From NCBI RefSeq assembly GCF_007753095.1, contig NZ_CP036348.1:4402001-4466000 (forward strand): a stretch of 64,000 nt of DNA, written 5' to 3'. Below are positions 1 through 64,000 of this stretch, one piece after another. Source of the stretch: Rosistilla carotiformis. Its GTDB lineage: Bacteria; Planctomycetota; Planctomycetia; Pirellulales; Pirellulaceae. The notes below the pieces were generated by a model that was not told the DNA's origin, did not search any database, and was given only the letters and a program-made list of their open reading frames with translations. Both the position numbers and the translations under genes were made by a program. Position 1 is the first letter of the stretch. Each line of letters begins with the position of its first letter.

Positions 1-4
1 CGCT

Positions 5-856
5 TTGCTACGCACCCACCTGCCACTTCCGGGACAATCGGGTAAGGTCCGCGATGTGTACGACCTGGGCGAGCACTTGTTGATCGTCAGCACCGACCGA
101 ATCAGTGCGTTTGACTGGATTTTGCCTAACGGAATCCCCAACAAAGGGAGCATCCTGACGGCGATGAGCCGGTTTTGGTTCGATTATTTACAGGTTCCCC
201 ATCATCTGATCAGCTGTGATGTGCCGCAGCAGGTGATCGATCTTGGGATCGATCCCGCGGTTTTGCAAAGCCGCATCATGGTTGTTCGCAAAGCCCAAGT
301 GGTTCCGTTCGAGTGCGTGATCCGTGGTTTTATCGAAGGATCGGGCTGGGCGGAATATCAGCAAAATGGTGCAATTTGTGGGATTCCGTTGCCTGCGGGC
401 CTGCAACAATGCGATCGATTGCCCGAACCCATCTTTACTCCCGCAACCAAAGCGGAAACCGGACACGACGAGAATGTGTCGTCGGCCACCATGGCGTCAG
501 CGATCGGCGAGGAACGGACCGAATTGCTGCGGCGGCTGAGTCTTCAGGTCTACACGGCGGCGGCCGATCATGCCGCTTCGCGTGGCATCTTGATCGCCGA
601 TACGAAATTTGAGTGGGGCGTTGTTGGCGACGACGTGATCCTGATCGATGAAGTCCTGACGCCGGACAGCTCCCGTTTCTGGCCCAAATCGAGCTACGAA
701 CCGGGGCACTCTCAACCTTCGTTCGACAAGCAATTTGTTCGCGAATGGCTTTCTCAGACCAGTTGGGATCGCAACAGTCCGCCCCCCACATTGCCAGCAG
801 ATGTCGTCCGCCGCACGGGCGAAAAATATCAAGAAGCGCTGGATATTTTGACTTAA
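5..856 (+). CDS. purC: Phosphoribosylaminoimidazole-succinocarboxamide synthase (SAICAR synthetase), 5' partial
   Basis: Catalyses the ATP-dependent joining of CAIR and aspartate to give SAICAR in cytosolic purine synthesis. The family hallmarks are visible: KVRDVYDLG at residues 14-22, the STDRISAFD nucleotide-binding segment (29-37), KAETGHDEN (149-157), IADTKFEWG (197-205) and LIDEVLTPDSSRFW near 213-226. The first readable start is a TTG four bases into the window. Family members normally have a few more N-terminal residues, so the true start probably lies just upstream and the gene is reported as 5' partial. The C-terminus is complete. No partner pur gene is visible here. Confidence 0.95.
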   Translation: MLRTHLPLPGQSGKVRDVYDLGEHLLIVSTDRISAFDWILPNGIPNKGSILTAMSRFWFDYLQVPHHLISCDVPQQVIDLGIDPAVLQSRIMVVRKAQVVPFECVIRGFIEGSGWAEYQQNGAICGIPLPAGLQQCDRLPEPIFTPATKAETGHDENVSSATMASAIGEERTELLRRLSLQVYTAAADHAASRGILIADTKFEWGVVGDDVILIDEVLTPDSSRFWPKSSYEPGHSQPSFDKQFVREWLSQTSWDRNSPPPTLPADVVRRTGEKYQEALDILT

Positions 857-1012
857 CGGCCGCCCCCCGATTGCTCTAACGGGAATGCGACGTTTGACCA
901 CGGCAGAGCTCCCTGCTGGGATGCTTTACGGCATTCGAGGAGCCGATTAGGATGGTCGGCGTGAGGAGCGGGCCTATCCATTTGGTTCGTTTTATAAAAC
1001 GTCTGGACTGTT

Positions 1013-1645
1013 TTGGTCGCAAATTCCCTAGCACGCCTGCGCGAACGCTTTCGCTGGAAACACGTCGTCAGCATGATTCTGCTGATCGCGGTTTCGTGCA
1101 ATATCGTGGGAATTCCCGTCTTCGCTCCCTCTGCCCCCAAGCAGGGGCGTTTTCCATGCGAGCACTGCTCCTGCGGCTGTGCGACGGCCGATTACTGCTG
1201 GGACAAATGCTGTTGTCATTCGGACGTCGAAAAATTGGCATGGGCTGCCAAAAATGACGTCTCCCCGCCGCAGTTCCTGCTGGAACGTGTGGCCCAGCAA
1301 TTTCGGACGGCGACGAACACCAACCCTCTGGTGGCCGAAGCGACATCGGCGCCGAAGAGTTGCTGTTGCAGCAACAAAGCATCCCTCTGTTCGACAGTGG
1401 AACCGCAATCCGATCTCGAATCGACAGCGACGTCCGCCGAAGAACCTCAGCTGCGCGTCGTTCGATTGGAAGATGCCGCCAAATGTCGGGGCGTCGAAAT
1501 GTTCTGGTCGGTGTTGTCCAGTGTCGTCGTCTCATGGCCAACCCCCGTGCTGAAACGCTTCGACCCGCCACTGCTGTACACCCTGCGTCTGGTCGATGAC
1601 CGAGCCATTTCGGTCTTCTCTTGCCCCGATCCGCCGGCGCCCTAG
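1013..1645 (+). CDS. Cys-rich membrane-anchored or exported protein of unknown function
   Basis: I do not recognise a named function. The 210-residue product has a hydrophobic segment at about residues 18-36 (signal peptide or anchor), then a dense cysteine cluster with Cys at 49, 52, 54, 56, 62, 66, 67 and 68, followed by a WAAKNDVSPP segment and a second CCC cluster near 117-119. The C-x2-C-x-C-x-C and DYCWDKCCCH arrangement suggests metal binding, which is inference. From memory, similar small Cys-rich proteins occur in other planctomycetes and proteobacteria. The frame opens with TTG; an ATG at 1073 would start directly at the hydrophobic segment and is a good alternative. The DUF1559 gene follows on the same strand after 355 bases. 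Confidence 0.7.
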   Translation: MVANSLARLRERFRWKHVVSMILLIAVSCNIVGIPVFAPSAPKQGRFPCEHCSCGCATADYCWDKCCCHSDVEKLAWAAKNDVSPPQFLLERVAQQFRTATNTNPLVAEATSAPKSCCCSNKASLCSTVEPQSDLESTATSAEEPQLRVVRLEDAAKCRGVEMFWSVLSSVVVSWPTPVLKRFDPPLLYTLRLVDDRAISVFSCPDPPAP

Positions 1646-2000
1646 ATCGACAGCGGGCACGTCTTGCAATCCAACCGTATCGGCTAGCCGTGATTTCACG
1701 GTAAGCGGATGTTCGTCTGGATCGTCTGCGTGCCCCGACCAACGGCGGCATCTCCCTTCCCGTGCATAGCCCAACACGTTCGCAATCCGAACGATCGAGC
1801 TATCGGCGAGCAGGCGGGTCTGTCGTTGCCTCCGATCTCCCCCTCGCGTTGCAACCGCGTTCGAACGACCGAGCTTGTCGTGCGGACGTTGGCTTTGCAG
1901 AACTGCCAGTCTGTACACGCAGCTGGATCAAATGTTTGCAAACGCTCCTGCGCGGTGATTCCCCAGGACACCCTCCAAAATTTGAAACAGAACCAAGACG
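1646..2000. other. Intergenic, no gene supported
   Basis: This 355-base gap lies between the Cys-rich gene and the DUF1559 gene. The open frames crossing it run into the DUF1559 gene in another frame and have no recognisable protein features. I see no strong hairpin or promoter. It presumably holds the DUF1559 promoter and leader. Confidence 0.4.
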
Positions 2001-3023
2001 ATGAATTTACCTACCCAAAACTCTCTCGAATCGCATCGGGTTCGCGTACCGCGTTGGTCGCGGGGCTTTACCCTTGTGGAACTGCTGGTCGTGATCGCAA
2101 TCATCGGCATCCTCGTCGGGCTGCTACTGCCCGCAGTCCAAGCCGCCCGCGAAGCGGCTCGCCGAATGCAATGCTCCAACAACCTGAAACAGATGACGCT
2201 GGCGTTGCACAACTACGAATCGACGCATCGCGTCTTCCCTCCCGGCAGCCTGGGGTATCCGTTTGTTTGGTCCCCCCAGTCGCAATTGCTGCCGTTCGTA
2301 GAACAGGGCAGCTTGAAGGATCTGTTGGTCTATGAAGTGCCCCCACTGGCCGCCTTCGGAGCGGGATACAACACCACTCAAGTGACCCAAAACGACACCG
2401 CGGCCAAACAACAACTGCCGTTCATGACCTGCCCCAGCGACGGTGAATCGGTTCCTGGCTCCGACTATGGAGGGATCAGCTATCCCGGATCGGCCGGATC
2501 GGGGATCAACAACGTAGCGGACGCCACCGATGACGGATCGATTTCGAATTCCGACGGAATCTTCTTCACCAAATCGAAGATCGGTTTCCGCGACGTGATC
2601 GATGGCACCAGCCACACGATCGCTTTTGGCGAACAACTGCTCGGCGACGGCCAAAACAGCCTCCCGGCCAACAACGATTTCCGGCGCCGCGTGGTCGAAC
2701 TGGCAACCTCCACACAAACCACTCCCGCTGCATGCGCGCCGGGATCGGCGCCAGCCTGGTCGGGGCAACGAGGGGCCAAATGGGTCAACGGCCACTTGGC
2801 CGATTCGATGTTCAACCTTTATTACACCCCCAATTCCAAGGACCCCGATTGCCACAACGGCTACCACAACTTTGCCCTGGTCAGCGCCCGCAGCAATCAT
2901 CCCGGGGGTGTGCAAACATCGTTGATCGATGGCAGCGTGCGATTCGTGGGTGAAACAATCGATTTGACGGTCTGGCGTTCGGCCGGAACCCGCGCCGGCG
3001 GCGAAGTGACTCAGGGGCTGTAA
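2001..3023 (+). CDS. DUF1559 prepilin-like protein (planctomycete major-pseudopilin-like family)
   Basis: The 340-residue protein has a type IV prepilin N-terminus: a basic leader, then the G/FTLVELLVVIAIIG processing and methylation motif (Gly22, Phe23, Glu27) and a hydrophobic helix to about residue 45. AARRMQCSNNLKQ (53-65) and the C-terminal DGS-x-R-F block are hallmarks of DUF1559, a family hugely expanded in planctomycetes. It is expected to be cut by a prepilin peptidase and to sit at the inner membrane or in a pseudopilus; the substrate is unknown. Length is normal for the family. A stem-loop with a T-run follows. Confidence 0.92.
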   Translation: MNLPTQNSLESHRVRVPRWSRGFTLVELLVVIAIIGILVGLLLPAVQAAREAARRMQCSNNLKQMTLALHNYESTHRVFPPGSLGYPFVWSPQSQLLPFVEQGSLKDLLVYEVPPLAAFGAGYNTTQVTQNDTAAKQQLPFMTCPSDGESVPGSDYGGISYPGSAGSGINNVADATDDGSISNSDGIFFTKSKIGFRDVIDGTSHTIAFGEQLLGDGQNSLPANNDFRRRVVELATSTQTTPAACAPGSAPAWSGQRGAKWVNGHLADSMFNLYYTPNSKDPDCHNGYHNFALVSARSNHPGGVQTSLIDGSVRFVGETIDLTVWRSAGTRAGGEVTQGL

Positions 3024-3044
3024 CCCCAACACGGCCCAATCACC

Positions 3045-3120
3045 GCTCCTGCGTTGGCACGATGAAGGTTCGCTCCTCACAAAGTAGGATCTTCACCGCT
3101 GGCGCAGGAGCGACTTTTTT
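3045..3120 (+). terminator. Probable Rho-independent terminator of the DUF1559 gene
   Basis: The arms GCTCCTGCG (3045-3053) and CGCAGGAGC (3103-3111) are perfectly complementary, and six T residues follow at 3115-3120. The loop is unusually long (49 nt) and would need internal folding, so efficiency is uncertain. Confidence 0.5.
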
Positions 3121-3235
3121 GTGACATGACCTCGTCCCAACGAGAATCGGTGGCACCGGGAGTGCGTGGGGACGAATCGATCGGCCGGGAGCGTACCGGC
3201 CCTAAAGAAGTTCAAATTGCAATCGCGAAGCGATC

Positions 3236-3694
3236 TTATTCGTCGGCAGCGCGCATGAACGCTTCGGCAACATGGTCGTAATCGCACAGATCGCCATTGC
3301 CAAAGTACAGTTTCAATTCGCGGACAGCCGCTTCGGGACCGTCCGAGGCGTGAACCAGGTTCATCTGGCGGCTGTTGCTGAAATCGCCACGGATCGTTCC
3401 TGGTGCTGCGTTACATCCGTTGGTTGCACCCAACAGTTCACGCATCACGCGGATGACTTCGATCCCGTCGATCGCCAAGGCCACGATCGGCGCGCTGGTG
3501 ATGAACGACTCCAAGCTTGGGTAAAATGGCTTTTCAACATGCTCTGCATAATGCTGTTTCGCCAAATCGGGCGTCACATGCATCATCTTCATGCCGACGA
3601 TGTTCAGCCCCTTGGCCTCGAATCGGCTGATGATCTCGCCCATCAAACGGCGTTGAACGCAATCGGGTTTCAGCAGTACAAGCGTACGCTCCAT
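3236..3694 (-). CDS. ndk: Nucleoside diphosphate kinase
   Basis: Transfers the gamma-phosphate from NTPs to NDPs through a phosphohistidine. The 152 residues match the normal family length. The N-terminal ERTLVLLKPDCVQR is the standard first strand with the catalytic Lys. GDFSNSRQMNLVHASDGPEAA (103-123) carries the active-site His115, with HASDG in place of the common HGSD. A CAGGAG ribosome site lies about nine bases before the ATG. It is the last gene of a long minus-strand run, 146 bases downstream of the WXG100 operon. Confidence 0.96.
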   Translation of the reverse strand: MERTLVLLKPDCVQRRLMGEIISRFEAKGLNIVGMKMMHVTPDLAKQHYAEHVEKPFYPSLESFITSAPIVALAIDGIEVIRVMRELLGATNGCNAAPGTIRGDFSNSRQMNLVHASDGPEAAVRELKLYFGNGDLCDYDHVAEAFMRAADE

Positions 3695-3840
3695 CCTTCA
3701 GTCTCCTGAGTTTTGTGTGATGTTGGAACTCGCGAAACCGGCAGCCAGGCGGATGCCTCGCGAGTGCCCGGTATCGTATCAGTTCCCACAAAATCTCGAA
3801 AGAACGCCAACGGTTCCCCCGACGAGGGCAGTCCCAGCGG

Positions 3841-4338
3841 CTAGGATCCCGTGGACGGCGAACCCGACTGATCGGTGTAGATGTCCAACGCATCGATCCA
3901 CGCCGCCAATCGGTTTGCCGACTGGGGCAGCCCGTTTTCAGAAAGTTCGGTCATCGCTCCCAGTTCGCCGATGAACCGATCGACCACGCGGTCGACCTCC
4001 GCCGCGATCCGTTTGCAGACTTTCAATTTGTCCAAACAATAACCGACCCGCTTTTTACAGCGCGCCAACATGATCTCCGCTTCCGTATTGCGCGTCCCGT
4101 CGGCCGTGTCATGCGAGATCTTGGCACGCGCCATCGCTTCGTGCGCCATTTGCATACGTCGCTCGGCCAGCTGCAGCTGCGATTGCCAATACTGGCGGCG
4201 TTCCACCGTAATCTGCTCTCGAAACCGATGCGCTAACTGACGCAATTGGGTCGCATGGTCGTCGCATTCGTCGGACAACCGGAGCACTGCAGTGTGCAGG
4301 CTTCGCAGCGCATCGACGCTTTTCACATCGCTGGACAC
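3841..4338 (-). CDS. Coiled-coil protein, third gene of the WXG100 operon
   Basis: The 165-residue product has no signal peptide or membrane segment and is mostly charged amphipathic helix. Its centre has an RRQYWQSQLQLAERRMQMA stretch (about 48-66) followed by heptad-like helices, and the tail is short and Ser/Gly-rich. It begins six bases after the stop of the WXG100 gene, so the two are almost certainly co-translated. From memory, similar helical proteins with a YW motif sit next to WXG100 genes in other planctomycetes. Function is unknown; a structural partner or chaperone of the WXG100 protein is inference. Confidence 0.78.
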   Translation of the reverse strand: MSSDVKSVDALRSLHTAVLRLSDECDDHATQLRQLAHRFREQITVERRQYWQSQLQLAERRMQMAHEAMARAKISHDTADGTRNTEAEIMLARCKKRVGYCLDKLKVCKRIAAEVDRVVDRFIGELGAMTELSENGLPQSANRLAAWIDALDIYTDQSGSPSTGS

Positions 4339-4344
4339 CGGCGG

Positions 4345-4614
4345 TTATCCTTTCAGGTAGGCATCGATCTGATCCGCTTTGCGAAGCAGATAGGGGATGT
4401 GCTGTTCTGCGGATTGAACGAAACGAGCCATCTGCCGCAGCTCATCTTCAAATTCCGCGGCGAAGCGACGATGCTGTTGATCGCGCCACGATTCACCCAA
4501 CTGGTTCATCTGCGACGACAGTGAACCAGCCCGTTGTTGCAGCTCTTCAGTGAAGACCTTGAGGTTCCCGGCGAACTGCCGCAGGTGGTCGGGATTAACG
4601 ATTGCTTGGGACAT
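4345..4614 (-). CDS. WXG100-family small helical protein
   Basis: The 89-residue protein starts MSQAIVNPDHLRQFA. Two predicted helices flank a turn with Trp43 in LGESWRDQ, so the WXG motif is degenerate (W-R-D). Length and layout fit the ESAT-6/WXG100 fold, whose members form helical hairpin dimers and are often type VII secretion substrates. I chose the ATG at 4614 because an AGGAG lies about 11 bases upstream and the longer frame only extends into the preceding gene. It overlaps the end of the TPR gene by 20 bases. No EccC/EssC-type ATPase is visible in this window, so secretion is not established. Confidence 0.82.
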   Translation of the reverse strand: MSQAIVNPDHLRQFAGNLKVFTEELQQRAGSLSSQMNQLGESWRDQQHRRFAAEFEDELRQMARFVQSAEQHIPYLLRKADQIDAYLKG

Positions 4615-5398
4615 GATCGGTCGTCTCCTGTTCGTGAAAATCAGCAGCCCCCTTGGCTTCCAGTCGGGCCAAGGCTTGGGTCGCAACGAGATCGTTGGGG
4701 TTCAATTGAAGGATACCACGCAGGTAACGTTTGCAAGTGGCGCGAAGGCCCAGTCGCGAGGCGAGATCGGCGGCATGACGCAACGCCGCCAGCTTGACAC
4801 TTGGTAGCGGTTGCAACGAGCGCCGCAAGGCCGCCCCCCGAAACGCGGTCAGCGCCGCTAGCGGTTCGTTGATTGCCTGCAAGCACATGCCGCGAACCAA
4901 AAACGCCTTACTGCACTCTTGAGGATCTTCCAACGCCGGTTCCAACGCGGCGATCGCCTCGTTAAATTTCCCCATCTCATACATCGCTTCGGCCATCACG
5001 ATGCACAGGTTGGTCTGGCTAGGATCGCGCAGCAGCCGCTTGCGACAGACTTCGGCGCGACGTATCGCCCACTCGTGCTGTGCCCGCTCCAGATCGCTGG
5101 TCACATCGGGCGTCGGATGTTGATTGTGCAACCCCTTGAGCTCTTTTAGACGCTGCAGGCTGCGCGCCAATTCCGCCTCTTCCAGTTCCCAAAGCACATC
5201 GGGATCATCACTGGCAACTCGCACCGCTTTTTCGAGCACCTTCTGCGCTTCGGCCGGCTTATCGATCGCCCGGTGGATTCGCGCCAATTCCAGATAAGGC
5301 GCGACGTCGGCCGGAGCATCGCGAATGCTCATCTCCAGTGCCTGACGTCGCTGCACCGAAGTGTCGAAATCCGTGGATCCGGAATCGTCCGTCGACAT
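4595..5398 (-). CDS. Tetratricopeptide-repeat protein, first gene of the WXG100 operon
   Basis: The 267-residue soluble protein contains TPR-like helical pairs: about 32-65 (APYLELARIHRAIDKPAEAQ), 127-160 (LCIVMAEAMYEMGKFNEA), 163-195 and 203-245. It has no signal peptide or membrane helix. The ATG at 5398 is chosen over an in-frame upstream Met because AGGAAAG precedes it at good spacing and the upstream extension is Arg-rich and unlike a protein. The end overlaps the WXG100 start by 20 bases, implying translational coupling. TPR proteins are scaffolds, so a chaperone or adaptor role for the WXG100 protein is plausible but unproven. Confidence 0.85.
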   Translation of the reverse strand: MSTDDSGSTDFDTSVQRRQALEMSIRDAPADVAPYLELARIHRAIDKPAEAQKVLEKAVRVASDDPDVLWELEEAELARSLQRLKELKGLHNQHPTPDVTSDLERAQHEWAIRRAEVCRKRLLRDPSQTNLCIVMAEAMYEMGKFNEAIAALEPALEDPQECSKAFLVRGMCLQAINEPLAALTAFRGAALRRSLQPLPSVKLAALRHAADLASRLGLRATCKRYLRGILQLNPNDLVATQALARLEAKGAADFHEQETTDHVPSNR

Positions 5399-5600
5399 GT
5401 GTAAACTTTCCTGTTGCTGGCGAAGAGAGCGGCCCGACGCGCGGGACACCATTGTATCATACCCTCGTCCGCCCCGATGTGTTGCCCTCCGCATGCGTTC
5501 ACACTCGGCCCCCTTGCGGCGATGCAAACGGAAGCGGACCTCTAACGCAGAGCCAAGTTCGACCGGGTTCTACGTTCCAGTGGACATTCGATCGGTTGAA

Positions 5601-8600
5601 TCAACGGTTGCGTTGATCGAAAGCGGCCATGTACGCAGGGACCAAGATCGTGCGTACATAAAAGGTATCGACCAATACCCCCAGCCCCAACGCAAAGCCG
5701 AGTTCAACGACGCCGCGAAGCATGATCGGCGGTTGGTCTTGCGCTTGGCCGATTCCGACCCATTGCATCAATTCCGGGGCCCACGCCGACGCGGTCATTG
5801 CAAAAAACGTCCCTGCCATCACGACGCCACAACTGGTGATGATGCCGCCGGTCCGAATGATCGCTCTTCGCAAACCCGCCAACCGCCCGCCTCGCTTCTG
5901 TTCTTCCAACACGCGAGTTACCAGGTAGACGTTGTAGTCTTGCCCGACAGCCACCAGGATGACAAACAAAAACAGCGGCAGCTTCCAGTCCAAACCGACG
6001 AATTGATCGCCGTAGACAGTGCGAAAAAATGCGATCGTCAAGCCGAGCGTAGCATAGTAGCTCAGCAGGACGGTGGCGATCAAATAGAGGCTCAGCCCAA
6101 ACCGCCAGACGACCATCAGCAAGATCATCAGCACCGCGCCGACGACAAAAAACTTGATCCGCATCGTGTCGCGTGTGGTCACATGTTTCAAGTCTTCCAT
6201 CGACATCGCCGTTCCGGTGACCTGCAATTCGCAATCGCTAACCGGCGATGCAATGAAGCGTGTCTTGACGTCTGGCATCGGGTCGATCCCGAGTTCGGCG
6301 TCTCCATTGCGAAGCGCCTCTTTCAAACGATTCGCAAACGGAACCAGGCCATCGCCGCGGTTCATCGTCACCAACACCTCGCCGCGGCCGGCGACTTCGG
6401 CACCTTCGTCGTAATCGAACCAAGCCATCCCCGACGTGCTCAGCTGCCAATCGACCGACTTCACCCCCTCAAGCGCCTGCTTCGGCGGCGGGATCGTTTT
6501 TTCGAGTCGCACGATCGCATCTTGAATTTGACCAATCGCCAGGTCGGTCGCTTCCATACCGCCGATCTCAGGCGTCACCACGATCAGAAACTGGCTCATC
6601 AAATCATCGACGCGTTCGACCACCCGGTCCAACACCGCGGCCGCCGCGTCGCCAAACGGCTCTTCGTCGACCAACACGTCCAAGCGGATCAAACGGTTCG
6701 CGTACGAAGCTTCGTCGCTGGTAAAATAACGCCGGCTCACGCGATGCTGCTTCAACACCCAACCGACCAACGATTCGATCGCAAACACACTCTTCCGTTT
6801 TCCCGGCGGGTTGTCCCCCAACGGATCTTCCAAGTACCGGATCCCGCGCACGCCTTCGACCTGATAGATCGCCGATACCAAATCGCGCAACGACGCACGG
6901 CTGACTTCCGGATCGACCGGATGTTCATGCAGTAACAACAGCACGATCGGATTCGATTCCCCCAACGAATACGAATGCGACAACGTTTGCACGCCCTGGC
7001 GGCTGCGCGCTTCGGCATTTAATTGCGTCGTCACGTCGTAACTGACATCGCCTTCGTGCTGGAATCCATAGATTGCTGGAATGGTCAATAGACCGATCCC
7101 GCCGACCAACATCCACTTGGGACGCTGCGTTACAACCAACGCGATGAACCGCCAGAAGACGGCTTGTTGTTCACTGCGTTCCAGTCTTCCAGGCCAAAAC
7201 ACGCGAGGCCCCAGGGCATACAGCAACGCAGGCGTCAGCGTCGTGCAGACCAGCAGCCCCACCAACAAACAGATCCCGATGATCGGCCCGACGTAATGGA
7301 ATTTCCCAAAGTCGGCGACCCACATCATCCACAGTCCAACGACCGTAGTTAGCGCGCTGCCCAACAACGCTCCCATCACCTTGGAGAGCGCTTGTTCGAC
7401 GGCCAGCCCCCAGTCCAATTCGGCAGCTTCTTCGCGTAGCCGCGCGATTAAAAACAGGCAGTAATCAGTCCCGGCACCAAACAGGATCACAACGACAAAG
7501 ATCTTCGACGTCGTGAAAACCTTTAACCCAATCCATTCCAATCCAGGTTGCTGGCCGGCGGACGCCAAGGCCGATACGAGCCCGGTGGCGCATGTCACTG
7601 CGACACCGATCGAGACCAACGGAACCGCCACCAGCGCGGGGGCACGGTAGACGACCGCCAGGATGATCATGATTAAGATCACCGTAAACCATTCGGTGTA
7701 TTTGATCGCGTCCCTTGCTGCGATCAATGTCTCGCCGCCGATCGCCGCCGATCCGGAGATCTCGATTCGCAAGCCGGGTTCGGCCAGTGGCAACGAATAT
7801 GCTCGCACCGAATCAATCAATTGGTCCAGCGACTCCATCAATTCGATATTGCCGGTCGCCAAAAACTCCGTTTCCAATCGAATCACGACCAACCGCAGAT
7901 CGCGTTTGCTCAATCGCTTGCCGATCCGTTCGTCGTCCCACGACAGGATGTCCAGCATCGCGTCCAACGATTTGTCGCGGTCTTCGATTGGCGTCGCCGA
8001 TTCGATCTCCGGATCCAACGCCAGGGCGATCTCCCGATCGCTTGCGGCGAGGTCGTGCTTGCCCAGCGAATCGTGCAGCCGGGCGCGGTCCCAATACGCG
8101 ATCGCAACGCGCGGTTCGTACCACGGATCGGTGCCGGCGGAGATCGAATCTTCAAAGTATTCGTAGAACAGCGTGTCGAGTTCGATCGAGCGATCGAAGG
8201 CGTCCAACGCGTCGTCGACAAGTTCGCGAACGTGATCGTTGACCGGAGCCGTTTTGCCCGACCATCCATTCGCCAAGGCCCGGCGAACGTAGACGCATCC
8301 CAGGCGATGGCGCAGCCGACGCGAGAGATCCATCGCAACGTGTTGATCGCGTTTTCCGATCTTCTTCCCGTCGCGAGCGAACAGGATCATAAACTGGCTG
8401 CGCGGACGCTCGGTCGGAAACGCGGCGTCCAGAAGCTTGGTTCCCGCCACGCTGGCGGTCGTCGGCGGAAGGTGTTCGAAGTCGCCGTCGTAGGCGACTT
8501 GTTTCCAACTCGGAGCGGCCACGCGACTGACGATCACCGCAGCCAGCCACAGCAGCAGCACCCAACGCCAGTGGCGGATGACGAAATGCGACCAGCGTTG

Positions 8601-8627
8601 GCTGAGGTGGGGAAGGAGCGGAGGCAT
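5601..8627 (-). CDS. MMPL/RND-family membrane transporter with a TPR-like insert
   Basis: The 1008-residue inner-membrane protein has a first helix at about 17-37, a long periplasmic region, a block of helices starting WFTVILIMIILAVVYRAP, a second periplasmic region and a second helix block, the duplicated RND layout. MMPL members export lipids or hydrophobic molecules using the proton gradient; the substrate here is unknown. Within the first periplasmic region, residues about 173-209 (RVAIAYWDRARLHDSLGKHD and on) read like a TPR helix pair, which is unusual. The gene begins 21 bases after the alcohol dehydrogenase stop, so they may be cotranscribed. Confidence 0.92.
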   Translation of the reverse strand: MPPLLPHLSQRWSHFVIRHWRWVLLLWLAAVIVSRVAAPSWKQVAYDGDFEHLPPTTASVAGTKLLDAAFPTERPRSQFMILFARDGKKIGKRDQHVAMDLSRRLRHRLGCVYVRRALANGWSGKTAPVNDHVRELVDDALDAFDRSIELDTLFYEYFEDSISAGTDPWYEPRVAIAYWDRARLHDSLGKHDLAASDREIALALDPEIESATPIEDRDKSLDAMLDILSWDDERIGKRLSKRDLRLVVIRLETEFLATGNIELMESLDQLIDSVRAYSLPLAEPGLRIEISGSAAIGGETLIAARDAIKYTEWFTVILIMIILAVVYRAPALVAVPLVSIGVAVTCATGLVSALASAGQQPGLEWIGLKVFTTSKIFVVVILFGAGTDYCLFLIARLREEAAELDWGLAVEQALSKVMGALLGSALTTVVGLWMMWVADFGKFHYVGPIIGICLLVGLLVCTTLTPALLYALGPRVFWPGRLERSEQQAVFWRFIALVVTQRPKWMLVGGIGLLTIPAIYGFQHEGDVSYDVTTQLNAEARSRQGVQTLSHSYSLGESNPIVLLLLHEHPVDPEVSRASLRDLVSAIYQVEGVRGIRYLEDPLGDNPPGKRKSVFAIESLVGWVLKQHRVSRRYFTSDEASYANRLIRLDVLVDEEPFGDAAAAVLDRVVERVDDLMSQFLIVVTPEIGGMEATDLAIGQIQDAIVRLEKTIPPPKQALEGVKSVDWQLSTSGMAWFDYDEGAEVAGRGEVLVTMNRGDGLVPFANRLKEALRNGDAELGIDPMPDVKTRFIASPVSDCELQVTGTAMSMEDLKHVTTRDTMRIKFFVVGAVLMILLMVVWRFGLSLYLIATVLLSYYATLGLTIAFFRTVYGDQFVGLDWKLPLFLFVILVAVGQDYNVYLVTRVLEEQKRGGRLAGLRRAIIRTGGIITSCGVVMAGTFFAMTASAWAPELMQWVGIGQAQDQPPIMLRGVVELGFALGLGVLVDTFYVRTILVPAYMAAFDQRNR

Positions 8628-8648
8628 GATAGGCAGTCGGTGTGTGGG

Positions 8649-9701
8649 TTAGAGACCCGCGGGGCAGATGAGCACTTTCATCGCCTCGGGCTCTCCGGCA
8701 TACAATCGCTCAAACCAAGCGGGGCCCTCTTCGAGCGTCGCTTTGGCGGTGATCAACGGTTCGACTTGGATCTGACCGGTTTCCAGCAACTTGATGCAGG
8801 CCGGGTATTCTCCGCTGGAGGCACAGCTGCCCAAGACGTTCAACTCGCGCGTGACAACCGACTGCAGCGGCAGCTCGATGTTCGGCGAGATGTTTCCGAC
8901 CAGCGTGACGGTGCCCCCTTTGCGAACGCTGTCGATCGCTGTCTTGACCGTCGGCGTCGCCCCAACGACTTCGAGCGCGACGTCGGCGCCGCGGCCACCG
9001 GTCAGTTCCGCCACGCGGGCGACGACATCTTCTTTGGATGCGTCGATCGTCACGTCGGCTCCCAGCGTTTTGGCAACTTCCAATCGGTTGGCGTTCAGGT
9101 CGGTCGCGATCACTCGCGAGCAACCGGCCAGTTTGATCGCTTGGATCACCAGCAGACCGATCATCCCGCTGCCAACAACCACCGCGGTGTCGCCCAGGGA
9201 AACGGGCGTCCGCTCCGCCGCATGGACCGCGACGGAGATCGCTTCGATCAACGCGGCCTGTTCGAACGAGACAGCATCGGGCAATTCGTAAACGATGTGA
9301 CGAGGAACCGCCACGTATTCGGCGAACGCACCGTACTGCCGATATTCGCCGCACGAGACGCCCAGCACGCGGCGGTTGTCGCACAGGTTCATCTCGCCGC
9401 GGCGGCAGAAGTGACACTTGCCGCACCAGACCATCGAATCGAAAGTCACTCGCGTGCCGGCGGGCAGATCGGTCACGCCGCTGCCGACCGAAGCGACGAC
9501 GCCCGACGCTTCGTGCCCCATCACCAACGGCGGAATCCGCCGACCGGTGCTGCCGTCGTAGCCGTGGATGTCGCTGCCGCAAATGCCGCACGCCTTCACT
9601 TGAACCAAGACGTCGTCGGGGCCTAGTTCCGGAACGGGGATCTCCGCCAGTTCCAATTTTTTGTATTCGGTCAGCAGCATTGCTTTCATGGGGCCATCCA
9701 T
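8649..9701 (-). CDS. Zinc-dependent alcohol/polyol dehydrogenase (MDR family)
   Basis: A medium-chain NAD(P)-dependent dehydrogenase of 350 residues. GICGSDIHGYDG supplies the catalytic zinc Cys, GHEASG the His-Glu pair, and C-x2-C-x2-C-x7-C (CGKCHFCRRGEMNLC) the structural zinc site. VVGSGMIGLLVIQ is the Rossmann nucleotide loop. The closest general type is sorbitol/threonine/galactitol-phosphate dehydrogenase; the substrate cannot be read from the sequence. A second in-frame ATG at 9689 (MKAMLLTEY) is the more typical family start. It sits between bioD and the MMPL gene in one minus-strand run. Confidence 0.9.
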   Translation of the reverse strand: MDGPMKAMLLTEYKKLELAEIPVPELGPDDVLVQVKACGICGSDIHGYDGSTGRRIPPLVMGHEASGVVASVGSGVTDLPAGTRVTFDSMVWCGKCHFCRRGEMNLCDNRRVLGVSCGEYRQYGAFAEYVAVPRHIVYELPDAVSFEQAALIEAISVAVHAAERTPVSLGDTAVVVGSGMIGLLVIQAIKLAGCSRVIATDLNANRLEVAKTLGADVTIDASKEDVVARVAELTGGRGADVALEVVGATPTVKTAIDSVRKGGTVTLVGNISPNIELPLQSVVTRELNVLGSCASSGEYPACIKLLETGQIQVEPLITAKATLEEGPAWFERLYAGEPEAMKVLICPAGL

Positions 9702-9773
9702 AATCAGAGATACGACGCGGAAATCCCGCTTCCTAGCGACGCAAGCTCGCCAGGAAAGTCGTCGATTTTAACG

Positions 9774-10514
9774 CTAAGCGCTGGGCGTGCGTAAGGTCCG
9801 GCCAATGAATTCCTCTGCGCCGACCGATTCGAGCAACCGCTGCTGGCCAAATCCCACCTCGATGATCGGCGTCCGGCCGACATAACGTTGGATCTCGCCG
9901 CGATTGGTCTTCATCGATTCGCAGCCTTCGCGGCCGACTTGGTTCAAGACGATCGCGATCGGATCGCGTCCCAGGCGGCTGCGGCAGACCTCGACACTCA
10001 GCAGCGTGTGGTTGACTACGCCCAGGCGGTTGGCCGCGACAAGAATCACGTCGGCTTCCAACTCTCCTGCCAGGTCGGCATTCAGAAAATCATCCGCCAG
10101 CGGCGACAGCAATCCGCCGGCTCCTTCGATCAAGACATGATCAAAGCCTTCGGTCCAGGGCGTCAGGCCGGAGAGGATTTGATCGACGTCGACCCGCTTT
10201 CCCTCGGCTTCAGCAGCTCGTGGAGGGGAGAGCGCCGCGGCAAATCGCTGCGGGCAAACGTGTTCCAGATCCAGAGGCTTGCCGGCGGCTTGCCAGAGAG
10301 CAACCGCATCGCCGCTGACCAGTTCATCCTGTTCCAACCAGCAGCCACTGGCGACCGGTTTATAGACGCCGACGGGGAGGCCACGCTGGCGAATCGCCGC
10401 AGCCAGCAGGCTGGAGACAAAAGTCTTGCCGACATCGGTGTCGGTCCCGGCGATAAACGTTAGCGATCCCAACGGTGGACTCCGGTGGAGCCGCGACGTG
10501 GTCGCGGCGTTCAT
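9774..10514 (-). CDS. bioD: Dethiobiotin synthetase
   Basis: Closes the ureido ring of dethiobiotin from DAPA, CO2 and ATP in biotin synthesis. The P-loop GTDTDVGKT, VYKPVASG and VLIEGAGGLLSPL motifs identify the family. I chose the ATG at 10514 (MNAATTSR), which puts the P-loop near residue 22. An upstream GTG at 10562 would start seven bases after the stop of the preceding kinase gene but adds an unusual 16-residue leader. No other bio gene is present here; placement after a sugar-acid kinase looks incidental. Confidence 0.93.
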   Translation of the reverse strand: MNAATTSRLHRSPPLGSLTFIAGTDTDVGKTFVSSLLAAAIRQRGLPVGVYKPVASGCWLEQDELVSGDAVALWQAAGKPLDLEHVCPQRFAAALSPPRAAEAEGKRVDVDQILSGLTPWTEGFDHVLIEGAGGLLSPLADDFLNADLAGELEADVILVAANRLGVVNHTLLSVEVCRSRLGRDPIAIVLNQVGREGCESMKTNRGEIQRYVGRTPIIEVGFGQQRLLESVGAEEFIGRTLRTPSA

Positions 10515-10568
10515 TTCAGATGGCAACGGCTGCGAGCAGAGTCGCAGCACGACTTGTTGCACTACGCT

Positions 10569-11654
10569 TTAGCGTTGTACGCGAGCCGAACCGCCTTGAG
10601 CGAAGGCTTCGACTTCGGGCAGCTTGGCGTTGCTGATGTCGCCCGAGAACGTGGTCAACAGAGCTCCGTGAGCCCAGCCCAAGCGAAGCGCTTCTTCGTG
10701 TGGACGTCCGTCCAACAGGCCGTAGATCAGACCCGAAGCAAATCCGTCGCCGCCACCGATACGATCCAGAACGTCCAACTGGCACGTTGGTGCAACGTGC
10801 TTCTCGCCACCGATCCACAGAACCGCACCCCAATCGTGACGGTTGGTCGTGTGAACCTCACGCAGCGTGGTGGCGACCATCTTGATGTTCGGATACTTGG
10901 CGACGGTCTTCTCGATCATTTGGAAGAACGTTTCCGGATCCAGCTTCGAATCCTTCTTCTCTTCCACTTCGGGACCGCTGAAGCCCAAGCCCTTTTGCAG
11001 GTCTTCTTCGTTGCCGAACAGAACGTCGACGTTTTCGACGATCTTGGCGATCATCTCTTGACCCTTTTCCAGTCCGCCCAACTTGTTCCACAGCTTGGCG
11101 CGGTAGTTGAGGTCGAACGAGCAGATCGTTCCCTTGGCGCGAGCCGCCTTCATCGCTTCGATCACCAACTCGGAAGTCGACGCCGACAACGCGGCGAAGA
11201 TGCCTCCGCTGTGGAACCACTTCACACCACCGCTGAACAGCTTGTCCCAATCGAAGTCGCCCGGCTTCAGCATCGCGCCCGCTTCGTTGGATCGGTTGTA
11301 GAAGACGACAGGAGCGCGGACGCCGCAGCCGCAATCGCTGTAGACGGTCGCGATGTTCGGGCCGTGAACGCCATCGTGCTCGAAATGCTTGTAGAACGGG
11401 CGAACTCCCGTTTCTTGGATGCGAGCTTGGACCAATTCGCCGATGCCGTAATTGACCATTGCGGTGCAGACGCCGGTGTTCAGGCCGAAGCAGTCCGACA
11501 GGTTGGCGGCACAGTTGTATTCGCCACCCGAAACGTGAACCTTAAATTCACGCGCCTTGCGGAATACGGTGGTCCCTGGATCCAAGCGATGGACGACGGC
11601 GCCCAGGGCCAGGAAATCCAAGTCGGCTTCGGATTTGATGTTTAAAACGCTCAT
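10569..11654 (-). CDS. kdgK: PfkB-family sugar kinase, probable 2-keto-3-deoxygluconate kinase
   Basis: The 361-residue kinase has the ribokinase fold. VSGGEYNCAANLS is the N-terminal substrate-binding signature and DRIGGGDGFASG the C-terminal signature with the catalytic Asp (GGGD replaces the usual GAGD). The tail GGSARVQR is typical of KDG kinases. The predicted reaction is KDG to KDPG in uronate and pectin breakdown. A GGAG site lies at proper distance before the ATG. The SDR gene upstream on the same strand may supply the preceding step. An Ile/Leu-poor insert rich in Glu/Lys (about 229-240) lies between the lobes. Confidence 0.85.
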   Translation of the reverse strand: MSVLNIKSEADLDFLALGAVVHRLDPGTTVFRKAREFKVHVSGGEYNCAANLSDCFGLNTGVCTAMVNYGIGELVQARIQETGVRPFYKHFEHDGVHGPNIATVYSDCGCGVRAPVVFYNRSNEAGAMLKPGDFDWDKLFSGGVKWFHSGGIFAALSASTSELVIEAMKAARAKGTICSFDLNYRAKLWNKLGGLEKGQEMIAKIVENVDVLFGNEEDLQKGLGFSGPEVEEKKDSKLDPETFFQMIEKTVAKYPNIKMVATTLREVHTTNRHDWGAVLWIGGEKHVAPTCQLDVLDRIGGGDGFASGLIYGLLDGRPHEEALRLGWAHGALLTTFSGDISNAKLPEVEAFAQGGSARVQR

Positions 11655-11817
11655 AGTGTCTCCAAATTTGGTAAGGATGGTTTGTTTTGATTCGGGTCAG
11701 GGGAAGCGTGTGAATCGGGAACGATCGCTCCGATCATCCGCCACGCTAAAATCGCAGCGCATGCTTCCTGTGGCAACAGGCCGCCGCACCATTGATGGCA
11801 TGTGGTGGACGAATCGG

Positions 11818-12633
11818 CTAGATGGTTACCGATGAAAATCCGCCGTCGACGACGATGTTTTGCCCCGTCACGAAGGACGAAGCTTTTGATGCGGCCAACC
11901 AAACAACGGCTCCCGCCAGTTCGTTTGCGTCACCGAAACGAGCCATCGGAGTGTGGCCGATGATCTGTCCACCACGCTCGGTGTAGCTGCCATCGTCGTT
12001 GAACAACAGTTTGCGGTTTTGGTCGGCCGGGAAAAAGCCGGGGCTGATCGCGTTGACGCGAACGCCACGCGTGGCCCATTCGCGAGCCAGGAACTGGGTG
12101 AGGTTGATCACAGCCGCTTTGGCCGCCGAATAGGCGACGACGCGCGACAATGGGATCATCCCAGCCATCGAAGCGATGTTGATGATGCTGCAGCCTTCAC
12201 CGACGGCCAGCATCGATTCGCCAAAGACTTGGCTGGGCAGCAACACGCCGCCAACCAGGTTCAGGTCGAACACGCCCTGCCACGCCTCGTGCGGCAGCTT
12301 GCAGAAATCGCTCCCCGGCGGCAGCGTGGCGTCGGGGTGATTTCCGCCGGCGGCGTTGATCAGAATGGTGGGAGTTCCCAGTTGCTTGGCGATCGCGTCG
12401 CGGGCGGCTGTCAACGAATCACGGCAGAGCGCGTCGGCCGATTGAAACATCGCCGTTCCGCCAGCCGCTTCGATCTCGCGGACTCGAGCTTCACCGCGCT
12501 CGGCGCTGCGTCCCACAACCGCCACTTTGGCCCCTGCATCAGCCAACGCTTGGGCCATGCCGCCACCTAAGACGCCTGTTCCACCCACGACGACTGCGGT
12601 GGAACCAACCAAACTGAAGATCTCGGTGCTCAT
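11818..12633 (-). CDS. SDR-family oxidoreductase, possibly D-mannonate oxidoreductase
   Basis: A classical short-chain dehydrogenase of 271 residues: cofactor loop GGTGVLGGG (17-25), NAAGG (93-97), catalytic Ser155, Tyr168 and Lys172 (SxxxYSAAK region), and a typical C-terminal TGQNIVVDGG. Sequence style resembles the SDR-type fructuronate/mannonate reductases. With the neighbouring KDG kinase this would fit fructuronate to mannonate to KDG to KDPG, although a mannonate dehydratase is not seen in the window. AGGGAA precedes the ATG. The family is certain, the substrate is inference. Confidence 0.85.
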   Translation of the reverse strand: MSTEIFSLVGSTAVVVGGTGVLGGGMAQALADAGAKVAVVGRSAERGEARVREIEAAGGTAMFQSADALCRDSLTAARDAIAKQLGTPTILINAAGGNHPDATLPPGSDFCKLPHEAWQGVFDLNLVGGVLLPSQVFGESMLAVGEGCSIINIASMAGMIPLSRVVAYSAAKAAVINLTQFLAREWATRGVRVNAISPGFFPADQNRKLLFNDDGSYTERGGQIIGHTPMARFGDANELAGAVVWLAASKASSFVTGQNIVVDGGFSSVTI

Positions 12634-12821
12634 GAATTCCCTGGTTCAAATACAGATAGGCTGAATCGATCTAGAAGGGGTAAAGGTAATCGAAAACGAA
12701 TGTTAATAATAGTGGAAGAGAGCATCGGCGGTTCTCGCAACACGCTCCCCCGGGGCTACAATGATCACTCCCGCCCAAACCCAACTGAAACTTCACACGA
12801 CCTACCCCAGCACTTCATGCC

Positions 12822-14438
12822 ATGCGAATCTCCGCTCTCGTTCTGCTTGTTGCCACCCTCGGCCTCGGATCGCTCCCCTGCCGCGCCCACGAAGGGCATG
12901 ACCACGGACCGTCCGATGGCCCCGAAAACATCGACGCCACCGGGATCGTCTTCGACGATCAAAATGGCAATGGCCGCCGCGATCCGGGCGAACCGGGCCT
13001 GCCCGATGTCCGCGTCAGCAATGGCAAGGCGATCGTGAAGACCGACGCCGACGGTCGCTACCATCTGAAGATCAGCGACGATGCGATCATCTTTGTGATC
13101 AAGCCGCGCAACTGGATGACTCCGGTCAACAAACTGAACCTGCCGCAGTTCTTCTACATCCACAAACCCGCCGGTTCGCCAAAAACGAAATTTCCAGGCG
13201 TCGCGCCGACTGGGCCGCTTCCCAAATCGGTCGATTTCCCGTTGGTGAAGCGAGCCGAACCGAACCAGTTCCGGGCCCTGATGTTTGGCGATCCGCAGCC
13301 TCGCAACGTCAAAGAAGTCGAATACATCGCGCACGATGTGATCGAACAAGTGATCGCCGAAGAAGCCCATCAGGCGTCGTTTGGCGTCACGCTGGGAGAC
13401 ATCGTGTTCGACGATCTGGAGGTGATGAAGCCGTTTAACGAAGCGATCGCGCTGATCGGCATTCCCTGGTACAACGTGATCGGCAACCATGACATCAACT
13501 ACGACGCGACCGACGACAAGACGAGTGACGAGACGTTTGAGCGACACTACGGTCCGTCCTATTACTCGTTCGATCACGGCCCGGTGCACTTCATGGTCCT
13601 AGACGACGTGATGTGGACTGTCGACACGCCGGGCAAACGAGGCAAATACACCGGCGGTCTGGGCGAGCGGCAGATGGAATTCATTCGCAACGACCTAGCC
13701 GGCATCCCGGCAGATCAATTGGTGGTGCTGATGATGCACATCCCGTTGGTTAGCGTCACCGATCGACAGGAACTGTATCAATTGATCCAGCAGCGGCCGT
13801 TTGCGGTATCGATCTCCGCCCACGCGCACTACATGGAGCATCACTTCATCGGAGAAGAAGATGGCTGGCAGGGGCCAAAAAAACATCACCATGTGATCAA
13901 CGTGACCGTCTGCGGCAGCTGGTGGCGTGGTGCTCCCGATGAACGCGGACTGCCGCACACGACGATGAAAGATGGTGGCCCCAACGGCTATTCGATCATG
14001 ACCTTCGACGGGCACAAGTATGATCTGGAGTTTCGCGCTGCGTCGCGAACAGCCCATCACCAGATGAACATCTACGCTCCCGAAGAGATCGAGATCGCCG
14101 CACTGCCAAGCGATGCCGACCAGTTGCCCAAGGTTGTGGTCAACGTCTTCAACGGTTCGGAACGAACCAAGTGCGAGTTCCGGATCGGCGACGACGACGC
14201 GTGGAAGCCGATGGAGCAGACGACGACCAAAGATCCCGCTTACGTCGCCGCCCTTGCCCTGGAAGAATCGCTGGAACAGAAAGCGTGGACCGGTTTGCCA
14301 GCAGCTCGCGACACGCCGCACATTTGGCAGGCGACGTTGCCCGTCGATCTGAAACCGGGAACGCACGCGATCGAAGTTCGCGCGACGATGCGATCGGGCA
14401 AACAGCATATCGCCAAGCGAATCATGCGCGTCCGCTAG
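12822..14438 (+). CDS. Exported calcineurin-like metallophosphoesterase
   Basis: The 538-residue protein begins with a signal peptide (about 1-22). Residues about 40-90 form a small beta domain with DQNGNGRRDPGEPGLPDV, the calcium-binding SdrD/Cna-like type. The metallophosphoesterase domain follows, with GDPQPR, LGDIVFDD, GNHDINYD, MMHIPL and AHAHYMEHH supplying the dimetal ligands, then a C-terminal beta domain. It probably hydrolyses phosphoesters in the periplasm; the substrate is unknown. It is transcribed divergently from the SDR gene, and its stop overlaps the stop of the small minus-strand gene by four bases. Confidence 0.9.
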   Translation: MRISALVLLVATLGLGSLPCRAHEGHDHGPSDGPENIDATGIVFDDQNGNGRRDPGEPGLPDVRVSNGKAIVKTDADGRYHLKISDDAIIFVIKPRNWMTPVNKLNLPQFFYIHKPAGSPKTKFPGVAPTGPLPKSVDFPLVKRAEPNQFRALMFGDPQPRNVKEVEYIAHDVIEQVIAEEAHQASFGVTLGDIVFDDLEVMKPFNEAIALIGIPWYNVIGNHDINYDATDDKTSDETFERHYGPSYYSFDHGPVHFMVLDDVMWTVDTPGKRGKYTGGLGERQMEFIRNDLAGIPADQLVVLMMHIPLVSVTDRQELYQLIQQRPFAVSISAHAHYMEHHFIGEEDGWQGPKKHHHVINVTVCGSWWRGAPDERGLPHTTMKDGGPNGYSIMTFDGHKYDLEFRAASRTAHHQMNIYAPEEIEIAALPSDADQLPKVVVNVFNGSERTKCEFRIGDDDAWKPMEQTTTKDPAYVAALALEESLEQKAWTGLPAARDTPHIWQATLPVDLKPGTHAIEVRATMRSGKQHIAKRIMRVR

Positions 14439-14632
14439 TTGCCACCGCCACAAGTTTCCGGCGGTTGCTCCGCAGCCGCCGCTTCGACTCGCAGTTCAAT
14501 CCCGCCGTACAGTCGATTGAACTCTTCCAGAAACTGTTCGGCAGGCCCAAGCGGCAACTTGATCGGCCCCATGCATCGTTCGCCGCGGTGGATCAATCCT
14601 TCAACCCGGACGCTCGTTCGTGGACTGCTCAT
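14435..14632 (-). CDS. Small protein of unknown function, 65 aa
   Basis: A short product with a basic N-terminus and a C-terminal PPETCGGGN. The central GPIKLPLGPAEQFLEEFNRLYGGIEL looks like folded protein rather than a random frame. It starts three bases after the stop of the upstream 85-residue gene, which supports a real two-gene unit. Its stop overlaps that of the metallophosphoesterase on the other strand (shared CTAG). Function unknown. Confidence 0.6.
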   Translation of the reverse strand: MSSPRTSVRVEGLIHRGERCMGPIKLPLGPAEQFLEEFNRLYGGIELRVEAAAAEQPPETCGGGN

Positions 14633-14635
14633 CGT

Positions 14636-14893
14636 TTAAACCCAATCGTATCCGGTGATTTTGCGCAATCGATCTTCGTAGTTCCCAAGAAGTCCGCCGA
14701 TCAATTCCCATCCATCGCGTTTACGGATCTCTAATTCGCCGTGCTTGTTCACTCGCAGCACCGACGTACTGGTGACTCCCGCCTTGCGAAGTTCTTCGGG
14801 ATTAATTTCGCCATCGTTGATCACGTCCATCAACGTTTGGCCAGTCAATTCAATGAACGGCATAAGATCGCTTTGAGGAATGAAGCTTTTCAA
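14636..14893 (-). CDS. Small acidic conserved-looking protein, 85 aa
   Basis: The product FIPQSDLMPFIELTGQ...GYDWV has balanced hydrophobic and charged residues and reads as a small folded cytosolic protein; I believe similar proteins exist in other planctomycetes but cannot verify this. The frame opens with TTG at 14893; an ATG at 14863 (MPFIELTGQ) is the alternative. It precedes the 65-residue gene by three bases. It is divergent from the release-factor-like gene about 295 bases away. Function unknown. Confidence 0.65.
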   Translation of the reverse strand: MKSFIPQSDLMPFIELTGQTLMDVINDGEINPEELRKAGVTSTSVLRVNKHGELEIRKRDGWELIGGLLGNYEDRLRKITGYDWV

Positions 14894-15187
14894 ATTACGC
14901 CAGCCGCCCCCAATCCAGGCGGCAGGTCGAGCCTAAGGCCGACGTCGGAAGTCTCGGTCGCTGGTGCGAACCCGAGGCGTCCGATCGGGCAGCAGATTAT
15001 ACGGTACAGCTGCCGCACCGTAATAGAGAAGTTTTCGCAGTGCTCCCCAGCCCGATACCGGCCCGAAGCGGAAAGTGATTGAATCAACCTCCCTTCGCAA
15101 AGAATGGATAAGACCACTCGATTGCGCTTCGTGTTAGTATGAAACACGCTGCACTTGCGCAAACCGTCTTTACTGATTTGGATTTCT

Positions 15188-15706
15188 ATGCCGTCTCCCA
15201 GCCGTTCCTCTTCGATCCCTGCGGTCGCGCTCGACGAGCAGGCGTTGATCCAGGAGTGCGATGTTAAATTCACGCGCCGTGGAGGACCTGGCGGCCAACA
15301 TCGCAACAAGGTTTCCAGCGCCGTCGTGTTGAAGCATCGCCCGACGGGCGTGACGGCGGAGGCGTCGGAGCGGCGCAGCCAAGCGGAGAACCGCAGCGTG
15401 GCGGTGGCACGGCTGCGCGTCGAACTTGCGATTCAGGTTCGCGAAGAGGTGGAAGCGTTCGTCGTGCCGCTGGTCCGCCAGTACGGCGGTTCGCAATTCC
15501 GCGTCGCGATTGGCAACGAAGTCTATCCCGTGATCTTGGCCGATGTGCTCAATCGAACGCTCGCCAACGAAGGGGATGTGGCCACTGCGGCAGAGTTCTG
15601 GTGCACCACAGCAAGCCAGATCGTTCGCTTCCTGAGACAGGAACCGCAGGCGCTCGCTACTGTCAACCAAGCGCGCGAAAAGGCCGGCAGGCACCGGCTG
15701 AAGTAG
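15188..15706 (+). CDS. Release-factor-like protein with GGQ motif (ArfB-like)
   Basis: The 172-residue protein carries the class I release-factor catalytic segment RRGGPGGQHRNKVSSAV (GGQ at about 35-37), followed by a helical domain. It lacks the codon-recognition domains of RF1/RF2. Such proteins hydrolyse peptidyl-tRNA, often on stalled ribosomes. The ATG at 15188 is preferred over an in-frame upstream start because the family begins shortly before the catalytic domain. The C-terminus lacks the long Lys/Arg-rich tail expected of classic ArfB, ending only in KAGRHRLK, so stalled-ribosome rescue is less certain. Confidence 0.85.
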   Translation: MPSPSRSSSIPAVALDEQALIQECDVKFTRRGGPGGQHRNKVSSAVVLKHRPTGVTAEASERRSQAENRSVAVARLRVELAIQVREEVEAFVVPLVRQYGGSQFRVAIGNEVYPVILADVLNRTLANEGDVATAAEFWCTTASQIVRFLRQEPQALATVNQAREKAGRHRLK

Positions 15707-15733
15707 CTCCACATCGACCGCCGTAGCTCCGGA

Positions 15734-16573
15734 TCAGGCGGCTTGCTTGTACGGCCTACCACGCAAATCGTCGACGTTGGGAACCTTGAACCCGCGACCT
15801 TCGGGTTCCATATGCCCAAACAAAACGCCCAACATTCGAGGATGCAGGCAGACGTACGACCACAGCGTTGCCACGGCGACGCCGGCCAAGACGTCACTCA
15901 AAAAGTGCGCCTGGCACAACAACCGTTCGGAGCACGAGAGTGTCGCCAAACAAACGAAATAGATGCGTCCCCGAGGGAACAGTAGCATCATCCCGATACA
16001 CAACCCAACACCGGTTGCAGCGTGACCGCTGGGGAACGAACGCAGCGTGCTATCGTCGAAGATCGCCACGTTCTGCAAATAGGCATCCAACGCCCACTGG
16101 TAGATCGAATCCTCCCGCGCCGTGGCGAAATCAAAATCGTTCGGTCGCCGCCGCAGGATGAACATTTTAAGAATCGTCACGATCGCGCCGCTGCCGAACG
16201 ACAGCGCGGCCAATCGTGGCAAACACCAACGTTTCTCGGGGACCAGAATCGCGATCCCCGCAATGATCATCGCAACCCCAAGCCCGTGCGAGAAGAATTC
16301 CGAAATGAAGATCACCTTGCGGAAATCGCCCGGCAACCGATCTTCCCAAAACCAAACCGCGATGTCGTAATCGCAGAACAAAGCCAACGGGGTCAGCATC
16401 GTCACCGCCACGCCGAACCACAACAACGGTTGCAGCGGCTTGCTGGAGCGGGCCGACCATGCCGGTCCCGGATACAGTTTGAGGCTGGGTTCTTGGGGCT
16501 CTGGATTCACGATGATTCTTTTCTGATCGCGGTGATCGGCATCTGCGACATTCGGCGCCGCGTTTCCTCCCAC
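15734..16573 (-). CDS. PAP2-family membrane phosphatase
   Basis: The 279-residue multi-span membrane protein contains the three PAP2 motifs: K-x6-RP (KMFILRRRPND), PSGH (SFPSGHAATG) and S-R-like SERLLCQAHFLSDV with His and Asp. The third motif has Glu after Ser, as printed. It probably dephosphorylates undecaprenyl pyrophosphate, phosphatidylglycerol phosphate or a similar lipid at the inner membrane. The start is a GTG at 16573; a GTG at 16510 is an alternative. It lies downstream of lpxI on the same strand, so an envelope-lipid role fits. Confidence 0.88.
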   Translation of the reverse strand: MGGNAAPNVADADHRDQKRIIVNPEPQEPSLKLYPGPAWSARSSKPLQPLLWFGVAVTMLTPLALFCDYDIAVWFWEDRLPGDFRKVIFISEFFSHGLGVAMIIAGIAILVPEKRWCLPRLAALSFGSGAIVTILKMFILRRRPNDFDFATAREDSIYQWALDAYLQNVAIFDDSTLRSFPSGHAATGVGLCIGMMLLFPRGRIYFVCLATLSCSERLLCQAHFLSDVLAGVAVATLWSYVCLHPRMLGVLFGHMEPEGRGFKVPNVDDLRGRPYKQAA

Positions 16574-16682
16574 GCTTCAACAGTGGGGAAAGCCGCTGTC
16601 GGGTTGTGAGTGGATCTTGTACCAGACGGGTTGGGGGTGTCGAAATAGCGAATCGTGCTAATGTTGATCGCTTGACAACGTG

Positions 16683-17612
16683 TCAGGCGGCAAAGATGTT
16701 TTCGTTCTCCGCCAGTTCGGCATCGTTGACCGCAACGATCGCGATCCGGTGGGCGTTGGCGATCCGCGTTACCTCTTCTCGGTCAACGACAATCGTCTTG
16801 TCGGCTTCGATCACGATGCAACTGCCGCCGGCGGCAGCCAGCAGTTCGATCGTTTGCGGACCGATCGTGGGAACGTCGAATCGCATGTCTTGCTGCGGCT
16901 TGGCGACTTTGATCAGGGTGAAGCCTCGCTTGCCGCACAGCTTCCCCGATCGCTCGATACAAGCGTCGGTCCCTTCGACCGCTTCGACCGCCACGACGGT
17001 TTGATCTTTCACAGTGATGCTCTGACCGATGTCCAGCCCGCCCATCTGCTTGGCGATTGTCCAACCAAAGCGAACGTCGGCTTGCTGTTTCGCGTTCAAT
17101 CGTTGCGTCGAATGGTGGCCTTGTTTCACGAGTAGCTCCGGAGCGAAATCGGTGGCGGGGCAGACCTCGATCCCGCGCGCCAGATAGGCGTCGGTCACGG
17201 CGGTCAAAAGCGTGTCGTCGCGAGTGTCTTTGCTGCGCGTAATAAAATGTGGGGCCATGGTGCGGATGCAGAACAGGTCGGGCAGGTGCCGCAGCCAAAC
17301 CGATCCCTGGAACATCAGGTCGGCTTTGAACAGCTTGCCCGCCATCGTCATCCGCTGGACGCCATGCCGACGGAAGAACCGCAACTGGCCTCCCATTTTG
17401 GCGACGCCAAACCAACGGACCTCATCGCAGATGTCATTCAAACTTTCGCAAGCGTGACCGCGGATCGCAGCGCAGGCGACCCGATGGTTCTGCCGCTTCA
17501 GCGACTCGGCAACCAGAATCGGAAACCGCCCCCATCCAGCGATCAGCCCGACGGTGCTGCCACTCGGCGAAGCGTTGGCGATGGACGGGCTCGGTAGCGT
17601 AGCCGAATTCAT
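16683..17612 (-). CDS. lpxI: UDP-2,3-diacylglucosamine pyrophosphatase LpxI (DUF1009)
   Basis: Cleaves UDP-2,3-diacylglucosamine to lipid X in lipid A synthesis, replacing LpxH in many bacteria. The N-terminal GLIAGWGRFPILVAESLKRQ and the central MTMAGKLFKADL and SKDTRDDTLL segments are family signatures. At 309 residues it is slightly longer than usual because of a Ser-rich N-terminal leader of about 20 residues. It follows lpxD by 80 bases on the same strand, consistent with a lipid A unit and with a Gram-negative outer membrane. Confidence 0.92.
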   Translation of the reverse strand: MNSATLPSPSIANASPSGSTVGLIAGWGRFPILVAESLKRQNHRVACAAIRGHACESLNDICDEVRWFGVAKMGGQLRFFRRHGVQRMTMAGKLFKADLMFQGSVWLRHLPDLFCIRTMAPHFITRSKDTRDDTLLTAVTDAYLARGIEVCPATDFAPELLVKQGHHSTQRLNAKQQADVRFGWTIAKQMGGLDIGQSITVKDQTVVAVEAVEGTDACIERSGKLCGKRGFTLIKVAKPQQDMRFDVPTIGPQTIELLAAAGGSCIVIEADKTIVVDREEVTRIANAHRIAIVAVNDAELAENENIFAA

Positions 17613-17692
17613 GGCGGACAGGGGATACGAGGGAAGGGATTGGGGACGGCCCGGCGTTATTCCGCGCGGGCCGTTGGATTGGTTTGCGGCGA

Positions 17693-18745
17693 CTAAGCAG
17701 CTTTCGTTTGCGAAGCGTTAGGCTCCTGCATTTTTGAGAGCTGCTTTTCGAGCGTTTTGATCTGACGACGCATCTCGGGCAAACGACGCCACATCGCAAA
17801 GATCTGCATCTGTTCCTTCTGCTTCGTCGCCGGGCTGCCCAAGTAGACGTTGCCTGGTTCGCAGTCGGCCATCACGCCACCTTGAGCTCCCACGATCACG
17901 CCGTCGCCCAGTTTGATGTGGTCCTTCAGTCCAACTTGCCCGGCCAGCACGACGTAGTCGCCGGTGCTGCTGCTGCCCGCGATGCCGACTTGCGAGCAGA
18001 TCAGGTTGTGGCGACCGACCTGAACGTTGTGGGCGATCTGCACTTGGTTGTCGATCTTGGTCCCGCATCCGATCCGCGTCGCGCCGTAGGTGCCGCGATC
18101 GATCGTCACCGCGGCGCCGATCTCGACATCGGCTTCGACGTGAACGTAGCCGAGCTGCCCGGTGCGGATGTGTTTTCCTTCCGACTGGCGATATCCGAAA
18201 CCAAAGGCTCCCAAAATCGAACCGCCATGAATCCAGACGCGATCTTCGAGGATTGTGTTTTCATACAGCAGCACGCCTGGCATCAGGTTCACTTCCGAAC
18301 CCAAGGTGCAGCCGGCCATCACGGTCACGCCGGAGACGAGGTTGCAACGCGGCCCGATCGTGACGTTCGCACCGATCACACATCCCGGGCCGATCGTCGC
18401 ATCGTGGGCGATCTGCGCCGAAGGGTCGACGACGGCGTGGGGGCTGATTCCGGCGGGTGCCACGACCTGCGAAGGGCGGAACTTTGCCACGATCTCCATA
18501 AACGCGGCGTGAACATCCGGCACGATCAGCTGAACCAGCGGACAGTTTTCGAGTTCTGATGCGACGACAACAGCCGACGCTGCTGTCGATTCCAAATCGG
18601 ACCGACGTTCAACATTGTCCAACAGCGTGATTTCGCTGGCCGATGCTTCGCCGATCGGGTTGGCACCGGTGATCTGCAGCGAATCGTCGCCGATCACGGT
18701 GGCGGCAAGTTCGTTTGCAAGCTGGCGGATGGCGATCGGCTTCAT
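17693..18745 (-). CDS. lpxD: UDP-3-O-acylglucosamine N-acyltransferase LpxD
   Basis: Adds the N-linked acyl chain in lipid A synthesis. After an N-terminal uridine-binding domain (MKPIAIRQLANELAATVIGD), residues about 100-290 form a left-handed hexapeptide-repeat helix (SAQIAHDATIGPGCVIGANV and on) and a C-terminal helical tail follows. The AHNVQVGRHNLICSQVGIAG stretch holds the conserved catalytic-His region. I use the ATG at 18745, which has AAGGAAG just upstream; the longer frame's leader is not protein-like. It is followed by lpxI and divergent from apgM. Confidence 0.95.
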   Translation of the reverse strand: MKPIAIRQLANELAATVIGDDSLQITGANPIGEASASEITLLDNVERRSDLESTAASAVVVASELENCPLVQLIVPDVHAAFMEIVAKFRPSQVVAPAGISPHAVVDPSAQIAHDATIGPGCVIGANVTIGPRCNLVSGVTVMAGCTLGSEVNLMPGVLLYENTILEDRVWIHGGSILGAFGFGYRQSEGKHIRTGQLGYVHVEADVEIGAAVTIDRGTYGATRIGCGTKIDNQVQIAHNVQVGRHNLICSQVGIAGSSSTGDYVVLAGQVGLKDHIKLGDGVIVGAQGGVMADCEPGNVYLGSPATKQKEQMQIFAMWRRLPEMRRQIKTLEKQLSKMQEPNASQTKAA

Positions 18746-18981
18746 GGGGGCTTCCTTGCTTTGGCGAAAATTGCGGGGTGAGACTCGCGATCGTGCGAAT
18801 CGCCCACCTGCCGGGGGCGAGCAGATATCTGCATCGTTAAATAACAACTTCGCGGTCTCGGTCGCAATATGAATGCGTTTCGCGGCGGCGAGCCCTTTGG
18901 TAAACCGGGCGATTTGCAGCGAATTCGCGACCCGTCGCTATCCTACTTGCGTTTTTTAAGGGGCGCAGCCAGACTTTGCCT

Positions 18982-20187
18982 ATGAAATATGTCATCATCA
19001 TTCCCGACGGATGTGCGGACGAAGCGCTCGAAGCTCTGGGGGGCAAAACCCCGCTGCAAGCAGCTCAAATTCCCCACATGGATGCGATCGCAGCTGCCGG
19101 CACGGTTGGCTTGAGCAACAATACGCCGGCTCATTTTCCAGCCGGTTCGGAGGTCGCCAACCTCTGCCTGCTCGGCTACGACCCGAATCAATACTTCACA
19201 GGCCGGGCGCCGCTGGAAGCTGCGGCGCAAGGGATCGAGCTGGGCCCCCACGACTGGGCGGTTCGCTGCAACCTGGTCACGATCGAAGACCAGACGATGG
19301 TCGATTTCACGGCCGATCACATCACGACCGCCGAATCGACCGAGCTGCTGAAATCGCTGCAAGAGAAATTGGGGAGCGATCAGATCCAGTTTGTCCCGGG
19401 CGTCAGCTACCGCAATCTGATGCTGTTTCGCGGTTCCGCCGAATCGCCCGCACCGTTTGGGCAGGAAACTCGGACCAGCGCCCCGCACGATCTGACCGAT
19501 CTTCCGGTCGTCGACGATTTCCCCCGCGGTCCCGGCAGCGACTTGATCAGCGAGCTGATGGCTGCGTCGCACGAGATCTTCGCCGATCATCCCGTCAACG
19601 TCGCCCGCCGCGCCGCCGGTAAACGGCCAGCGACCAATGTCTGGTTGTGGGGGCAGGGGCGTGCTCCCAGCTTGCCACCGTTCCGCGAAGCCTATGGCCC
19701 GCAAGGCGTGATGATCACGGCAGTCGATCTGCTGCGTGGGATCGCTGCGATCGTCGGTTGGCCGCGGATCGAAGTCGCCGGGGCGACCGGTTATTTGGAT
19801 ACCGATTACGCAGCCAAGGGGCAAGCGGCGATCGAAGCGCTCAAGGAATACGACCTCGTCTGCGTTCACATCGAAGCTCCCGACGAAGCGAGCCACGAGG
19901 GGCGGTACGACGCGAAGATCGAAGCGTTGCAGCAGATCGATTCGCAGATCGTCGGCCCGCTGCACGCGGCGCTGCAGGCGCAGGGGGACTATCGAATTTT
20001 GGTGATGCCCGATCACCCGACCTTCTGTTCCACCAAGAAGCACACGCACGGCATGGTTCCGTTTGCGATTGCCGGTTCCGACACAAAGGCCGACCCGGCG
20101 CAAACGTTTGACGAAGTCGCTGCCGCATCGACCGGCAAAAGCTTCGACCAGGGATGGGACTTGATGAAAGAATTTACAGCCCGGTAG
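18982..20187 (+). CDS. apgM: Cofactor-independent phosphoglycerate mutase (archaeal type)
   Basis: Interconverts 3- and 2-phosphoglycerate with a two-metal centre. The alkaline-phosphatase-fold motifs are visible: IIPDGCADEA at the start, FPAGSEVANLCLLGYDP with the Ser nucleophile, CVHIEAPDEASHEG and MPDHPTFCSTKKHTHG with metal ligands. At 401 residues it is the normal ApgM length. The ATG at 18982 directly precedes KYVIIIPDG and is preferred to an in-frame TTG six bases earlier. lysC follows after 51 bases on the same strand; the two are a likely transcription unit with no obvious pathway link. Confidence 0.94.
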   Translation: MKYVIIIPDGCADEALEALGGKTPLQAAQIPHMDAIAAAGTVGLSNNTPAHFPAGSEVANLCLLGYDPNQYFTGRAPLEAAAQGIELGPHDWAVRCNLVTIEDQTMVDFTADHITTAESTELLKSLQEKLGSDQIQFVPGVSYRNLMLFRGSAESPAPFGQETRTSAPHDLTDLPVVDDFPRGPGSDLISELMAASHEIFADHPVNVARRAAGKRPATNVWLWGQGRAPSLPPFREAYGPQGVMITAVDLLRGIAAIVGWPRIEVAGATGYLDTDYAAKGQAAIEALKEYDLVCVHIEAPDEASHEGRYDAKIEALQQIDSQIVGPLHAALQAQGDYRILVMPDHPTFCSTKKHTHGMVPFAIAGSDTKADPAQTFDEVAAASTGKSFDQGWDLMKEFTAR

Positions 20188-20238
20188 CTCTGGCCCCATC
20201 GCTCCACGTCAACCACACGCCCAAACCTCCACACAGCT

Positions 20239-22029
20239 ATGTCATTGATCGTTCAGAAATTTGGCGGCACCAGCGTTGCCGATGTCGAAAAGATTCGCGC
20301 TGCCGCTCGCAAAGCGATCCGCGCCCACACCCAGGGAAACCAAGTCGTCACCGTCGTCAGCGCGATGGGCAAGAACACCGACCGCCTGGTCGAACTGGCC
20401 TACGAACTGAACGATCGGCCGCCGGCTCGCGAAATGGATGTGTTGCTGTCGACCGGCGAACAGGTGACCGTGGCGTTGATGGCGATGGCGATCGAATCGC
20501 TGGGATACATGGCGGTCAGTCTGACCGGAGCTCAGATGGGCATCCGCACCGACAACACCTTCACCAAAGCGCGTATTCAATCGATCGACACTCAACGCAT
20601 CCAGGGCTATCTCGATGCGGGCAACATCGTGATCGCTGCCGGTTTCCAAGGGATCGACGATGATTTCAACATCACCACGCTCGGCCGTGGCGGCAGCGAC
20701 ACCACGGCGGTTGCACTGGCGGCGGTCCTGGGGGCCGACACGTGTGAAATCTACACCGACGTCGACGGCGTCTACACCACCGATCCGCGACTGTTGCCCG
20801 AAGCTCGACGCGTCGAAGTGGTCAGCTACGACGAAATGTTAGAGCTTGCCAGTCTTGGAGCGGGCGTGATGCACAATCGCTCGATCGAATTCGCCAAGAA
20901 GTTTGGCGTGCCGATCCATGTCCGCAGCAGCTTCTCCGACACGACGGGTTCGATGATCGTCGCCGAGTGCGAATCGGAATCGTCGCCAGTCTGCGGTGCG
21001 GCGATGACCAAAAACGAAGCCCGCGTCACGATCCTGGGCGTCCCCGACGTTCCCGGCACCAGCCTGGACATCTTCTCGCGGATCGCCGATCGCAAGATCG
21101 CTGTCGACATGATCGTTCAAAACGTGGGAACCGAAGGCCGAGCGGACGTCTCCTTCACCGTCCCCAGCAGCGAACTGGCGGTCACGTTGGAAGCCGCCCG
21201 CGACGCGATCGAAAAGATTGGTGCCCTGGGCGTTTCCTCGGACGAAAACGTCAGCAAGATCTCGGTCGTCGGCTTGGGGATGGCTCAACAAACCGGCGTC
21301 GCCCATCGGATGTTCTCCGCATTGGCCGAAGCGGGCATCAACATCTATATGATCACGACCAGCGAGATCAAGATCTCAGCACTGGTCCCACGCGAAAAAG
21401 CTCAAGACGCACTGCGCGTTGTCCACAACGCGTTTAAGCTCGAAAGCGTCGCCGAAGATGCTCGCAACTGGAGCCAGATTCAGCACGATCGCAGCCAGAC
21501 CGCCGACCTGCAAAGCGTCGTCGCGACGCTGCAGGACGATACCTTGGAAAAGCTGACGCTGACCGATATCGCGTTGGTTCCCGACCAAGCGCGGATCACG
21601 CTGTTGGGCGTTCCCGACCGTCCCGGAATCGCCGCCGACATCTTTGCCGACGTTGGCAAGTCGGGGATCTTTGTCGACATGATCGTCCAGGGCTACGACG
21701 GCGAAGATGGCACGACAAGCGTCAGTTTCACCGTCCCCAAAGCCGACTATGCCAACAGCCGCGCCGTGGCCGAAGCGTTGTGCAAGAAGTTCAATCTGCG
21801 AGGCACCGACGGGGCGGACGACATCGCCAAGCTTTCGGTCAGCGGTATCGGACTCCGCAGCCACACCAGCGTCGGTACGATCATGTTCCGCACCCTTGCC
21901 CAAGCGGGCGTAAACATCCAGATGATCAACACGTCGGAGCTGCAGGTGAACGTCGTCATCCAAAGCGACAAAGCTGCCGAGACCGAGCGTCTGCTGCGCG
22001 AGACGTTTGCCGAATCGCTGCGATCTTAA
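20239..22029 (+). CDS. lysC: Aspartate kinase with four ACT domains
   Basis: Phosphorylates aspartate at the entry to Lys/Thr/Met synthesis. The kinase domain (about 1-245) shows KFGGTSVAD, VVSAMGKNTD and TLGRGGSDTTA. Two pairs of ACT domains follow, at about 260-400 and 445-596; the second pair repeats the VTILGVPDVPG/ITLLGVPDRPG strand and the GIGL/NI-MI-TSE helix. Usual enzymes have one pair and about 410 residues, so this is the extended form also known in cyanobacteria and other planctomycetes, suggesting more complex Lys/Thr feedback. Confidence 0.95.
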   Translation: MSLIVQKFGGTSVADVEKIRAAARKAIRAHTQGNQVVTVVSAMGKNTDRLVELAYELNDRPPAREMDVLLSTGEQVTVALMAMAIESLGYMAVSLTGAQMGIRTDNTFTKARIQSIDTQRIQGYLDAGNIVIAAGFQGIDDDFNITTLGRGGSDTTAVALAAVLGADTCEIYTDVDGVYTTDPRLLPEARRVEVVSYDEMLELASLGAGVMHNRSIEFAKKFGVPIHVRSSFSDTTGSMIVAECESESSPVCGAAMTKNEARVTILGVPDVPGTSLDIFSRIADRKIAVDMIVQNVGTEGRADVSFTVPSSELAVTLEAARDAIEKIGALGVSSDENVSKISVVGLGMAQQTGVAHRMFSALAEAGINIYMITTSEIKISALVPREKAQDALRVVHNAFKLESVAEDARNWSQIQHDRSQTADLQSVVATLQDDTLEKLTLTDIALVPDQARITLLGVPDRPGIAADIFADVGKSGIFVDMIVQGYDGEDGTTSVSFTVPKADYANSRAVAEALCKKFNLRGTDGADDIAKLSVSGIGLRSHTSVGTIMFRTLAQAGVNIQMINTSELQVNVVIQSDKAAETERLLRETFAESLRS

Positions 22030-22062
22030 GTGGCGTGCAGCTTCCCCCGCCCGGCCAAGTTT

Positions 22063-22440
22063 AACCCGCCCAGCGCAGCTGGGAGGGTCGGAAAAAGAGC
22101 GTTTAGCGAATTTTCCGGGGAGGGCATTCACCAGGATCCAGCGACGCAGCTTTACCTCCGACGCCCCTCCCCGAACAACGCTTCGCTCGTTCGACCCTCC
22201 CCCGCAAACTGCGTTTGGGGAGGGTGAATTCATGATCACACCGGAAGCCCAAATTCACCCGCCCAGCGCAGCTGGGAGGGTCGGAAAATGAGCGTTTAGC
22301 GAGTTTTCCGGGGAGGGCATTCACCGGGATCCAGCGACGCGGCTTCACCTCCGACCGCCCCTCCCCGAACATCGCTTCGCTAGTTCGACCCTCCCCGCAA
22401 ACTGCGTTTGGGGAGGGTGAATTCCTGATCACACCGGATG
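22063..22440. repeat. Two tandem copies of a multi-hairpin element, period 193 bp
   Basis: Two near-identical units begin with CGCCCAGCGCAGCTGGGAGG at about 22068 and 22261. Each has several inverted repeats: the GGAAAA/TTTTCC arm pair with GAGCGTTTAGCGA between, a long-range GGGGAGGG with CCCCTCCCC pairing, a CGAAC-type hairpin around ACGCTTCGCT, and the closing CCCTCCCC/GGGGAGGG pair. The family recurs at 38.5-39.2 kb. There is no coding frame of note. It lies between lysC and the hydrolase gene on opposite strands (convergent). Confidence 0.9.
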
Positions 22441-22481
22441 CATAAATTCACACGCCCGGCGCTACAAAAATTCCCCTATCG

Positions 22482-24527
22482 CTACCGCAACTGCCAGCTC
22501 TCGTCAAAGAAATTGGCGTCGACCACTTTGCCGGGCCACAGCGAATCGGCGGGTGTTCTTACGTCGATGACCGCCCAATCGGGCAGTTTGGGAACCTGCC
22601 GTGCGTTGTTCAAATAGGCGAACGTGCGATAGGTGAATCCGCTGTTGATCACGACGTATCGGGTCGGATTCTTCGGGTTCGGATAGATCATGACCGGAGC
22701 GTGATGCGCCGCGTCGAACGATTGCTCGCCGACAGTGACCACCTTGTCGTTCCAGCCGATCGGCAATTGATCGGCGATCGATCCCAGCACTGAATTACTG
22801 GACGGATCGCCAAACAGGATCAAGTGACAATTGGCGATCTCTTCGTCGGTCAGGTCGACATCGCGGCGGACGATCGCGTCGCCGCGGAATTGCCGCCGCC
22901 ACTCGGTGACCATTCTCTCGAATTCGGCTCGCGTCCAAGCTTCGATCGCCGGATGGGCTGCCGGCGAGGTCGGTTCGACCAGGATAAAGCGGTCCATAAA
23001 CGCATCGTCGATCGGCCCCTGCAACGCGTGGCGTTTCTGCAGGCCCGCCGAAGGGCGACGGCCTAACTTCCAAGTCGCTCCGTCGCGGTAGACTTCGCAA
23101 ACCCAAGATCGATCCGATTCGGGCTGCGGCCCGGCGATCATCTGCGTTTGCGGAAAGCCTTCCCCTGCGCTGTCCGTTCCCGTGACGGTCAGTTCCAAGT
23201 TCACCGGATGCCGGGGATCGAAGGGGCTCGTGCCAGCGGGCAGTTCGATCCGCAAACCGTTGACTCCGGCAACACTCAAACGCACTGTGTTCCCCTCTCC
23301 TTGCAAGCCACCGCGAACCGTCGCTTTTTCCCAATGCGATTCGAGCTCCGTGACGGTCAGCCAGAACGACTTGTTGTATCGCAGCGTGTAGGTTGCAAAG
23401 TCGATCGTTTCGGGCAATCGATCGCGGCCGCCACGGGCAAGGCTGGCAAGCTTCCGTTCGATCAACTGCAGCGAATCGGGATGGATCGTGTGCTTCGTCT
23501 CGGGTCCGATCAGATGCGTCAAACGCAATCCTTCCCGCTGCATCGCTTGTTCCATGATGTCAGCCGCCTGTTTCTGCTTGTCCAATTCGCCGCTGTAGGC
23601 GACCGTCGGCAGATTAAATAGGTTGGCGGCATAGCCGGTGCAGTCGTACATCTGCCACAGCTTTTTCTCGTACCAGGTTGGATCGAGCGTTTCGCTTTGG
23701 AAGGTTCGCAGGAACTCCGGAGTCTCGGAGAATCCGGCACCAGGGTTCGCGGCGAAGAAGAGGCTGGGGTAATGAACGGCCAGCTGCCAACAACCGGCTC
23801 CTCCCATCGAGAACCCCCGTACACTGACCCGGTCGTTGTCGACGCGGTACTGCGTGCGGGCGTGCTGCAAAGCTTCGAGGACGTCGATCTCACCGGCGAA
23901 TTTGAAGGCGTTGCAGTACCGGCCATAAGGATGCAGGACCAGCGTGTCGGCTGGCGAAATCCGGCCCACCTGATTCATCCGTTCGTGGATAAAGACCGCT
24001 TCGGAACTGCGTTCGCCGCGGCCGTGCAGCCACAGGTCCAAGCGATGCTTCGTCGCGCCGGAGGAGGAATAACTCTCGGGAACGACCATCCCGTACGGCT
24101 GAACCGTGTCGTCGATCCGAGAGCGAAAGCCGCGAACGACCAGGCCGGTCTGCGTGGTCCATGGAGCCTTGCCCGCCGCCAACGCTTCGGCGCGATCGAG
24201 CCCTTCGGCCAGCACCTGTCGCGCCTTGTTGACGTCTCGTTCGGCGAACAGTTCGCGGTGCGCGACCGCATCGCGGATCGCGCGGGCGAAGATTTCGACG
24301 TCGGGCAGCAACGCTTGCCCCAACGGTTCTTTGGCATCGCGAATCTGCTGGATCTTCGCGTTCAATTTCTCCAATCCCGCGAGCAGTTCGTCTCGATCGG
24401 CCGGCTTCATTTCGATTCCCACCGGCGGCACGGGGCGGACCGTGGTGGCATGGTTATCCGCAGGACCGTCGGCTAGAACCAGATTGGACAAGAGGACCAG
24501 AGAGAAACTGAAAAACAAGCTTCGCAT
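22482..24527 (-). CDS. Exported alpha/beta hydrolase (prolyl-oligopeptidase-like)
   Basis: The 681-residue protein begins with a signal peptide (MRSLFFSFSLVLLSNLVLA). An alpha-helical linker follows, then an alpha/beta hydrolase domain with LDLWLHGRGER as the oxyanion strand and VRGFSMGGAGCWQ as the nucleophile elbow (GFSMGG). The C-terminal part (about 400-681) is a beta-rich region. The ATG at 24527 is preferred because the long frame upstream is not protein-like. Substrate unknown; a secreted esterase or peptidase is inference. The stop is about 40 bases from the repeat pair. Confidence 0.88.
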   Translation of the reverse strand: MRSLFFSFSLVLLSNLVLADGPADNHATTVRPVPPVGIEMKPADRDELLAGLEKLNAKIQQIRDAKEPLGQALLPDVEIFARAIRDAVAHRELFAERDVNKARQVLAEGLDRAEALAAGKAPWTTQTGLVVRGFRSRIDDTVQPYGMVVPESYSSSGATKHRLDLWLHGRGERSSEAVFIHERMNQVGRISPADTLVLHPYGRYCNAFKFAGEIDVLEALQHARTQYRVDNDRVSVRGFSMGGAGCWQLAVHYPSLFFAANPGAGFSETPEFLRTFQSETLDPTWYEKKLWQMYDCTGYAANLFNLPTVAYSGELDKQKQAADIMEQAMQREGLRLTHLIGPETKHTIHPDSLQLIERKLASLARGGRDRLPETIDFATYTLRYNKSFWLTVTELESHWEKATVRGGLQGEGNTVRLSVAGVNGLRIELPAGTSPFDPRHPVNLELTVTGTDSAGEGFPQTQMIAGPQPESDRSWVCEVYRDGATWKLGRRPSAGLQKRHALQGPIDDAFMDRFILVEPTSPAAHPAIEAWTRAEFERMVTEWRRQFRGDAIVRRDVDLTDEEIANCHLILFGDPSSNSVLGSIADQLPIGWNDKVVTVGEQSFDAAHHAPVMIYPNPKNPTRYVVINSGFTYRTFAYLNNARQVPKLPDWAVIDVRTPADSLWPGKVVDANFFDESWQLR

Positions 24528-24960
24528 GGAGAGGGATTCCCGAGGGAGAAAGGGGCTATCGTGAGGGTGCCCAATCATGGTCGAAAGGTTCCCCGATTGC
24601 AAATTCGCGTCCCCCGACGGCGACGCAAATGCGGCGTTTTCCGCTCGACCGACCTCCCCCGAGCGTCTACCCCGCAAAAAACGATTTACCCATCGTTTCC
24701 CAAGACTATACCTTGATGAGAGACCAACCTTGGGCGACTATAGAGAGCTAGCGAACGCAAGCATCCTACGAACACCACGTCCCAGGCAGCTTCCCGCAGA
24801 AGCCCCCCCATGCATATGGGACTCAGGGCGTCCCTTGAAGTGGCCTCACCGCCGTCTTGGGAAATATCCCCGCCACACCCGCTGGGAGCCCAACCTTGGG
24901 GCCGCGTTCCACCGCCTCCGCTTTGAACCTCATTCCTGATTTAATCGCGAGCTTTCCCCC
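24528..24960. other. Divergent intergenic region, no gene supported
   Basis: This 433-base stretch lies between the divergent hydrolase and ExbB-like genes. It contains the inverted repeat AAACGAT/ATCGTTT (about 24680-24698, six-base spacer), a possible operator or terminator. Its open frames lack protein features. Promoters for both genes are presumably here but no clear -35/-10 pair is assigned. Confidence 0.45.
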
Positions 24961-26604
24961 GTGTCGTTTTTTAAAATCCCTTGCCCCAAATGCAACAAAT
25001 CGCTGAAGGTTTCTATCGATCTGGCGGGCAAGAGCCGGGCTTGTCCCTACTGCCGTGCGACGGTCCGAATCCCCGACGCGGAGCCTTTGGAAGATACCGA
25101 ACCCTCGGGCGGATTTCCGAATCTGAATCTTGGCGACAAACCGGCCGCTGCGAAACCGACGCCCGCCGCGGCGGCAGCCCCCGCCCTGCCGAACTTTACG
25201 GCCACGCCCGCTGTTGCGCCAGCGGCGCCGGCGGCCAAGAAGCGTCACGTTAAAGCGAAACGCCCGCAGAAGAGCTGGTTCAGCGCGGGCAACGGCGAAG
25301 CGGCCAGCAGCGACGTGAGCCTGGTGATCAGCGGATTGATCGGTGCGGTTGCGACGGTCATCTGGTTGGGGCTGATGTTTCCGCTGCGACAGTTCCAATT
25401 CGGCCAGCTGTTTTGGGATCGCGGCCCGGTCCCCTTCCCGACGACTCTGTTGATGTTCTGGGCGTTGGCGATCCTGTTCCTGAAATGGTTGAACCTGAAG
25501 AAACAGAAAGACGCGATGCTGCTGGACGTGCTGCCGGTGGAGATCTCCAACGAGATCACTGTCGGTTCGCTGGACCGGTTCATCATGAACATCAACGAAC
25601 TGCCTGGTGCATCGAGCGACACGTTTTTGGTCAACCGCGTGGTCCGCGGCATCGAACACTTCCGCGTTCGCAAAAGCGCCGCGGAAACCGTGACGATGAT
25701 GGAATCGCAATCGGCGATCGATGCCAACAACGTCGCTGGTAGTTACACGATTCTGAAGGTCTTCATTTGGTCGCTGCCGATCTTGGGCTTTATCGGTACG
25801 GTCATGGGCGTTAGCGCGGCGGTTGCCAGTTTGGCGACCAGCCTCAGCGGCGGCGGCAACATGGACGCGATGAAGGCTGCGTTGCAGGACGTCTTCGGCG
25901 GTCTGGGAACCGCGTTTGATACGACGCTGTTGGCGCTGATCATGAGTATGTTGGTCAAGCTGCCCGCGTCGGCGTTGCAGAAGAGCGAAGAGGATTTGAT
26001 CTCGAGCGTCGATGAATACTGCAACGAGAACCTGTTGCGTCGATTGAACGACGGGCGCGAGGGTGGAGCCGAACGAGGCGCCGGTGGCGCCAGCAGCGGC
26101 GGCGACGTGGCGATCTTCCGCGCTGCGGTCGAACAGGCGTTGGGAACCCAGCATGCCGAAATGGAACGCTGGCTGAAGAAGCTCGACGCGATTGGCACCA
26201 GCTTGACGTCGCAGGTCTCCAAAGGCTGGGACGAAGTCAACGGTCGGATCGAACAACAGCAGCAGCAACACGTTGCGATGCTGCAGAAACAGACACTCGA
26301 TCAGCAAGCGGTGCTGCAGGCGCAACTCGACCAGATGGCCAACGCGGCGGAGAAGATCCAAGGAACGCTGGCGAATCTCGCCGATCAAGCGGCCAGCATG
26401 AGCAACAACGTGAGTGGCACGTTTGCCCAATCGCAGACCACGATGCAGGAACATCTGGCGGGGCTCGACCGCGGGCTCTCCAGCCTCAGCGGCGTCCTGG
26501 AAAAACTGGGAGACCAACAGGTCGTGGTGCAACAAGTCGAAGCGCGACGTTCGGGTTGGTTTGGTGGTGGATCCAAGAAGGCCTCGCGAAACGGAAGGCG
26601 ATAG
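24961..26604 (+). CDS. MotA/TolQ/ExbB-like channel protein with N-terminal zinc ribbon
   Basis: The 547-residue protein starts with a zinc ribbon, C-x2-C at 8/11 and 28/31 (CPKC, CPYC). A Pro/Ala linker is followed by four predicted membrane helices (about 121-140, 161-176, 263-290, 316-340). LPILGFIGTVMGVS and GTAFDTTLLALIMSM are the conserved ExbB/MotA helices with their Thr and Pro residues. A Gln-rich coiled coil (about 395-520) forms the C-terminus. The start is GTG. It is ten bases from the partner gene. A cytosolic zinc ribbon on a stator-like channel is unusual. Confidence 0.9.
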   Translation: MSFFKIPCPKCNKSLKVSIDLAGKSRACPYCRATVRIPDAEPLEDTEPSGGFPNLNLGDKPAAAKPTPAAAAAPALPNFTATPAVAPAAPAAKKRHVKAKRPQKSWFSAGNGEAASSDVSLVISGLIGAVATVIWLGLMFPLRQFQFGQLFWDRGPVPFPTTLLMFWALAILFLKWLNLKKQKDAMLLDVLPVEISNEITVGSLDRFIMNINELPGASSDTFLVNRVVRGIEHFRVRKSAAETVTMMESQSAIDANNVAGSYTILKVFIWSLPILGFIGTVMGVSAAVASLATSLSGGGNMDAMKAALQDVFGGLGTAFDTTLLALIMSMLVKLPASALQKSEEDLISSVDEYCNENLLRRLNDGREGGAERGAGGASSGGDVAIFRAAVEQALGTQHAEMERWLKKLDAIGTSLTSQVSKGWDEVNGRIEQQQQQHVAMLQKQTLDQQAVLQAQLDQMANAAEKIQGTLANLADQAASMSNNVSGTFAQSQTTMQEHLAGLDRGLSSLSGVLEKLGDQQVVVQQVEARRSGWFGGGSKKASRNGRR

Positions 26605-26613
26605 GAATCGAAC

Positions 26614-27438
26614 ATGGCTAGACGTCCTCGAACCAACGACGACGAGATCTCACTGTTTCCATTCTTGAGTATCGTTGCCTGTGTGATCGGCGTGTTGACG
26701 ATGATGATCGCCACGCTCGCCCTTGCGCAAACCGATTCCCCCGACATCGCGCAGATCGAAGAATACGAATCGGTTCAGAAGAAGCAGAAAGAGGCGGATG
26801 AATCGATCCAACAGTTGCAACAACGGATCTCGGTCTCCAATTCGGCAGCCCTCCATCTGAAAGAAACTCAGAAGGAACGCAAGCTGACCCAGGCGGAACT
26901 CGAAGCCCTGCTTCAAGAGACCGAAGAGCTGGAAAAGCAACTCGCCGAGCAGAAGAAATTGGAAGTCGTCATCCCGAAGGTGAACCCCAAGGACCGCGAA
27001 ACGATTGGCGACATGCAAACTCAGTTGTCGTCGGTCCAGGAACAACTGGCCCAACTGGAAGCTCAACTGAAGAAACGCGAAGACGTTCCCACCGAAGGGA
27101 ACGTGACGATCCTGCCGCAAGGAAGCGGAGCGACGTTTGTGCCTCACTTCGTCGAATGCGCCGACGGATCGTTAGTGCTGCACAACCTGCCCGAACCCAA
27201 GCGGGTGCGAACCTCCGAGGCGGGTGGCGACAAGGACTTCAAGGACCTGATGAACAAGGTCCTCAATGGCAAAGACGACACGATCATCTTCCTGGTTCGC
27301 AGCGACGGCCTGAGCACCTATCGAACGCTCAAGAGCCTGTGCGATTCGAACGACGTGCGAAACGGCAAGATCCCCGTCGTCGGCAAGGGTCGGATCGACC
27401 TGAGTGTGTTTACGGAAAAACAAACCAAGGCGAAATAG
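26614..27438 (+). CDS. ExbD/TolR-like partner protein lacking the membrane Asp
   Basis: The 274-residue protein has one N-terminal membrane helix (about 12-38, SLFPFLSIVACVIGVLTMMI), a long coiled coil (about 50-160) and a C-terminal alpha/beta domain with TIIFLVRSDGLSTYRTL that resembles the periplasmic domain of ExbD. ExbD and TolR normally carry an essential Asp inside this helix (LIDVML-type); here the helix has no acidic residue. With the upstream channel gene it forms a two-gene unit. The energised process is unknown. rdgB follows after five bases. Confidence 0.88.
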   Translation: MARRPRTNDDEISLFPFLSIVACVIGVLTMMIATLALAQTDSPDIAQIEEYESVQKKQKEADESIQQLQQRISVSNSAALHLKETQKERKLTQAELEALLQETEELEKQLAEQKKLEVVIPKVNPKDRETIGDMQTQLSSVQEQLAQLEAQLKKREDVPTEGNVTILPQGSGATFVPHFVECADGSLVLHNLPEPKRVRTSEAGGDKDFKDLMNKVLNGKDDTIIFLVRSDGLSTYRTLKSLCDSNDVRNGKIPVVGKGRIDLSVFTEKQTKAK

Positions 27439-27443
27439 ACGCG

Positions 27444-28058
27444 ATGTTTGAATTAGTACTAGGGACGGGAAATCGCAAGAAGGCGATCGAGATCCAAGCG
27501 GTGATGCCCACCGATCGGGTCCGGTTGACCACGTTGGCCGATTGGCCCACGGCGATCGAAGTCGTCGAGGATGGCAATTCGTTCGCCGAGAACGCGCGGC
27601 TGAAGTCGACTCAACAAGCCAAGCATCTGGGGCGATGGGTGCTCGGTGAAGACAGCGGTCTGTCGGTCGACGCGCTGGACGGAGCGCCGGGAATTTACAG
27701 CGCTCGCTTCTCCGGTGACGATGCGACCGACGAAAAGAACAACGACCTATTGTTGGAGCGTCTGGAAGGGGTGCCGCTGCAGCGTCGCACCGCCTATTAC
27801 AACTGTTACCTCAGTCTTTCGGATCCCGACGGGAACGAACGGCTGGCCGCCAACGGCAAGTGTTGCGGTCGGATCATTGAACAGCGTCACGGGACGCATG
27901 GTTTTGGATACGATCCGATGTTCGAGATCCCCGAGTATCACTTGACGTTCGGGCAACTTGGCCCCAGCGTCAAGAAGGCGCTCAGCCACCGAGCGCGGGC
28001 GCTGCGGCAGTTCATTCCTCAGCTGCGTCTGCTGTTGGATCAACTGGCGGCGCAATAA
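27444..28058 (+). CDS. rdgB: dITP/XTP pyrophosphatase (RdgB/HAM1)
   Basis: Removes non-canonical purine nucleotides (dITP, XTP) by hydrolysis to the monophosphate. The 204-residue product has GTGNRKKAIEI (substrate loop), SFAENARLKS, GEDSGLSVDALDGAPGIYSARF and GFGYDPMFEIPEYHLTFGQL, all family motifs. The ATG at 27444 lies five bases after the stop of the ExbD-like gene and aligns with family starts; the longer frame upstream overlaps that gene and is not real. Co-transcription with the ExbB/ExbD-like genes is likely but functionally unexplained. Confidence 0.95.
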   Translation: MFELVLGTGNRKKAIEIQAVMPTDRVRLTTLADWPTAIEVVEDGNSFAENARLKSTQQAKHLGRWVLGEDSGLSVDALDGAPGIYSARFSGDDATDEKNNDLLLERLEGVPLQRRTAYYNCYLSLSDPDGNERLAANGKCCGRIIEQRHGTHGFGYDPMFEIPEYHLTFGQLGPSVKKALSHRARALRQFIPQLRLLLDQLAAQ

Positions 28059-28080
28059 AGCGAAACCAAGCTGCGCTGCA

Positions 28081-28734
28081 TCAGTGATGCAGCAGCTTCT
28101 TGCGATCGGGTTCGAGAACGCGATCGAGAATTTCGTTCAGGATCACCTGTTCCAAGCTCGTGTCGCGGCCCAGCGGAATCCAACCCAGGGTGATCGGTTC
28201 GCCGGTGAAGATCTCGTCAGTACGGGTCACAGTTCCGTCGTGACGCAGCGACAGTGAACCTTCGCTGGCGCCTTGGCTATGATTGACATCTTCGATCTCC
28301 TTGAGCACCACGACCTCGATCGAATATCCCGATTGCTGGGCGTGCACGTTAACGATCGCCTTGCGGCGGATCGATTGCAGCGTACTTTGCAAGCGTTCGA
28401 ATCCGCGTGTGCTATCGCGGTTCCACGGCTCCAGAATCGAAGCCCCCACGCGATAGGTCGTCTCCAACGATCCGTCGATTCCATTCAGTGGCTGCTCCGT
28501 TTTGATCCGGAAGTAATCGTCGACGGTATCGACGATTTGCAGCCACAAGAAGTCGGGCTTCACAGCCGGCAGCATCGCCGGATTGACCGTCAACGATGTC
28601 GGTGGGGATGGCGGGATCAATTGGTGCATCAACCGACCACAACCTGGCACCACGAACAGAATCGCGGCGCAAAGGGCCAGCGGCACAAAGACCGTTCGGT
28701 GCAGGTGATTTAAGTTTTTCAATGGTTCGCGCAT
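28081..28734 (-). CDS. Predicted lipoprotein of unknown function
   Basis: The 217-residue protein has a signal peptide ending in a lipobox, LFVVPGC, with lipidation at Cys32. It therefore anchors in a membrane facing the periplasm. The rest is alpha/beta with Asn-rich loops, and no named domain is recognised. The start at 28734 has GGAAGGGA immediately upstream (close spacing); an ATG at 28746 is the alternative. It follows xerC on the same strand and runs convergently into rdgB, 22 bases away. Confidence 0.8.
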   Translation of the reverse strand: MREPLKNLNHLHRTVFVPLALCAAILFVVPGCGRLMHQLIPPSPPTSLTVNPAMLPAVKPDFLWLQIVDTVDDYFRIKTEQPLNGIDGSLETTYRVGASILEPWNRDSTRGFERLQSTLQSIRRKAIVNVHAQQSGYSIEVVVLKEIEDVNHSQGASEGSLSLRHDGTVTRTDEIFTGEPITLGWIPLGRDTSLEQVILNEILDRVLEPDRKKLLHH

Positions 28735-28864
28735 TCCCTTCCACATGGTTGCCGGTACTGTCGCGATTATCGGCGGCCGGCGGCAATAGCAATCCGGCGG
28801 CAAAAAAGAGCGGCCGTAAGACGAGATCGTATCCGGCGGCAAGAGCGCTCGACGCAGGGGGTTG

Positions 28865-29764
28865 CTATCGAGCTCGCGGATGCGCTTTTTCGTAGATCGC
28901 CAACAGATTGGCAGCACTGACGTGAGTGTAGATCTGCGTCGTCGCCAGGCTCTTGTGCCCCAACAACTCCTGCACGCTACGAATATCAGCCCCCGCGTCC
29001 AACAGATGGGTCGCAAAACTGTGCCGCAATGTGTGCGGGCTGGTTCGCGTATCGAGCCCCGCGACCTGGATGTGTTTTTCCAGCATCCGGCCGACGCTGC
29101 GCGTGGTCAATCGACGACCAAAGCGGTTCAAAAAGGTCGCCGCCGAAGGGGACTGAGGCTCCAACGGATCGCGATTGCGGGTCGGCATGTATCGCCGCAG
29201 GGCGCGAACCGCAAACGAACCCAGCGGGCTCATCCGTTCCTTGCGTCCCTTACCACGAACGCGAATCACTTGTTGATCGAAGTCGAGATCGCCATCGTTC
29301 AGCCCGACCAATTCGCTGACACGCAATCCGGCGCTATACAGCGTTTCCAGGATCGCGCGGTCGCGGAGGCCGTTGGGGTCGTTGAGCGGCGGGGTTTTGA
29401 GGATCCGATTGACTTCGGCACCCGAGAGAACGTGCGGCAGCTTGCGTTGCCGGCGCGGATTCCGCAGCGGGCTCGCTGGGTTGGTCGTCGCCAGTTCCTG
29501 CCGCTGAGCAAAGCGGTAGAAGCTGCGTAGCGAAGCGAGTTTCCGCGAGATCGTGTTGCGAGCGTAATCCGCCTCTTGCAACGCCGCCTGGTAGCCGCGG
29601 AGGTCTTGCGGCGACAGGTCTTGCGGCTTTGGCGTGCTGCCGCGCTGATCTTCCAGAAACTCCACCAACCCAAACAGGTCTTCGCGATAGGCTTTGATCG
29701 TCAGATCCGACGCATTGCGTTCGTGTGCAAGGTACTGCAAGAACTGAGGGATAGCGCTGCGCAT
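28865..29764 (-). CDS. xerC: Tyrosine recombinase XerC/XerD type
   Basis: A 299-residue site-specific recombinase, the usual length of XerC/D. The SAM-like N-terminal core-binding domain is followed by the catalytic domain with Arg148 (AGLRVSEL), Lys172, His244-x2-Arg247 (HTLRHSFATH), His270 (LLGHKSL) and nucleophile Tyr279 (TQIYTHV). It resolves chromosome dimers at dif; no dif site is assigned here. There are no integrase or phage genes nearby, so it is read as the housekeeping enzyme. It is co-directional with the following lipoprotein gene and preceded by a small gene. Confidence 0.93.
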   Translation of the reverse strand: MRSAIPQFLQYLAHERNASDLTIKAYREDLFGLVEFLEDQRGSTPKPQDLSPQDLRGYQAALQEADYARNTISRKLASLRSFYRFAQRQELATTNPASPLRNPRRQRKLPHVLSGAEVNRILKTPPLNDPNGLRDRAILETLYSAGLRVSELVGLNDGDLDFDQQVIRVRGKGRKERMSPLGSFAVRALRRYMPTRNRDPLEPQSPSAATFLNRFGRRLTTRSVGRMLEKHIQVAGLDTRTSPHTLRHSFATHLLDAGADIRSVQELLGHKSLATTQIYTHVSAANLLAIYEKAHPRAR

Positions 29765-29778
29765 CGGGATCCAATTCC

Positions 29779-30006
29779 TTAAGCCGCGAAGCGACGGTGT
29801 TGCGGTTCCTCTTCGACAACGGCTGGGATCGAGTCGCGAATTCGCTTGCTCAATACCGCCGCGTCGTACCAGGTGAAGTCGATCTCAGGATCGGCCGCAA
29901 AACGCCCCAACAACCGCAAGGTCTCGGTGCGATTCGCATCGTCGTACAAGAAGATAAACTTCTCCTCTCCTTTGACGAGAGCCAGAACATTGATTTCTTT
30001 GTCCAT
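29779..30006 (-). CDS. Small conserved-looking protein, 75 aa
   Basis: The ATG at 30006 gives MDKEINVLALVKGEEKFIFL followed by YDDANRTETLRLLGRFA, a plausible small alpha/beta cytosolic protein. It lies 14 bases upstream of the xerC start on the same strand, so it probably shares an operon. It has no known domain. From memory similar short proteins precede xerC-type genes in other planctomycetes; I cannot confirm that. Confidence 0.72.
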   Translation of the reverse strand: MDKEINVLALVKGEEKFIFLYDDANRTETLRLLGRFAADPEIDFTWYDAAVLSKRIRDSIPAVVEEEPQHRRFAA

Positions 30007-30073
30007 CCAGTGACGCCCTAAAAGTGCTCGTGTTCGCCAGTTTCGCACTTCAGGTCCATCTTGCCTGAACTGC

Positions 30074-31081
30074 CTAGCGTTCGTATCGGCTGATAGGCCA
30101 CCTGAGGATGAGGTCGCTTTTATGCTTGCCCCCCCTAGAACCGAGCATTTCGGTTATATGCAACTTGCAGCAAAAACGGATGAAATCGTCACTGCGGGAT
30201 AGGTAAGATTGCCACCCTCCAAAACGGGCGTCATCATCGGAATAGAAGGTATCGGCCAACTTTTGCGTAAATTCGGAATCGTCTCCGCGGTAGATTCGGG
30301 TATGCGATAGCACAGGCTCCGCCTGCGCAAGCATTGGAGGTGGAAAGGCGGTTGGTGGGTTGGGGATAAGGCCTGTTGGGTCGGGCCATCCACCTGGAAG
30401 GTTGCCAGCAACTTCCGCTTCCATGGCGCCACCGTTCGGATCGAAGATCCGCATGTCTGCTGGGGCCGGTGGCGCGTCGTGACTTGGATAGGGGGCGGCG
30501 TTGGCGGCGGTAGGACTTTGCGGCGATTGAGTCTTCAACTGAGCCCTCGCCAGTTCGAACTCCGTTTCCAAAACGACATCGCGTGGAATGTTCTTTTCTT
30601 CCGGTGTCCCCCAAGGCAAACCGTAGCCTGGCGGGATCGGATGGAAGCCGGGATTAGCGGCATACCAATGCGTCGTCATCGCCATCCGCGGTGGGTAGTA
30701 CGGAGTGAAATCGGTGACAGCCCCCACGACGACCGCATCGACATCCAGATATTGGGCGAAGCGTTGGAAATAATCGGGGCCGGCCGAATCACCGTACATC
30801 CGATTGAATTCGTGCCATTTGAGCTTGGTCACGCCGACGGGCAAGACTTCGAAACCGAGGATCTCTTGCAATTCCCCATAATAGGCTTCGGCAACCGCGT
30901 CTTGGTTCAGCGTTGGCTCGCTGGACTGGTTAAAGAATGGCAGCACCGCCACCCGCTTCAATTGCGGAAACGGATTGTGGACCTGAGGATCCGAGATCAC
31001 ATCAGGCATCAAGCTGCAACCGGCCGCTGGAACCAGCAGGATTGATAGCACGCAGCGGGCGATTATGGATAGGCGCAACAT
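30074..31081 (-). CDS. Predicted outer-membrane-type lipoprotein
   Basis: The 335-residue product starts MLRLSIIARCVLSILLVPAA with a lipobox Cys22 (PAAGC). The next part, HNPFPQLKRVAVLPFFNQ, matches the start of the CsgG/GNA1162-type folded domain that assembles surface complexes; this is a suggestion from sequence style, not proof. There is a Pro/Ala-rich linker in the middle and a C-terminal conserved-looking block. An upstream TTG is possible but the ATG at 31081 fits the lipoprotein signal. It is divergent from the bestrophin-like gene. Confidence 0.78.
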   Translation of the reverse strand: MLRLSIIARCVLSILLVPAAGCSLMPDVISDPQVHNPFPQLKRVAVLPFFNQSSEPTLNQDAVAEAYYGELQEILGFEVLPVGVTKLKWHEFNRMYGDSAGPDYFQRFAQYLDVDAVVVGAVTDFTPYYPPRMAMTTHWYAANPGFHPIPPGYGLPWGTPEEKNIPRDVVLETEFELARAQLKTQSPQSPTAANAAPYPSHDAPPAPADMRIFDPNGGAMEAEVAGNLPGGWPDPTGLIPNPPTAFPPPMLAQAEPVLSHTRIYRGDDSEFTQKLADTFYSDDDARFGGWQSYLSRSDDFIRFCCKLHITEMLGSRGGKHKSDLILRWPISRYER

Positions 31082-31201
31082 CACACACTTGGTTTGCAAG
31101 TTATGCGCAGCTCCACCCTCCCCGACACTAGCATCGTCTCCCGCACCGGTTCGACTTTAACGATTATTCCGATTTTGCGGATCGATCTTCCGCCGGGCTG
31201 G

Positions 31202-31232
31202 ATGCTGGCACATCCGCCTCATTTGCCAGCAT
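31202..31232. promoter_or_regulatory. Inverted repeat in the lipoprotein/bestrophin divergent region
   Basis: ATGCTGGCA (31202-31210) and TGCCAGCAT (31224-31232) are perfect nine-base arms separated by 13 bases. The site lies about 100 bases before the bestrophin-like start and 120 before the lipoprotein start. It could be an operator or an RNA hairpin; no regulator can be named. Confidence 0.4.
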
Positions 31233-31330
31233 TGCCAGTGATCGCGATACGATCTGCAAACCGTGGGACTACAAAACCAAGCCCGACTGCTCTAACATAG
31301 CGCCGCATTGACTCCTCCGCACTTTCACGA

Positions 31331-32191
31331 ATGATCGCCATGTTCCTGGGACTGATTCGCCCGCTCGCAACCAGCAAAACGCTGACCTATGTTGCGGGCC
31401 TTGCCCTGCTGGTCGGGGCCTACTCGTTGCTGCCGATTTGGCTTGAGTATTCCGTCTTCCACGACGTCAACGACACGCCATCGCAGTTCCACGGAGTGCT
31501 CTCGTTGGTGCTCGGGTTGCTGCTGGTCTTCCGGACCAACACCGCCTACAGCCGCTGGTGGGAAGCGCGGATCTTGTGGGGTTCGCTGGTCAACGCGTGC
31601 CGCAATCTCGGCCTTAAATTGACGAGCATCGATGGGCTATCGCCTGAGTCGGCAACGCGGGCGATGGACCTGATCGTGGCCTTTCCCGTAGCGTTACGTT
31701 GTCATCTGCGCAGCGATTGTGACGACGAGACAAGAGATCGGCTGCAGTCGCTGGTTGGAAAGCCAAACCACATCCCTCAAGCGATCGCCGCAGAATTGTA
31801 TGCGATGGTTTGGGATGCCAAACGCAGCGGACGCATCGATGGCGACGAGCTGCGTGTGCTGGATTCCGAACTGTTACGGCTGATGGATATCTGCGGTGGA
31901 TGTGAACGGATTCTGAAGACCCGGATCGTCAAATCCTATCGCATCTTCGCGCGACAGTGCGTCGGCATCTTCTTGGGATCGCTCCCATGGGCACTGGTCC
32001 ACGACTTTAAAATCTGGACCCTGCCGTTCACGATCATCACCGCCTATTTCATGTTAGGCCTGGAAACGGTGGCCGAGCACGTCGAAACACCGTTTGGATA
32101 TGACGAAGACGACTTGGACCTCGAATCGTTGTGCGGCACGATCGATGCCACCGTGCGCGAGACGTTTGATCGTCACGCGCTGGCGACTTAA
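31331..32191 (+). CDS. Bestrophin-family ion channel protein
   Basis: The 286-residue membrane protein has hydrophobic helices near residues 17-36 and 54-66 and a third region near 210-240. FRTNTAYSRWWEARILWGSL is the bestrophin/UPF0187 signature and ETVAEHVETPFGYDEDDL the acidic C-terminal motif following the last helix. Bacterial homologues form chloride or cation channels. It is divergent from the lipoprotein gene and convergent with the suf operon. No regulator is apparent. Confidence 0.9.
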   Translation: MIAMFLGLIRPLATSKTLTYVAGLALLVGAYSLLPIWLEYSVFHDVNDTPSQFHGVLSLVLGLLLVFRTNTAYSRWWEARILWGSLVNACRNLGLKLTSIDGLSPESATRAMDLIVAFPVALRCHLRSDCDDETRDRLQSLVGKPNHIPQAIAAELYAMVWDAKRSGRIDGDELRVLDSELLRLMDICGGCERILKTRIVKSYRIFARQCVGIFLGSLPWALVHDFKIWTLPFTIITAYFMLGLETVAEHVETPFGYDEDDLDLESLCGTIDATVRETFDRHALAT

Positions 32192-32192
32192 T

Positions 32193-32211
32193 AGCCTGAC
32201 AAATTCAGGCT
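32193..32211. terminator. Weak bidirectional hairpin between the bestrophin-like gene and sufT
   Basis: AGCCTGA (32193-32199) and TCAGGCT (32205-32211) form a seven-base stem with a five-base loop, in the 34-base gap between convergent genes. There is no T-run on either side, so termination would be weak or Rho-assisted. Confidence 0.35.
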
Positions 32212-32225
32212 TGTCGGCAGTTCGT

Positions 32226-32543
32226 CTAAAAGATGCCCAGTTGGTCGCGGGCGTCGTCGGTCATGCAGTCGGGAGTCCATGGCGGATCCATCACGACTTT
32301 GACCTCCGCCGTTTCGACCCCTTCGCATTCTTCGATCGCAGCTTTCGCTCCGGCGACCAATTGCGGGCCGGCCGGGCACATTGGGCTGGTCATCGTCATG
32401 TCGATTTTGACGTCGTACTTTTCGTCTTCCTTCTCAGTGATGTAGACCTCGTAGACGAGGCCCAGATCGACGATGTTCACGAACAGTTCCGGATCGATGA
32501 CCTTCTTCAACGACTCGCGGACGGTATCTTCTTGCAACGGCAT
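32226..32543 (-). CDS. sufT: MIP18-family Fe-S assembly factor (SufT-like)
   Basis: The 105-residue DUF59 protein contains VIDPELFVNIVDLGLVYEV and MTSPMCPAGPQL with the conserved Cys. SufT-type proteins help mature Fe-S proteins. It is the last gene of the suf operon, 41 bases after sufD, supporting an Fe-S maturation role here. Length is normal for a stand-alone DUF59 protein. Confidence 0.92.
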   Translation of the reverse strand: MPLQEDTVRESLKKVIDPELFVNIVDLGLVYEVYITEKEDEKYDVKIDMTMTSPMCPAGPQLVAGAKAAIEECEGVETAEVKVVMDPPWTPDCMTDDARDQLGIF

Positions 32544-32584
32544 TTCGGTAAGCTCCGCCGAATATTAGGGTGAATGGACGTCGC

Positions 32585-33892
32585 TTACGCGTAGTCTCGG
32601 ACTTGTTTTGCAATCGCATCGCCCAACGCGTCGCGAACGCTTTCGATCGAGATCCGGTCGAAGATCTGCTGGAAGAATCCGGTGACGATCATCCGTACCG
32701 CTTCCTTCTGCGTGAATCCGCGGCAGCGAGCGTAGAAGATCTGTTCGGCGTCAACTTGGCTGGACGTGCTGCCGTGCGTGCAGCGGACGTCGTCGGCTTC
32801 GATCTCCAGGCCGGGGATCGAATCGGCGCGAGCCGAACCGCTGAGCAGCAGGTTGTCGTTGCGTTGGTAGCCGTCGGTCTTCTGAGCGATCTTGTCGACC
32901 TTGATCATTCCCTTCCAAACGGTTTGGCTGTTGTCTTGCTGAGCCGATTTGTACAGGAAGTCGCTGTGGCAGTTGGGGGCCGAGTGATGCTGCAGCGTGT
33001 GGTAGGCCAGGTGCTGGCGTCCCTCGGTGAACATCACGCCGTTGACTTGGCTGTCCGCTCCTGGGCCGACCAGTTGAACCTGCTGGTTCACCTTGGCGAA
33101 GCCCGCTCCCATCGCGCTGATCGTCCATTGCAGTGTTGCATCGCGGTCGACGATCGCTTGTTGGTGAGCGAAGTGGAAGGTCTTGTAGCCCCAATCTTGA
33201 AGGGTCACAAAACGCAGGTGCGATCCGGGGCGTTGGATCAATTCGATCGCACCGCAGTGGAATCCGCCCGCCTTGCGATCGAAGCTGTTCGATTCTTGCA
33301 GGACCGTCGCTTCGGCTCCCTCTTCCAACACGACCAGCGTGTGGGACAGGTCGGTTGCCCCGTCGTTCATGAACGACGACATGTGCAGTGGTTTGTCGAT
33401 CACGACGCCGCGTGGAACGTATAGGATCGAACCGCCGCTCCAGAACGCAGCGTGAAGTGCGGCGAAACGGTCGTAGGTTGGATCGACTGCCGAGAAGAGC
33501 AGCGGTTGGATGATCTCGGGGTGTTCGTTGACCAAGCGGTCCAGGCTGCCGAAGATCACGCCTTTGGCTGCCAGTTCAGGGTCGAGCGATTCGCTGACCG
33601 TGTGGCAATCGAGCGTGTCGACGTGTCCCGCCAAATCGACGCCGACGTTTAGCAACGGGTGCGTTTCGGCAGCGGCTGGAGTGTCGGTGGGGACGGAAAA
33701 TTTGTCGAGGTTGAACAGCCGCAAATCGCTGCGAATCCATTCCTCGTGCCGACGATGCGGCCATTCCATCTGCTGGTAGCTTTCCCACGCTTTTCGCCGC
33801 GCGTCGACAACCCATTGCGGTTGCGACTTGGTAGCGAGGAACGCTTCAAAGCCTTCGGTGTCAAATTTTGTTTGCGTCGCTGTTTGTGTCAT
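32585..33892 (-). CDS. sufD: Fe-S cluster assembly protein SufD
   Basis: The 435-residue scaffold component pairs with SufB and SufC in the SufBCD complex that assembles Fe-S clusters. The central parallel beta-helix with NSFDRKAGGFHCGAIELIQR and the C-terminal EIEADDVRCTHGSTSSQVD block with the conserved His/Cys-containing segment are family features. It follows sufB after 112 bases, a gap containing a short AGCGC/GCGCT hairpin, and is followed by sufT. Confidence 0.94.
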   Translation of the reverse strand: MTQTATQTKFDTEGFEAFLATKSQPQWVVDARRKAWESYQQMEWPHRRHEEWIRSDLRLFNLDKFSVPTDTPAAAETHPLLNVGVDLAGHVDTLDCHTVSESLDPELAAKGVIFGSLDRLVNEHPEIIQPLLFSAVDPTYDRFAALHAAFWSGGSILYVPRGVVIDKPLHMSSFMNDGATDLSHTLVVLEEGAEATVLQESNSFDRKAGGFHCGAIELIQRPGSHLRFVTLQDWGYKTFHFAHQQAIVDRDATLQWTISAMGAGFAKVNQQVQLVGPGADSQVNGVMFTEGRQHLAYHTLQHHSAPNCHSDFLYKSAQQDNSQTVWKGMIKVDKIAQKTDGYQRNDNLLLSGSARADSIPGLEIEADDVRCTHGSTSSQVDAEQIFYARCRGFTQKEAVRMIVTGFFQQIFDRISIESVRDALGDAIAKQVRDYA

Positions 33893-34004
33893 GTCTGATT
33901 TTGGTGACGTCTAAATGGTTTTTCTATCAAGGAAAAGCGAGCAAATCGGAGACGGGGCCTCCAGCAGCGCGAAGCGCTAAAGGCCCTGCGGTCGATCCGA
34001 TTGC

Positions 34005-35411
34005 TTAGCCGACGCTGCCTTCCATCTGCAGTTGGATCAGCTTGTTCATTTCGACGGCGTATTCCATCGGCAGCTCTTTGACCAACGGTTCGATGAACCC
34101 GTTGACGATCATCGCGCTGGCTTCCTGTTCGGTCAGGCCGCGGCTGAGCAGATAAAACAGCTGCTCTTCGCCGATCCGCGAAACGCTCGCCTCGTGCCCG
34201 ATCGAGACGTCTTGTTCCAAGATCTCGATGTAGGGATAGGTGTCGCTGCGGCTGATGTCGTCCAGGATCAACGCGTCGCAGACGACGTTGTTCTTGCTGT
34301 GGTGAGCACCCTTTTCGACGCGAACCAGACCGCGGTAACTGCTGCGGCCGCCGTTCTTGCTGATCGATTTGGAGATGATCTGGCCGGTGGTGTGCGGCGC
34401 GGCGTGAACCAATTTGGCACCCGCGTCTTGATGCTGTCCGGCACCCGAAAACGCGATGGACAAGATCTCGCCGCGAGCACCCGGTTCCATCATGTGGACC
34501 GCAGGGTACTTCATCGTCAACTTGCTGCCCAAGTTGCCGTCGACCCATTCCATCGTGGCGTCGCCGTAAGCGTAAGCTCGCTTGGTGACCAGGTTGTAGA
34601 TGTTGTTGGCCCAGTTTTGGATCGTCGTGTAACGGGCGCGAGCACCTCGCTTGACGATCACTTCGACGACCGCACTATGCAAGCTTTCGCTGCTGTACAT
34701 CGGAGCGGTACAGCCTTCGACGTAGTGGATGCTGGCCCCTTCGTCGACGATGATCAACGTCCGTTCGAACTGACCCATGTTCTCCGCGTTGATGCGGAAA
34801 TAGGCTTGCAGCGGGAAGTCGATCTTAACGCCGGGTGGAACGTAGATGAACGATCCGCCCGACCAAACGGCGCTGTTGAGCGCGGCAAATTTGTTGTCTT
34901 CCGGCGGGATGATCTTACCGAAGTACTCGCGGACCAAATCGGGATGCTCGCGAACCGCAGTGTCGGTGTCGGTGAAGATCACGCCCTGCTTGGCCAGATC
35001 CTCTTCCAACGAACCGTAGATCACTTCGCTCTCGAACTGCGCCTTCACGCCCGACAAGAACTTGCGTTCCGCTTCGGGAATGCCCAGCTTTTCGAAGGTG
35101 TCTTTGATCTCTTGAGGAACGTCGTCCCAGGTCTTTCCCTGATGATCGGTCGGCTTCAGGTAATAGAAGATATCCTGGAAATCGATATCGATCGCACCGC
35201 CCCATTTGGGCATCGGGCGCTCTTCGAACGTCTTCAGGCTCTTGAGCCGGAAGTCGAGCATCCACTTCGGCTCGTTCTTGATCTCGGAAATCTGGCGAAC
35301 GATCGCTTCGTTGATACCCTTTTGGGCCTTGAACACTCCGGTCGTTTCGGTCCGGAAGTTGTACTTGTTGATCTCGCCAATTTCGGAGTTGTCTGCGATA
35401 TCGATCGCCAT
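34005..35411 (-). CDS. sufB: Fe-S cluster assembly protein SufB
   Basis: The 468-residue scaffold is the main cluster-building subunit of SufBCD. Recognisable parts are the N-terminal [17 protein letters not shown] region, [40 protein letters not shown] (followed by the [13 protein letters not shown] motif) and [20 protein letters not shown]. Cys residues at EGCTAP and VVCDAL are candidate cluster/persulfide sites. It lies between sufC and sufD in the operon. Confidence 0.96.
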
Positions 35412-35507
35412 GGGAAATTCCTTTATATAGGTTAGCCGCCTGATTCGAGCGCGGCGTTTTTGTTCGTCGTTTGCGTCGAGTAGCGACTTGCGTCGCCCGT
35501 TCGATGC

Positions 35508-36329
35508 TTAAGCTTCGACAGCTTCTTCGGACAGCATCTCTTGGTTGAGAGCGTCTGCTTCGGGATGCGCCTTGCGAATTCGGTCGTATCCGTTGGTGTG
35601 CAATTCGTCAGCCAATTCGCTGCCGCCGGTTTCGACGATCCGGCCGCCCAACATCACGTGAGTGAATTCGGGCGGATTGTGTTCGAGCAATTTGTCGTGG
35701 TGGGTGATGATCAACAGCCCCATCTTCTCGCGGCCGATCTCGGCGATCGATTCGCTGGCCAAACGGACCGCATCGGCGTCCAGACCGCTGTCGGTTTCGT
35801 CGAGGATTGCGAAGGTTGGTTGCAGCATCGCCATCGTCAAGATTTCGGCACGCTTCATTTCGCCACCGCTGAATCCGTCGTTGACGTAACGTCGAGCGAA
35901 TTCGACATCCATTCGCAAGTGTTCCATCTTGCCCTTCAGTTCCTTGCGGAACTCACGCATCGGGATCAACTCTTCCCCTTCTTTGCGTTCGGGGTTGCGG
36001 ACGTTGGTTGTCGCGTGACGCAGGAAGTCGGCCATCTTGACGCCGGGGATCGCCATCGGGCGTTGGAACGCCATGAAGATTCCACCGCGAGCCCGCTCAT
36101 CGGGGCTCATCGCCAGCACGTCTTGGTCGTCCAAGGTGATCGAACCCTCGGTCACTTCGTAACCGGGGTGTCCCATGATCGCCAAGCCAAGGGTGCTCTT
36201 GCCGCTACCGTTGGGGCCCATCATGGCGTGGGTTTCCCCGTGTCGCATGACCAGGTCGACGCCGCGAAGGATCGGTTTGTCGCCAACGGAAACGTGCAGA
36301 TTGGTGATGGTTAAGGTTGGTTTTGTCAT
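35508..36329 (-). CDS. sufC: Fe-S cluster assembly ATPase SufC
   Basis: An ABC-type ATPase of 273 residues that powers SufBCD. The Walker A motif GPNGSGKST lies at 38-46, the signature FSGGEMKRAEI near 154-164 and the Walker B LDETDSGLDADAV near 175-187, with the H-loop THHDKLLE. It has no membrane domain, as expected for SufC. It is separated from sufR by 78 bases and from sufB by 96 bases. Confidence 0.97.
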   Translation of the reverse strand: MTKPTLTITNLHVSVGDKPILRGVDLVMRHGETHAMMGPNGSGKSTLGLAIMGHPGYEVTEGSITLDDQDVLAMSPDERARGGIFMAFQRPMAIPGVKMADFLRHATTNVRNPERKEGEELIPMREFRKELKGKMEHLRMDVEFARRYVNDGFSGGEMKRAEILTMAMLQPTFAILDETDSGLDADAVRLASESIAEIGREKMGLLIITHHDKLLEHNPPEFTHVMLGGRIVETGGSELADELHTNGYDRIRKAHPEADALNQEMLSEEAVEA

Positions 36330-36407
36330 GATTTCTTCGATTCCTGGTTATCCAAACCGCACTCGGTTCGCCGCCAATTGGGGGCCGTTGTCGGTTCGTA
36401 TGGTCGT

Positions 36408-37055
36408 TTATTGGCTTGGTACGGGGGCAAATTGACAACACGAATGCCCGTCTAATTGACAGCGAGACAGCTCCATCGGTTGCCCCAAGGCCTCGCTCAA
36501 CATCTCTTGTTCTAAGTGACACATGTCGCGTCGCTGGCCTTCGTCGGTCAGGTCGGGGTAGGGACAGGCGTGAACGTCCAGGACGGGCAGGCTGCCCTCG
36601 TTGGAAAATTCGGCCAAAATCCGCTTCTCTGCTAGCAAATGCGACATCGAATCCATCCGATCCGCTAAACTGCTGTCCGCCAGTTGCTCGCGGTATTCCG
36701 CCCCCACGCGTTGGGCGACCCGCTGCAGCAACCATTTGCGAGTTTCCGGGTCGGGCAATTCGCTGATCGCCTGCCACATTGCGACCGCAAGTTGGCCCGG
36801 ATCAGCACCCGCCTGACGGTGTCCCGCCGGACTGAGCATGTAGGCAAAACTCGGACGCCCGCGGCCGCCATTGATCTTGGTCCGTTGGACCAGTCCCATT
36901 TCCAGCATCCTGTCGATTCGTTGGCGAACCGCCGTGGCGGTGACACCCATCGCATCGACAAGATCCGCGATCACCATCGATTCATGACGCCTCAGCTGGT
37001 CCAACAATTGCCGGTCGACTTGGCGAACGTCGGTCGTTGGTTGCGTAGGGTTCAT
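36408..37055 (-). CDS. sufR: SufR-type Fe-S-sensing transcriptional repressor
   Basis: The 215-residue protein has an N-terminal winged helix (about 17-60, ESMVIADLVDAMGVTATAVR and on) and a C-terminal sensor part with Cys164, Cys179, Cys199, Cys206 and Cys207, a spacing compatible with a [4Fe-4S] or [2Fe-2S] ligand set. SufR represses suf operons while holding its cluster. It is the first gene of the operon, and a palindrome overlapping the promoter about 60 bases upstream is a likely autoregulatory operator. SufS and SufU are not in this window. Confidence 0.9.
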   Translation of the reverse strand: MNPTQPTTDVRQVDRQLLDQLRRHESMVIADLVDAMGVTATAVRQRIDRMLEMGLVQRTKINGGRGRPSFAYMLSPAGHRQAGADPGQLAVAMWQAISELPDPETRKWLLQRVAQRVGAEYREQLADSSLADRMDSMSHLLAEKRILAEFSNEGSLPVLDVHACPYPDLTDEGQRRDMCHLEQEMLSEALGQPMELSRCQLDGHSCCQFAPVPSQ

Positions 37056-37096
37056 GAGGTCCGATTTCGGGAGTGCGAGAAGCTTTGCTGCACTTC

Positions 37097-37141
37097 ACTC
37101 TAAGGGCATTTGATCTTTTTGACAACGGACCATGTCAAAAA
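37097..37141 (-). promoter_or_regulatory. suf operon promoter with overlapping palindromic operator (candidate SufR site)
   Basis: On the minus strand a -35 TTGTCA (37120-37125) and -10 TAGAGT (37097-37102) are separated by 17 bases, placing a transcript start some 30-40 bases before the sufR ATG. A perfect eight-base inverted repeat, TTTTTGAC (37116-37123) and GTCAAAAA (37134-37141) with a ten-base spacer, covers the -35. This is classical repressor geometry. On the plus strand a TTGACA at 37119 may serve the divergent dehydrogenase. Binding by SufR is inference. Confidence 0.6.
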
Positions 37142-37338
37142 TAATTTAGCCCCTCCAGACACCCACTCCAAACAGCAGCATTCGGCTGTTACGATGGGGC
37201 GGTCCGTGTCGGTTTAATTGCAATCAATGGAGTGATTCAAGCCCTTGGTCGCTTTTGAATTCAGCTTGCTGCTGGATCGTCGGACCGCCGAAGCCAAATT
37301 CTTTTTTCCACTCACAAATACACTTTACTGAGACACTT

Positions 37339-38442
37339 ATGAAAGCAGTCGCCGTCACGCCTGGAAAGCCTAACAGCGTCCATCTCGAAGATATTCCCAT
37401 GCCAAAGGTCTCCGATATTCCGGACGAAAAGGGAGTATTGGTTCGTGTGTTGAAAGTGGGCGTCGACGCGACCGACCGCGAGATCAACGACGCCTTGTAC
37501 GGCAATGCGCCTCCCGGTTTCGAATACCTGGTCCTCGGTCACGAATCGTTTGGCGTGGTCGAAGCGGTTGGGGCGAACGTCCGTCGGTTTAAGCCTGGCG
37601 ATTACGTGACAGCGACCGTTCGCCGTCCGGGGGGATCGATCTACGATCAGATCGGCACCTACGACATGACGAGCGAAGAGACCTATTACGAGCGCGGGAT
37701 CAACCTGCGACACGGTTTCTTGACCGAGTACTTTGTCGACGCCGAAGATTACATCGTTCGCGTTCCTCAAGGTCTGAAGCACTTGCACGTGCTGATGGAA
37801 CCGATGAGCTGCGCTGCCAAGGCGGTTCACCAAGCCTACGAAGCCCAACGCCGGATGAAGGTCTGGCGTCCCGAGGTGGCTTACGTTCTGGGAAGCGGTC
37901 AGATCGGCCTGCTGACCACGCTGATCTTGAAGCTGCGCGGCCTGGATGTCTACACGATCGCTCGCGGCGAAGCGCCGAACTTGAAGAGCGAGATCGTGAC
38001 CGGGATGGAAGCGAAGTACATCAGCACCAAGCAGACTCCGTTGGAGGAGTTGGTCAAGCAGACGGGCAAGCCGGAGTTGATCGTCGACGCGACCGGCAGC
38101 AGCCAGTTGGCCTTCGATGCGATGAAGCACTTGGGCCACAACGGCGTCTTGGTTTGGACCAGCATCACCGGCGGCGACAAGACGCACACCTTGCCGACCG
38201 ACCAAATCAACATCAACTGGGTTCTTGGCAACAAGTTGTTAGTCGGCAGCGTGAACGCCAACCGCGATCACTTCGAGATGGGCATCCGCGACCTGGCGTT
38301 GGGTGAGATGATGTTCCCAAGCGTGCTGGAAAAGATCCTCACCAGCCCCGTCGACGGCCTGGACAACTACAAAGAGATGATGCGTCTGTTGGTCGAAGAT
38401 GCCGACGCGTTGAAGGTCTACGTCAACGTGGCCGACGAATAG
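37339..38442 (+). CDS. gdh: Glucose 1-dehydrogenase-like zinc MDR enzyme
   Basis: The 367-residue protein resembles the archaeal (Haloferax/Thermoplasma-type) glucose dehydrogenase: [11 protein letters not shown] with the catalytic zinc Asp, [10 protein letters not shown] with His-Glu, [18 protein letters not shown] with Glu, and [15 protein letters not shown] as the nucleotide loop. It lacks the four-Cys structural zinc lobe of classical alcohol dehydrogenases, as this subfamily may. It would oxidise an aldose using NAD(P). The ATG at 37339 is chosen over an in-frame upstream Met because the leader is not family-like. It is divergent from sufR. Confidence 0.88.
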
Positions 38443-38481
38443 TCGCGGCGGGAGTACGGCTCGAACTTTGGCCCACTCAGT

Positions 38482-39165
38482 ACACCCTCCCGGCAAAGCC
38501 GGGAGGGTCGAGAAACGAGCCTTCAGCGAGTTTCTCGGGGAGGGCTCATCTCCTGGGTCAAACAACCCAGATTCACCGCGAGAACTCCCCTCCCCGAACC
38601 ACGCTTCGCTGGTTCGACCCTCCCCCGCAAACTGCGATTGGGGAGGGTAAATCGCGATACAAACTCACCCGCCCGGCGAAGCAGGGAGGGTCGAGAAACA
38701 AGCGTTTAGCGAGTTTCTCGGGGAGGGCTCATACCCTGGATCAAACAACACGGATTCACCGCGCGAACTCCCCTCCCCGAACGACGCTTCGCTCGTTCGA
38801 CCCTCCCCCGCAAACTGCGTTTGGGGAGGGTGAAGTGCGCGACCAATTCACCCTCCCGGCAAAGCCGGGAGGGTCGAGAAACGAGCCTTCAGCGCGTTTC
38901 TCGGGGAGGGCTCATACCCTGGATCAAACAACCCAGATTCACCGCGAGAACGCCCCTCCCCGAACGCCGCTTCGCTCGTTCGACCCTCCCCCATAAACTG
39001 CGTTTGGGGGAGGGTAAATCGCGATACCAATTCACCCGCCCGGCGAAGCAGGGAGGGTCGAGAAACAAGCGTTTAGCGAGTTTCTCGGGGAGGGTTCGCT
39101 CCTGATATCGAGCAACCCGGATTAACCTAACGTACGCGATTCCGTGGCGGGTTCGACCCTCCCTC
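38482..39165. repeat. Four tandem copies of the multi-hairpin element in an A-B-A-B arrangement
   Basis: Units of about 183 bp start near 38482, 38665, 38848 and 39031. Units 1 and 3 open CCCTCCCGGCAAAGCCGGG and carry GAGCCTTCAGCG; units 2 and 4 open CCCGCCCGGCGAAGCAGGG and carry AAGCGTTTAGCG. Each unit has a CGAGAAAC/GTTTCTCG arm pair, a GGGGAGGG/CCCTCCCC pair enclosing an inner stem in some units, a CGAACNACGCTTCGCTNGTTCG hairpin and a terminal CCCTCCCC/GGGGAGGG pair. The fourth unit is truncated. No gene is encoded. Confidence 0.92.
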
Positions 39166-39287
39166 AGCGAGCTTCTGGGCGTTAATATGTAGGCCGTCGA
39201 TGGCGTCCCTCGCTGATGTGCAGGCATCGCGCCCCGTCGACGAGGCTCGATTAAATAACTCATCTCCTCCCACAAGAGCACCTTCTT

Positions 39288-42623
<3,336 letters not shown>

Positions 42624-42736
42624 GTTTTGTGGGAGGGCAGATCCCAACGATGATGAATTTTGTTCGTGTCGAAGTGCCACGGGGGGAATGATTGTGCGAT
42701 GATACTTCCCTTCTGCAACTCGATAGGGACCTACCT

Positions 42737-43603
42737 GTGAACATTTCAAGACGCCACTTCAATGCCGCGATCGCTGCGGCGGGACTTTCGACCACTACGA
42801 CTCCTGGATTCGCGGACGCTCCGAAACCGGCGCCGCTGCGAGTCATCTCGTACAACGTTTTGGTCTGCAGAGGCTGGCCGAAGACGCGCCGCTTGGCGAA
42901 GCTTGCCGTGAAGAAGGGACAGATGGCGGATCGATTGGCGTTGGAACTGGCGCTGCATGATCCGGACGTCGTCAACTTTTCGGAATCGCCCAGCGAAGCG
43001 ATCACTCAGGCGGTCGCTGAAAAGTTGGGGATGCATCACGTGCGATTCCCCAGCGGCGGCAATTGGCCAGGAATGTTGTTGAGCCGATTCCCGATTGCAC
43101 ATTCGCAGAACGCACCGCTCGGCGGGCCGCGTCCCAAGGATCTGTTCACGCGTCATTGGGGACGGGCTGAACTACAGACCTCCGACGGCGCACCCTTGAT
43201 CGTCCATTCGGCGCATCTCTTCCCCGGCGCCGATCCGGCGGTGCGGTTGAAGGAGATCCGCACCATGCTGGCGTCGATGAAAAGCGACTTCGACGCCGGG
43301 CGGTCGATGCTGTTGATCGGCGACCTGAATCACGGTCCCGATACCGACGAGTACAAGCTTTGGATCGACGCCGGCTGGATCGATACCTTTGCCGCCGTCG
43401 GCGAAGGGGAAGGGCTGACCTTCACGGCTGACAACCCGCGGTATCGGATCGATTACGTGATGGCCGCCGGTCCGATCGCACAACGGATCACCGAGTCGCG
43501 GCCGCTGCTGGAAGGGGCGTTCCGCGTCGATAGCCAAGATCCCGAGTCGTTTGCACTCAGCGATCACATTCCCCAACTGGCCGTCTTCGGCGACAAACCG
43601 TAG
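42737..43603 (+). CDS. TAT-exported endonuclease/exonuclease/phosphatase-family protein
   Basis: The 288-residue protein starts at a GTG (NISRRHFNAA) carrying a twin-Arg signal, with an Ala-rich hydrophobic stretch to about residue 28. The EEP fold motifs are present: VISYNVLV, VVNFSESPS with the metal Glu, IVHSAHLFPG, LLIGDLNHGP and IDYVMA, ending SDHIPQLAVFG with the catalytic His. Members cut DNA, sphingomyelin or inositol phosphates; the substrate is not inferable. AGGGACC precedes the start. Confidence 0.82.
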   Translation: MNISRRHFNAAIAAAGLSTTTTPGFADAPKPAPLRVISYNVLVCRGWPKTRRLAKLAVKKGQMADRLALELALHDPDVVNFSESPSEAITQAVAEKLGMHHVRFPSGGNWPGMLLSRFPIAHSQNAPLGGPRPKDLFTRHWGRAELQTSDGAPLIVHSAHLFPGADPAVRLKEIRTMLASMKSDFDAGRSMLLIGDLNHGPDTDEYKLWIDAGWIDTFAAVGEGEGLTFTADNPRYRIDYVMAAGPIAQRITESRPLLEGAFRVDSQDPESFALSDHIPQLAVFGDKP

Positions 43604-43655
43604 CGCCGCTCGGGTAAACCTTAAGAACGCCAATCGCATCGCCGAAACGTTGTCA

Positions 43656-43714
43656 TTGACAGTCAGCGTGCGACGGGTGACAATCGACAACCTAATGAGA
43701 TACATTCTCATTAG
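43656..43714 (+). promoter_or_regulatory. Promoter with Fur-box-like palindrome before the PQQ-propeller gene
   Basis: A -35 TTGACA (43656-43661) is followed after 17 bases by a weak -10 GACAAT (43679-43684). Just downstream, CTAATGAGA (43692-43700) and TCTCATTAG (43706-43714) form perfect nine-base arms with a five-base centre. TGAGATACATTCTCA within it fits the 7-1-7 Fur pattern TGAtAATnATTaTCA with a few mismatches. It sits 87 bases before the start, over the expected transcription start. Fur control is inference. Confidence 0.5.
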
Positions 43715-43800
43715 CGACGTCTAGAAAGCCCAGCCAGCCAACGTACTTGTAGCCAGCTCCAACGGGTTCGCATCATCACCTACTGCCGCTGAGTCTACCA

Positions 43801-45117
43801 ATGTCCGATCTGTATCGCTTCTCGCTCCCTCTGGGGATTCTTGTTTCCTTTGCCGCCGTGATCGATGTGGTCGCCGCGCCGCCGAGTTGGCCGGAGTTTC
43901 AAAACGGCGGGCAGGCGGTTGCTGCGGAAGTGAATCTGCCGACGCATTGGGCCCCGGATCAAAACATCGCTTGGACCGCCGATATCGTCGGCTACGGCCA
44001 ATCCGCTCCCATCGTGGCTCACGACCAGATCGTCGTCACGTCGACCAGCGGCGAAAACAAGGACGACTACCACGTGTCGGCTTTCGATTTCGGTAGTGGC
44101 GATCTGCGATGGCAGGTCGACCTGAAGAACCCATCTCCCTTTAAAAACACGCCGATGGTCAGCCGAGCCGCTCCGACAGCCATCGCGACCGACACCGGCT
44201 ACATCGCCTTTTTCGAAGGAGGCGCATTGATCGCGTTGTCCCCCGAAGGGAAAACGCTGTGGCAGAAAGACCTGGTGGCGGAGTATGGCAAGATCGAAGC
44301 GCGGCACGGTTTGTCCGCTTCTTTGGAACAGAACGACAGCTTGGTTTTTGTATGGGTTGAACGGGGCGAAGAGCCTTACATTTTGGCACTCAACAAAACC
44401 GATGGCGAAGTGGTTTGGAAGGCTCCCGGTGTCGGTTCGACCTCGTGGGCATCGCCTCGCTTGATTCCCGTTGGTTCATCGCACCATTTGGTCTGCAGCG
44501 CCAGTGGCAAGATCGTCGGACTCGATCCCGCCAGTGGCGAACGGTTGTGGGAATTCGACGAGATCTCCAATAACACCTCCTGCACTCCGATGCCGGTCGG
44601 CGACGGACAGTTCTTGATCGGTGCTTCGGATGGACGAGGCGAGACCGCCGCCGGGGCTGCGGCAGCATCGAACGGACTGATCGAAATCAGCAAGGGAGAC
44701 GATGGCAAGTTCACCGCCGCCTACAAGTGGCAAGCGAAAAAAGCGACTTCCACTTTCGGAAGCCCCGTCGTTGCCGGGGATACCGCGGCGATCGTCAACC
44801 GCACTGGAGTCCTGTATCGGTTGGACCTGCAGACCGGCGATCAGGTCTCGATTGCTCGGACCGCCGCCGGTGGCATCTGGGCGACGCCGATCGTTTCCGG
44901 AGACCAGATCTATCTGTTTGGCAACAAGGGAACGACCTCGGTCGTCTCGTTGACCGACGGCAAAGAGATCGCCAGCAATCGCTGCTGGGATGCAGAAGCC
45001 GAATCGGGCGAAGGCGTTCGCAGCGGCAGCGTTTTGTACGCCGCCGCCGCCGCATCGCCGTATTTAATTCTCCGCCGCGGCGACAAGCTGTACGCGATCT
45101 CGGCGGGAGATGAATAG
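43801..45117 (+). CDS. Exported PQQ-type beta-propeller repeat protein
   Basis: The 438-residue product has a signal peptide (about 1-25) and seven to eight repeats with the WxxDL/TGxxxW signature of PQQ-like propellers, such as DFGSGDLRWQVDL, EGKTLWQKDL, TDGEVVWKAP and ASGERLWEFD. Ending LYAISAGDE is typical. Planctomycetes carry many such exported propellers, mostly without a bound quinone; function is unknown. A Fur-like palindrome lies upstream. A second member occurs at 57.0-58.3 kb. Confidence 0.88.
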   Translation: MSDLYRFSLPLGILVSFAAVIDVVAAPPSWPEFQNGGQAVAAEVNLPTHWAPDQNIAWTADIVGYGQSAPIVAHDQIVVTSTSGENKDDYHVSAFDFGSGDLRWQVDLKNPSPFKNTPMVSRAAPTAIATDTGYIAFFEGGALIALSPEGKTLWQKDLVAEYGKIEARHGLSASLEQNDSLVFVWVERGEEPYILALNKTDGEVVWKAPGVGSTSWASPRLIPVGSSHHLVCSASGKIVGLDPASGERLWEFDEISNNTSCTPMPVGDGQFLIGASDGRGETAAGAAAASNGLIEISKGDDGKFTAAYKWQAKKATSTFGSPVVAGDTAAIVNRTGVLYRLDLQTGDQVSIARTAAGGIWATPIVSGDQIYLFGNKGTTSVVSLTDGKEIASNRCWDAEAESGEGVRSGSVLYAAAAASPYLILRRGDKLYAISAGDE

Positions 45118-45187
45118 GTTCGCCACGTCCCACGATATTGCGTGAGATGGAAAGTAGGTTCGCCAGGCGCCACGACGTTGCGTGACG
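45115..45187. repeat. Two-copy 40-bp tandem repeat between convergent genes
   Basis: TAGGTTCGCCA-like units start at 45115 and 45155, both followed by a ...CCACGA..TTGCGTGA segment. The copies differ at several bases. They lie in the short gap between the PQQ-propeller stop and the Gfo/Idh stop and may act in transcript ends. Confidence 0.6.
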
Positions 45188-45256
45188 CGGATTAGCGAAT
45201 TGGTGAGCCAGCGTGACAGCCGCCGCGGGGGCGGCTGAGAGAACGCCAGCAACGGG

Positions 45257-46630
<1,374 letters not shown>

Positions 46631-47072
46631 GAGGTAAATCCTTATGGAGTCATTGATTTTTTAACAGTTTTCCAGCGTCAGCGTGGCGGCGGGCACCCTT
46701 GATGCGTCAGCATTGGCTCGCCAGCCGCCAAAAGCGTTTTTTTATGCAGGCCTAATAATAACCAAGATCGGCCCCTGCTGCACGATCGTCAGCTTTTACC
46801 CTCCATTCCCTCTCGGAAAATCGAGATCGGTATCGGTTGTGCGACGTAAATCACGCGCCGATCGCCCTTGCGGGGATCGGGTTCCCCGGGACAGTGGAAT
46901 CCAATTGCCGGCGTGGCAACGGAAGCGACGGGGCCGGCGAATCGATGACTGACCAAAGACTGGAGATGTCGTACAAGTCTCGGTATGATGATCGATCCGA
47001 CACTCCCTTGATTGGACGTCGTCGCCGTTGACCAAAGTCATCCCCCGATCCCACCTTCGCACTCCTCCTGCC
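46631..47072. other. Divergent intergenic region, no gene supported
   Basis: This 442-base region separates the divergent Gfo/Idh and FAD-oxidoreductase genes. A TATGAT at 46984 could be a -10 element for the plus-strand gene but its -35 is poor. Open frames here are shadows of no known family. No hairpin stands out. Confidence 0.4.
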
Positions 47073-48776
47073 ATGAATACCTCGAACAGCAACATCAACC
47101 GCCGGGGCTGGATCCAAGCCAGTTTGGCGGCTGCCTCGGTCGCGTCGATGCCCGCTCCTCTGTTCGCCCAGTCCGAACCGGAACGGGAGGCGGACGTCGT
47201 GATCATCGGCGGTGGCCTTGGCGGATGTGCCGCAGCGATCGCCGCGCTTCGCAGTGGTGTTAAAGTGGTCATGACCGAACCGACCGAATGGATCGGTGGC
47301 CAGTTGACGAGCCAAGCGGTCCCGCCAGACGAGAACGCCCGAATCGAAACGAACGGTGCGAATCAGTCGTATCGCCATTTCCGCTCGCAGATTCGCCAGT
47401 ACTATCGCGATCACTATCCGTTGACCGACGCCGCCCGCGCCAACCCGCGACTGAACCCCGGCAACGGGAACGTTTCAAAGCTGTGCTGCGAACCGCGGGT
47501 GGCGTTAGCCGTCCTGGAACAATGGCTGATGCCCTACGAGCAATCGGGGCAGTTGGTCGTCTTGCGAAACCATGTGCCGACGGCCGCCGATGTCGATGGT
47601 GACCGCGTGTCGGCGGTGAGTGTACGCAGCGTGAAGACCGGTGAAGCGACGGTCTTGCGCGGCAAGTATTTCATCGATGCGTCGGAGCTTGGCGATCTGC
47701 TGCCGTTGACCCAAACCGAGTTTGTCACCGGAGCGGAAGCGCAGTCAGAGACCCACGAGATGCACGCGGCGGCGGTCGCCGATCCGAACAACCAGCAGGC
47801 GTTCACCGTCTGCTTTGCGATCGATCATCTGGCGGGTGAGAACCACACGATCGATCGCCCCGAAGAATATCGATTCTGGCGCGATTACGTTCCTCAATTG
47901 TCTCCGCCTTGGCCGGGCAAGCTGCTCGACTTCACCTACACCCACCCACCGACGGGCGTTCCCAAAAAGCTGGGCTTTGATCCGGCGGGAGGCAAGTCGG
48001 TCGATGGTGCATTGAACCTCTGGACCTATCGCCGGATCATCGACGCGACGCTGTTTGAACCGGGGCATTTCGCCGGCGATATCAGTTTGATCAATTGGCC
48101 GCAGAACGATTACCTGCTGGGCAATCTGGTGGGTGTGACCGAGGAGCAGGCCGCGCAGCACGTCGCCCGGGCGAAACAGCTGAGCCTATCGCTGCTGTAT
48201 TGGTTGCAGACCGAAGCGCCGCGCCGCGACGGCGGAACCGGCTTCCCGGGGCTGCGATTGCGAGGCGATCTCGTCGGTACCGAAGACGGCTTGGCCATGG
48301 CGCCGTATGTGCGCGAGTCGCGGCGGATTCGAGCGGAGTTTACGGTGCTAGAAGAGCACGTCGGACGAGAGCAGCGAGCGGCCGTCAGTGGGAAATCGAT
48401 CAAGAGCGTGAAGGCTGCCCGTTTCGACGATTCCGTCGGTATCGGCAGCTATCCGATCGATTTGCACCCGAGCACCGCCGGCAACAACTACATCGATTTC
48501 GCATCGCTGCAATTTCAAGTTCCACTCGGGGCGCTGCTGCCCGTTCGGATGCGCAATCTGATTCCCGCCTGCAAGAATATCGGCACGACACACGTCACCA
48601 ACGGCTGCTATCGCCTGCATCCGGTCGAATGGGGAATCGGCGAAGCGGCCGGGGCTCTAGTCGCTCACGCGATGCAAACTCATCAGACGCCTCACGCGAT
48701 TCGAGCGAACCCAAAACGGCTGGCCGACTTTCAAAACCAGATCCGCAAGCAAGGGATTGCAACCGAGTGGACGTAA
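47073..48776 (+). CDS. TAT-exported FAD-dependent oxidoreductase
   Basis: The 567-residue protein starts MNTSNSNINRRGWIQASLAA with a twin-Arg-like signal. ADVVIIGGGLGGCAAAIAAL is the FAD-binding GxGxxG loop and the sequence then matches the FAD-dependent oxidoreductase group with a C-terminal NIGTTHVTNGCYRLHPVEWGIGEAAGAL segment. Planctomycete homologues occur with polysaccharide-degradation genes. The ATG at 47073 is chosen over an upstream frame Met, which is not signal-like. Substrate unknown. Confidence 0.88.
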   Translation: MNTSNSNINRRGWIQASLAAASVASMPAPLFAQSEPEREADVVIIGGGLGGCAAAIAALRSGVKVVMTEPTEWIGGQLTSQAVPPDENARIETNGANQSYRHFRSQIRQYYRDHYPLTDAARANPRLNPGNGNVSKLCCEPRVALAVLEQWLMPYEQSGQLVVLRNHVPTAADVDGDRVSAVSVRSVKTGEATVLRGKYFIDASELGDLLPLTQTEFVTGAEAQSETHEMHAAAVADPNNQQAFTVCFAIDHLAGENHTIDRPEEYRFWRDYVPQLSPPWPGKLLDFTYTHPPTGVPKKLGFDPAGGKSVDGALNLWTYRRIIDATLFEPGHFAGDISLINWPQNDYLLGNLVGVTEEQAAQHVARAKQLSLSLLYWLQTEAPRRDGGTGFPGLRLRGDLVGTEDGLAMAPYVRESRRIRAEFTVLEEHVGREQRAAVSGKSIKSVKAARFDDSVGIGSYPIDLHPSTAGNNYIDFASLQFQVPLGALLPVRMRNLIPACKNIGTTHVTNGCYRLHPVEWGIGEAAGALVAHAMQTHQTPHAIRANPKRLADFQNQIRKQGIATEWT

Positions 48777-48892
48777 GAAGCGGACAGAAAGCCAGGGTTT
48801 GGGGCGGCACCGCATTCTTAAAAACTCAGTTGTCTTTTCGTCTGGCTCTTTTAGAACTGGATGCTTGGCTGAAGTGCTCCAGTCGCTCTCTC

Positions 48893-49390
48893 CGCACCAC
48901 AGGCCGGAGGCCGACATAGGAACTGCCGGCGGCGTAAGCCGCCGGTATGTGGCGATTAACAAAATCTCAGGCCGCAGGCCGACACATGAACTGCCGGCGG
49001 CGTAAGCCGCCGGTAGCGGCAGCACCACAAATCCCTAGGCCGCAGGCCGACACATGGATGTATTCCTTCTGTCGGCCTCCGGCCTAGCATAACGTTCCAC
49101 CTCGGGCACCGGCGGCTCACGCCGCCGGCACTAGATTTGTCGGCCTCCGGCCTGGGAGGCCCCCTCTGGTTGGTAGCGGTATGCGTTGGACAAAAAGATC
49201 CCTAGGCCGCAGGCCGACACACGATCTGCCGGCGGCGTAAGCCGCCGGTACCGGCAGCACCATAAATCCCATAGGCCGCAGGCCGACACATGGATGTATT
49301 CCTTCTGTCGGCCTCCGGCCTAGCATAACGTTCCACCTCGGGCACCGGCGGCTCACGCCGCCGGCACTAGATTTGTCGGCCTACGGCCTT
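48893..49390. repeat. Palindrome-rich repeat block with a 185-bp direct duplication (period 236)
   Basis: GC-rich hairpin modules GCCGGCGGC-GTAA-GCCGCCGG and GGCCGCAGGCC/GGCCTCCGGCC recur several times. A segment of about 185 bases (from about 48969) is repeated almost exactly from about 49205, including CATGGATGTATTCCTTCTG and CATAACGTTCCACCTCGGGC. The block fills the intergenic region between the convergent FAD-oxidoreductase and sulfatase genes. It is unlike the 183-bp family at 38.5 kb. It is non-coding. Confidence 0.9.
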
Positions 49391-49441
49391 AGATGCGGGC
49401 GCAATTAGCGGACACAAAGCCTCTGGTGGGATCGGCGATCG

Positions 49442-50839
49442 TTAGGGCTTAGTTTGTCGCAGCGGTTTCCAATCGGGATAGACCGGTCGGTCCTCGGTGT
49501 TTCTTCCCGCTTTGTTGCCCGACGGTGCCGGGGGAGCGGAATCGAGGATGGCCTGCAATTGGTGGCGGGCGGCGGTCTGGGCCTCTTGGGCGGGCTTGTC
49601 CGATAGGTCGTTTCGCTCTTCCAGATCCTTGGCCGGTTCATAGAAGCGTCCGTCGCGGTAGAGTTTGTATTGGGCGGTTCGGGCGAACTGTCCGGGAACC
49701 TTGTTCCAGTAGGGTTCGTAGTGGCAGAACACCGAATCGCGTGGCTGGCCGACTTCGCCGCGAAGCTGAGGCAAGAAGCTGCGTCCGTCGATCGGATCGT
49801 CCTGCCCCAACGAAACTCCCGCCGTTGCGGCGAGCGTCGGATAGATGTCGGTGAAGTCGACGAGATCGTCGACGACGTTTCCGACCGCGGTATGCCCTCG
49901 CCAATAGGCGACCAAGGGGACGTGGGTTCCCATGTCGGTCATGCCCCCTTTGCCTCCGCGGATCGTCTGCCCGTTCCACTGCGACCGAATTGCCGTGTGG
50001 GTGCCATTATCCGAAGTGAATAGGATCAGGGTGTTGTCCGCGATTCCCAACGCTTCGGTTTTGGCGACGATCCGGCCGACGATCTTGTCCATGTAATGAA
50101 CCATCGCCTGAAAGTTTTCCTTCTTCTGTTTGCGAAGTCGGTTTCCGGCCTGCGAGCGGTCGCGGTCGCCAATGGTGTCGGGAGTGGGGACAAATGGATT
50201 GTGAACCAACACCATCGGATAGTAGGCGAAGAAGGGTTCGTCTCGGTTGCGGGCCATGAAGTCGCACAGGAAATCGCAGAACAGATCGGGGCCATACTTG
50301 CCGTTGTTTTCTTCCGCACTGATGAACCGCCCGTTCTGTTCGATCGGAGGACTCCAAAAACGTTCGCTCTGGGAATCGACGGTCCGTGTCAGTTGCCACA
50401 ACGCGTATTCGTCGAATCCCAACTGATTGGGGCGCGTGGCATCGTCGTGACCGGGCAGTTCGTTATACAGCCCATTCAATTGCCACTTTCCGGCAACCGC
50501 GGTCTTGTACCCCGCATCGCGCAGCAGATTTGCAACCGTCTTTTCCTGTGGATTCAGGTAACCGAAGTGGGTGTAGTTTCGGAAGTTGTATTTCCCGGAC
50601 ATGATCATCACGCGCGATGTCGTGCAGATCGGAGTCGAATAGCAATGGGAGAACCGAACGCCCCGAGCGGCCATCGCGTCGATGTGAGGCGTTTGATAAT
50701 CCTCCGCTCCGTAGCAACCAAACGCTTCCCAGCTGACGTCATCCGCCATGATCAACACGATATTCGGTCGCTCCGCGGCGTGGAGGGAAACCGACAGATT
50801 TAGGATGACAAGCGAAAGCAAGCGGAACGCGATTTTCAT
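49442..50839 (-). CDS. Exported sulfatase
   Basis: The 465-residue arylsulfatase-type enzyme has a signal peptide (about 1-21), the metal site NIVLIMADDVS (26-36) and the catalytic segment ICTTSRVMIMSGKYNFR with Cys72. The usual formylglycine motif is C-x-P-S-R; here Pro is Thr. VAGKWQLNG, DNGTH (metal Asp/His) and GGKGGMTDMGTHVP complete the family pattern. It would cleave sulfate esters from marine polysaccharides. AGGGAA precedes the ATG. The palindrome-rich block is downstream. Confidence 0.9.
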   Translation of the reverse strand: MKIAFRLLSLVILNLSVSLHAAERPNIVLIMADDVSWEAFGCYGAEDYQTPHIDAMAARGVRFSHCYSTPICTTSRVMIMSGKYNFRNYTHFGYLNPQEKTVANLLRDAGYKTAVAGKWQLNGLYNELPGHDDATRPNQLGFDEYALWQLTRTVDSQSERFWSPPIEQNGRFISAEENNGKYGPDLFCDFLCDFMARNRDEPFFAYYPMVLVHNPFVPTPDTIGDRDRSQAGNRLRKQKKENFQAMVHYMDKIVGRIVAKTEALGIADNTLILFTSDNGTHTAIRSQWNGQTIRGGKGGMTDMGTHVPLVAYWRGHTAVGNVVDDLVDFTDIYPTLAATAGVSLGQDDPIDGRSFLPQLRGEVGQPRDSVFCHYEPYWNKVPGQFARTAQYKLYRDGRFYEPAKDLEERNDLSDKPAQEAQTAARHQLQAILDSAPPAPSGNKAGRNTEDRPVYPDWKPLRQTKP

Positions 50840-50960
50840 GGTTTCCCTATCGTTGTCCAGGGGAACGTGGATGTGACCAGCCGACGGAGTGCACGATGAA
50901 TATACCACCATCGCCATGGCATGACGTCCGCCGGCCGATCCCTGTTTCCAACCACTGGCA

Positions 50961-53864
50961 TCAATCGTAGATCAAAATCGCCGACGCGGTGGTATCGACG
51001 TCGCATGTGGCGCGAACCCAGTAGGCGCTGAAGCCGGTGGGGAACTGGTGCTTCACCGATTGGCCCGATTTTAATTCGAACGCGCGGTAGGGAATCCAAC
51101 ATCCCGTGCCATCGACATCGACTTCCAAAGCGATCGTCGCGTCGGTGGTCGTTGTCAATTCGATCTGCTTGTTGTCGTAGCCGGTCATTAGATAGGGATC
51201 CGACGGCTGGCCAGCGCTCACAGGGCTGTTCTTCCACGGTCCGCCAATGCCCCGCGGCTTGCCGAGCTTCCACAGGTCATCAACCACGCCCGCCCAAACC
51301 GCAGCGCGGCCGTCGTCGCTGCGGAAGATGTGCTCACTTTGGGCATCGCTATCGATCCCCGTGAACAACAGCAAACCGTTGTGCGAACAGAAATCGTGGA
51401 TCGCGAGATTGTGCGTCGCGACCGGGCGAATCTTGGCGAGTCCCTGGGCGTTCTTCGCGGGCAATTCGTAAAACGTGCCATGAACATTTAACAGATCGCG
51501 TTCGGTCGCCACCTCGCGACAAACGCGGGCCAGTCCAAACGAAGCGCTGTGGTCGCGTTGAATGTTGGGCCGGTCGGCAAACAACGCCACTTCGGTCACT
51601 CGCATGTAGCCGTTTGTTGGCGAGAACAAGCGAATATGTTGTGCCGTCACCGGTTCGCTTAAGGAGACTTCACACTGCAGTTGCAGGTTCCCGCGGACCT
51701 TGCCATCGGGAAGCGTCGTCCATTGATCGCCTTGCTTGATTTGGATGTCAAAATCGCGAACCACTAAGTCGGCGCTGTTGTTCCATCCGGTCACCACCCA
51801 GACATTTTGGAAGGTCTTCGCCTCGCCGAGATCCAGTTCCAACCAGTTCGATCCTTCTCCCGATCGCCCCACCCAACGGTTGTCGTCGGCAAGACTGCCA
51901 TCGACCGCCCCTTGAGCCTGGTAGTCGGCGTGCACCGAACTTGCGGTCGCCTTGGCGTTGAGCGAAAGGCTGTTGGAAAGGATATCGGCGAGCGTGACAT
52001 TCGCCGCAATCTTCGTGGACGCCGCATCGCCGGTGGCATACAGGTCGTTTTTCGGCAACCGGTACCGCTTTCCATCTTCGACGATCACAATCGAAGCTTC
52101 GTCCGACGTATAGGCACCCGCTGGCTGAGCGACGTTTGAAATCAGCTTTTGCGCCGCAACGGGATCGTCGACGGCGACAAGCTGCATCTTCTGATTCAGT
52201 TCGTAGTACTGGATGTCTTTCCCACTGGGCTGCGACGATGCAGCCAAGCCCAGCCGATCGTGCGACAGGCTTCGCATCAGGCCATAGTGGGTCGGCTGGC
52301 CAGCGGCCGGAGCTAGCCCCGCGAACATGGCGTCGTTGCTTGCGTCGCGGGAGTCGCGGTTGCGATATTGAAAGTTCGCCGTGACCGACGATGCAGCTTG
52401 CCGGCTGGTCAATCGGATCCACGCGCCACGGGCATCGTCGTCGAAAACGATCGAGACCGCTTCGCCCGCCGGAACGGTAACGTCTCGCAATGCGGTCCAT
52501 TGGTCGTTCCCTTGTCGATCGACTTCCAGTTTAAACGTCACCGCGTCATCCGAGGCGTGATTCAAATGCAGTTGACGAAAATCGTAACCGGCAAACAGAT
52601 AGGGATCGCTGACCGTGCCGGCGGCGACATCGTCGCGCAACCAGACCGAACCGCGTCCGATCGGCGGTCCCAAGTGGTCCAGTCGATCGGAATCGACGAA
52701 CCATAGATTGGAATTGGATTCTTTGGGGGCTCCGTTCTTGGCTTTGAAATCCCGCGTGTTCATGAACTCCGCTGCCGCGGAGTCATCGCAGCCAAAGACC
52801 ACTTTGTCGTTCCAGCGGCAGAAGTCGCCGATCACTTTCAAGTAGTTCGATCGGGGCGCGATACCCGCTGAATTCTGCTTCGAAAACGTCGCGGGGAACC
52901 GCCAGAAGGTGCCGTGCATCGTCGCCAGCAGATCTTGTTCGCCGATCTCCCGAATCCGTGGCCACTCGGTATTCCACCCATGCGAACCGTCATAGCTATG
53001 GCTGCCTTTGGGCAGTCGATAGAAATGCCATTGTTGATTTTCCAGCAGCCCCAACAGGATCGATCGCGCGTCCCAACCCAACGTCCAAACCGGATCGCTT
53101 TGAGGATTCGGATTGCCGTGGATTCCTCCTGGCCCGGTCAGCTCGGTGAACTGATTCCGCCGAACCATCTGCCAGTCTCCTTCGCCGAACCACTGGGCCA
53201 ACGCCCCCGACTCAATGGTCGGATCACGGCTGACATCGCGATGCCGTTCGCCGTTGTTGGCGTACAGCAACCGGCCCTGGCTGGAGTACAACCCTTTGCC
53301 GTGGTAGCCCGGCAATTTGGAAAGGCTTCCCACCTCGGGAGCTCCGCCGTTGCCATCGCGAAGCAGGCACTTCACCTCCAGCGTATCGACGTCGACTTCA
53401 TAAAGTCCCTCTTCCATCGTGGCGTAGTAGACTTTGCCTGCCGGATCGACCAAGTGCCGCGCATTGCCCGTCAGCCGCCCGAACATTTTAGTCGGCGGAA
53501 GCACGCGGACGTTGCGATCGGCATCGATCACGTAGGGACCGATCAGCAATTGATTGGATTCACGATGAATCATGCGGTTCGCCGGAGTTCCTCCCACGCT
53601 GTCGGGAAAGATGATCTGCTGAAGATCGGCAGTGATCTCATACAGCTTGTCGGACGATCCGTTGGGGCGGTGCGGGGCATAGGTGACGCACCACAGTCGG
53701 CCCTGCCACGGCACGACCGCTCCGGTGCCGCATTCCCCTTCGTTGTTCCACATCGTCAGATGCGGATAGACGCCGGAGACCGAGATCGGTGGGTCCGCAA
53801 AAACCGTGGTCCAGCTGAACAGCAGCACCAGCATTGTCAAGAGCGTTCGAATGGTTGAGGGCAT
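50961..53864 (-). CDS. Large exported protein with F5/8-type C domain
   Basis: The 967-residue protein has a signal peptide (about 1-23) and a beta-propeller-like N-terminal part. Residues about 630-762 form a discoidin-like F5/8 type C domain (LNAKATASSVHADYQAQGAV, then DGSLADDNRWVGRSGEG). The flanking parts about 316-498 and 795-967 are homologous to each other, sharing an HGTFWRFP/HGTFYELP start and SDPYLFAGYD/SDPYLMTGYD. The domain is thus inserted between duplicated modules. It probably binds carbohydrate at the cell surface; catalytic function is unknown. Confidence 0.82.
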   Translation of the reverse strand: MPSTIRTLLTMLVLLFSWTTVFADPPISVSGVYPHLTMWNNEGECGTGAVVPWQGRLWCVTYAPHRPNGSSDKLYEITADLQQIIFPDSVGGTPANRMIHRESNQLLIGPYVIDADRNVRVLPPTKMFGRLTGNARHLVDPAGKVYYATMEEGLYEVDVDTLEVKCLLRDGNGGAPEVGSLSKLPGYHGKGLYSSQGRLLYANNGERHRDVSRDPTIESGALAQWFGEGDWQMVRRNQFTELTGPGGIHGNPNPQSDPVWTLGWDARSILLGLLENQQWHFYRLPKGSHSYDGSHGWNTEWPRIREIGEQDLLATMHGTFWRFPATFSKQNSAGIAPRSNYLKVIGDFCRWNDKVVFGCDDSAAAEFMNTRDFKAKNGAPKESNSNLWFVDSDRLDHLGPPIGRGSVWLRDDVAAGTVSDPYLFAGYDFRQLHLNHASDDAVTFKLEVDRQGNDQWTALRDVTVPAGEAVSIVFDDDARGAWIRLTSRQAASSVTANFQYRNRDSRDASNDAMFAGLAPAAGQPTHYGLMRSLSHDRLGLAASSQPSGKDIQYYELNQKMQLVAVDDPVAAQKLISNVAQPAGAYTSDEASIVIVEDGKRYRLPKNDLYATGDAASTKIAANVTLADILSNSLSLNAKATASSVHADYQAQGAVDGSLADDNRWVGRSGEGSNWLELDLGEAKTFQNVWVVTGWNNSADLVVRDFDIQIKQGDQWTTLPDGKVRGNLQLQCEVSLSEPVTAQHIRLFSPTNGYMRVTEVALFADRPNIQRDHSASFGLARVCREVATERDLLNVHGTFYELPAKNAQGLAKIRPVATHNLAIHDFCSHNGLLLFTGIDSDAQSEHIFRSDDGRAAVWAGVVDDLWKLGKPRGIGGPWKNSPVSAGQPSDPYLMTGYDNKQIELTTTTDATIALEVDVDGTGCWIPYRAFELKSGQSVKHQFPTGFSAYWVRATCDVDTTASAILIYD

Positions 53865-54282
53865 AGAGAAGATCTTGTATCAGGAATGGTTGGGGGTGTT
53901 AGAAAGTTCGTCGGACGCGATGAAGGTGCGGTCGCGGTGGTGTTCACGCTTTTATAAGAGGCGTATGACGGGCGGGCAAACGCATGCGAATACCAGGATC
54001 GTCTAGGAGCTCTCAGAGGTCACGCCACCGCCGCCGCGCGTTCTCCGCGACAACCGTGGCGACGACCAGTGTGTCAAAGCTTACTTGTTGCCCCAACCAA
54101 TCGCAAAACACGACTTCAAATTCATGGGGTTCGGTTTGACAATTTCTGCCGCTGGTGTGGCACTTGCGTGGAAGCCCAGCCGACGTTTGATGCTTGCGAA
54201 TCTGCGGGTTCCTCTGTCCATAAAACCGACACTTTCGAAGCATTCCACGGGGCCTGAAACAGGCAACACAAACCGCATGAAC
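53865..54282. other. Intergenic upstream of hsp20, no gene supported
   Basis: This gap contains TGTCAAA at 54072-54078 and TTTGACA at 54135-54141, inverted half-sites 63 bases apart that could be an activator site for the sigma-54 promoter. No coding frame has recognisable features. Confidence 0.4.
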
Positions 54283-54298
54283 TGGCACGCGACTTGCA
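54283..54298 (+). promoter_or_regulatory. Sigma-54 promoter of hsp20
   Basis: TGGCACGCGACTTGCA matches the consensus TGGCACG-N4-TTGCW with all conserved bases, and the GG at 54284-54285 and GC at 54296-54297 are separated by exactly ten bases. A start near 54309 gives a 66-base leader ending in AAAGGAGGAAGGCA before the ATG. Confidence 0.85.
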
Positions 54299-54374
54299 TT
54301 TTAGCCAAGGCAAAGGGTCATGGCTGTCAAAATGACCTCTCCACAAATTTCACATCATCAAAAGGAGGAAGGCA

Positions 54375-54845
54375 ATGTCTCGCACAATGACACGTCCAAA
54401 TGAAAGTGGAAATGTGAGTCGGTTGTACGACGATCCCTTTCAATCATTGGAAAGCCGCATGAACCAGCTGTTCCGTGGCGTGATGGATTCTGTCGGAAAT
54501 GGGGATGCGGGTTTGGGAGTCTATCCAGTTGACGTCGACGAAGATGACAATGCGATCACAATCGAAGCCGAGCTTCCCGGTTTCAAACGGGATGAAATCG
54601 ATGTGCTTGTCGAAAATGGCGTGCTGACGATCAAAGCGGAACGACAGCCCAAAGAGAATGACAGCAGTCGAAAGCGTCACATGTCCGAACGTCGCTACAC
54701 CCGCGTGCAACGGGCCTTCACGCTCCCTCGCACGGTCGACGGTAGCGATGTCGAAGCCAGCTTGGATGGCGGCGTGTTGACGTTGACACTGAAAAAGACC
54801 GAGGAGAGTAAGCCACGTAAGATCGAGATTCGCACAAACGAATGA
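54375..54845 (+). CDS. Hsp20/alpha-crystallin small heat shock protein
   Basis: The 156-residue chaperone has an N-terminal flexible arm, an alpha-crystallin domain (about 46-143; YPVDVDEDDNAITIEAELPG, KRDEIDVLVENGVLTIKAER) with the GVLTLTL motif at 133-139, and a C-terminal IxI-type RKIEIRT. It prevents aggregation of unfolded protein as an oligomer. A strong AGGAGG site precedes the ATG. A sigma-54 promoter lies upstream and a strong terminator downstream, so it is a single-gene unit. Confidence 0.95.
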   Translation: MSRTMTRPNESGNVSRLYDDPFQSLESRMNQLFRGVMDSVGNGDAGLGVYPVDVDEDDNAITIEAELPGFKRDEIDVLVENGVLTIKAERQPKENDSSRKRHMSERRYTRVQRAFTLPRTVDGSDVEASLDGGVLTLTLKKTEESKPRKIEIRTNE

Positions 54846-54877
54846 TCGATTGGCACGTCCGTCCCCGAAAGGTCTCA

Positions 54878-54910
54878 CCGCCGAGCGGATCTCCGCTTGG
54901 CGGTTTCTTT
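54878..54910 (+). terminator. Rho-independent terminator of hsp20
   Basis: CCGCCGAGCGGA and TCCGCTTGGCGG form a twelve-base stem with one G-U pair and a two-base loop (54878-54903), followed by TTTCTTTT. It lies about 32 bases after the stop. Confidence 0.9.
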
Positions 54911-55109
54911 TGACACCGCAAGCGATCAAGGGAGACGTCCAACCGTCGATTTTTGCAGACGTTGGGGCGACCAACGATTCGGAGCGTTTTAAGCAAAGCG
55001 AAGGCGTCGATCCTGCGTCCAATCATCAGGACGGAACCTGTCGTCATGGCAATGATGCGGCGGCGATGATGCTCCTGTTCGACGGACTGTCCGACTCTGG
55101 CCCCCGTTG

Positions 55110-55832
55110 TTACGGCGCGTTGTAGAGGATCGGCATTTGGCCTTTCCAGCGACTCCAAGTGCTCTCATCGCAAATCAATTCGGCCATAAAGTGTGCTACG
55201 TTGATCCGGCTCGATTTGCCTGCGTTAAAGATGGCGCTGCGGGTTGGTGACTGATGAAGGTCATACTGGCTAACTTCCGTTTCGTTGATAAGCGTATCGG
55301 GACGGACGACAACCCACTGGAGCATCGGGTTGATTTGCCCGATGGCGGTTCGCAGGTGATCCGCCGCTAATTCGTTGTCGCGATGGGGAGGGATGGTTCG
55401 TCGCAGCAGGCCCAAAACGCAGCGCTCCGCAAACGAAATGGGTTCGTCGAGATCGCGGTTGGAATTGCCTGCGGTGTTCATGAGGACGAACTTCGTCGGA
55501 GAGTTCGAGCCGTTTTCCATGACGCCGCGACACAACCGTTGCGTTGCTTGAGTCACCAGTCGCCGCGGAGGGCCAAAGATCCCTTTAAGCGTCAGATTGT
55601 GACCGAGGCATGACGCCACGGCCTCGCAGCCATGGACCCAGTCGGCGATATCGCGATCCGACGCGTCGCAAACTTCAGCCTCAACCAGCGACAGATGCGG
55701 GTGATCCGTCAAGGCTGCGCGGGCTTTTGAGCGGGACCGAACGATCGCGCGAACCTGTTGGCCACGGAGTAACAATTGTTCGACAAGGAGTCTTCCGGTG
55801 GCGCCGGTCGCTCCCATGACAAGGGTCGTCAT
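55110..55832 (-). CDS. NAD(P)-binding atypical SDR (NmrA/Rossmann-type) protein
   Basis: The 240-residue product begins MTTLVMGATGATGRLLVEQL with the GATGATG nucleotide loop and continues RAIVRSRSKARAAL, an NAD(P)H-binding atypical SDR. Members sense or reduce cofactors or bind small quinones. The ATG at 55832 is preferred to the in-frame Met upstream. Function unknown. It is convergent with hsp20. Confidence 0.85.
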   Translation of the reverse strand: MTTLVMGATGATGRLLVEQLLLRGQQVRAIVRSRSKARAALTDHPHLSLVEAEVCDASDRDIADWVHGCEAVASCLGHNLTLKGIFGPPRRLVTQATQRLCRGVMENGSNSPTKFVLMNTAGNSNRDLDEPISFAERCVLGLLRRTIPPHRDNELAADHLRTAIGQINPMLQWVVVRPDTLINETEVSQYDLHQSPTRSAIFNAGKSSRINVAHFMAELICDESTWSRWKGQMPILYNAP

Positions 55833-56290
55833 CGATAGTTCTTTCAGCAAAACAGAGATGCAAGAAGCCCGTTGGTTCGTTCCCTTTGCAACCGTCCCGG
55901 AAGCAAGCGACGCAGCATTTGCACCGCAACGTGTCCCGATTCGGGCAGAACGGTCTTAGGATGTGCCCAGACCATGCGTCCGCACCAAACCTTTGCGACC
56001 AATGGGAACTGCCGATGCGCGATTTCCATCGCGGAACGGACGATTATTAGGGCCGATACGCACGAACGCGATATGAAATCGTATTCGCAATCAAAACGAT
56101 GGGTGAGATCACTGGGATTGAATCGGTGGATGCAGGGCATTCCGATACCGTATCGGACGCTCGACCCGTCATCCCAATCCCCCGCGATCGATGACGAGCG
56201 TCGATGGAAGCCCGTTGAACCGAATCAGGGGTGCCAGCGGAAGATCGGACGCCAGCCGAGCGTTTGCTAGCGACATGCCGCTCCGCGCAC
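55833..56290. other. Intergenic, no gene supported
   Basis: Some 460 bases upstream of the NAD(P)-binding gene. The open frames crossing it lack recognisable features. It presumably holds that gene's promoter; nothing else stands out. Confidence 0.4.
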
Positions 56291-56333
56291 AAAAAAACCA
56301 GCGGTTCAAGGCTTTAGAGCCTGAAACGCTGGT
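56291..56333 (-). terminator. Rho-independent terminator of tRNA-Lys
   Basis: On the minus strand the interrupted stem ACCAGCG...CGCTGGT (56297-56333), with inner AGGCT/AGCCT pairing, is followed by seven T residues (56291-56297). It begins 15 bases after the tRNA 3' end. Confidence 0.85.
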
Positions 56334-56347
56334 GAAGATAGTCAAAG

Positions 56348-56420
56348 TGCCCCCACTAGGACTCGAACCTAGGACCCTACGATTAAAAGTCGTATGCTCT
56401 GCCGACTGAGCTATAGGGGC
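56348..56420 (-). tRNA. tRNA-Lys (anticodon TTT)
   Basis: The minus strand reads GCCCCTA (acceptor), a D-arm GCTC...GAGC, an anticodon stem TACGA/TCGTA around CTTTTAA with anticodon TTT, a T-arm CTAGG-TTCGAGT-CCTAG and a closing TGGGGGC with discriminator A. It totals 73 bases. One T-G wobble is in the acceptor. CCA is not encoded. A terminator follows directly. Confidence 0.95.
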
Positions 56421-56633
56421 TGCCAGAAACAGTCGTTGACGCGTCGTTTAAGACGCGACCGTTTCGGGAACGGTATCTTCTACAAAATGTCGAATTTGTT
56501 AAAGGGGGTGGGCGGTTTTTCCGCCAGATGATTTCAAATTGATTGGCTGGAAATCGTTATCATCGGCACCAAAGGTGCGGATTCAACCCGCGAGTCAAAT
56601 GAAAGACATCGCCCCGACCAGCTGGGTGCGCAT

Positions 56634-56671
56634 AAAAACACGGTGGAACGCAAAATTTGCGTTCCACCGTG
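56634..56671 (-). terminator. Terminator-like palindrome downstream of the PQQ-propeller gene
   Basis: CACGGTGGAACGCAAA (56639-56654) and TTTGCGTTCCACCGTG (56656-56671) are perfect 16-base arms around a single base. On the minus strand it is followed by five T residues (56634-56638). It lies about 330 bases after the 57000-58268 gene's stop, further than usual, so a separate small transcript could be involved. The rest of 56421-57000 holds nothing I can identify. Confidence 0.65.
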
Positions 56672-56999
56672 GCGTTTAATCACCCAAGGATGGAACTTCG
56701 TCAGGCCCCACACCCGAATCGGTCCCAGTTTCCGCGTCAGAAAAGCATCCTACCTTTCGTCCGGCTTGTGAGATATCGGCGCGCCAACTTGCATTATGCA
56801 AACATTAAATCGGCATTCTTCCCGAAGCCTCGAAATAGATGCCCTATTGCACCCGTTGATAGCGATGCAGCGGTTGTATCGATGATGCCAGGCGCCGCGA
56901 CCGACACCAATCGGCTAGCCCTCAACACCGCACCGAAGCGACGCTAGCCAAACCGTGTTGGATGGATGCCGGTAAACGTGGCGGCGATTGCGACCCCGC

Positions 57000-58268
57000 C
57001 TACAAAGGCTTGGGGCCAATCGCCGTCAACCGATCTTCGGACCGCAACAACAAGTAGCCTTGGGTGTAAGCGGGTGTCGCTTGGACGTTGCCGTGCAGGT
57101 CGGCCGAACCAAGCTTTTCGTATTCCTTGCTCGCTCGCAAAACCGTCGCCTTGCCATCCATATCGATCGTCAACAGTTTGTCGCCAACCACGATGGGAGA
57201 GGAGGAGATGGTGCCGCCGATGCGTCGCGTCCAATGCGATTCGCCTGTCTTCACGTCGCTGCACGACGCGACACCATTGTCCGCGCAGGTAAACAGCATG
57301 TCGTCGACGACGACGGGAGTCGGAACATAAGGCGCCGACCGCTCCATCCGATAAACTTCCGTCGGCTCAGCTCCAGGCCGAACCGCCACCAGGTGATTGC
57401 CTCCCCCACCGCTGCCCGCGGTTCCAAGCACCAGATCTCCCGCGACCACAGGACTGCTGCAGCATCGCGAGCGGAAGGCTTTCAAATTCCACAGCATCTC
57501 GCCCGTTTTCGGGTCGAGACCGAACAAGCCGTTGCCGGTGTTGGCGTCGATCAATTGGGCCGCCCCGCCATCGGGTTGATAGACACAAGGTGTCCCGTAG
57601 CAAACGTTGGTCGTCTCCAGCGGTGTCTCCCACGCGATTTGCCCGGTCTGTCGGTTCAACGCGACCATCTTGCTCTCGCCCGCGGTCTCGCCGGGCTTCA
57701 GTTGCCGGGCCTGCTGCGAATCGAACACAACCACCAGCTCGCCGTACAGCATCGGCGACGTCGCAAATCCATGCTGACTCTGCCAACGCCCCAGATCACG
57801 CTGCCAAACCAGTTCGCCATCGTGTGTCAGACAACTGACCGTCGTATGTTCCGGCTCCGACCAAGCGACGTAGACAAACTTTTCGTCGCAACAGGGAGTG
57901 CTGGCCGCAAACCGATTCCGCTTGTGCAAATGATGCGGCACCGAGTCGAAGCTCTTGTCCCATAGCTGCTTTCCGCTGGTCAGCTGATAGGCCACAACAT
58001 GCCGAAGGGCCGTCTTCGGATCGGCTGCCAGCAGGAAGACTCGCTCGCCCCAAGCGACGGGCGAACTGATCCCGCCACCGGGCAGATCGACGGACCAAGA
58101 CTCGTCTTGGGCGGTCCAGGAATCGGGGATCTTGCCGTCGGCGACATACCCAGAGCCATTGGGGCCGCGAAACCGCGTCCAGTCCTGGGCACTGGAATTG
58201 GAGCTACCCCAGGTTGCGAGTACCAAGCTGGAAACCAGTAGACAAAGGCAGGAGGACAAACGGATCAT
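57000..58268 (-). CDS. Exported PQQ-type beta-propeller protein
   Basis: The 422-residue product has a signal peptide (about 1-28), then WTRFRGPNGSGYVADGKIPD, the classical start of the planctomycete PQQ-propeller family, and repeats such as SGKQLWDKSF, HDGELVWQRDLG, QTGQIAWETPL and KTGEMLWNLK. No metal or quinone ligand cluster is obvious. It may act as a periplasmic scaffold or dehydrogenase-like protein. It differs from the 43.8 kb member mainly in its N-terminus. Confidence 0.9.
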   Translation of the reverse strand: MIRLSSCLCLLVSSLVLATWGSSNSSAQDWTRFRGPNGSGYVADGKIPDSWTAQDESWSVDLPGGGISSPVAWGERVFLLAADPKTALRHVVAYQLTSGKQLWDKSFDSVPHHLHKRNRFAASTPCCDEKFVYVAWSEPEHTTVSCLTHDGELVWQRDLGRWQSQHGFATSPMLYGELVVVFDSQQARQLKPGETAGESKMVALNRQTGQIAWETPLETTNVCYGTPCVYQPDGGAAQLIDANTGNGLFGLDPKTGEMLWNLKAFRSRCCSSPVVAGDLVLGTAGSGGGGNHLVAVRPGAEPTEVYRMERSAPYVPTPVVVDDMLFTCADNGVASCSDVKTGESHWTRRIGGTISSSPIVVGDKLLTIDMDGKATVLRASKEYEKLGSADLHGNVQATPAYTQGYLLLRSEDRLTAIGPKPL

Positions 58269-58454
58269 CGGAACCTCGGCAGCAGCAGTGGCTGCGGAAA
58301 GCGTTTAGGTAGGCAAGATGGAGGGGCAATACGTCGAGGAAGTATTGTATCGCAATTCTCCTCAAACGTGGTGCCAAAATTTACCGGCTGTCCGTTTCGT
58401 GTCGGCCGATGTGCGAAATATGCCAGGTCGTGGCGGGGGCCCGTCCGTAAGCGA

Positions 58455-59411
58455 CTACTGCGCCGTGATGCCGTAAGGAAACGGATCCCCAGGCTGGGCG
58501 ATAAACCGTGTTTCCCCGTAGACATACGCTTCGCCAACGATCCTCGGAACGATGCGATTGTCGGCGTCGGGGCAGTACGAAGCGGTAAAGCGGCTGCCGA
58601 TGATGCTCTCCTGGATCCAAGGCACCTCGGGATCCAATTTCCCATCGGCGGCCAAACAGGCGAGCTTGGCGCTGGTCCCCGTTCCGCAAGGCGATCGATC
58701 GTAAGCACCGCCGGAGCATAAGACGAAGTTGCGACTGTGGGCGTCGGCGACCGACGGAGGTCCGAAGAGTTCGATGTGGTCGATCTCCGCCCCGTCGACT
58801 CCGGTGATCTTTGCCGCCACCAGGGCGCTGCGAATCCGTCGCGCGACGTCTGACAATCGATCGATATTTTCTGGCATCACCGGTACCGGCGACGATTCGA
58901 CAAGATAGAACCAGTTGCCGCCCCAGGCGATGTCGCCGCGGACGGTTCCGATCCCAGGGACTTCGACCGATACCGATTTACGCAAACGGTAGCTTGGAAC
59001 GTTTTCGATGGCGACGCGGTTGGGACTAATCAATTCGATGGCGATGATCCCGACCGGAGTTTCCAAAAGATGCCGCCCCGGCGCGATCCGTCCCAGATAG
59101 GCCAGCGTCGCCGCGACGCCGATCGCCCCATGGCCACACATTCCCAAGTAGCCACGGTTATTGAAGAAGATCACGGCGGCCGCACAACGGGAATCGCTCG
59201 GCTCGCATAACAACGCTCCGACCATCGCATCGAAGCCACGCGGTTCGGCCAACATCATCGTTCGAAAATGATCGGCTTCGCAACCAAAGCGTTCCACCCG
59301 CTGCGGCAACGGGCCGTCGCCCAGATCGGGGCCACCTTCGACCACCACACGCGTCGGTTCGCCTCCGGTGTGCGAATCGATCACTCGGATTGCAGCAGCG
59401 TCAACGTTCAT
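58455..59411 (-). CDS. Proline racemase/4-hydroxyproline 2-epimerase
   Basis: The 318-residue enzyme has the two catalytic Cys of the family, Cys92 (GMCGHGAIG) and Cys242 (RSPCGTGTSAK). Retention of both Cys excludes the trans-3-hydroxyproline dehydratase subtype, which has Thr. HTGGEPTRVVVEGGP is the N-terminal signature. It overlaps the DHDPS-family gene by four bases (ATGA), so the pair is translationally coupled. The likely substrate is trans-4-hydroxyproline; proline cannot be excluded. Confidence 0.9.
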   Translation of the reverse strand: MNVDAAAIRVIDSHTGGEPTRVVVEGGPDLGDGPLPQRVERFGCEADHFRTMMLAEPRGFDAMVGALLCEPSDSRCAAAVIFFNNRGYLGMCGHGAIGVAATLAYLGRIAPGRHLLETPVGIIAIELISPNRVAIENVPSYRLRKSVSVEVPGIGTVRGDIAWGGNWFYLVESSPVPVMPENIDRLSDVARRIRSALVAAKITGVDGAEIDHIELFGPPSVADAHSRNFVLCSGGAYDRSPCGTGTSAKLACLAADGKLDPEVPWIQESIIGSRFTASYCPDADNRIVPRIVGEAYVYGETRFIAQPGDPFPYGITAQ

Positions 59412-60361
59412 TGCTTCGCGCCAGGCCAGTGGTTCCACCAACTCTTGAACAGCTTCCACTGGTCGTGGATCCACGCCCGCTGACTGTCGCTGAGCGCGTC
59501 GTGGGAATTGAAGTGATGCTCGTACTCCGAATCCCCTTCCAACACCATCAGATATTTGTAGTACAGGACCAGATCGGGCCCTTCGTCGAACTTCGACAGC
59601 ACCGCCATCGCGTCGTCCAGTTCCAAAGCCAATCGCCGCGCTTCGACATCCCCCGCCGCAGCCAAGCGGCACAGTTCGATTAGCCGAAGGACTTGTTTTG
59701 GAAGCGCGTTCCCGACCCCCGTGATCGCCCCGACGGCGCCACAGCGAACGAATCCATGAAAAACCTGGGTGTCGACACCCACCATCAAGGCGAGCTCGGA
59801 ATTGCCGCTGGTGATATGTTCCGCGGCATAGCTGAGCGATTCGGCGCCGCCAAACTCTTTGAATCCGACCAGATTCGGGTGTTCGCGACGGAGTTCAAAA
59901 AACAGATCCGCTCGCGTCTGGAACCCGTAATACGGACTGTTATAGATGACCGCCGGCAATCGATCCGCTGAGCGAAGGATATCGGCAAAGTGATGCCGCT
60001 GAGCCGCCGCGGAGCTGCCACGCGACAAAACGCGTGGGATCAGCATCAATCCGGCCGCGCCAACGGCTTGAGCATGGGCGGCGTGCGCGGCGGCGAGTTT
60101 GGGATTTTGAGCCCCGGTGCCGACGACCACGGGCACACCCGCTGAGGCCAGTCGCTTCACTCCTTCTTGACGCTGCAGATCGGTCAACAGAGGCCAGTCT
60201 CCCATCGACCCGCAATAGACGACCGCACACATTCCTGCGTCGAGCAATTGATGCCCTTTGCGGACCAAGGCGTCGAAGTCGGGATTGCCCGCGGAATCGC
60301 AGGGGGTCATCAACGCCGGCATGCAGCCACAAAATAGATCTCGACCACGATTCACCGTCAT
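59408..60361 (-). CDS. DHDPS/NAL-family lyase, probable 1-pyrroline-4-hydroxy-2-carboxylate deaminase
   Basis: The 317-residue protein has the DHDPS barrel: catalytic Lys168 (LVGFKEFGG) and Tyr140 (AVIYNSPYYG). The GTTGE motif is GSMGD here, so it is not DapA. With the coupled hydroxyproline epimerase, the expected role is the deaminase of the D-hydroxyproline pathway. The ATG at 60361 is chosen over an upstream TTG. The D-hydroxyproline dehydrogenase is not visible in the window. Confidence 0.88.
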   Translation of the reverse strand: MTVNRGRDLFCGCMPALMTPCDSAGNPDFDALVRKGHQLLDAGMCAVVYCGSMGDWPLLTDLQRQEGVKRLASAGVPVVVGTGAQNPKLAAAHAAHAQAVGAAGLMLIPRVLSRGSSAAAQRHHFADILRSADRLPAVIYNSPYYGFQTRADLFFELRREHPNLVGFKEFGGAESLSYAAEHITSGNSELALMVGVDTQVFHGFVRCGAVGAITGVGNALPKQVLRLIELCRLAAAGDVEARRLALELDDAMAVLSKFDEGPDLVLYYKYLMVLEGDSEYEHHFNSHDALSDSQRAWIHDQWKLFKSWWNHWPGAKQ

Positions 60362-60499
60362 CTCTCCCAAAGGGCATGCTCGCTGCGTCTCGAACGCTTC
60401 AACGCTCAAGCTTTAAACGCCGGATGATTGTAACTCGCCAAATCCGTTTTGACCGCATGCCGCGACGATGGTCCCGGCAAAATCCTCAGCGATTGCTCG

Positions 60500-62149
60500 C
60501 TACGGCGTCGAAGTCGTTTGTACCAACGCCTCGGGACGCGACAACTGAAAATAGTGTCCGTGGTCGGAGGTTAAGATCAACGCGGTGTCATCCCATCCCC
60601 CGTTTTCTTCGATCCACTGAACCACGCCCTCGAAAGCGTCATCGCCGCTGTGGATGGCGCCGATCGCGTTGTCGATGTTGTTGGAGTGGCTGGCCCAATC
60701 GACGTCGCCCGATTCGACCATCAACCACCAGCGGTCGTTGCGAGATTCCAGCACTTCCATCGCGGCAACCGCCATCTGTCGCAGATTGATGTTCTCGCTC
60801 ACGTCAGCTTCGCTGTAGACCTCCGCTTTTTGCACCTTGCTGCCACCGATGCTGTCGACGGGATCATACTTTCCATCGGCTGTCTGGTAGGGCAGGTGTC
60901 CGCCGCCGACGCCAAAATATCCGAACAGTCGATTCTTGTCGGCGATCGCTTTTGCAACGGCAGCGGAAAGCACCTTCGGCCCCACCGTTCCTGGGGTTCG
61001 CTGAGCGACCACGTACTTGCCGCCGTTGGAAGCGTCGATCGCCTTCAGATCCTCTTCGGTCAGGTATTTGTTCCCCGGGACGAAGTTCTCTCCCTGGCCA
61101 CCATCTTTTTCAGTGGCGACACCCCAGCCGCCTCCCATCAGAACGTCCAATCCCGAAAGGCCACCGGGATGATAGATCGACGGACGGCCGATCAGATCGC
61201 GGGTGATGTCTTGGTAGTCGTTGCGATGGACATTGTTGCCATAAGCACAGGCGGGGGTCGCGTGGCTGATCGGAACGCTGGTCACCACGCCGACCGCGAA
61301 ACCGTCCTCTTGCAACGTGCGCGCGATCGGCAGGACTTCACGCCCCATCGCATCGACATTCACCGAATTGTTGTAAGTCTTGATGCCAGCGGTCAGCGAA
61401 GTCGCCGAAGAGGCCGAATCGGTGTAGGCGTGCGGTTGCTCTTTGCTCTTGCCGATCGGATAGTCGGCATCGGTGATCGGTTTCCAAGGGGCATCGCCGC
61501 AACGTTGGAAATCGTAACCGCCTCGCAATTTCCCACCGGGATTGGTCACCCGCTGCTTGTCGACGCTCACCGAAGTGCCGTCGTTGTGCGGGCTGGTTAC
61601 ACAATACCCGTAATCGGTTGTCGCACCGCGGTAGTCGAGAAACGCCAGTCCCTCGCCTCGCCCTTCGCTGTAAGCAACTTTGCCAAGCTTTGCGATCGCG
61701 GCGGCGCGTGTCGTGTGCCAATCCATCCCATCGAAGACGAACAGGATCACCCGTTTCTTTCCGGCGTCGACAGCCGATTGCTGCAATCGATAGACGTCGG
61801 TTTGGTCGAAGTATTCCGCCTCGGGATTCAGCGTCCCCTCGGGAACCTGTCCATACAATCGCTCGATCGCCGCTTCGTCGCGGTAGACGCTCTTCGCTCC
61901 CGAGACCGACTTCATGTCCATCCCAAACGAATAGACCGGAATCAGCCGGTTGCTGTGACTCCGCCAGCTGGAATAGCTTTTCGGATCGGGGCCCCAATGT
62001 CCCCAATCGGCAGCCCGTGCTTCGACCGCGGCCGCTTGCAAGGCAGCGATCGGATCGGACGTCTGCGCGGTGGCCGACCAAGGTGCAGCGGTAAGGACCA
62101 AGAGACAAGCGAGCTGGAAAGTCAGCATGCGGTGGGAAGCGGTGAGCAT
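60500..62149 (-). CDS. Exported alkaline phosphatase
   Basis: The 549-residue protein has a signal peptide (about 8-28), a catalytic Ser in YTDSASSATSLTAG, and metal ligands in VESGDVDWASHSNN and TSDHGHYFQ. VFDGMDWHTTRAA supplies the first metal Asp. It releases phosphate in the periplasm. The longer N-terminus has a second Met at 62128. It is about 50 bases downstream of the related AP-superfamily gene, so the two may be coexpressed. No PHO box was identified. Confidence 0.9.
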   Translation of the reverse strand: MLTASHRMLTFQLACLLVLTAAPWSATAQTSDPIAALQAAAVEARAADWGHWGPDPKSYSSWRSHSNRLIPVYSFGMDMKSVSGAKSVYRDEAAIERLYGQVPEGTLNPEAEYFDQTDVYRLQQSAVDAGKKRVILFVFDGMDWHTTRAAAIAKLGKVAYSEGRGEGLAFLDYRGATTDYGYCVTSPHNDGTSVSVDKQRVTNPGGKLRGGYDFQRCGDAPWKPITDADYPIGKSKEQPHAYTDSASSATSLTAGIKTYNNSVNVDAMGREVLPIARTLQEDGFAVGVVTSVPISHATPACAYGNNVHRNDYQDITRDLIGRPSIYHPGGLSGLDVLMGGGWGVATEKDGGQGENFVPGNKYLTEEDLKAIDASNGGKYVVAQRTPGTVGPKVLSAAVAKAIADKNRLFGYFGVGGGHLPYQTADGKYDPVDSIGGSKVQKAEVYSEADVSENINLRQMAVAAMEVLESRNDRWWLMVESGDVDWASHSNNIDNAIGAIHSGDDAFEGVVQWIEENGGWDDTALILTSDHGHYFQLSRPEALVQTTSTP

Positions 62150-62198
62150 GGTGGATCGTTTGAAGGAGGGAGGTGGAGGGAAAGTTTTGGTGGGTTGG

Positions 62199-63584
62199 TT
62201 ATTCTAACGCAGCGGTCAACGGTTTGCCGTCGCTGTAAGGGTATTTGAGTTCAAGAAGTTTCGCGATCGTGGGTGCGATGTCGATGTTTTCGACCGTCGG
62301 CAATTGGACGCCGCTGCGGATGCCAGCTCCCGACAGCACGCACAACGCTTTCATCTTCGGCAGCGTCGAGACAAACCCGTGTGAACCGAGTGCGGTCTTC
62401 GCTTCGGTGTTGCTGGCAACCAATGTCTCGCCGTCGACCGAACCCGAAACCGAATATCCATCGGCAGCCACGAGAACCGCATCGGGAGACTGATTGTATT
62501 CGCGAGGGTGCAGCAGACCGATCTCCGCGAATCCGTCGGGCAAGACAACGTCGGCGACACCTTCGAGACCGACGAACATTTTCTTAAACGCTTCGGCTTG
62601 CTCGGTCGCTTCGCCGGGGTTGGTGCAGTAGACCAAGCCGATGCCTCCCTCGGGTACAACATGCACCTGCGCCTCGCGAATTTTCCCCGCTTCGGCCGTC
62701 AGCAGTCCCGCCTGACGCAACACGACGTTGGGGCGGATCGCTTCGGGAGTCCGCGTGAAGCCGTGGTCCGAAAGGACAATCAACGTCGTTTGATCGCGGA
62801 TCCCCGCCTCGTCGATGGCCGCGACGATCCGCGCCAAACACATGTCGGCATAGGCGTTGGCGGTGTAACCTTCCGGCGTTTGCGGGCCTCTCTGGTGATG
62901 GACGCTGTCGACATTCAATAGATGGATCAACGTCAGGTTCGGTTTCCGGTCGCGAATCAAGTGGCAAGCCGCTTCGGTCCAGACATAATCGCGGCCGACC
63001 GTGCTCAGCTTGCGGAACGACGCATCGGTCTCGTCGACCAGCAGTCCCAGTTCGACCAATTCCTTTCGCAGCCTCGGCGTACTGTGCAGTAACGCATCGG
63101 GAACGTCGGGGAATTGATCGTCCAGCGATTTCGACCCGCGGGTGCAGGGCCAATTGATCTCAGCGGTCGAAAGCCCCGCAGCGTGCGCGGCGTCGACAAT
63201 CGTCGGAATGCGGACGAGATCACTCTGGTCACGACGCGAATCGATCGTGGTCGGAACACCGATCGGCCCACGCACCAAAACGCCATTGGCCATGACGCCA
63301 TGCTTCTCGGGGCGGACACCGGTCACCAACGTCGTGTGGTTGGGCCAAGTGACCGACGGGTTCGACGGGATCATACCACCGTCGACGATTGCTCCTTCGC
63401 GAGCCAGTCGCCGGATCGTGGGCAGGGGCACCTTGGGGTCGTCGACGAGATAGGCCGCGAGCCCATCGAGACTGACCACAACAACATGTTTTGCAGAGTC
63501 CGCCGCGGGGGCGGAAGGGGCCAAGCAGCAGCAGGACGCAGCGGCGACCGCTGCGATACACAGCACGCGGGGAAGGGTTTGCAT
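62199..63584 (-). CDS. Exported alkaline-phosphatase-superfamily phosphodiesterase/pyrophosphatase
   Basis: The 461-residue product has a signal peptide (about 1-28), then VVVVSLDGLAAYL (metal Asp), SNPSVTWPNHTTLVTG (nucleophile Thr) and VLSDHGFTRTPEAI (metal Asp-His). This is the nucleotide pyrophosphatase/phosphodiesterase group. The ATG at 63584 is used; the upstream extension is not signal-like. It lies in tandem with the alkaline phosphatase. Confidence 0.9.
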   Translation of the reverse strand: MQTLPRVLCIAAVAAASCCCLAPSAPAADSAKHVVVVSLDGLAAYLVDDPKVPLPTIRRLAREGAIVDGGMIPSNPSVTWPNHTTLVTGVRPEKHGVMANGVLVRGPIGVPTTIDSRRDQSDLVRIPTIVDAAHAAGLSTAEINWPCTRGSKSLDDQFPDVPDALLHSTPRLRKELVELGLLVDETDASFRKLSTVGRDYVWTEAACHLIRDRKPNLTLIHLLNVDSVHHQRGPQTPEGYTANAYADMCLARIVAAIDEAGIRDQTTLIVLSDHGFTRTPEAIRPNVVLRQAGLLTAEAGKIREAQVHVVPEGGIGLVYCTNPGEATEQAEAFKKMFVGLEGVADVVLPDGFAEIGLLHPREYNQSPDAVLVAADGYSVSGSVDGETLVASNTEAKTALGSHGFVSTLPKMKALCVLSGAGIRSGVQLPTVENIDIAPTIAKLLELKYPYSDGKPLTAALE

Positions 63585-63744
63585 GGATCGATTTCCGTTG
63601 GGGACGGCAAGCGGCGATCGCAGCTTGAACCGGCGGTCAAAGCGATGCACCGCGTTGGAGGGAGCGCATGCAAATCATAGTTGCCCCGCGGAAGCCGATC
63701 AACGATGCGGTCGATCAACCCTATCGATCAAATCAACCTGCGGG

Positions 63745-63936
63745 TCAGGAAGCGCTCCGTACCAGCGACGATCGCGGTTGATCCCCGCGACTGACACCGG
63801 TCCCGGTCCCGAAGGGGCCAGCGGTGAGCGAACCGTGCGGTTGGGCTGCTTCGTTGTCCTGCGGGACAACAACGGTAAAGATCAGGCCATGGTTGGTTTG
63901 AACCAAAATCTCGCGTGGTTTCATTTCAGTCGACAC
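63745..63936 (-). CDS. Small protein of unknown function, 63 aa
   Basis: The start is a GTG at 63936, with GAAGGA about nine bases upstream; the ATG at 63924 is an alternative. MKPREILVQTNHGLIFTVVV then PQDNEAAQPH is a plausible small protein with a hydrophobic core. No homologue recognised. It is the last gene in the window, and its right-hand context is cut off. Confidence 0.5.
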   Translation of the reverse strand: MSTEMKPREILVQTNHGLIFTVVVPQDNEAAQPHGSLTAGPFGTGTGVSRGDQPRSSLVRSAS

Positions 63937-64000
63937 GTCTAATTTTCCTTCAATGAAAGGGGGTGGATGAGTCAATCAGCAACGCCATGAAGGAGATGCA

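Follow-up and report, generated by a model that had tools for sequence, protein, structure and literature searches.

Type VII secretion systems (T7SSs) have been described mainly from the Bacillota and Actinomycetota, and systems built on WXG100 proteins were reportedly the subject of a paper by Sutcliffe in 2011. An operon of the planctomycete Rosistilla carotiformis, in which a WXG100 gene lies between genes for a TPR protein and a coiled-coil protein, raises the question of what machine such a protein could serve in this lineage. The preliminary description of the window, that is, the whole 64,000-nucleotide stretch analysed here (G000:C1:4402001-4466000 of a 7.44 Mb genome assembled as a single contig), had noted that no EccC/EssC ATPase is encoded nearby and had proposed a planctomycete-specific export or envelope system. 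This interpretation is partly supported: we judge the frame of an export-like planctomycete system to be right, and no such ATPase is present in the window, but an EccC-like motor is encoded in the same genome (Table 1). As this likely motor lies 3.68 Mb from the operon, a reading confined to the neighbourhood misses the machine.

Table 1. Genes of the operon and its distant partners; positions are those of the window or, where prefixed G000:C1, of the chromosome.
Feature	Position	Strand	Description
TPR protein gene	5398..4595	-	267 aa; ATG start
WXG100 gene	4614..4345	-	89 aa; ATG start; W43-R44-D45; HP0062-type
Coiled-coil protein gene	4338..3841	-	165 aa; GTG start
Small WXG-like hairpin gene	G000:C1:729422-729673	-	83 aa; invariant W-x-D...F motif; outside the window
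EccC-like motor gene	G000:C1:725249-729229	-	1,327 aa; outside the window

The three genes of the operon are real and, as had been proposed, translationally coupled: the TPR and WXG100 genes overlap by 20 bases (4595-4614), and a six-base gap (4339-4344) separates the latter from the coiled-coil gene on the same strand. The assignment of the middle product to the WXG100 family is beyond chance (PF06013, e-value = 3.3e-10, 40.5 bits against a cut-off of 27.3), and it is the only such gene recovered from the genome by this model at e-values <= 0.001; the NCBIfam model TIGR03930 scores 33.2, below its cut-off of 44.85. The nearest solved structure is HP0062 (PDB: 3fx7; e-value = 3.8e-11), with the A1 profile aligning positions 1-87 to residues 1-87 of HP0062, and this end-to-end homology to a solved helical hairpin would place the protein in the hairpin class of ~100 residues. 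Trp43, pointed out earlier, is confirmed and is followed by Arg44-Asp45, although the view that this W-R-D is a degenerate motif does not survive comparison with its relatives. The literal W-x-G is absent from the bend in the aligned core relatives, 29 of 29 of which show W-R-D, the invariant positions being W43, R44, D45, F51, P74, K79, A80 and Y86; because HP0062 also has W-R-D, a literal W-x-G is not decisive for membership in the family.

Searching the whole genome for FtsK/SpoIIIE domains recovered one EccC-like motor, at 0.725 Mb, whose gene sits behind that of a second WXG-like hairpin. Its best matches in PDB are EccC5 and 4nh0, an entry that was deposited under the name FtsK/SpoIIIE and that we take to be an EccC, followed by YukB and lower down by FtsK; the NCBIfam EccC/EssC models match it below their cut-offs. 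Three FtsK-like domains can be distinguished, the third being clearly homologous to the second (probability 97) and the first being linked to them through the third (probability 71; the first against the second alone gives no support, with a probability of 1.3). A Walker A motif is found in the middle domain only, in 65 of 65 core motors. The long N-terminal region precedes and surrounds the predicted membrane helices; two of these are predicted at residues 219-263 in the motor of the window's genome, and among core motors a helix pair is predicted in 26 of 29 and a single helix in three. We thus reject the notion that this genome lacks such an ATPase. The same search gave a frame of 967 aa at 3.43 Mb, which scores 213 bits and presumably encodes FtsK itself, one weak match, and a protein of 662 aa carrying an FtsK/SpoIIIE domain at its C-terminus (L007 1066-3054; G000:C1 ~3.00 Mb), beside a MATE-like transporter (named by eye). 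Neither the 967-aa nor the 662-aa protein was taken as the WXG100 partner.

The coiled-coil protein, which is 158-221 aa long among core representatives, contains an invariant Y50-W51 in an alignment of 24 family sequences and is predicted to fold into two long helices (4-75 and 81-158) that make up a hairpin (AlphaFold2 pLDDT 91.2). We rejected it as another WXG100 protein, since hhalign against the WXG100 profile returns a probability of 24 over 35 columns. The Pfam WXG100_2 model yields a sub-threshold hint (e-value = 0.061), the comparison with the small hairpin an hhalign probability of 4, and searches of PDB by sequence and by fold weak matches with unrelated names; the protein is accordingly described here as a modelled hairpin whose kinship to the WXG100 family is unclear. 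For the small hairpin, a PDB profile search recovers EsxA (e-value = 1.9e-4) mixed with unrelated coiled coils, and the best Foldseek e-value is 2.7.

We read 20 family loci, nearly all of them chosen for the proximity of the WXG100 and motor genes. Two of these (L086 and L094) represent a divergent variant, and 17 of the 18 core loci display the order WXG100 - coiled coil - small hairpin - motor, the middle two genes being uncalled in the remaining one (L087). Across 16 motor loci from other families, nine have the full cassette (in L142 the small hairpin comes from a separate search), the motor stands alone in six, and in one it is accompanied by the small hairpin. The conserved unit is hence this four-gene cassette rather than the TPR - WXG100 - coiled-coil trio originally envisaged: gene order elsewhere gives no ground for refuting the WXG100 - coiled-coil pair, whereas it weakens the TPR part of the proposed synteny. 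No fifth conserved gene stood out; the commonest non-TPR neighbour cluster occurs in 11 of 59 loci, within two genes of the cassette in 5. Stop codons flagged inside 7 of 39 locus matches can each be read as an ordinary gene end, lying no more than 10 residues from where the match ends. A scan of named genomes added two loci from Rubripirellula and, on a contig of a gammaproteobacterium, a match of 15 residues.

The TPR protein itself is recognised by PF14559 (e-value = 2.8e-11) and other TPR models. We rejected it as a core part because only 52 of the 149 family genomes have a relative (e-value <= 1e-15), 49 of these also having a WXG100 gene, and because the relative adjoins that gene in 31 of the 83 family genomes that have one; it is present in 13 of the 59 loci. 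Genomes G011 and G075 carry a TPR relative with neither WXG100 nor motor, and G088 one with the motor only. The TPR gene is thus a clade-level neighbour, whose product is possibly an adaptor or chaperone in one clade. Directly upstream of it in the window, on the same strand, is a gene for a 1,008-aa MMPL-family transporter (5601-8627, minus strand; PF03176, e-value = 7.1e-77), relatives of which were not found beside cassette genes elsewhere among the called genes of the 59 loci. Further upstream lies a gene (8649-9701, minus strand) that by eye resembles those of zinc-type alcohol dehydrogenases, and a close relative of it (e-value = 4.5e-163) adjoins the TPR gene of G083 (L084 13281-14321), a hint of old shared synteny.

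Genomes that have one of the WXG100 and motor genes almost always have the other. With e-value thresholds of 1e-3 and 1e-6 for WXG100 and of 1e-20 and 1e-40 for the motor, 82 of 149 genomes of the family sample have both genes, one WXG100 only (G098), four the motor only (G088, G089, G094 and G119) and 62 neither; in the phylum sample of 294 genomes, 40 have both, one the motor only (G365) and 253 neither. Of the genomes with at least one of the two genes, 82 of 87 in the family and 40 of 41 in the phylum sample thus have both, and this extends to genomes with a split cassette (Fisher values of 7.5e-36 and 1e-48, uncorrected for shared ancestry). These counts bear on the idea that TPR, WXG100 and coiled-coil proteins form a system operating without any EccC-type ATPase. 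The three-gene operon itself has no gene for such an ATPase, and G098 combines a TPR relative with a partial WXG100 match in the absence of a motor match; nevertheless, the window's own genome encodes the motor, as do 82 of the 83 family genomes and 40 of the 40 phylum genomes that carry WXG100, which makes this idea scarcely credible.

The cassette has been repeatedly broken up. Of the same 82 family genomes, 41 have the WXG100 and motor genes within 8 kb on one contig, 13 have them on one contig at a distance, and 28 have them on separate contigs; in these last, linkage could be masked by draft assembly. The small hairpin gene stays with the motor in the window's genus and with WXG100 in G097; in G129 the TPR-WXG100 pair, the coiled coil, the small hairpin and the motor occupy four separate places. 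Strong dispersal, with the four co-inherited genes at three or four distant chromosomal places, is seen in G129, G036 and G172.

Copy number is usually one, the deviations being G016, whose second motor is truncated, G224 with its two motors, and G021 and G138, which carry extra variant copies. In the motor tree, 11 of the 12 genera with at least two members each form one group, while g46 has to be explained by two changes; the two large groups of the family meet only in a fork that the tree does not resolve. This genus-wise grouping points to descent within lineages accompanied by many losses, and speaks for a core version that is mostly vertically inherited, with older transfers between families being possible. 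An alternative is a non-exporting scaffold of the envelope or cell cycle, in which the WXG hairpins would serve a membrane motor as subunits for assembly or regulation, e.g. in budding or in chromosome or envelope organisation. Parts scattered over the chromosome as housekeeping genes are, the long helices in the motor and its partner, and the absence of recognised cargo genes would all suit a scaffold. However, the absence of both genes from 62 of 149 family and 253 of 294 phylum genomes implies that the system is not essential to planctomycete cell biology, and a separate FtsK/SpoIIIE protein, the 967-aa frame, is available; we regard the scaffold as unlikely.

We favor instead, as probable though well short of certain, the interpretation that planctomycetes possess a minimal, membrane-anchored, type VII-like export machine with four co-inherited parts, two of which the window operon encodes together with the clade-level TPR protein. 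We read these parts most readily as a T7SS-like export machine, export itself being putative. The WXG100 protein and the small hairpin might pair to form a four-helix bundle, which, along with the coiled-coil protein, could bind to the motor, whose degenerate outer domains are a conceivable docking site; ATP hydrolysis by the middle domain would then drive the helical bundle, and escorted cargo, if any, across the inner membrane, with the TPR protein acting as chaperone or adaptor in one clade. For planctomycetes in general, we give about even chances to a vertically inherited, membrane-anchored, four-component T7-like secretion subtype in a diderm envelope that would export a WXG100/W-x-D heterodimer with its coiled-coil partner, its genes dispersing yet remaining co-inherited.

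The divergent variant brings in another possibility, namely an intracellular nucleic-acid defence module, in which motor, WXG and coiled-coil proteins would constitute a sensor/motor complex directed at invading nucleic acid, with nothing being exported. The variant loci (L086 4108-16166; L094 1566-13837) code for vWA proteins, a WXG100 protein with W-Q-D, a coiled-coil protein of 436-443 aa, a kinase (L086) or a PP2C (L094), and an MkoA-like helicase, and their motors, of 987 aa (L086) and 698 aa as called (L094), are devoid of predicted membrane helices; both genomes also carry the core genes. By eye, the longer C-terminal part of the variant coiled-coil protein resembles a published coiled-coil/endonuclease fusion. 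These features recall the EssC-like module of Type III-A CoCoNuT systems, for which the accessible part of PMC11090510 describes a motor with an active middle domain only, an N-terminal coiled coil and no membrane helices, two WXG100 proteins (one lacking the motif), a coiled-coil protein fused to an endonuclease-like domain, and flanking vWA genes. In gene content, as far as tested, L086 and L094 fit this module, and a defence function could hold for such CoCoNuT-associated modules. With respect to the core version, the motor's FtsK domain matches PADLOC SspH (e-value = 2.4e-25) and mad8 (e-value = 9.2e-21), and a kinase-like gene (e-value = 6.2e-6) lies ~3 kb from the cassette in core locus L138. 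Against this, the PADLOC matches span the generic FtsK/HerA domain, relatives of the variant's vWA, PP2C and helicase genes occur only in the two variant loci among the called genes of 59 loci, core coiled-coil proteins leave no room for a C-terminal extension, and the core motor, unlike the variant ones, has predicted membrane helices and is usually a single-copy gene following the genera. Defence is thus an improbable role for the core cassette, and membrane-anchored export the preferred one.

How this cassette relates to established systems can now be considered. According to the accessible part of PMC11217815, a WXG100 protein and an EccC/EssC-like motor are the two components common to the T7SSs of Actinomycetota and Bacillota. 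Both occur in the planctomycete cassette, whose motor has EccC-type proteins as its nearest PDB matches, three FtsK-like domains and predicted membrane helices. Relative to T7SSa (ESX) and T7SSb (Ess/Yuk), it differs in its planctomycete host, in a long N-terminal region that replaces the FHA domains, and in a first domain without Walker A, which in EssC is present in both D1 and D2. Searches of the window's genome recovered no EccB (with no positive control over the cut-off), no YukC/EssB, and YukD only below cut-off (e-values = 0.235 and 0.73). Closer in the WXG100 protein is Helicobacter pylori, where HP0062, described as ESAT-6-like, with WRD in its bend and encoded in a cluster that includes an FtsK/SpoIIIE gene (PMC3397514), and HP0066 are held to be paralogs of a minimal T7SS pair (PMC4978471). 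The two share with the planctomycetes the WRD hairpin and the FtsK/SpoIIIE gene; in the accessible parts of these sources, a coiled-coil/small-hairpin cassette does not feature.

A survey of diderm secretion systems, in its accessible part, omitted ESX on the ground that diderm-LPS bacteria lack it (PMC4793230). With a membrane-anchored relative whose set of parts is constant across several planctomycete families, it would become directly testable whether a WXG100/EccC-like pair brings about secretion in a diderm, and with what minimum of parts. The open-access literature searched yielded no description of a planctomycete WXG100/EccC cassette. The class as such had already been noticed: footnote 6 to Table 1 of Zhang et al. 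2012 (PMC3482391, as far as accessible) lists a "solo WXG" with a YueA-like three-domain ATPase, active in the middle domain, from several lineages including planctomycetes, among "mobile versions of T7SS". An ATPase of three HerA/FtsK domains, of which the middle one alone is active, fits the planctomycete motor, while the genus-wise motor tree argues against calling the core version mobile; this version is usually single-copy, predicted to be membrane-anchored and accompanied by two further conserved partners. What is new, as far as searched, is therefore a mostly vertically inherited, membrane-anchored, four-part planctomycete form of this class, without the nuclease extension.
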